From: Desulfuromonas sp.
GTDB taxonomy: Bacteria > Desulfobacterota > Desulfuromonadia > Desulfuromonadales > SZUA-401
Assembly (NCBI GenBank): GCA_002869605.1
Contig: PKUI01000085.1
Location: 347 to 24,113 of the forward strand
DNA length: 23,767 bases
Direction of reading: 5' to 3'
The notes under the pieces were generated by a model. That model was not told where the DNA came from, did not search any database, and saw only the letters and a program-made list of their open reading frames with translations. Positions 1-23,767 of the stretch are shown piece after piece (within the stretch, counting starts at the first letter, position 1; every line of letters begins with the position of its first letter). The translations under genes were made by a program, and so were the position numbers.

Positions 1-435
1 ACGCAGCTGCTCACCTTCATCGATCGTCACGGCCAACACTTCATCCACGCGGCTCTCGGCCCCGGCCTCGAACAGCAAAGGCGCCTCATAGACGATCAGG
101 GGCGCAGCAGAACTCCGCAGGGACGCCAGGCGTTCCTCCGAAAGACGGCGGATCGCCGGATGCAGAATCGCCTCTAGACGTTGACGTGCAGCATTGTCTG
201 CAAACACCCGTTGCCCCAGCTCTTCCCGGTCGAGATTCCCGTCTTCCCCCAGAACTCCGGCGCCAAAGACTCGCACCACTTCGGCCAGGGCCGGCATCCC
301 TGGTGCCACCACTTCCCTGGCCAACTCATCGGCGCTCACCACGGGTGCCACCATTTCGGCCAACATTCCGGCCACGGTGCTTTTGCCGCTGGCGATCCCC
401 CCGGTAAGACCAAGTACCCTCACCTTGCGCTTCAT
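1..435 (-). CDS. coaE: Dephospho-CoA kinase, C-terminus cut by window edge
   Basis: Catalyses the last step of coenzyme A synthesis, ATP-dependent phosphorylation of dephospho-CoA, in the cytosol. The first 145 residues are present. They start MKRKVRVLGLTGG and carry the P-loop GGIASGKS (about 12-19), SADELAR (34-40, where the family usually has DAD-x-IAR), the LDREELG..VF segment (68-78), LHPAIR (91-96) and EAPLLFE (117-123, usually VPLLFE). The family is about 200 residues long, so roughly a quarter lies beyond position 1. The ATG at 433-435 is preceded on the minus strand by a GGGAGA-type ribosome site. The gene diverges from the acyl-CoA synthetase gene with 94 bp between the starts. The motif set is characteristic of CoaE and I see nothing abnormal. 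Confidence 0.93.
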   Translation of the reverse strand, partial: MKRKVRVLGLTGGIASGKSTVAGMLAEMVAPVVSADELAREVVAPGMPALAEVVRVFGAGVLGEDGNLDREELGQRVFADNAARQRLEAILHPAIRRLSEERLASLRSSAAPLIVYEAPLLFEAGAESRVDEVLAVTIDEGEQLR

Positions 436-450
436 CGACTCTTCTCCCGA

Positions 451-479
451 CCTGCAAATGGCCGTTTTTGATTTATAAT
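451..479 (+). promoter_or_regulatory. Possible sigma-70 promoter of the acyl-CoA synthetase gene
   Basis: A perfect -10 hexamer TATAAT lies at 474-479. No good -35 sits 16-18 bp upstream (CCTGCA at 451-456 is poor). Transcription would start near 486, leaving a leader of about 44 nt. Confidence 0.35.
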
Positions 480-529
480 GAGAGATAACCGCTAGCTCCA
501 TTGAAGCCACTCTTCCCAGGGAGTTTCGC

Positions 530-2365
530 ATGAACAACTCTATTCCTGCAATGGTTCTCGAGAATACCGAGCGCTTCCAGAATCGTACTGCGATGCGCGA
601 AAAGGTGGACGGCTGTTACACCGACATCCGCTGGACTGAGCTGCGCGACAACATTCTTCTGCATGCCAGCTGCCTGCTGGCCCTTGACATAAAACCGGAC
701 GAGCGGGTGGCGATCATGGCCCCCAACAGCCCGGAGTGGGCCTACGCCGACCTCGCCACCATGGCCATCGGCGGCGTTTCCGTACCGGTCTACCACACCG
801 AAGGGATCGACACCCTGGTCTACATCCTCAAGGATTCGGAAAGTCACGCCTTGTTCATCCACTCACAGTTGATCGCCAATGAACTGCTGGAACAGCTTGA
901 ACACCTCCCGGAGCTGCGCCACATCATCCTTCTCAGCGGCACGCTCGAGCATCCCCAGGTCATTGCACTGGAAGACTTCCTGCGCCTTTCCCCCGCCACC
1001 AGGGATGGACGAATCCAAACCCTGCTTGGAGAGATCTCCCAGGACAGACTCGCCAGCATCGTCTACACCTCCGGCACCACCGGCGACCCGAAAGGGGTCA
1101 TGCTCAGCCACGGCAACCTGCTCTCGAACATCGAGGGGTGTGCCCGCCTGTTCGACATCGGCCCGACTGACACCTGCCTGTCATTCCTGCCGTTGTCACA
1201 TGTATTCGAACGGGTCGACGGCTACTATTTCATGCTCTACAAGGGCGCTGTCATCGCCTATGCCGAAAGCATCGACACGGTCCCCGCCGACCTCGAGGCG
1301 GTCAAGCCGACCATCGTTATCAGCGTGCCACGCCTGTTTGAAAAGATGTTCGCGCGGATCATGGAACGGGTCACCAGCTCCCCCTGGATCAGGCGCAAAA
1401 TCTTCTTTGCAGCCATCGCCATCGGTCGCCACCACGCGACCAACCAGATCAAAGGCGACCGCGACGGGCCGCTGTTGAAGATCCAGATGGACGTCGCCGA
1501 CCACCTGGTGTTTTCGCAGCTGCGCGAGAAACTCGGCGGACAGCTGCGCTTCTTCGTCTCTGGCGGAGCCCCCCTACCGGCCAACGTCAACGATTTTTTC
1601 CTCGCCGCCGGCCTGCAGATCTTCGAAGGCTACGGCCTCACCGAGACCGCCGCCGGGATTGCCGCCAACCATGCCGGAGCTTTCCGCCCCGGCAGCGTCG
1701 GTCGCCCTATCGAGGGGACCGAGTTGAAAATTGCACCGGACGGTGAGATCATGATCCGTGGCGCGGGGGTCTTCAAGGGCTACTGGAACAAGCCCGACGA
1801 GAGTGCCGAAGTCCTCGCCGGCGACGGCTGGTTTCACAGCGGCGACATCGGTGAACTCGATAATGACGGCTACCTGACCATCACCGACCGCAAGAAGGAC
1901 ATCATCGTCACCTCCGGGGGAGAAAACGTTGCACCGCAAAACCTTGAAAACAGCTTCAAGAGCGACAAATTCATCGCCAACGCCATGGTCTACGGTGACC
2001 GCAAGCCGTTTTTAACCGCCCTGCTGGTTCCGAACTTCGACAACCTCGAACGCTATGCCCGGATGAAAAAACTTTCCTACCTGAACCACTGCGACCTGAT
2101 CCGCCAGCCGCGGGTTCTCGACCTGTTCCGCAGGAGAATCGACGAACTGCAGCAGGAGATGCCCTCGCATCACAAGGTCAAGCGCTTCACTCTGATCTCG
2201 CGTGACTTTACCAGTGAGGAGGGTGAAATCACCCCGACCATGAAAATCCGCCGCAAGAACATCGCGCAGAACTTCAGGCACGTCCTCGAGGGGATGTACC
2301 TCGCCCCCGGAAAAGGGGTACATGACAGCGCTTTCTGCGTGATCGACAACAACACGGACCGTTGA
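530..2365 (+). CDS. Long-chain acyl-CoA synthetase (AMP-forming)
   Basis: A 611-residue member of the ANL adenylating family, activating fatty acids to acyl-CoA through an acyl-AMP intermediate; probably peripheral to the inner membrane. Visible motifs in order are the ATP-binding loop YTSGTTGDPKG (179-189), GYGLTET (367-373), the hinge region GWFHSGDIGELDNDGY with D439, DRKKDIIVTSGGENVAP (453-469), and the C-terminal catalytic-lysine region PTMKIRRKN. Size and motif spacing fit the FAA1/FadD15-like branch. The ATG at 530 follows AGGGAG (518-523) with a 6-nt gap. The gene stands alone, with its own putative promoter and 118 bp before the next gene. Fatty-acid specificity cannot be read from sequence, so I give no gene symbol. 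Confidence 0.92.
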   Translation: MNNSIPAMVLENTERFQNRTAMREKVDGCYTDIRWTELRDNILLHASCLLALDIKPDERVAIMAPNSPEWAYADLATMAIGGVSVPVYHTEGIDTLVYILKDSESHALFIHSQLIANELLEQLEHLPELRHIILLSGTLEHPQVIALEDFLRLSPATRDGRIQTLLGEISQDRLASIVYTSGTTGDPKGVMLSHGNLLSNIEGCARLFDIGPTDTCLSFLPLSHVFERVDGYYFMLYKGAVIAYAESIDTVPADLEAVKPTIVISVPRLFEKMFARIMERVTSSPWIRRKIFFAAIAIGRHHATNQIKGDRDGPLLKIQMDVADHLVFSQLREKLGGQLRFFVSGGAPLPANVNDFFLAAGLQIFEGYGLTETAAGIAANHAGAFRPGSVGRPIEGTELKIAPDGEIMIRGAGVFKGYWNKPDESAEVLAGDGWFHSGDIGELDNDGYLTITDRKKDIIVTSGGENVAPQNLENSFKSDKFIANAMVYGDRKPFLTALLVPNFDNLERYARMKKLSYLNHCDLIRQPRVLDLFRRRIDELQQEMPSHHKVKRFTLISRDFTSEEGEITPTMKIRRKNIAQNFRHVLEGMYLAPGKGVHDSAFCVIDNNTDR

Positions 2366-2367
2366 AA

Positions 2368-2385
2368 GGGGCGCACAAACGCCCC
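2368..2385 (+). terminator. GC hairpin after acyl-CoA synthetase gene, possible weak terminator
   Basis: GGGGCG (2368-2373) pairs with CGCCCC (2380-2385) across a 6-nt loop, just after the stop codon. No U-run follows, so intrinsic termination would be weak. It may instead protect the mRNA end. Confidence 0.3.
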
Positions 2386-2410
2386 AGCTCGGAAAAAGCG
2401 GCCGAAAAGA

Positions 2411-2439
2411 TTTACAAATCGACGCGGAGCCGTTATCTT
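2411..2439 (+). promoter_or_regulatory. Putative sigma-70 promoter of the HEAT/HD-GYP pair
   Basis: TTTACA (2411-2416) and TATCTT (2434-2439) are separated by 17 bp. They sit upstream of the GTG at 2484, predicting a leader of about 40 nt. Confidence 0.45.
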
Positions 2440-2483
2440 TTCCCTTTAAACCTCAGTCTCTTAAGTAGGGGAATTCAATCAAG

Positions 2484-4061
2484 GTGGGCATCTCAAGCGA
2501 ACAGCACGCGAATCTCGCGACCTCATTCCGCAGCCTGGCCAAGCTGATCAAGGCTGCGGGCTTTTATCCGCACAATCATCCGGCGCTGGAGGCGGCGCTG
2601 GAACATGCCTACAATCACCTGATCCCCCTTACCTCCGACGATAACCTCGAACTGACCATCAAGAAAAACGCCCTGCTGCTGAACGACGTGCCGATCCTCT
2701 CCGAAGACAGTATCGTCATGAACCTGGCCAACTTCTTTTTCATACGGCGCATAAAAAAGCTCTTTTTCCTCCCCGGCCTCAAGGACCGCGACCTGCTCAC
2801 CTTTGCCCGTATCGTGGCCCACGACCCGGCAACGATCCATAAGCAAAGTGGTGTCGGCGAAATGCTGGTAGACGCCAGGTCGGCCACCATCTGGGCCAAC
2901 GAGATCGACCTTACACGCCTCGAAGCCATGGAAGAAGAGGCTGTCGACGAGGGGACGGTTGAAGTTGACGAGACCGAGGAAGAGCCTCTCCCAGAAGAAG
3001 AGCTTTCCCACGGTGCAGAAGAGCTCTGGCAACAGGACGAAAATGCCGAGCGGACCTTCGAATCGATCATGTGGGAACTGCAGCAGGCCGAATCGGACCA
3101 GGCCTACCAGCAGCTGCTCGACGAACTGCTACCGTTGATCTGGGACAACCTCAACCCCGACAGCCGTTCGCTGATCACGCAACTGTACTTTACTCTGGTC
3201 AGCAACTTCCAGGACCCCAACTTTGCCATGCCGCGGCGCGAGAGTTCGCGCAAAGCCCTTGATGAGATCGGCACCGAACACCACCTGCACTTCCTGATGG
3301 AATCCCTCTGTCTCAAGGACATTCCGAGCTATAACCGCTCTGCAGTGCAGTTTGTTCTGGCCTACTTCGGGACCAAAGTTCTCGAGCCTCTGCTCGACCG
3401 CCTGGTCGAAGAGGAAGACTCGCGCAATCGCCACTACATGCTCGAGGTGCTGCGCAAGCAGCCCCCCGAAGCGCTCCCCAACCTGATGCCGTTTCTCAAG
3501 GACAAGCGCTGGTACGTGGTGCGTAACGTCATCCTGATCCTCGGAGAGATTCGCCACCAGGCGGCGCTGCCGTCACTACTTAAGATGCTCGGCCATCCCG
3601 ACACCCGGGTCCGCCGCGAAGCGTTGCGTGCCATCACCCGCATCGGGGGCCCCCAGGCCGGCAAGATCCTGATCCGGGTGGTCGAAAGGGGAGACCCGCA
3701 CCTCGGTAGCCTCGCGTTGATGTCCATGGGCTCCATGGAAGATCCCGCGGTCGTCGACTTCCTGCGGACCCTGGCCAAGGGTGAACGTCTCGACGAACTC
3801 GAACTCGACGAGGACGTACGCCTCGACGCCATCAAGAGCCTCGGGCAGATCGGCTCTCCATCGGTCATCCCGACCCTGGTCGAGCTGCTGCAATCACGCA
3901 AGTTGTGGCGTCGCAATGAACATGAAAAGATCCGTGCCGCAGCGGCCAAGGCCCTCGGCGACATCGGCGACCCGGCCGTGATCGAGATTCTTGAACGGGC
4001 AAGCCAGGACCGCTCGGAAGAAGTCGCCCGCGCCGCCACCCTCGCACTACGTCAAATCTAA
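2484..4061 (+). CDS. HEAT-repeat protein with N-terminal module shared with its neighbour
   Basis: A predicted cytosolic protein of 525 residues with no signal peptide or membrane segment. Residues 12-115 form a module with YPHNHPALE and L..N.VPILSED that resembles the N-terminus of the following HD-GYP protein. Residues 147-180 are a strongly acidic linker rich in Glu. From about 240 to the end come helical HEAT/PBS-lyase-type repeats, such as ALPNLMPFLKDKRWYVVRN, ALPSLLKMLGHPDTRVRREA and AVIEILERASQDRSEEVARA. HEAT arrays usually mediate protein contacts and suggest a scaffold; no enzymatic motif is visible. The start is GTG at 2484. AGGGG lies 12 nt upstream, rather far, so the start is less certain than the frame. 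The HD-GYP gene begins 13 nt after the stop, implying an operon and joint function. Confidence 0.8.
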   Translation: MGISSEQHANLATSFRSLAKLIKAAGFYPHNHPALEAALEHAYNHLIPLTSDDNLELTIKKNALLLNDVPILSEDSIVMNLANFFFIRRIKKLFFLPGLKDRDLLTFARIVAHDPATIHKQSGVGEMLVDARSATIWANEIDLTRLEAMEEEAVDEGTVEVDETEEEPLPEEELSHGAEELWQQDENAERTFESIMWELQQAESDQAYQQLLDELLPLIWDNLNPDSRSLITQLYFTLVSNFQDPNFAMPRRESSRKALDEIGTEHHLHFLMESLCLKDIPSYNRSAVQFVLAYFGTKVLEPLLDRLVEEEDSRNRHYMLEVLRKQPPEALPNLMPFLKDKRWYVVRNVILILGEIRHQAALPSLLKMLGHPDTRVRREALRAITRIGGPQAGKILIRVVERGDPHLGSLALMSMGSMEDPAVVDFLRTLAKGERLDELELDEDVRLDAIKSLGQIGSPSVIPTLVELLQSRKLWRRNEHEKIRAAAAKALGDIGDPAVIEILERASQDRSEEVARAATLALRQI

Positions 4062-4074
4062 TCGGGACCTATCG

Positions 4075-5406
4075 ATGAATCCTCAACTCTACAAGCAAGT
4101 CGTCCAGGGAATGGCCGGGGTCATGCAGAGCCTGCGTCTCTACCCCCCTGGGCACCCTTCGATCAAACAGCTGGTCCATGGCTGCATGAACGCCCTGCGC
4201 GAACTGTTCAGTGAAAAACGCCAGATCAGCCTCGGCATTCTCGACGACAGCCTGTTCTTCGAAGACGACCTGTTCACCCAGCCGAACGCCGCCATGGATG
4301 AGATGAAGGACCTGCTGGTCGAGCGGGGTGTCTCGCGTATCGAGTTCTCTCCCGAGCTGACCGAACAGGAGTTCCTGGAATTCATCGTCGAGCTCAAAAA
4401 GGGCGAACTCGACGGCGAGCAGCTGGTCGCCATGATCCAGGAGCGGAGCATGCTCGGAATCAAGGTCATTTGCGAAGAGATGGATGAGGAGGAGCCGAAG
4501 GACCCCAAGGAGGTCTACAACCGGGCCATCGAGGTGGTCAAGGACATGTTCCAGGACATCCGCATGGGCAAGATCCCTGACAAAACCAACGCCGACGGCA
4601 TGGTTACCGAGATGATCGAAGTGACCATTGCCCAGCCGCATGCCCTGTTCGCCCTGACCATGATCAAGGACTACGACAACTATACCTTCACCCACTCGGT
4701 CAACGTCTCGGTGCTCTCCCTGGCAGTCGGCAGGGCCTGTAAGGTCCCCGACAAGGGACTGCGCCTGCTCGGCCTCGGCGGCCTGCTGCACGATGTCGGC
4801 AAGCTGCGCGTCGACCTCGGCATCATCAACAAGCCGGGACGCCTCACCAGCGATGAGTTCGAGCAGATCAAGCTGCACCCGGTCAGCGGCGCCGACATCG
4901 TGCGCAAGATGGAGGGGATCACCCAGGAGGTGGTCGACATCGTCAACTACCACCACCTACGCTTTGACCGTAGCGGCTACCCTAAGGACAATCTCAACCG
5001 CAAGCTGTCACCGCTGGTCGACATGGCAACCATCGCCGACACTTACGACGCCATGACCACCCTGCGCTCCTACCAGCGCCCGATCTCTCCCAAGCAGGCG
5101 ATCGCCCAGATGCAGGAGATGGCCGGCACCGTCCTCAACCCCCAGTACCTCGACAACTTCATCCTCTCTCTCGGCAGCTACCCGGTCGGCACCATGGTGC
5201 GCCTGGTCAACAACGAGATCGCCCTGGTGGTTGATGCCGACCAGACCAACCCCAAGGACCTGAAGGTGAAGATCCTCGTCGACGACCAGGGCAAGTACCT
5301 CACCATCCCCAAGGTCCATCATATCCGCGAGCAGGATGCGGACCAGATCGTCGCCGAGGTCGACCCGCTCTCGCGCAAGATCGACATCGGTGAATACATC
5401 CCCTAG
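4075..5406 (+). CDS. HD-GYP domain protein, predicted cyclic-dinucleotide phosphodiesterase
   Basis: A 443-residue protein. HD-GYP domains hydrolyse c-di-GMP (some act on cyclic AMP-GMP). The N-terminal 110 residues (YPPGHPSIKQ, ISLGILDDSLFFEDD, RIEFSPELTEQEFLEF) match the module of the preceding protein. The HD-GYP domain spans about 195-370. Predicted metal ligands are H207, H239-D240 in LLHDVGK, H268, H293-H294 and D322. The signature HHExxDGxGYP is altered to HHLRFDRSGYP (293-303): the acidic residue after HH is Leu and the DG glycine is Arg. A C-terminal beta-rich stretch (370-443) follows. I chose the ATG at 4075 because upstream codons overlap the preceding gene and homology to the neighbour begins here. 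The ribosome site is poor (GGGA), so translation may depend on coupling with the upstream gene. Confidence 0.87.
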   Translation: MNPQLYKQVVQGMAGVMQSLRLYPPGHPSIKQLVHGCMNALRELFSEKRQISLGILDDSLFFEDDLFTQPNAAMDEMKDLLVERGVSRIEFSPELTEQEFLEFIVELKKGELDGEQLVAMIQERSMLGIKVICEEMDEEEPKDPKEVYNRAIEVVKDMFQDIRMGKIPDKTNADGMVTEMIEVTIAQPHALFALTMIKDYDNYTFTHSVNVSVLSLAVGRACKVPDKGLRLLGLGGLLHDVGKLRVDLGIINKPGRLTSDEFEQIKLHPVSGADIVRKMEGITQEVVDIVNYHHLRFDRSGYPKDNLNRKLSPLVDMATIADTYDAMTTLRSYQRPISPKQAIAQMQEMAGTVLNPQYLDNFILSLGSYPVGTMVRLVNNEIALVVDADQTNPKDLKVKILVDDQGKYLTIPKVHHIREQDADQIVAEVDPLSRKIDIGEYIP

Positions 5407-5412
5407 CCCGTC

Positions 5413-5455
5413 CTGAAAACCAAAACAGGCCGCCCCATTATCGGGAGCGGCCTGT
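5413..5455 (-). terminator. Intrinsic terminator of the small HEAT-repeat gene
   Basis: On the minus strand a perfect 9-bp stem ACAGGCCGC/GCGGCCTGT (5455-5447 with 5433-5425), extended by GGG/CCC past one bulge, is followed by TTTTGGTTTT. The plus-strand read lacks a U-run, so termination of the convergent HD-GYP transcript is less certain. Confidence 0.72.
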
Positions 5456-5482
5456 CCACTTGACCTCTGTATCGAAGCGACT

Positions 5483-6046
5483 TTATATCTCGAGTTTTTC
5501 GAGCGCCTGAACCGCCTCTTTCCTCACCTCGGCGTCCGGGTGTTTGAGCATCTGTAGCAACGGCGCTTCAGCCTCCCTGGAACCGAGAATGGCCAGCCCC
5601 CGAATCGCACCGCAAACCAGCAACGTATCCTTGGCCTGAAGGATCTTGATGAAGTACGGCAGCAAGCGGGGCTCACGAAACCCGGAAAGCGCTTCGACTG
5701 CGTAGACCCTTACCGAGGCATCCTCATCCTGCAGCTTCTTGATCAGCGCTCCGATGGTCTTGGGATGCTTCTTTGCCCCGAGCACCCTGACACTGGTCAC
5801 TCGAATATCAGGTTCCGGGTCTTCCAGCAGCTCGAGCAAAGCTTTGTAGACCTGCGGAACGTTGATCCGCTCCAACGAAAAGATGGCCCGCACCCGTTGG
5901 CTACGTTGTCCCTCACGAGCCGCCTGTAAAATCTCGTCAAGCGACTGCAGCGACTCGAGGACATCGAGCACTCCGGCAGCGGCTTCGCGTACAGCCGCAT
6001 CGGAATCCTTCAACATTGCAATCAAAGCCTGTTTGCGCTTTTCCAC
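5483..6046 (-). CDS. Small HEAT-repeat protein
   Basis: A 187-residue protein made almost entirely of HEAT/PBS-lyase-type helical repeats, including ALIAMLKDSDAAVREAAA, ALLELLEDPEPDIRVTSVRVLG, ALIKKLQDEDASVRVYAVEAL and PLLQMLKHPDAEVRKEAVQAL. There is no signal peptide, membrane segment or catalytic motif, so a cytosolic protein-binding role is inferred. The start is GTG at 6044-6046 with GGAG about 11 nt upstream; an internal ATG at codon 11 (MLKDSD) is an alternative. The gene converges on the HEAT/HD-GYP operon and diverges from the kinase gene across 170 bp. It is related in fold to the 2484-4061 product but lacks that protein's N-terminal module. The partner is unknown. Confidence 0.78.
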   Translation of the reverse strand: MEKRKQALIAMLKDSDAAVREAAAGVLDVLESLQSLDEILQAAREGQRSQRVRAIFSLERINVPQVYKALLELLEDPEPDIRVTSVRVLGAKKHPKTIGALIKKLQDEDASVRVYAVEALSGFREPRLLPYFIKILQAKDTLLVCGAIRGLAILGSREAEAPLLQMLKHPDAEVRKEAVQALEKLEI

Positions 6047-6152
6047 GGCAGTAGATCTCCATCGTCAATTCATCACAACGCAGCCTCTAGGAACTTACCA
6101 GAAAGCCCTGGCCGTTGCAACTTGCCTCGACGCATTCCCCTGTGGTCGAAAC

Positions 6153-6182
6153 TTGACTTCATAAAAGTGTATACTCCATACT
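6153..6182 (+). promoter_or_regulatory. Putative sigma-70 promoter of the two-component operon
   Basis: TTGACT (6153-6158), an 18-bp spacer and CATACT (6177-6182) sit about 35 bp before the kinase ATG. A TATACT at 6170-6175 is closer to consensus but has no -35 at proper spacing. Otherwise the divergent 6047-6216 gap holds only a weak minus-strand candidate (TTGCAA-17-TAAGTT). Confidence 0.5.
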
Positions 6183-6216
6183 CGCGAGAACCTCTACACC
6201 CGAAACGATTTGAGCC

Positions 6217-8184
6217 ATGAAGACTTTTCTCCACGCATATCTGAACAAACTCCGGCTACGCTGGAAGATGGTCGTCATGGTTCTGCCCCTGGTGATTATC
6301 CCGATCTTTATCGTCGGCGGGGTGGTCGGAGCCATTGCTACGCGACAGGCCTACCTCGGCCTGACCCAGACCAGCAAGGCCGATCTCGATCACATGGCCG
6401 ACTTCACCCTGGACCTGCTCGAATCCCACCGCCAACAGTTCGAAGTCTACAAGCAGGACAAAAAGCTGCTGATCAACGAGGAACTCGCCACCCTGGTCAG
6501 CTTTGCCCTGAAACACGTCGAGTCCGTATACAACCAGTACCGCGATGGCCATCTCGACCTGGCAACGGCAAAGACTGAAGCCAAGGAAGCCCTGCGCGCC
6601 GTCAATATTGGTGACACCGGCTACATCTATGCCATGACCACCGACGGCGTCCTGCAATCGCACCCTTTTCAGGAAGGTAAGTCTGTCTGGGACTCACAGG
6701 ATGAAAACGGCCGTTACTTCATCCGCCAGATGTGCGAACGGGCCCAGAAATCTGAACCCGACGACATCATGTTCATCATTTACCCCTGGCGCAACGAGGT
6801 CGTTGGCGACAGCTCTCCGCGACAGAAGATCGTGGCCTACCGCTATTTCCGGCAATGGGACTGGATCATCGCCGTCGGCGGCTACATCGAAGAGACCTGG
6901 GAAGACCTCGGCTTTGAACAAAAATCATTCGCCAATCTCAAGTCGAACCTGCGCAAAAAGAAGGTCGGCAAAACCGGCTACATCTACGCCATGAACAACC
7001 AGGGAGTCCTGACCATCCATCCCGACCTGGAAGGGGAATCGATCCTTGAGGCCAAGGACTCGAACGGTAAGCGGTTCATCGCCGAAATGCTCAAGAACAA
7101 AAGTGGCTGGATCCGCTATCCCTGGCAGAACATCGGTGAAAAGAGGCCGCGCATGAAGGTGGTGCGCTACGTTCACTTCGAACCATGGGACTGGGTCATT
7201 GCCGTCGGCTCCTATGAAGACGAGTTCTACCACGAAACCAACAAGATCAAGGGGCACATCCTCAGCAGCATGCTGCTACTGCCACTGCTGGTCGGAATCA
7301 TTGCCGTGGTTCTGGTGTTCCTCGCTTCGCGTATCCTCACCGAACCGATCCGCCACATGATCGACGTCATCCGTGACGTCAAGCGGGGGAGGCTGCGCAC
7401 CAGGATGGAGATCGAGTCCCAGGACGAGCTTGGCGAACTGGCCGCATCCTTCAACCGCATGGCCGATATTATCCAACGCAACCAGAAGATGGAGGCCGAC
7501 CTCGCCCAACAGGGGAAGATGGCCTCACTCGGGGTGCTCGCCTCGGGGGTCGCTCACGAGATCAACAACCCCCTCGGCGTTATCCTCGGTTACGCCGGCT
7601 ACATGGAAAAGAAGATCGAGGCCGATTCGCCCCTGGCGATTTTCGTTCAGGACATCAAGCGTGAGAGCAAACGCTGCAAAAAAATCGTCCAGGACCTGCT
7701 GAGTTACGCGCGCACCCCCAACCCGCAACTGGAAAAAACCGACCTCAATGAGCTGCTCGAGCAGATTCTTGACTTCGCCTCCAATCACACCGACATGCAT
7801 CAGGTCACCATCACCAAGCATTTCAACCCGGAACTTCCGCAGGTCGAGATCGACGGCGACCAGATCCGCCAGGTCGCCATCAACCTGATCCTCAATGCCG
7901 GCGCCGCGATGGGCTCGGGCGGGCACCTCGAGGTCTCCACCCGCCTCGATGAAAATTGTGTGATCGTGGAGCTGCGAGATGACGGACCCGGGATCCCGGA
8001 AGAGGACCTTGAGCAGATCTTCGAACCGTTTTTCACCACCAAGGAGAAGGGGACCGGCCTCGGGCTGGCAATCACCCGTCAAATCATCGAACAGCACCAG
8101 GGGAAAATCACCATCACCAGCACGCTGAATCAGGGAACGACCGTCACGCTGCGGTTGCCACTGGACCGGGAGGAGTTCATATGA
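6217..8184 (+). CDS. Sensor histidine kinase with tandem Cache domains
   Basis: A 655-residue inner-membrane kinase, presumably phosphorylating the regulator encoded next. Order of parts: TM1 (about 18-41); a periplasmic region of about 300 residues with two Cache domains; TM2 (350-370); HAMP (about 371-425); HisKA with H447 in GVAHEINNP; and HATPase with the N box INLILNA (555-561), DDGPGI (588-593), FEPFFTTK (602-609) and GTGLGLAI (612-619). The two Cache copies (about 128-228 and 248-338) share GYIYAM..xGVL..HP..EG and the ending WDW(I/V)IAVG. The ATG at 6217 has a weak ribosome site but begins the first membrane segment correctly. Its last 4 bp overlap the regulator gene (ATGA), so the two are probably translated together. 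Cache domains of this type often bind small organic acids; the ligand here is unknown. Confidence 0.93.
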   Translation: MKTFLHAYLNKLRLRWKMVVMVLPLVIIPIFIVGGVVGAIATRQAYLGLTQTSKADLDHMADFTLDLLESHRQQFEVYKQDKKLLINEELATLVSFALKHVESVYNQYRDGHLDLATAKTEAKEALRAVNIGDTGYIYAMTTDGVLQSHPFQEGKSVWDSQDENGRYFIRQMCERAQKSEPDDIMFIIYPWRNEVVGDSSPRQKIVAYRYFRQWDWIIAVGGYIEETWEDLGFEQKSFANLKSNLRKKKVGKTGYIYAMNNQGVLTIHPDLEGESILEAKDSNGKRFIAEMLKNKSGWIRYPWQNIGEKRPRMKVVRYVHFEPWDWVIAVGSYEDEFYHETNKIKGHILSSMLLLPLLVGIIAVVLVFLASRILTEPIRHMIDVIRDVKRGRLRTRMEIESQDELGELAASFNRMADIIQRNQKMEADLAQQGKMASLGVLASGVAHEINNPLGVILGYAGYMEKKIEADSPLAIFVQDIKRESKRCKKIVQDLLSYARTPNPQLEKTDLNELLEQILDFASNHTDMHQVTITKHFNPELPQVEIDGDQIRQVAINLILNAGAAMGSGGHLEVSTRLDENCVIVELRDDGPGIPEEDLEQIFEPFFTTKEKGTGLGLAITRQIIEQHQGKITITSTLNQGTTVTLRLPLDREEFI

Positions 8185-9557
8185 CCGCCGCACGCATCAT
8201 GCTGATCGACAACGAAGAGGCTCTGTGCCGGATGATGACCGCCGTCCTCTCCGACCAGGGACACAAGGTCACCGCGTTCACCCGGCCGACCGTGGCGGTC
8301 AAGAGCTTCATCGCCGGCAACTGGGACCTGGTGATCTCCGATGTGAAGATGCCCGAGATGGACGGACTCGAAGTGCTACAGAACATCCGCGCCAAGGATG
8401 CGGACGTACCGATCATCATGATCACCGCGTTCGCCACCGTCGAAATGTCGATTCAGGCCCTGCGCAAGGGGGCCTGTGACATGCTCACCAAGCCGTTCGA
8501 GCCGGACGAACTGGTGTTCCGCATCAACAACGTGCTGCAGCGCAGCCAACTGCTTGAGGAAAACCGCGAGCTCAAGCAGGAACTGGCCAGCAAGTTCTCC
8601 TTCGATCACATCGTCGGCAACTCGGAGCCCCTCAAGCAGGTGCTCAACATGGTCGAAAAAGTGGCGGTCAGGGACACCTCGGTTCTCATCACCGGCGAAT
8701 CGGGAACCGGCAAGGAGCTGATCGCCCAGGCGATCCACTACAACTCGCCGCGCCGCAGCAAGCGCTTCATGGCGATCAACTGTGGTGCCCTGCCCGAGTC
8801 GCTGCTCGAAAGCGAACTGTTCGGTTACCGCAAAGGGGCCTTCACCGATGCCCGCGAAGACCGTGTCGGGCTGCTCGAAGCGGCCGATGCCGGAACCCTG
8901 TTTCTCGATGAAGTCGGTACGCTGCCGATGGCCATGCAGAAAAGCCTGCTGCGCTGCCTGCAGGAGCAGGAATTCATGCGCATCGGCGACACCCAGCCGA
9001 CCAAGGTCAACGTCCGCATCCTCTCGGCAACCAATGCCGACCTGCAGCAATCGGTGACCGACGGTTCATTCCGAGAAGACCTCTACTATCGCCTGAATGT
9101 CGTCAACCTGCGTCTGCCGCCGCTGCGCGAACGTCCGGATGACATTCCACTGCTGATCAGCCATTTCGTAGCGACGCAAAACAAGGAATTTTCGAGCCAC
9201 GTCAAAGGCTTCACACCGTTGGCCATGGAAGCAGCACGCGAATATGCCTGGCCCGGAAACATCCGCCAGCTACAGAACGTGGTCGAGGCATGCATGACCA
9301 TGTGCCCCGACGAGCATATCGATCTCGACACCTTGGGACAGTTCATCCAGTTGCCGGGGGAGAGTGACCTCGGTTCCGACCTGACCGGCCAGGACTACAA
9401 CGACGCTCTGGCGCGCTTCGAAACCCGCTACCTGCGCAACCTGCTGCGCGCCACCGGCGGCAACATCGAAGAAGCCGCCCGTCAGGCGGGAATGAACATG
9501 GCAACGATCTACCGTAAGCTGAAAAAATACCAGCTTAAACGGGAAGACATTCTCTAG
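8181..9557 (+). CDS. NtrC-family sigma-54-dependent response regulator
   Basis: A 458-residue enhancer-binding response regulator. The receiver domain (1-120) has phospho-acceptor D54 in SDVKMP, T82 and K104; the acidic pocket is D10-N11, with Asn where a second Asp is usual. The AAA+ domain (about 143-370) has Walker A GESGTGKE (172-179), Walker B FLDE (241-244, D243-E244) and the sigma-54 contact loop GAFTDA (219-224), where most relatives have GAFTGA. The C-terminus is a Fis-type helix-turn-helix (NIEEAARQAGMNMATIYRKL, about 428-447). The ATG at 8181 overlaps the kinase stop, making a cognate pair. Two identical inverted repeats starting at its stop codon, followed by a -24/-12 promoter, suggest that it activates the next gene. 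Confidence 0.95.
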   Translation: MTAARIMLIDNEEALCRMMTAVLSDQGHKVTAFTRPTVAVKSFIAGNWDLVISDVKMPEMDGLEVLQNIRAKDADVPIIMITAFATVEMSIQALRKGACDMLTKPFEPDELVFRINNVLQRSQLLEENRELKQELASKFSFDHIVGNSEPLKQVLNMVEKVAVRDTSVLITGESGTGKELIAQAIHYNSPRRSKRFMAINCGALPESLLESELFGYRKGAFTDAREDRVGLLEAADAGTLFLDEVGTLPMAMQKSLLRCLQEQEFMRIGDTQPTKVNVRILSATNADLQQSVTDGSFREDLYYRLNVVNLRLPPLRERPDDIPLLISHFVATQNKEFSSHVKGFTPLAMEAAREYAWPGNIRQLQNVVEACMTMCPDEHIDLDTLGQFIQLPGESDLGSDLTGQDYNDALARFETRYLRNLLRATGGNIEEAARQAGMNMATIYRKLKKYQLKREDIL

Positions 9558-9560
9558 CGG

Positions 9561-9576
9561 TTTGCATTTCTGCAAA
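9561..9576. promoter_or_regulatory. Inverted repeat 1, probable activator-binding (enhancer) site
   Basis: TTTGCA-N4-TGCAAA, within a longer perfect 11-bp inverted repeat (9556-9566 with 9571-9581) that begins inside the regulator's stop codon. The same half-sites recur at 9594. It could also form an mRNA hairpin, but no U-run follows. Confidence 0.65.
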
Positions 9577-9593
9577 CCGCTCGCCGCGTGTTC

Positions 9594-9609
9594 TTTGCAC
9601 TTTTGCAAA
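9594..9609. promoter_or_regulatory. Inverted repeat 2, probable activator-binding (enhancer) site
   Basis: TTTGCA-N4-TGCAAA, with half-sites identical to the first. The centres are 33 bp apart, about three helical turns, as expected for two dimers on one DNA face. It lies about 120 bp upstream of the -12 element. Confidence 0.65.
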
Positions 9610-9654
9610 AATGCCACCCCCCTCCCCCCGGTACAGCCTCACCTTAATTCACTG

Positions 9655-9667
9655 TAACCTGCTGATA
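9655..9667 (-). promoter_or_regulatory. Putative IHF-binding site
   Basis: On the minus strand TATCAGCAGGTTA fits the IHF consensus WATCARNNNNTTR at every defined position. It sits between the inverted repeats and the -24/-12 promoter, where IHF typically bends DNA at sigma-54 promoters. The consensus is short, so chance matches occur. Confidence 0.45.
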
Positions 9668-9707
9668 TCACAAAAGGCACAGATCTAACGACACCTAGCG
9701 GTGCCGG

Positions 9708-9724
9708 TTGGTATGCCGTTTGCT
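9708..9724 (+). promoter_or_regulatory. Sigma-54 (-24/-12) promoter of the Cys-rich membrane protein gene
   Basis: TTGGTATGCCGTTTGCT carries GG (9710-9711) and GC (9722-9723) separated by exactly 10 bp, with TTGG and TTTGCT flanks close to the consensus YTGGCACG-N4-TTGCW. The predicted start is near 9735. The preceding NtrC-type gene and paired inverted repeats support the call. Confidence 0.68.
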
Positions 9725-9760
9725 CTTCCATAGAATGTTCTTTTTTCTCTCAATGGGTAT

Positions 9761-9798
9761 GGGGAGCCTCGATGGTTGAGGGGCCGGAAAGGCTCCCC
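9761..9798 (+). promoter_or_regulatory. Leader hairpin covering a ribosome site
   Basis: GGGGAGCCT (9761-9769) is perfectly complementary to AGGCTCCCC (9790-9798). The left arm contains the ribosome site GGGGAG for an ATG at 9772, which would lie in the loop. The hairpin would block that start and favour ATG 9832, or provide translational control. Confidence 0.5.
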
Positions 9799-9831
9799 CA
9801 CTGCCTGCAACGTTACTGTCGCGAGGGGCAT

Positions 9832-10590
9832 ATGCCGCAAGATCACGTTTGTCCTTATTTTCATAATGAGTCGGGTTGCGATGTCGGGGAAGATTACATC
9901 TCCCCCCACGACGTCGAGACCATTGTCGAATTCTGCAATGGTCACTACCCGGAATGTATCACCTACCGCATGATCACGGAGCATGGCATGGATGCGATCA
10001 AAAAATCAGCGACCATCGACCACCCGGCCTCTTCGCAACACGAGGTCTCACTGACCCCCCTGACACGCAGCATCATCGCCATGTTTGGATTGGCCCTCGG
10101 GCTCTGCCTCGGGGCACCTCACGGCATTGCCTCGTCATTCGCCACCGTGTCACTGATGGCCGGCGGCCTGGTGCTGATGGTTCACGGACTGCATGACTGG
10201 CGACATGACAAGCCATTTGCCGCGACGATCAATTGCGCCTATGGGCTTTTCGGGGTTTCCCTGATTCCCCTGGTGACCTTACCTCAAGCCGGGATCAGCG
10301 CCACTCCCGACCCCTGGGGGACCACCTCGTACCTGGCCATGTGGGGGCTCTTCAGTATTGCCATCTACCTCACCGCCTTTGAATACGACCGCTGGCTCGG
10401 CAGTGTTTTCGGGCTGCTCACCGCAGCTATCCTGACCCTGTCCGTGGCCACCGCCATCGGTAGCGATTCGCTTGCCCGCTCTGCCGGGGTGCTGTTCGTT
10501 GCCAGCAGCCTGGTCGGCCTACTCCCCATGCTCCTGCAACGTCGCTCCGAACATGCGCTGGCCACCTCGCGCCACCCAGACACACTCTAA
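9832..10590 (+). CDS. Cys-rich N-terminal domain fused to a six-TM membrane protein
   Basis: A 252-residue protein. The cytosol-sized N-terminus (1-70) has four cysteines (C7, C16, C35, C42) in CPYFHNESGC and FCNGHYPEC contexts, possibly binding a metal. Six hydrophobic segments follow at about 79-97, 101-121, 129-150, 163-182, 188-208 and 215-236. The pattern MAGGL...GL.DW...FAAT....YG.F..SL (109-144) recalls GPR1/FUN34/YaaH acetate transporters, which also have six TMs, but their NPAPLGL signature is absent; this is inference only. ATG 9832 has GAGGGG at 9823-9828. The in-frame ATG at 9772 has a good ribosome site but lies inside a hairpin, so the longer 272-residue form cannot be excluded. 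A sigma-54 promoter and the upstream two-component operon suggest induced expression. A bidirectional terminator follows. Confidence 0.7.
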   Translation: MPQDHVCPYFHNESGCDVGEDYISPHDVETIVEFCNGHYPECITYRMITEHGMDAIKKSATIDHPASSQHEVSLTPLTRSIIAMFGLALGLCLGAPHGIASSFATVSLMAGGLVLMVHGLHDWRHDKPFAATINCAYGLFGVSLIPLVTLPQAGISATPDPWGTTSYLAMWGLFSIAIYLTAFEYDRWLGSVFGLLTAAILTLSVATAIGSDSLARSAGVLFVASSLVGLLPMLLQRRSEHALATSRHPDTL

Positions 10591-10611
10591 AGCACCCTGC
10601 CTTAAACAAAC

Positions 10612-10645
10612 AAAAAGCCCCGCAGGTTTAACCTGCGGGGCTTTT
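10612..10645. terminator. Bidirectional intrinsic terminator
   Basis: An 11-bp perfect stem GCCCCGCAGGT/ACCTGCGGGGC (10617-10627 with 10631-10641) is flanked by AAAAA on the left and TTTT on the right. It serves the membrane protein gene on the plus strand and the PilZ gene on the minus strand. Confidence 0.9.
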
Positions 10646-10668
10646 CTTGTGGAACATTGTAAAAATCG

Positions 10669-11031
10669 TTAACGGCTTTCAAACAACAGGTGCAATTCTT
10701 TCTCGACCTGATCCGGATCACCGGTATTGAGTTCCAGCAAACGGCGCAGATGCGCAAACGATTCAGGGTCGGAGGTGGTGAACTTGAAGCCGATAGCGTT
10801 GCCATTAAAATGCACCGCCTCGGCATTAAAATCGAGAGCGATGTCGCTACCGGAAAGGTCGATCACCAGGTGACAAACCGCCCCTGATTCAACCGTTATC
10901 GGAGGCTCAAAACTGACCAGCGCACCATGCAGGGAGATATCGAGCAAGTGCCCCTCGCTATGCTTCCCCGAAACGTCAAGGTGAGCCTCAGTTGCAAAAG
11001 AAACCCTGCCGAAATGTCGCTTCTCGTTCAT
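10669..11031 (-). CDS. PilZ domain protein, predicted cyclic-di-GMP receptor
   Basis: A 120-residue, single-domain PilZ protein. The two c-di-GMP-binding motifs are present: RxxxR as R5-HFG-R9, and DxSxxG as D31-I-S-L-H-G36. Beta-strand-rich sequence with FNAEAVHFNGNAIGFKF (about 68-84) follows, then a C-terminal helix. There is no attached output domain, so it would act by binding a partner. The ATG at 11029-11031 has an AGGAGGGGAGT ribosome site directly upstream. It starts 21 nt after the ssb stop on the same strand, so the two are likely cotranscribed, an unusual pairing of replication and signalling genes. It ends 24 nt before a bidirectional terminator. Confidence 0.88.
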   Translation of the reverse strand: MNEKRHFGRVSFATEAHLDVSGKHSEGHLLDISLHGALVSFEPPITVESGAVCHLVIDLSGSDIALDFNAEAVHFNGNAIGFKFTTSDPESFAHLRRLLELNTGDPDQVEKELHLLFESR

Positions 11032-11052
11032 ACTCCCCTCCTGGTCGCTAGG

Positions 11053-11505
11053 CTAGAATGGGATGTCATCGTCCGGGTTGAACGGCGGCTCCTCGTAGCT
11101 CGGGCCACTCTGCGGCGCCGGCTCCTGAGAAGGCTGCCAGTTACCGCGCTGTCCTCCTCCGCCGCCACCCTCGTCACCACCGCGGCCAAGCATCTGCATG
11201 TTGTCCGCCACGATCTCGGTGATGTAACGCTTGTTGCCGTCACGGTCATCGTAGGAGCGGGTCTGAATCTTGCCCTCGATATAGACCTGACGCCCCTTGT
11301 GCAGGTACTTGCCGCAAATTTCGGCCAAGCCCCGCCACGCTACAATATTATGCCACTCGGTGCGTTCCTGCTGTTGCCCGTCGCGCCCCTTGAAACGTTC
11401 ACTGGTAGCAATCGAGAAGGTCACCACCGCGACCCCCGACGGGGTATAACGCAGCTCGGGATCCTTACCGAGATTGCCTACCAGAATTACCTTATTTACC
11501 GACAT
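11053..11505 (-). CDS. ssb: Single-stranded DNA-binding protein
   Basis: A 150-residue SSB, the homotetrameric protein that coats single-stranded DNA in replication, repair and recombination. The OB-fold (about 1-108) begins [20 protein letters not shown] and contains [21 protein letters not shown] and [12 protein letters not shown] glycine-rich linker ([13 protein letters not shown]) leads to an acidic tip ending DDDIPF, the standard docking peptide for SSB partners. The ATG follows AGGAGG with a 6-nt gap. Length is ordinary for the family. A sigma-70-like promoter is visible upstream, and the PilZ gene follows closely. Confidence 0.97.
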
Positions 11506-11550
11506 TCAAGCCTCCTGCCCTTATCAAAAATCGATGACATTAACGTTTCG

Positions 11551-11579
11551 AGTCTAACGGAAATACCCTGGACTGTAAA
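11551..11579 (-). promoter_or_regulatory. Putative sigma-70 promoter of ssb
   Basis: On the minus strand TTTACA (11579-11574), a 17-bp spacer and TAGACT (11556-11551) precede ssb, predicting a leader of about 40 nt. Confidence 0.5.
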
Positions 11580-11596
11580 GGCTTTCGGGAAAAGGT

Positions 11597-11625
11597 TTGA
11601 CTGCCTCGCCCGCAGTTACTAAACT
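11597..11625 (+). promoter_or_regulatory. Putative sigma-70 promoter of plsC-rnj
   Basis: TTGACT (11597-11602) and TAAACT (11620-11625) are 17 bp apart, each five of six to consensus. Transcription would start near 11632, about 29 nt before the plsC ATG. Confidence 0.6.
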
Positions 11626-11660
11626 GTCGTCTTTACAGGAGATTCTTCCCGGAGACCACG

Positions 11661-12362
11661 ATGTTACGTACACTGTTTTTCTATCTCAGCTTCTATCCCT
11701 GGACCCTGTTCGTGATCCTTACCGGCGTGCCGCTCTCCTTTATCCGCGCCGACTACCTGCACAACTATGCGTGCCTGTGGGGGAGGATCGGCCTACTCCT
11801 CGCGGGGGTACGCCTGACCGTGCACGGAAAGGAACACCTGAACAACTCCGGCTCAGTCATCTATATGGGGAACCACCAGAGCAACTTCGACATCCTCGCC
11901 CTGTTCGCCGGGCTCCCCGGGCAGTTCCGCTGGATCGCCAAGGAGGAGCTGTTTCGCATCCCGCTGTTCGGTTACAGCATGAAACGCTGCGGCTACATCC
12001 CGCTCAACCGTAAAGACCGCCGCAAGGCGCTACTCAGCATGCGCTCCGCGGCCGAGAGGATCGCCGCGGGGACCTCGGTGATCATCTTCCCCGAGGGGAC
12101 CCGTTCCGAGGACGGCAACCTGCTCCCATTCAAGAAGGGGGGCTTCAGCCTCGCCCAGCAGGCCGGCGTGCCGATCGTCCCGTTGGCCATCAACGGCAGC
12201 CGTGGCATCAACCCCAAGGGGAGCCTGCGCGTGTTTGGCGGCCATATCGAGATCACTATTTTCCCGCCGCTTGCCAGCGAGGGCCCGGTTGAAGACCTGA
12301 TGGAGCGCGTGCGTACCACCATCGTAGAGTCCCTTCAGGCGACCCCTTCAGAAGCCGCATGA
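11661..12362 (+). CDS. plsC: 1-acyl-sn-glycerol-3-phosphate acyltransferase
   Basis: A 233-residue membrane-associated enzyme that acylates lysophosphatidic acid to phosphatidic acid. A hydrophobic N-terminus (about 5-30) anchors it. Motif I is NHQSNFD with H72 and D77, the HX4D catalytic pair. Motif III is FPEGTRSED (143-151), and VPIVPLAINGS supplies the later conserved block. The ATG at 11661 has GGAGA 5 nt upstream. The stop overlaps the RNase J start by 4 bp (ATGA), so the two genes are translationally coupled despite unrelated functions. PlsC-family enzymes vary in acyl donor and acceptor, so the exact substrate is assigned by family only. Confidence 0.92.
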   Translation: MLRTLFFYLSFYPWTLFVILTGVPLSFIRADYLHNYACLWGRIGLLLAGVRLTVHGKEHLNNSGSVIYMGNHQSNFDILALFAGLPGQFRWIAKEELFRIPLFGYSMKRCGYIPLNRKDRRKALLSMRSAAERIAAGTSVIIFPEGTRSEDGNLLPFKKGGFSLAQQAGVPIVPLAINGSRGINPKGSLRVFGGHIEITIFPPLASEGPVEDLMERVRTTIVESLQATPSEAA

Positions 12363-14038
12363 AGTTGGAACCCTGCACCTCGGCCCAAACCCTGCGCCTG
12401 CTGCCGCTTGGCGGCCTGGGGGAGATCGGCCTCAACCTGATGGCGCTCGAGTGCGCCGGAAAAATTCTTCTCATCGACTGCGGGCTGATGTTCCCCGAGG
12501 CGACCATGCTCGGCGTAGATCTGGTCCTTCCCGACATCACGGTCCTCGAAGAGCGGAGCGACGACATCCTCGGTCTGCTCCTAACCCATGGCCACGAAGA
12601 CCACATCGGCGCCCTCCCCTACCTCTGGGAGCGGATCGGTGAACCGACCGTCTATGGCACCACCATGACCCTTGGACTGGTCTCGGCACGCCTCGAGGAA
12701 CACCAGCTGAAAAGCCGGGTGCCTCTGGTCAAGGTCGACCTGAAAGTCCCCCTGCAGCTCGGCCCCTTCGAGGTCGAGTTTTTCCGCGCCGCGCACTCGA
12801 TCGTCGACGGCGCGGGCTTAGGCATCCGCACCCCGGCCGGGCGGGTGGTGCATACCGGCGACTTCAAACTCGACGCCACCCCGGTCGACGGGGAAACCAC
12901 CGACCTGGCACGCCTCGCCGCCTACGGCGAAGAGGGGGTCCTGCTACTGCTCTCCGACTCCACCAATGTCGAACGGAGCGGCTTCACGCTCTCGGAGCGC
13001 GTGGTCGGCGAAGCCTTCGACGAGCTGCTGCGCGACAGCCAGGGGCGCGTGCTGGTTGCCACCTTCTCCTCCAATATCCACCGCATCCAGCAGCTGTGCG
13101 ACGCAGCCGCGGCCAACCGCCGCCGGGTGGTCATCAGCGGGCGCAGCATGGAACAGAACGTCGCCACCGCACGCAAGCTCGGTTTCCTCAAGGTACCGGA
13201 CAACCTGCTGCTCGACCTCAAGGAGTTACCACGGCTGAGACCGGAGGAGACCGTGATCCTGACCACCGGCAGCCAGGGGGAACCGCTCAGTTCCCTGTCG
13301 CGCATCGCCATGGACGACCACAAGCAGATCCGCGTCGCAGCGGGTGACACCGTGATCCTCTCGGCCCGTTCCATCCCCGGCAACGAACGCGCCATCGCCA
13401 CTCTGATCAATCACCTCTACCGTCGCGGCGCCGAGGTGCACTACGAACGCACCAGCGAGATCCACGTCTCCGGACACGCCAGCCAGGAAGAGCTCAAGCT
13501 GGTGCTCGGACTGACCAGGCCCCGTTACTTCGTACCGATCCATGGCGAGTATCGCCACCTGGTCAAGCACGCGGCCCTCGCCCGCGAGCTTGGCATCCCG
13601 CAGCAGCATGCCGTGGTGCTCGAGAACGGCCAGCCGCTCAAGCTCTCCGACAACGGCCTGCAACTCGAGGATCGAGTCGCCAGCGGGCGGGTGTTCGTCG
13701 ATGGCAAGGGGGTCGGTGACATCGGCGACCTGGAGCTACGTGACCGCAGCCATCTGGCCCACCACGGCCTGGTGGTTTGCCTGCTCGCCCTGGAGGGAAA
13801 AAGCGGACGTTGCGTCTACGGACCTGAGCTGCTGACACGCGGCTTCATCGATGACGGGTGGCAAGACTATCTGGAAGAAGCACGACAGAAGGTTCTTGCC
13901 CTGCTCGAAGAACTCAGCCCCGCCGCCCTCGCCGACCAGGAGGAGCTGCGCGTCGAGGTGCGCAGGAGTCTCAAGCGCTACTTCTCGCGCACCATCGACC
14001 GTCGCCCGCTGATCCTGCCGGTGATCATGGAACTGTAA
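12359..14038 (+). CDS. rnj: Ribonuclease J
   Basis: A 559-residue metallo-beta-lactamase/beta-CASP ribonuclease with endonuclease and 5'-to-3' exonuclease activity in RNA processing and decay. The zinc motif THGHEDHIG has H77, H79, D81 and H82. HSIVDGAG and VVHTGDFKLD supply further ligands. The beta-CASP block has TGSQGEPLSSLSRIA, and the late motif HVSGHASQEELKLVL with FVPIHGEYRHL is typical of RNase J rather than other beta-CASP enzymes. The length matches the family (about 550-560). The ATG at 12359 lies inside the plsC stop. RNase J occurs in deltaproteobacteria, which supports the taxonomic reading. Nothing is missing. Confidence 0.95.
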   Translation: MKLEPCTSAQTLRLLPLGGLGEIGLNLMALECAGKILLIDCGLMFPEATMLGVDLVLPDITVLEERSDDILGLLLTHGHEDHIGALPYLWERIGEPTVYGTTMTLGLVSARLEEHQLKSRVPLVKVDLKVPLQLGPFEVEFFRAAHSIVDGAGLGIRTPAGRVVHTGDFKLDATPVDGETTDLARLAAYGEEGVLLLLSDSTNVERSGFTLSERVVGEAFDELLRDSQGRVLVATFSSNIHRIQQLCDAAAANRRRVVISGRSMEQNVATARKLGFLKVPDNLLLDLKELPRLRPEETVILTTGSQGEPLSSLSRIAMDDHKQIRVAAGDTVILSARSIPGNERAIATLINHLYRRGAEVHYERTSEIHVSGHASQEELKLVLGLTRPRYFVPIHGEYRHLVKHAALARELGIPQQHAVVLENGQPLKLSDNGLQLEDRVASGRVFVDGKGVGDIGDLELRDRSHLAHHGLVVCLLALEGKSGRCVYGPELLTRGFIDDGWQDYLEEARQKVLALLEELSPAALADQEELRVEVRRSLKRYFSRTIDRRPLILPVIMEL

Positions 14039-14068
14039 GCTACGTAAACACCATCGGATTGACTTTAT

Positions 14069-14099
14069 ATGACACAGCTCTGCCCGATTCTGTTATCCT
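14069..14099 (+). promoter_or_regulatory. Weak candidate promoter of uppP-ftsK
   Basis: ATGACA (14069-14074) and TATCCT (14094-14099) are 19 bp apart, longer than ideal. A TTGACT at 14059 has no matching -10. No terminator separates RNase J from uppP, so read-through is also possible. Confidence 0.3.
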
Positions 14100-14121
14100 C
14101 GCTTTTCTCGAGGAGCACACC

Positions 14122-14919
14122 ATGAACTACCTACAAGCAACCCTACTCGGCCTGGTCCAGGGCCTGACCGAATTCCTGCCGGTTTCATCCAGCGGCCACC
14201 TGGCGATTACCCAGCACTACCTGCCCGGCTTCGAACAGCCGGGACTGCTGTTCGACATCCTTCTGCACCTCGCCACCATGGGCGCGGTGATGATTTACTT
14301 CCGACGCGATATCGGGCTGCTGCTCAGCTCTCCCTGGCGACGCGACGCAGCGGGGCGCGACTACCGTCGTCTGCTGGTACTGATCGTGGTCGCGTCAATC
14401 CCAACCGGCCTCATCGGACTGACCTTCAAGGACTTCTTCGAGGGGCTGTTCGAGAACATCCCGGTGGTCGCCTGCATGCTGCTGGTCACCGGCACCCTGC
14501 TGTGGTTCGCAGAACGCCTGACCCGCGCCGAACGCCCGCTCTCGGCGCTGAACTGGCGCGACGCCCTGCTTACCGGCATCGTCCAGGGGCTGGCGGTCAT
14601 CCCCGGCATCTCCCGCTCCGGCTCGACCATCGCGGTCCTGCTGATGCGCCGGGTCGACGGACAGAGCGCCGCGCGCTTCTCCTTCCTGATGTCGCTGCCG
14701 GCGATCTTCGGCGCAACCCTGCTCTCGCTGCGCGACCTCGAGGCGGTCCAGGCGGGCCAGCTGGGAGCCTACGGCGTCGGCATGCTGGTCGCCTTCGTCT
14801 CCGGTCTGGCGGCGATCCACTTCCTGCTCGCCCTGCTGCGCCAGAAACGCCTGATCTTCTTCGCCCTTTACTGCTGGGTGGCCGGCGCGCTATTCTTAGG
14901 TGTTTCCTATTTCAACTGA
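14122..14919 (+). CDS. uppP: Undecaprenyl-diphosphatase (BacA/UppP type)
   Basis: A 265-residue polytopic inner-membrane enzyme that recycles the undecaprenyl lipid carrier for peptidoglycan and other wall polymers. The N-terminal catalytic block is QGLTEFLPVSSSGH (13-26), with the (E/Q)xxxE pattern and conserved SSSGH. The second signature is PGISRSGSTI near residue 160. The remainder is strongly hydrophobic, with about seven to eight membrane segments. The ATG at 14122 has GAGGAG 6 nt upstream and starts the conserved N-terminus exactly; the open frame extending upstream overlaps RNase J and is not used. The ftsK start follows the stop after 13 nt, so both are likely in one transcript of envelope and division genes. 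Confidence 0.95.
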   Translation: MNYLQATLLGLVQGLTEFLPVSSSGHLAITQHYLPGFEQPGLLFDILLHLATMGAVMIYFRRDIGLLLSSPWRRDAAGRDYRRLLVLIVVASIPTGLIGLTFKDFFEGLFENIPVVACMLLVTGTLLWFAERLTRAERPLSALNWRDALLTGIVQGLAVIPGISRSGSTIAVLLMRRVDGQSAARFSFLMSLPAIFGATLLSLRDLEAVQAGQLGAYGVGMLVAFVSGLAAIHFLLALLRQKRLIFFALYCWVAGALFLGVSYFN

Positions 14920-14932
14920 GCCTAAAGGAACT

Positions 14933-17233
14933 ATGAGCAACGACAAGAAAACCCTTTTCCGTGAGCACCTGCGCAAGGAGATACTCGGCCTCACCTGGCT
15001 GGCCGCAGGGATTTTTCTGCTGCTCTGCCTGCTCTCCTACGACAACGGCGACCCTTCGTTCAACAACAACCTCAACCCGCGGGTGATCACCAACTGGGGC
15101 GGGGTGGTCGGCGCACATCTCGCCGACCTGCTCTACCAGGCCTTCGGCATCGTCGCCTACCTGATCCCGGGAGGCTGCCTGCTGTTCGCCTGGCGACTCC
15201 TGAAGTTCCGCGACATCACCATCCGCCTCTACAAGGGGGCCTCGTTTGCGGTCCTGATGCTCTCGGTGTGCGGCCTGCTGGCGCTGGAACTGCACGCCTT
15301 CACCCTGTTCGGCCAGAAGATCAACGAGGCCGGAGGCGCTATCGGGAGGGTACTTGCCGAGGCGCTGACCGGCTACCTCAACACCTTCGGCGCCGCCATC
15401 GTGCTACTGGTCTTTTTCCTGGTATCGCTGATGCTCACCGCACGCTTCTCGATGGTGCTGTTCCTCGAAGGGACCCTGGAACAGCTTGCCGCCTGGCTGG
15501 AGCGCCGCCGCGAGCGAAGCGAAGCGCTGCGCAAGGCATCCCCCGCGTATGTACCGGAAGAGAAGGGGCCGATCATCCAGCCCCCGGAACCGAAGCCGCA
15601 ACCAGCCAAGCCGCTAAAGATCGCCGCCAAGACAGGAAAAAAGAAGAAAAAGAAGGAAGCCCCCATCGGACAGGAGGCCTTCGACTTCCTCGAGCCGTCC
15701 GGAACCTATCACTTCCCGCCGCTCTCATTGCTCGACCACGATGGTGATGTCAACATCCCGGTCGACAAAGAGTCGTTGATGATGAAGGCGCGCCTGCTCG
15801 AGAAGAAACTCAAGGATTTCGGCGTCGACGGCGAGGTGGTCGAGGTCAAACCGGGCCCGGTGGTGACCATGTTCGAATACGCCCCGGCCCCCGGGGTCAA
15901 GGTCAACAAGATCGCCGGGCTCTCCGATGACCTGAAGATGGCGCTCTCGGCGATGGCGATCCGCATTGTCGCGCCGATTCCGGGACGCGGCGTAGTCGGT
16001 ATCGAGCTGCCCAACAACGACCGCGAAACCGTCTACCTGAAAGAGATTTTCACCAGCGACGAGTTCCAGAAGTCGGGCGGCAAGCTCCCCATGGCCCTCG
16101 GCAAGGACATCTTCGGCCACACCGTGGTCTCCGACCTTTCCAAGATGCCGCACCTGCTGGTCGCCGGCTCAACCGGCAGCGGCAAGTCGGTCTCGATCAA
16201 CACCATGATCCTCTCGCTGCTCTATCGCGCCGCACCCGAGGACGTGCGGGTCATCATGGTCGACCCGAAGATGCTCGAACTGTCGATCTACGAGGGGATC
16301 CCGCATCTGCTGCTGCCGGTGGTCACCGACCCGAAGAAGGCCTCGCTGGCACTCGCCTGGGCGGTGCGCGAGATGGAGCGCCGCTACAAACTGATGGCCG
16401 ACAAGGGCGTGCGCAACATCGACGGCTACAACCGTAAGCTGGCCAAGGAAGAGAAGGAAAAGGCGGACCTCAAGGCCAAGGGGCGCATGGTGGTCGACCC
16501 GGTCGACCCCAACGAGGAGGAGCTGCCGGTTGTCGAGCTCGCCGAGGGGGAGGAGCTCGAGCACGGGCACCTGCCGTACCTGGTGGTGATCGTCGACGAG
16601 CTTGCCGACCTGATGATGGTCGCCGGTCGCGAAATCGAGGAGTCGATCGCGCGCCTGGCGCAGATGGCACGCGCCGCCGGCATCCACCTGGTGCTCGCCA
16701 CCCAGCGCCCGAGCGTCGACGTGATCACCGGCCTGATCAAGGCCAATTTCCCGACCCGTATCTCGTTCAAGGTCTTCTCGCGCACTGACTCGCGCACCAT
16801 CCTCGACTCGATGGGTGCCGAGAACCTGCTCGGCATGGGCGACATGCTGTTTCTGCCGCCCGGAAGCGGCATCCTGCAGCGCGTGCACGGCGCCTTCGTC
16901 TCCGAGCTCGAGGTGCAGCGGGTGGTCGAGTTCCTCAAGAAGCAGGGCGACCCCGAATACGACAAGTCGATCCTCGAAGTACCGGCCGGCGGTGACGGCG
17001 GTGGTATGGGAGGCGACGATGACGAGCTCGACCCGAAGTGGGACGAGGCTTTGGCGATCATCTCCGACAGCGGCCAGGCCTCGATTTCAATGCTGCAGCG
17101 CCGCCTGCGTCTCGGCTATAACCGTGCCGCACGCATGATCGAGAAGATGGAGCAGGAGGGGATCGTCGGCCCCTCGGACGGCACCAGCCGCCCGCGCGAG
17201 GTGTTCATCAACAAGATCTCGGGGGACGAGTAA
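14933..17233 (+). CDS. ftsK: DNA translocase FtsK/SpoIIIE
   Basis: A 766-residue ATP-driven DNA pump acting at the division septum in chromosome segregation and dimer resolution. Four or so N-terminal membrane segments (to about residue 175) are followed by a Pro/Lys-rich linker (about 190-240) that is short compared with E. coli FtsK. The motor has Walker A GSTGSGKS (412-419), LLLPVVTDPKKA, Walker B VIVDELADLM (D555, E556), LATQRPSVDVITGLIKANFPTR and FSRTDSRTILD. The C-terminal gamma winged helix (SMLQRRLRLGYNRAARMIE.ME..GIV) would read orientation sequences. I placed the start at ATG 14933, after AAAGGA, because upstream codons overlap uppP. A strong hairpin terminator follows. Confidence 0.95.
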   Translation: MSNDKKTLFREHLRKEILGLTWLAAGIFLLLCLLSYDNGDPSFNNNLNPRVITNWGGVVGAHLADLLYQAFGIVAYLIPGGCLLFAWRLLKFRDITIRLYKGASFAVLMLSVCGLLALELHAFTLFGQKINEAGGAIGRVLAEALTGYLNTFGAAIVLLVFFLVSLMLTARFSMVLFLEGTLEQLAAWLERRRERSEALRKASPAYVPEEKGPIIQPPEPKPQPAKPLKIAAKTGKKKKKKEAPIGQEAFDFLEPSGTYHFPPLSLLDHDGDVNIPVDKESLMMKARLLEKKLKDFGVDGEVVEVKPGPVVTMFEYAPAPGVKVNKIAGLSDDLKMALSAMAIRIVAPIPGRGVVGIELPNNDRETVYLKEIFTSDEFQKSGGKLPMALGKDIFGHTVVSDLSKMPHLLVAGSTGSGKSVSINTMILSLLYRAAPEDVRVIMVDPKMLELSIYEGIPHLLLPVVTDPKKASLALAWAVREMERRYKLMADKGVRNIDGYNRKLAKEEKEKADLKAKGRMVVDPVDPNEEELPVVELAEGEELEHGHLPYLVVIVDELADLMMVAGREIEESIARLAQMARAAGIHLVLATQRPSVDVITGLIKANFPTRISFKVFSRTDSRTILDSMGAENLLGMGDMLFLPPGSGILQRVHGAFVSELEVQRVVEFLKKQGDPEYDKSILEVPAGGDGGGMGGDDDELDPKWDEALAIISDSGQASISMLQRRLRLGYNRAARMIEKMEQEGIVGPSDGTSRPREVFINKISGDE

Positions 17234-17262
17234 GCTCTTACCTGACCACAAAATCAGCACAA

Positions 17263-17297
17263 AAAAGGGAGGCCTTTCTGGCCTCCCTTTTCTTTTT
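17263..17297. terminator. Bidirectional intrinsic terminator after ftsK
   Basis: An 8-bp stem GGGAGGCC/GGCCTCCC (17267-17274 with 17280-17287) and a 5-nt loop are flanked by an A-run (17261-17266) and TTTTCTTTTTT. It ends ftsK and, on the minus strand, the convergent secreted-protein gene. Confidence 0.9.
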
Positions 17298-17315
17298 TCT
17301 GCACGCTGAACCGTA

Positions 17316-18176
17316 TCACTTTTTGCGCAGGATGCGCACGACGTCCTCACCCATGATCGGTTGGGGCGCCGCATCGTCCTCAAGCGCGCCCCTCAGCGGA
17401 ACAACCAGCACCTCGCGATCCTTCAGGCTGCGCCCCTGCATGGCCTCGAGCGCCGCATAGAGCTCCTGGGCACGGAACTTAAACACCAGGTCGAGATAGC
17501 CGTCGGGACCGGCGTCACTGCAGTCGAGCTCTCCCTCTTTGCCGCTGACGGGATAGTAGGGAGCCGTGACATCTTCGAATGCAACATGGATCGGCGCGAC
17601 CCCGGCAACGCGCAATGAAGATATATCGACTTGTGACACGTCGAAGGTCTCGGAACCGGTCAATGCCGCCGACACCAGACCCTTTTTGACCGCGTTCAGG
17701 GGATTAGGGCACGACTGGGGCTTGATATCAAAAGGCACCTCCAGGGCCTGCTGCGCAACCTTCACCGGCGCATCGATAGCGACATCGTAATAGCCGTGCT
17801 GCCAGCCACGATAACCAAAGATAAAGGTGAAGGTATACTCACCCGGATCGAGGACCAGAGAATAGGCCTTCTTCACACTCCCGCCCCAATTGAAACCCTT
17901 GACATCGATCGGCTCGGAGTAAGTATGAAACATCCCCTGGTCATCGTAGCTCCATGGGGCATCCTGGTAGAAACCGTAGGCGGTCACGTCCCACGCGGTG
18001 GCATCTTCGAGGTAGCCCTCAACGAGGACCTCGAAGGCCTCACCGGGAAGGACCTGGTCCGGAACGGTAATCATCGTGCAGATCTGCTCCCGACAGGCCG
18101 TGTAGGTGGCCGCCATAGACCAGGAGGCGGAGCACAACAGCAAAAAAAGCAACAACGGTATCTTTCCCCAGGACAT
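17316..18176 (-). CDS. Secreted protein of unknown function behind a riboswitch-like leader
   Basis: A 286-residue protein with a signal peptide at 1-22 (hydrophobic LLLFLLLCSASWS, then Ala-rich cleavage region); no lipobox is evident. C28 and C33 may form a disulfide. The middle (35-140) is beta-rich and aromatic, with PGEYTFTFIFGYRGW. The C-terminal part (149-283) follows a pattern seen in many bacterial exported proteins: FDIKP.S.PN.LN, KG.VSAALTGSE.FDVSQVD and DGYLDLVFKF. No enzyme motif is recognised. The start is ATG 18174-18176, after GGAGGAACGT; the open frame continuing upstream runs through the leader and is not convincing. Expression is probably controlled by the leader at 18214-18362. 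The gene converges on ftsK. Confidence 0.78.
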   Translation of the reverse strand: MSWGKIPLLLFLLLCSASWSMAATYTACREQICTMITVPDQVLPGEAFEVLVEGYLEDATAWDVTAYGFYQDAPWSYDDQGMFHTYSEPIDVKGFNWGGSVKKAYSLVLDPGEYTFTFIFGYRGWQHGYYDVAIDAPVKVAQQALEVPFDIKPQSCPNPLNAVKKGLVSAALTGSETFDVSQVDISSLRVAGVAPIHVAFEDVTAPYYPVSGKEGELDCSDAGPDGYLDLVFKFRAQELYAALEAMQGRSLKDREVLVVPLRGALEDDAAPQPIMGEDVVRILRKK

Positions 18177-18210
18177 ACGTTCCTCCACTCGGTTCGCGCT
18201 GTAGATTATC

Positions 18211-18245
18211 CACAAAAAAAACGAGCCTCCGTATCCGAAGGTTCG
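18211..18245 (-). terminator. Leader intrinsic terminator (attenuator) before the secreted-protein gene
   Basis: On the minus strand CCTTCG/CGGAGG (18241-18236 with 18231-18226), closed by a GATA loop and extended by three outer pairs across one mismatch, is followed closely by eight T (18221-18214). It lies 38 bp before the start codon, the layout of a transcriptional attenuator. Confidence 0.75.
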
Positions 18246-18279
18246 CCGGGTAGTTACAGGCTGAGGATGAAAACCAGGC

Positions 18280-18362
18280 ATCTCTTCGGTGGCTGGGCGA
18301 CCTCATCGCAAGGTCCCTGGCTCTGTGCCCCCGGGTCGCCCCGGGTTTACTCTTTCGGAGAT
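18280..18362 (-). promoter_or_regulatory. GEMM-I-like cyclic-dinucleotide riboswitch aptamer
   Basis: Read on the minus strand: P1 AUCUC/GAGAU (18362-18358 with 18284-18280); UAAA; P2 CCCGGG-GCGA-CCCGGG (18345-18330) with a GNRA tetraloop; J2/3 GGCACAGAGCC (18329-18319), 8 of 11 identical to GACGCAAAGCC of the c-di-GMP-I class; P3 GGG-ACCU/AGGU-CG-CCC (18317-18295) with a 2-nt bulge; then GCCACCGA, similar to GUUACCGA. The base aligned with Vc2 G20 is A (18351). The layout fits GEMM-I, but several conserved positions differ, so I hold this as a degenerate or variant member. CCGAAG at its 3' edge can pair with CUUCGG of the downstream terminator. Ligand not determined. Confidence 0.55.
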
Positions 18363-18363
18363 T

Positions 18364-18391
18364 TATTTAAAATACACCAGCATGCAGACAA
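18364..18391 (-). promoter_or_regulatory. Putative sigma-70 promoter of the riboswitch transcript
   Basis: On the minus strand TTGTCT (18391-18386), a 16-bp spacer and TAAATA (18369-18364). The predicted start near 18357 would clip the proposed P1. The alternative TTTACC-17-TATTTT starts about 11 nt earlier and would keep P1 intact. Confidence 0.4.
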
Positions 18392-18413
18392 GGTAAAGGC
18401 GTAGTGTTATAGA
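18385..18413 (+). promoter_or_regulatory. Putative sigma-70 promoter of the DUF362 gene
   Basis: CAGACA (18385-18390), a 17-bp spacer and TATAGA (18408-18413). Its -35 overlaps that of the divergent minus-strand promoter. Confidence 0.4.
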
Positions 18414-18462
18414 GCGACTTAACCTTCGCCACGACTTTACATAACCATTCAAGGAACAGTCG

Positions 18463-19257
18463 ATGCTCACCCCCTGTCACACAGAAACCTATTCCAGCTA
18501 TACCAATACCCTTCCGCGCGCACTGAACGCGATAGGCGCTGTAGACGTACTTGCAGAGCAAAACAACATCCTGATCAAGCCGAATCTGGTCAACGCCTCA
18601 CCGCCCCCCGTTACCTTGCCGGTTGTGGCCGTTGAAGAGCTGGTGCGCTACATCCGTACCTGCTCAAATGCGCGAATCGTTATCGGCGAGGGGTGCGAAG
18701 AGAAACAGCTAGAGACTGACGAACTGTTCCGCATCCACGGCTACGAGCGCCTGGTGCAGGAATACGGTGTCGAATTGCTCGACCTCAACCACGCGCCGCT
18801 TTGCCGCCTGAGCAACCCTGACTGTCAAATCTTCCCGGAAATCTGGCTGCCCGAAATCGTCATGGACGCCTATCTGGTCTCGTTTGCCGTCCTCAAAGCC
18901 CACTCGCTGGCGGATGTCACCCTGAGCATGAAGAACCTCATCGGCTGCGCGCCCCCTGCGCACTACCAACAGGGCGGACACTGGAAAAAGTCAGCCTTCC
19001 ACGCCCACATGCACGAATCTATCCTCGACCTCAACCGCTACCGCAAACCGGACCTGGCACTGCTCGACGCCTCGATCGGCATGGCTGAATATCATCTGGG
19101 CGGTCCGCCTTGCGAGCCGCCGACCGGCAAGTTTGTCGCCGGCTTCGACCCGGTGGCGGTCGATGCCGCCGGGGCCGGACTACTCGGCTTTGACTGGCGC
19201 CAGATCCCGCATATTTCCAAGGCCGACGGGTTGCTCGGAGACGCCGAACATCTCTGA
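18463..19257 (+). CDS. DUF362 domain protein
   Basis: A 264-residue protein of the DUF362 family, whose biochemical role is not established. Supporting blocks are ILIKPNLVNASPPP (about 31-44), RIVIGEGCEE (about 70-79), SFAVLKAHSLADVTLSMKNLIGCAPP (about 143-168), the histidine-rich FHAHMHESILDLNRY (about 181-195) and FVAGFDPVAVDAAGAGLLGFD (about 227-247). No ferredoxin domain is attached, unlike some members. No signal peptide or membrane segment is visible, so it is probably cytosolic. The ATG at 18463 has AAGGAA 6 nt upstream. The larB gene follows after 71 bp with its own putative promoter, so linkage to the Lar genes may be only positional. Confidence 0.82.
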   Translation: MLTPCHTETYSSYTNTLPRALNAIGAVDVLAEQNNILIKPNLVNASPPPVTLPVVAVEELVRYIRTCSNARIVIGEGCEEKQLETDELFRIHGYERLVQEYGVELLDLNHAPLCRLSNPDCQIFPEIWLPEIVMDAYLVSFAVLKAHSLADVTLSMKNLIGCAPPAHYQQGGHWKKSAFHAHMHESILDLNRYRKPDLALLDASIGMAEYHLGGPPCEPPTGKFVAGFDPVAVDAAGAGLLGFDWRQIPHISKADGLLGDAEHL

Positions 19258-19270
19258 CGGTTTTGGCCCT

Positions 19271-19298
19271 TTGAAAACCGGGTGACAGTTGCTATGCT
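19271..19298 (+). promoter_or_regulatory. Putative sigma-70 promoter of the larB-larC-pgpA-cinA operon
   Basis: TTGAAA (19271-19276), a 16-bp spacer and TATGCT (19293-19298), about 30 bp before the larB ATG. A 7-bp hairpin CGGTTTT/AAAACCG (19258-19264 with 19274-19280) without a U-run overlaps the -35. Confidence 0.5.
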
Positions 19299-19328
19299 TG
19301 GCAACTCCATCTGCACAGCAGGAGCGCC

Positions 19329-20093
19329 ATGAAACCGGAAAAACTTAAACAGCTGTTGACCGCCCTGGAGCAGGGCGAACTCTCGAGCGGAACCGTCTTC
19401 GAGAAACTTCGCAACCTCTCCTTCGAGGATGCCGAGGTAGCACTGATCGACCACCACCGGGAACTGCGCCAAGGGGCTCCGGAGGTAATCTACGGCGCCG
19501 GCAAGACCCTCGCGCAGCTCAAAACCATCGTCGAACGGATCCTCGCCCACGGTAGCAACCTGCTGGTCACCCGGATCGACGCCGAAAACGGCAAGGCACT
19601 GCACGACACCTTCCCCGGCACCGACTACGATCCTCTCGGGCGTACCCTGAGCCTGGTCCGTGAGGACAGCATCAGGTATCCGGGCAGGGTCGCGGTGATC
19701 TGCGCCGGCACCTCCGACCTGCCGGTGGCCCGCGAGGCACTCACCACCGCCAAGGTTCTCGGCTACGCCGGCGAGGAGATCACCGATGTCGGGGTCGCCG
19801 GCCTGCACCGCCTGCTGGCCAAATCGCAGCAGCTGCACGAGGCCGACGTGTTGATCGTGGTCGCCGGCATGGAGGGGGCGCTCCCCTCGGTGATCGGCGG
19901 CCTGACCGCCGCACCGATCATCGCCGTACCGACCTCGGTCGGCTACGGCACCTCCTTCGGCGGCGTGGCGGCTCTGCTCGCCATGCTCAACTCCTGCGCC
20001 AGCGGGGTCACGGTGGTCAACATCGATAACGGCTTCGGTGCGGCGTTTGCCGCCCACCGCATTCTCTACGCCCGCCGGGAGTTGAACCCGTGA
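19329..20093 (+). CDS. larB: LarB, nickel-pincer cofactor biosynthesis (carboxylase)
   Basis: A 254-residue protein. In Lactobacillus, LarB carboxylates and hydrolyses nicotinic acid adenine dinucleotide, the first step of the nickel-pincer nucleotide made for lactate racemase and related enzymes. The C-terminal half is PurE-like, with VICAGTSDLPVAREA (about 119-133), DVGVAGLHRL, VVAGMEGALPSVIGGL and PTSVGYGTSFGG (about 201-212). The N-terminus (MKPEKLKQLLTALEQGELS) is typical of bacterial LarB. The ATG at 19329 follows AGGAG with a short gap. Its stop overlaps the larC GTG by 4 bp. No larA or larE gene is in this window, so the client enzyme is unknown. Confidence 0.92.
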   Translation: MKPEKLKQLLTALEQGELSSGTVFEKLRNLSFEDAEVALIDHHRELRQGAPEVIYGAGKTLAQLKTIVERILAHGSNLLVTRIDAENGKALHDTFPGTDYDPLGRTLSLVREDSIRYPGRVAVICAGTSDLPVAREALTTAKVLGYAGEEITDVGVAGLHRLLAKSQQLHEADVLIVVAGMEGALPSVIGGLTAAPIIAVPTSVGYGTSFGGVAALLAMLNSCASGVTVVNIDNGFGAAFAAHRILYARRELNP

Positions 20094-21274
20094 TCCTCTA
20101 CCTTGACCCGATGGCCGGTGTCTCCGGCGACATGTTCCTCGGCATGCTGCTCGACCTCGGCGTGCCGCTTTCCGTCATGACCGAAGCCCTCGACACGCTC
20201 GACCTGGACGGCTGGCAGCTTGCGCAGCAACGTGAAAAGCGCCGTGCCATCGAGGGTACCCGCGCCCTGGTGAACGTCGAGGAGACCCACCACCATCGCA
20301 CTTGGCAGACCATCGACAGCCTGCTGGCGTCCAGCGCACTGGCGGAAGCGCCGCGCACGTTGGCACGGCGCATCTTCCGTAAGCTCGGCGAAGCCGAGGC
20401 GAGTGTTCACGGTATCCCGCTTGAAAGCGTTCACTTCCACGAAGTGGGAGCCCTCGACGCGATCATCGATATCGTCGGCAGCGCCGTCGGCCTCTGCCAC
20501 CTGGCCCCGCACCAAGTCATATGCGGCCCGCTGCCGGCGGCCACCGGCACCATCGCCACGGCTCACGGCACCTACCCGTTGCCGGCCCCGGCGACCCTGC
20601 GCCTGCTCGAAGGCTGGCCACTGCGTAACGCACCGGAGAACCTCGAATGGGTCACGCCGACCGGCGCCGCGATTGTCGCCGCCGTCGCTACCCCCGGACC
20701 GCTCCCCGAGATGACGCTGCTCAAAAGCGGTTACGGAGTCGGCGGTCGCGACCCCGAATCGATCCCCAACCTGCTACGTGGTCTACTCGGACAGGGCTCT
20801 GGCAATGGCGACATGGACCAGGTCACGGTTTTGGAGAGCCATCTCGACGACTCCCGCCCTGAATGGCTCGGGGCCCTGCTCGAGCGCCTGATGGCCGCGG
20901 GCGCCCTCGACGCCGGCTTTACGCCGCTGCAGATGAAGAAGAATCGCCCGGGAATCCGGCTCACGGTGATCGCCGCGACGGCCGATGCCGAACGGCTCAG
21001 CCAGCTACTGCTCCGAGAAAGCAGCGCCATCGGGGTACGCAGCTACACCTCCTTACGGCGTAAATTGAGACGCAAAAATGCAACCGTTCGCACTCCGCTC
21101 GGCGAAGCTGCAGTCAAACTGATCTACGAGGGAGATGCCCTGGTGCGCATCACTGCCGAATACGACGACTGCCTGCGGCTCTCCAGCGAGGAAAATCTGT
21201 CGCTTCCGGAAGTCTATCGTATCGTCGAACAGGCCGCCGCCCTCCACTTCCAAACCGGGGAGACACCCGAATGA
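20090..21274 (+). CDS. larC: LarC, nickel insertion protein of pincer cofactor synthesis
   Basis: A 394-residue protein. LarC is the CTP-dependent nickel insertase that completes the nickel-pincer nucleotide. Visible blocks are LDPMAGVSGDMFLGMLLDLG (about 5-24), HFHEVGALDAIIDIVG (about 113-128), ATGTIATAHGTYPLPAPAT (about 152-170), ETxLDD-like ESHLDDSRPEWLGALLERLM and KKNRPGIRLTVI. In Lactobacillus plantarum LarC is made through a programmed frameshift; here it is one uninterrupted frame. The start is GTG (20090-20092) in a GTGA overlap with larB, and the stop overlaps the pgpA ATG by 4 bp, so the whole set is translationally coupled. Confidence 0.93.
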   Translation: MILYLDPMAGVSGDMFLGMLLDLGVPLSVMTEALDTLDLDGWQLAQQREKRRAIEGTRALVNVEETHHHRTWQTIDSLLASSALAEAPRTLARRIFRKLGEAEASVHGIPLESVHFHEVGALDAIIDIVGSAVGLCHLAPHQVICGPLPAATGTIATAHGTYPLPAPATLRLLEGWPLRNAPENLEWVTPTGAAIVAAVATPGPLPEMTLLKSGYGVGGRDPESIPNLLRGLLGQGSGNGDMDQVTVLESHLDDSRPEWLGALLERLMAAGALDAGFTPLQMKKNRPGIRLTVIAATADAERLSQLLLRESSAIGVRSYTSLRRKLRRKNATVRTPLGEAAVKLIYEGDALVRITAEYDDCLRLSSEENLSLPEVYRIVEQAAALHFQTGETPE

Positions 21275-21744
21275 AGCACTTTATCCTGTTCCTTTCCAGC
21301 AACGCCGGCCTCGGCTACGCTCCGGTAGCGTCTGGAACCTTCGGCACCCTGGCCGGCATCCCCTGTTACTTCTTGCTCGCATCGCTCCCCTGGCCGTTGT
21401 GGCTTTTGACCTTTGCCGCCCTGCTGTTTCTCTCCTTCTGGGTGGCGGATGCCGCCGGTAAGCACTACGGTGTAGTCGATGACGGCCGCATCGTTATCGA
21501 CGAACTGCTCGGCTACCTGGTCACCGTCGCCCTGCTGCCGTTCTCCTGGACTGCCGCGATCGCAGGATTCTTCCTCTTCCGCCTCTTCGACATCACCAAG
21601 CCGCCCCCGGCGCGCTGGTTCGACCGCGAGCTCAAGAACGGCTTCGGCGTGGTCCTCGACGACGTGGCCGCCGGCATCTACGCCGCCATCGCCCTGAGGC
21701 TGCTGCTGCCGCTGCTGCAGGGACAGTTCGGTACGCTGCCATGA
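21271..21744 (+). CDS. pgpA: Phosphatidylglycerophosphatase A
   Basis: A 157-residue inner-membrane phosphatase that converts phosphatidylglycerol phosphate to phosphatidylglycerol. Conserved sequence includes GLGYAPVASGTFGTLAG (about 14-30), DGRIVIDELLGYLV (about 71-84), FRLFDITKPPPA (about 107-118) and GFGVVLDDVAAGIYA (about 128-142), with acidic residues for metal binding. Three to four hydrophobic segments are visible. Length is normal. The ATG at 21271 overlaps the larC stop (ATGA) and its own stop overlaps the cinA ATG. It is functionally unrelated to the Lar genes, so clustering probably reflects shared transcription. Confidence 0.93.
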   Translation: MKHFILFLSSNAGLGYAPVASGTFGTLAGIPCYFLLASLPWPLWLLTFAALLFLSFWVADAAGKHYGVVDDGRIVIDELLGYLVTVALLPFSWTAAIAGFFLFRLFDITKPPPARWFDRELKNGFGVVLDDVAAGIYAAIALRLLLPLLQGQFGTLP

Positions 21745-22967
21745 AACGGATCGCGGTGCTAGCCATCGGCAGCGAACTGCTCGACGGCCGGGTCAGCGAC
21801 ACCAATACCGCCGACATTGCCCGCATTCTGCGTCGGCGCGGCCTGCAAATAACCGAAAGTCGCTGTGTCGGCGACGATCCCGAGGCCATCGCCACCCAAC
21901 TGCAGGAGATGACCCGCGCCTGCGACGTACTCCTGGTCACCGGCGGCCTCGGGCCGACCGATGACGACCTGACGGCCGCTGCGTCCGCCGCCGCCTTTAA
22001 CCTGCCGCTCGAGGAAAACCGTGCCGCGCTGCAGCTTATCGAAGCTTTTTTCCAACGCAGCGCGCGCCCGATGCACGCCGCCAACCGCAAACAAGCACTC
22101 CTCCCCATGGGCGTAACGCCCCTGCCCAACCCGTCGGGAAGCGCCCCCGGGTTTCTGCTCGAGCAGCAAGGCTGCCAGACCTACTTTCTCCCCGGGGTAC
22201 CGAAGGAGATGCGCATCATGCTGCAGGAGGGCGTTCTCCCCGGCCTCGCTGAGGCCGCTCCTCCCCTTCACCAGAAGACCCTCAAGATCCTCGGGATTGC
22301 AGAATCACACCTGCAGGAGAAGCTGCGCGGAGTCACCTTCCCTGGACAGATTGAGCCTTCCTTCACCCTCGACTACCCGCTGGTGCTGCTGACCTTCGAG
22401 GCTTGCGGAGAAACGGCTCCCGAGCTGCTTGAAGCGTGCGCGACACCGGTGCGAACGCTGCTCGGCAACGCGCTGGTCGCAGAAGATGAACAGACCCTGC
22501 CGGGTGTCGTGGCGACACTGCTGACCGAACGGGAAGTGAGCCTGTCGCTCGCCGAATCATGCACCGGCGGCATGGTCGCCGAACTACTGACCGAGGTTCC
22601 GGGAGCCTCGCGGTTTCTGGAACGGGGCGCCGTAACCTATGCCAATTCCGCCAAACAGGACTGGCTCGACGTCCCGGAAGAAGCCCTCGAACAGCACGGT
22701 GCCGTCAGCGAAGAGGTGGCCCACGCCATGGCCATCGGCATACGTCAGGCTGCCACGACCGATTACGCCCTGGCACTCACCGGCATCGCCGGACCTGACG
22801 GCGGCACGGCAGAAAAACCGGTCGGCACGGTGTACGTCGCCCTGGCCAGCCGCACCGGCTGCACGGTTGAGCACCTGCAACTCAAGGGAGGACGCAGTCA
22901 GATCCGCCGCGCTGCGGCCTTTCGCAGCCTCGACCTGCTGCGCCGGCGTCTGCTTGAAACCGAGTGA
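21741..22967 (+). CDS. cinA: CinA family protein, nicotinamide-nucleotide amidase
   Basis: A 408-residue two-domain protein. The N-terminal MoCF-like COG1058 domain (about 1-170) has AIGSELLDGRVSDTNT (8-23) and VTGGLGPTDDDLT (66-78), associated with ADP-ribose pyrophosphatase activity in some relatives. The C-terminal PncC domain (about 250-405) deamidates nicotinamide mononucleotide back to nicotinic acid mononucleotide; it has LAESCTGG with catalytic S273, YANSAK, HGAVSEEVA and ALTGIAGPDGGT. The ATG overlaps the pgpA stop by 4 bp. The neighbouring thpR and recA repeat a synteny known for cinA. Both domains look complete. Confidence 0.94.
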   Translation: MKRIAVLAIGSELLDGRVSDTNTADIARILRRRGLQITESRCVGDDPEAIATQLQEMTRACDVLLVTGGLGPTDDDLTAAASAAAFNLPLEENRAALQLIEAFFQRSARPMHAANRKQALLPMGVTPLPNPSGSAPGFLLEQQGCQTYFLPGVPKEMRIMLQEGVLPGLAEAAPPLHQKTLKILGIAESHLQEKLRGVTFPGQIEPSFTLDYPLVLLTFEACGETAPELLEACATPVRTLLGNALVAEDEQTLPGVVATLLTEREVSLSLAESCTGGMVAELLTEVPGASRFLERGAVTYANSAKQDWLDVPEEALEQHGAVSEEVAHAMAIGIRQAATTDYALALTGIAGPDGGTAEKPVGTVYVALASRTGCTVEHLQLKGGRSQIRRAAAFRSLDLLRRRLLETE

Positions 22968-22994
22968 CATTTTCTGTCTCAGGAGAGCTCCAGG

Positions 22995-23585
22995 ATGGAA
23001 ACCACCAAGGGAAGCCGCACGATTCGCGCCTTTTGTGCGATCCCGCTTGACGCCCCCTTGCGCAAGCAGATCGCTCAGCTGCAGCAGCACCTCGCAGAAA
23101 AACTCCCGGGAGTACGCTGGAGCCGCCTGGAAAACCTCCATCTGACCCTGCGGTTTTTCGGTGACATTGAGGCAGAATCCCTTGAAAAAGCAGCGAAACT
23201 TATGCTATTTGTAAATGCTTTGGGTGGTCCCTTCAAACTGCCGCTGCAACGACTCGGAGCCTTCCCGTCCACGACCCGTCCACGCGTGCTGTGGCTCGGT
23301 TTTGCGGGCTGCGACGCCATGCAGCAACTCTACGCCCGTTGCAGCGACTTGCTGCACCAAGCCGGCATCCCGAAAGAGGCACGCCCCTTTACGCCCCACC
23401 TGACACTGGGACGGGCCAAGGGACGCTTACCGGATGTCACCGAGCTATTGCGGCACGAAGAGTGTGACATCCAGGGCGTTCTGCCGATCGAACGGCTTGT
23501 CTTCTACCGGAGCAGGCTGCTCCCGGCGGGAGCGGAACATACTCCGCTGTATACTGTCGAGCTCGATCGTTCGACAACAAACTGA
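22995..23585 (+). CDS. thpR: RNA 2',3'-cyclic phosphodiesterase (2H family)
   Basis: A 196-residue member of the 2H phosphoesterase superfamily, formerly annotated as LigT, acting on 2',3'-cyclic phosphate RNA ends. The two catalytic HxTx motifs are H49-L-T51-L in NLHLTLRFFG and H135-L-T137-L in PFTPHLTLGRAK. An RAFCAIPLD start (11-19) and the ending FYRSRLLPAGAEHTPL are also characteristic. The ATG at 22995 has AGGAGAG 7 nt upstream. It lies 27 nt after cinA and 27 nt before recA, so cinA-thpR-recA are probably cotranscribed at least in part. Confidence 0.93.
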   Translation: METTKGSRTIRAFCAIPLDAPLRKQIAQLQQHLAEKLPGVRWSRLENLHLTLRFFGDIEAESLEKAAKLMLFVNALGGPFKLPLQRLGAFPSTTRPRVLWLGFAGCDAMQQLYARCSDLLHQAGIPKEARPFTPHLTLGRAKGRLPDVTELLRHEECDIQGVLPIERLVFYRSRLLPAGAEHTPLYTVELDRSTTN

Positions 23586-23612
23586 CCACTTTAACGTTCC
23601 GGAGGATTTCAC

Positions 23613-23767
23613 ATGAGCGACAACAACCGCAGCCGGGCCATCGACCTGGCCATTGGCCAGATCGAGAAACAGTTCGGCAAGGGAAGCATCATGCGCCTCG
23701 GCGAAGACACCACGCTTCCCGGCGTCAAGGCAATATCCACCGGTGCCCTCTCCCTCGACATCGCCCT
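23613..23767 (+). CDS. recA: RecA recombinase, 5' end only
   Basis: The first 51 codons of recA, the strand-exchange ATPase of homologous recombination and SOS induction. The sequence [20 protein letters not shown], then [11 protein letters not shown] and [12 protein letters not shown], is diagnostic of RecA; the Walker A motif lies past the window end. The ATG at 23613 has GGAGG at 23601-23605 with a 7-nt gap. I find no clear LexA box or strong promoter in the 27-bp gap, so transcription may start inside or before thpR. The gene is cut by the window edge, not broken. Confidence 0.95.

Follow-up and report, generated by a model that had tools for sequence, protein, structure and literature searches.

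A GEMM-I riboswitch candidate with A20 on a G21-C46 scaffold, predicted to terminate transcription ahead of an exported-protein gene in Desulfuromonas

A stretch of 23,767 nucleotides from Desulfuromonas sp., analysed at its full length and called the window below, carries between positions 18211 and 18362 of its minus strand a leader that is tentatively read, with a probability of roughly 40%, as a GEMM-I riboswitch acting by transcription termination on an exported-protein gene, whose expression would fall when 3',3'-cGAMP, perhaps also c-di-GMP, is bound. It is a member of a known family with a variant combination of scaffold and switching logic. In the proposed mechanism, absence of the ligand would let CCGAAG of the aptamer pair with CUUCGG of the terminator and the 5' strand of P1 pair with CGGAGG, an antiterminator pairing with which the terminator could not form and the gene would be read; binding of the ligand would close P1 and free the terminator arms, and transcription would stop.

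Among 4227 Rfam families searched with cmscan, the single match above cut-off in the window was to RF01051 (c-di-GMP-I) at 18361-18285 on the minus strand, the strand of all features of the leader and its gene given here, with 43.2 bits against a cut-off of 35 and an E-value of 1.5e-5. An earlier sequence-only reading had assigned the element to GEMM-I and named RF01051 as the check, and the score confirms that assignment. In a 601-base search, RF03167 (c-di-GMP-I-GGC) of the same clan gave the aptamer (18285-18361) 49.4 bits, below its own cut-off of 59; on that score, and because the window has A47 and not G47, membership of RF03167 was rejected. The features of the GEMM-I class are present (P1, P2, P3, conserved J1/2 and J2/3 bases and a 3' CCGA), including the P1, GNRA-capped P2, bulged P3 and 3' CACCGA described earlier, with the 3' end reading CACCGAA and the P2 loop GCGA. 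The 5' strand of P1, AUCUC (18358-18362), pairs with GAGAU (18280-18284) in the fold of the aptamer alone; the P2 hairpin with its tetraloop occupies 18330-18345, and the bulged P3 spans 18291-18321 with approximate ends, both according to the RF01051 alignment and the fold. Positions within the aptamer are given by Vc2 numbers, which we take to apply to the window. A18351 aligns with RF01051 model position 11 and stands, as had been claimed, at the equivalent of Vc2 G20, the ligand-contacting specificity base. A47 (A18324) and C92 (C18289), the Watson-Crick partner of the ligand's G, are kept in the alignment, and A20, A47 and C92 together are the pocket of cGAMP-type GEMM-I aptamers. G21 and U22 (18349-18350) pair with C46 and A45 (18325-18326), which lie with A47, G48 and A49 in the J2/3 strand GGCACAGA (18322-18329). 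The 11-nt J2/3 of the earlier reading is not wholly single-stranded: U18349 pairs with A18326 (pair 22-45) and G18350 with C18325 (pair 21-46).

The scaffold of the window is A20 with G21-C46 (G18350-C18325) and with U22-A45 in place of C22-G45. In the solved Geobacter cGAMP aptamer, A14 is adjoined by a reported C15-G40 pair (PMC6274999), which is C21-G46 in Vc2 numbers, and aptamers of the Geobacter kind read from genomes outside the order have A20, C21-G46 and U22.G45. The likeness to Geobacter GEMM-Ib drawn earlier from A20 therefore holds for that base and fails for the scaffold. The order searched was that of G001 (Deltaproteobacteria bacterium IMCC39146, which holds L001), probably Desulfuromonadales, and includes the Desulfuromonas MAG G002. 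The window probably belongs to it, to judge from its ftsK DNA and from the orthologues of the downstream gene. A pattern for A20 with G21-C46 (AGCAAA-N15..22-GACGCARAG) matched 80/136 genomes of the order and 132/277 of the class; a reversed-pattern control matched 17/136 genomes, with five matches in G001 itself, and some of the listed pattern matches had no complementary P2, so part of these counts is chance. A Geobacter-type pattern for A20, C21-G46 and U22.G45 (ACTAAA-N15..18-GRCGGAAAG) matched 143/277 genomes of the class, comprising 19/136 within the order, two of them chance-like, and 124/141 outside it, where the genomes probably include Geobacter, to judge from the aptamer type. The differing counts inside and outside the order imply that A20 occurs on two scaffolds with different distributions, and by its sequence the window is a carrier of the A20 scaffold common in its order. 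Other kinds of aptamer occur in the same order. A pattern for G20 with C21-G46 (GCCAAA..GACGGAAAG) was found in 52/136 genomes, at L008, L009, L024, L032, L034, L095-L103, L105 and other loci. G001 has 36 GEMM-I matches in one genome, and three kinds of pocket and scaffold stand together among the 24 read (10 A20/G21, 6 G20/G21 and 8 G20/C21); the Geobacter-type pattern was absent from G001 in the pattern search. Two loci of G245 (L172 and L185) have C at position 20 (CGCAAAA..GACGCAAAG) with A47 kept and a separate terminator; a specificity base that is neither G nor A may mark a further ligand variant.

The suggestion that the J2/3 differences mark a new variant with altered ligand preference finds no support. 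The changes are ordinary variation: of 36 distinct A20/G21-C46 cores, counting that of the window, 5 have U22-A45, 7 have G48 and 4 have GGC in place of GAC. These cores were selected by a filter for pairs 21-46 and 22-45 and for a P2 with five of its six pairs, which makes their pairing no evidence by itself. A new ligand specificity arising from J2/3 can draw on the combination of A20, U22-A45, G48 and a shorter J1/2, which was absent from the other A20 aptamers read, but every single change occurs in other A20 or G20 aptamers and in the pocket A47 and C92 are kept; a new ligand class was rejected on the former ground, and such a specificity is scarcely credible. Most A20 relatives read have one base more in J1/2 than the window. 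U22-A45 is accompanied by G20 at L110 (of G026), L114-L116 and L125, which by eye also have the J1/2 shortened by one base.

Within 18211-18362 there is also an intrinsic terminator, overlooked by the earlier reading along with the predicted OFF logic. It consists of a hairpin (18245-18222, core stem 18241-18226, -11.1 kcal/mol) followed by eight U (18221-18214), begins 44 nt beyond C92, has no base in common with the aptamer and precedes the start codon; the window has no terminator of the GEMM-Ib ON kind, which contains the aptamer 3' strand. Both aptamer strands have a complement in the terminator, the 3' strand in its 5' arm and the 5' strand in its 3' arm: CCGAAG (18284-18289) pairs in the minimum free energy (MFE) fold of the 151-nt leader with CUUCGG (18235-18240), which forms part of the 5' arm and the loop. 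Such pairing between the 3' strand of the aptamer and the 5' arm of a separate terminator predicts an OFF switch. The ligand-free MFE of the 151-nt leader is -52.0 kcal/mol, in a fold where CCGAAG pairs with CUUCGG and the 3' arm of the terminator is taken up by the 5' strand of P1. With P1 enforced it is -48.7 kcal/mol and the terminator core then forms, and the fold with the terminator and without P1 has -50.7 kcal/mol, 1.3 above the antiterminator. Pair probabilities in the same leader are 0.82 for the antiterminator, 0.18 for the terminator and 0.005 for P1. In step-wise MFE folds P1 is present at 85-90 and 125-130 nt and the antiterminator between 135 and 150 nt. Transcripts long enough to hold the whole U-run (155 and 160 nt) have the terminator hairpin, so folding alone gives no firm OFF call. 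Ranked against 686 terminators of the same loci as controls, the arm pairings of the window have marginal q values of 0.047 (5' arm) and 0.038 (3' arm), and 2/200 shuffles of the 5' arm matched its pairing. Within the order, q<=0.05 on the 5' arm is attained by 9/27 A20/G21-C46 leaders and missed by 18/27 (combined p 5e-7, kinship ignored), and on the 3' arm it is attained by 2/27; for G20 leaders the counts are 11/16 and 1/16, and outside the order 1/4 A20 and 3/9 G20 leaders reach it on the 5' arm. These tests support a predicted antiterminator mechanism as a tendency of the class and modestly in the window; it is not borne out in the leaders of two orthologues, L127 and L129, which have separate terminators but antiterminator pairings short of significance (q 0.96 and 0.50). 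A scan of 18100-18500 passed no minus-strand sigma-70-like promoter.

Across genomes, the type of terminator goes with the orientation of pair 21-46. Terminators were sought as hairpins of at most 49 nt with loops of at most 10, in a non-random sample of loci, many of them fetched by the A20/G21-C46 and G20/C21-G46 patterns. In a first set of 103 aptamers, 15 of them lacking a 3' end, C21-G46 aptamers had 16 terminators overlapping the aptamer, 2 separate and 1 none, and G21-C46 aptamers had 2 overlapping, 55 separate and 12 none. For a stricter set of 101 distinct aptamers, window included, loci were added, a P3 helix of -4 kcal/mol or lower was required and repeated cores were dropped, which removed from the first set 4 overlapping, both separate (L026 and L106) and 1 terminator-less C21-G46 aptamers, and 11 separate and 3 terminator-less G21-C46 aptamers. 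The stricter set has 59 separate, 3 overlapping (L023, L064 and L188) and 14 without terminator for G21-C46, and 0 separate, 24 overlapping and 1 without for C21-G46. Both counts point the same way, and the link has a Fisher p of 2e-18, with relatives counted separately and loci partly pattern-selected. G20/C21-G46 aptamers with a terminator found had it overlapping in 15/17 cases in the first set and in 13/13 under the stricter filter. The overlapping type agrees with published ON switches: the pilM terminator is reported to take in an aptamer strand (PMC9262584), and expression of G. sulfurreducens genes behind GEMM-Ib is reported to fall on loss of the cGAMP synthase (PMC6456294).

A cGAMP ON switch like Geobacter GEMM-Ib is an improbable reading of the window. 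It would agree with the GEMM-Ib leaders studied in Geobacter, which are reported to be ON (PMC6456294, PMC9262584), and with the A20/C21-G46 leaders outside the order, among which all 10 terminators located overlap the aptamer (one further leader gave none), but the terminator of the window is separate, as are 27/28 of the terminators located in A20/G21-C46 leaders of the order. In full, without the window, the A20 aptamers of the order comprise 27 separate, 1 overlapping and 4 without terminator for G21-C46 and 1 overlapping for C21-G46, and outside the order the 4 with G21-C46 are separate. An ON-like reading of the window was also obtained from a false 66-nt fold, in scan segments of up to 69 nt that merged aptamer and terminator, and was rejected; that scan, which gave 12 overlapping, 21 separate, 2 none and 5 without 3' end for A20 and 18, 29, 0 and 16, respectively, for G20, is superseded.

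Downstream of the leader lies, as had been claimed, a gene for an exported protein (17316-18176, ATG at 18176) of 286 aa with a hydrophobic, signal-like N-terminus by eye, preceded by GGAGGA (18181-18186), a likely ribosome-binding site; it is oriented toward ftsK and away from a DUF362 gene. Searches for its family gave no match in Pfam at E<=1 or at E<=0.001, in NCBIfam or among PDB sequences at E<=1. The protein has 357 relatives at E<=0.001; among the best 120 of these, the first 35 cover 94-100% of the query and the other 85 cover 46-85%, and some carry PKD and other Pfam domains. L003 and L004 match only residues 144-286 and 149-286, and the invariant columns of a 30-protein alignment all lie within residues 150-174, so the shared part is the C-terminal half. 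That part, from about residue 145 to 286 (FDIKPQSCPNPLN...DGYLDL), recurs in otherwise different proteins. Elsewhere in the window, 3991-5406 on the plus strand encodes HD_5 and HD domains with an HD-GYP-like motif by eye, possibly a cyclic-dinucleotide phosphodiesterase, and 10669-11031 on the minus strand encodes a protein with a PilZ domain, a usual type of c-di-GMP receptor.

Near-full-length relatives of the downstream protein are encoded by 6 genes in 5/136 genomes of the order, at 39-54% identity, and one more genome has a weak partial match. A GEMM-I aptamer lies upstream of 2/6 of these orthologues (L127 and L129, in G001 and G018), both with A20; for the other 4/6, which include the G004 orthologue adjoining ftsK as in the window, the flanks fetched yielded no GEMM-I hit at E<=10. 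The ftsK DNA of the window has its best identity, 84%, in G106 and G026, neither of which has an orthologue at E<=0.001. That the leader is a decayed or non-functional GEMM-I remnant is very unlikely: the syntenic orthologue without a GEMM-I match, and an RF03167 score in the window that is the lowest of the gene's three leaders (49.4 against 56.8 and 55.4 bits), would fit decay, but the pocket bases, P1-P3, tetraloop, terminator, ribosome-binding site and open gene are all intact, and U22-A45 is a compensated change.

The ligand would most likely be cGAMP, to judge from A20 and from the Hypr-type GGDEF domains that relatives encode, with c-di-GMP or both as the main rival. Ser at the Hypr position, which we take to be the Ser of GHxxGS, is present in 3 of the 11 GGDEF domains read in G001 (13 found) and in 1 of the 15 read in G026 (17 fetched, 21 found), and the Ser-bearing domains carry GGDEF or GGDDF motifs. 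A GGDDF synthase is reported to be active in G. sulfurreducens (PMC8835794). According to published accounts, cGAMP contacts A14, A41 and C75 in the Geobacter structure (PMC7288161, PMC6274999), the pgcA aptamer prefers cGAMP about 1200-fold and A20G converts a Geobacter cGAMP aptamer to c-di-GMP (PMC6456294). A G20A mutant of a c-di-GMP-I riboswitch is reported to bind cGAMP also (PMC7288161), so the Geobacter scaffold is not required for A20 to work. In a Desulfobacca A-variant, c-AMP-GMP affinity was reportedly gained and c-di-GMP affinity perhaps slightly weakened (PMC9481103), so A20 alone need not exclude c-di-GMP. It is quite possible that the OFF architecture is kept with c-di-GMP, or both dinucleotides on a par, as the physiological ligand, A20 being tolerated or giving dual specificity on G21-C46. 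Such a ligand would be in keeping with the c-di-GMP affinity kept by that variant, with a scaffold that is also that of G20/G21-C46 aptamers, which have separate terminators in 25/27 cases with a terminator found, and with the U22-A45 aptamers read, of which 4 of 13 have A20 and 9 have G20, including L110 of the near relative G026. Against it stand the Hypr-type domains of relatives, the spread of the A20/G21-C46 pattern through 80 of the order's genomes against 17 for the control, and the occurrence of such aptamers beside G20 aptamers in one genome (G001), which suggests two signals.

If the A20 aptamers with G21-C46 are cGAMP OFF switches, some genes of the cGAMP regulon of Desulfuromonas-like bacteria would be repressed, and the direction of a switch could be predicted from one base pair of the sequence, 21-46; if c-di-GMP is bound instead, A20 would be insufficient for annotating a cGAMP riboswitch and annotations based on it would need correction. 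A broader proposal, less likely than not, is that the orientation of pair 21-46 marks two old GEMM-I lineages in the class, OFF (G21-C46, with a separate terminator) and ON (C21-G46, with a terminator that shares the aptamer), and that A20 arose in both, so that Geobacter and relatives near Desulfuromonas would draw opposite outputs, ON and OFF, from the same cGAMP signal. The cGAMP riboswitches described in the literature surveyed are ON-type switches of Geobacter, and a search of abstracts and mainly open-access papers found neither an OFF-type cGAMP riboswitch nor a link between pair 21-46 and the terminator described.

Compared with the GEMM-Ib riboswitches of Geobacter (such as G. metallireducens pilM and G. 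sulfurreducens pgcA), the window has the same GEMM-I fold, A20/A47/C92 and a transcriptional terminator, and it precedes an exported-protein gene, as many GEMM-Ib aptamers are reported to precede genes for extracellular or exported proteins (PMC6456294). The solved Geobacter aptamer has C21-G46, and the GEMM-Ib terminator is described as built with an aptamer strand and the switch as ON (PMC9262584), whereas the window has G21-C46, U22-A45 and a separate terminator and is predicted to be OFF; were C21-G46 a criterion of the GEMM-Ib subclass, the window would fall outside it. The c-di-GMP-I riboswitches (RF01051; Vc2 and Cd1) share the fold, and the G20/G21-C46 aptamers read share the scaffold, with G20 replaced by A in the window; Cd1 is reported to be an OFF switch with a terminator separate from its aptamer (PMC9262584), like the prediction for the window. 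RF03167, although it gives the clan's highest bit score on the window, has by our reading of its alignment a consensus of G20/G47 as against A20/A47, and RF03168 (c-di-GMP-I-UAU), of the same clan, was rejected on a consensus, likewise read from the alignment, of U20/U92 as against A20/C92.
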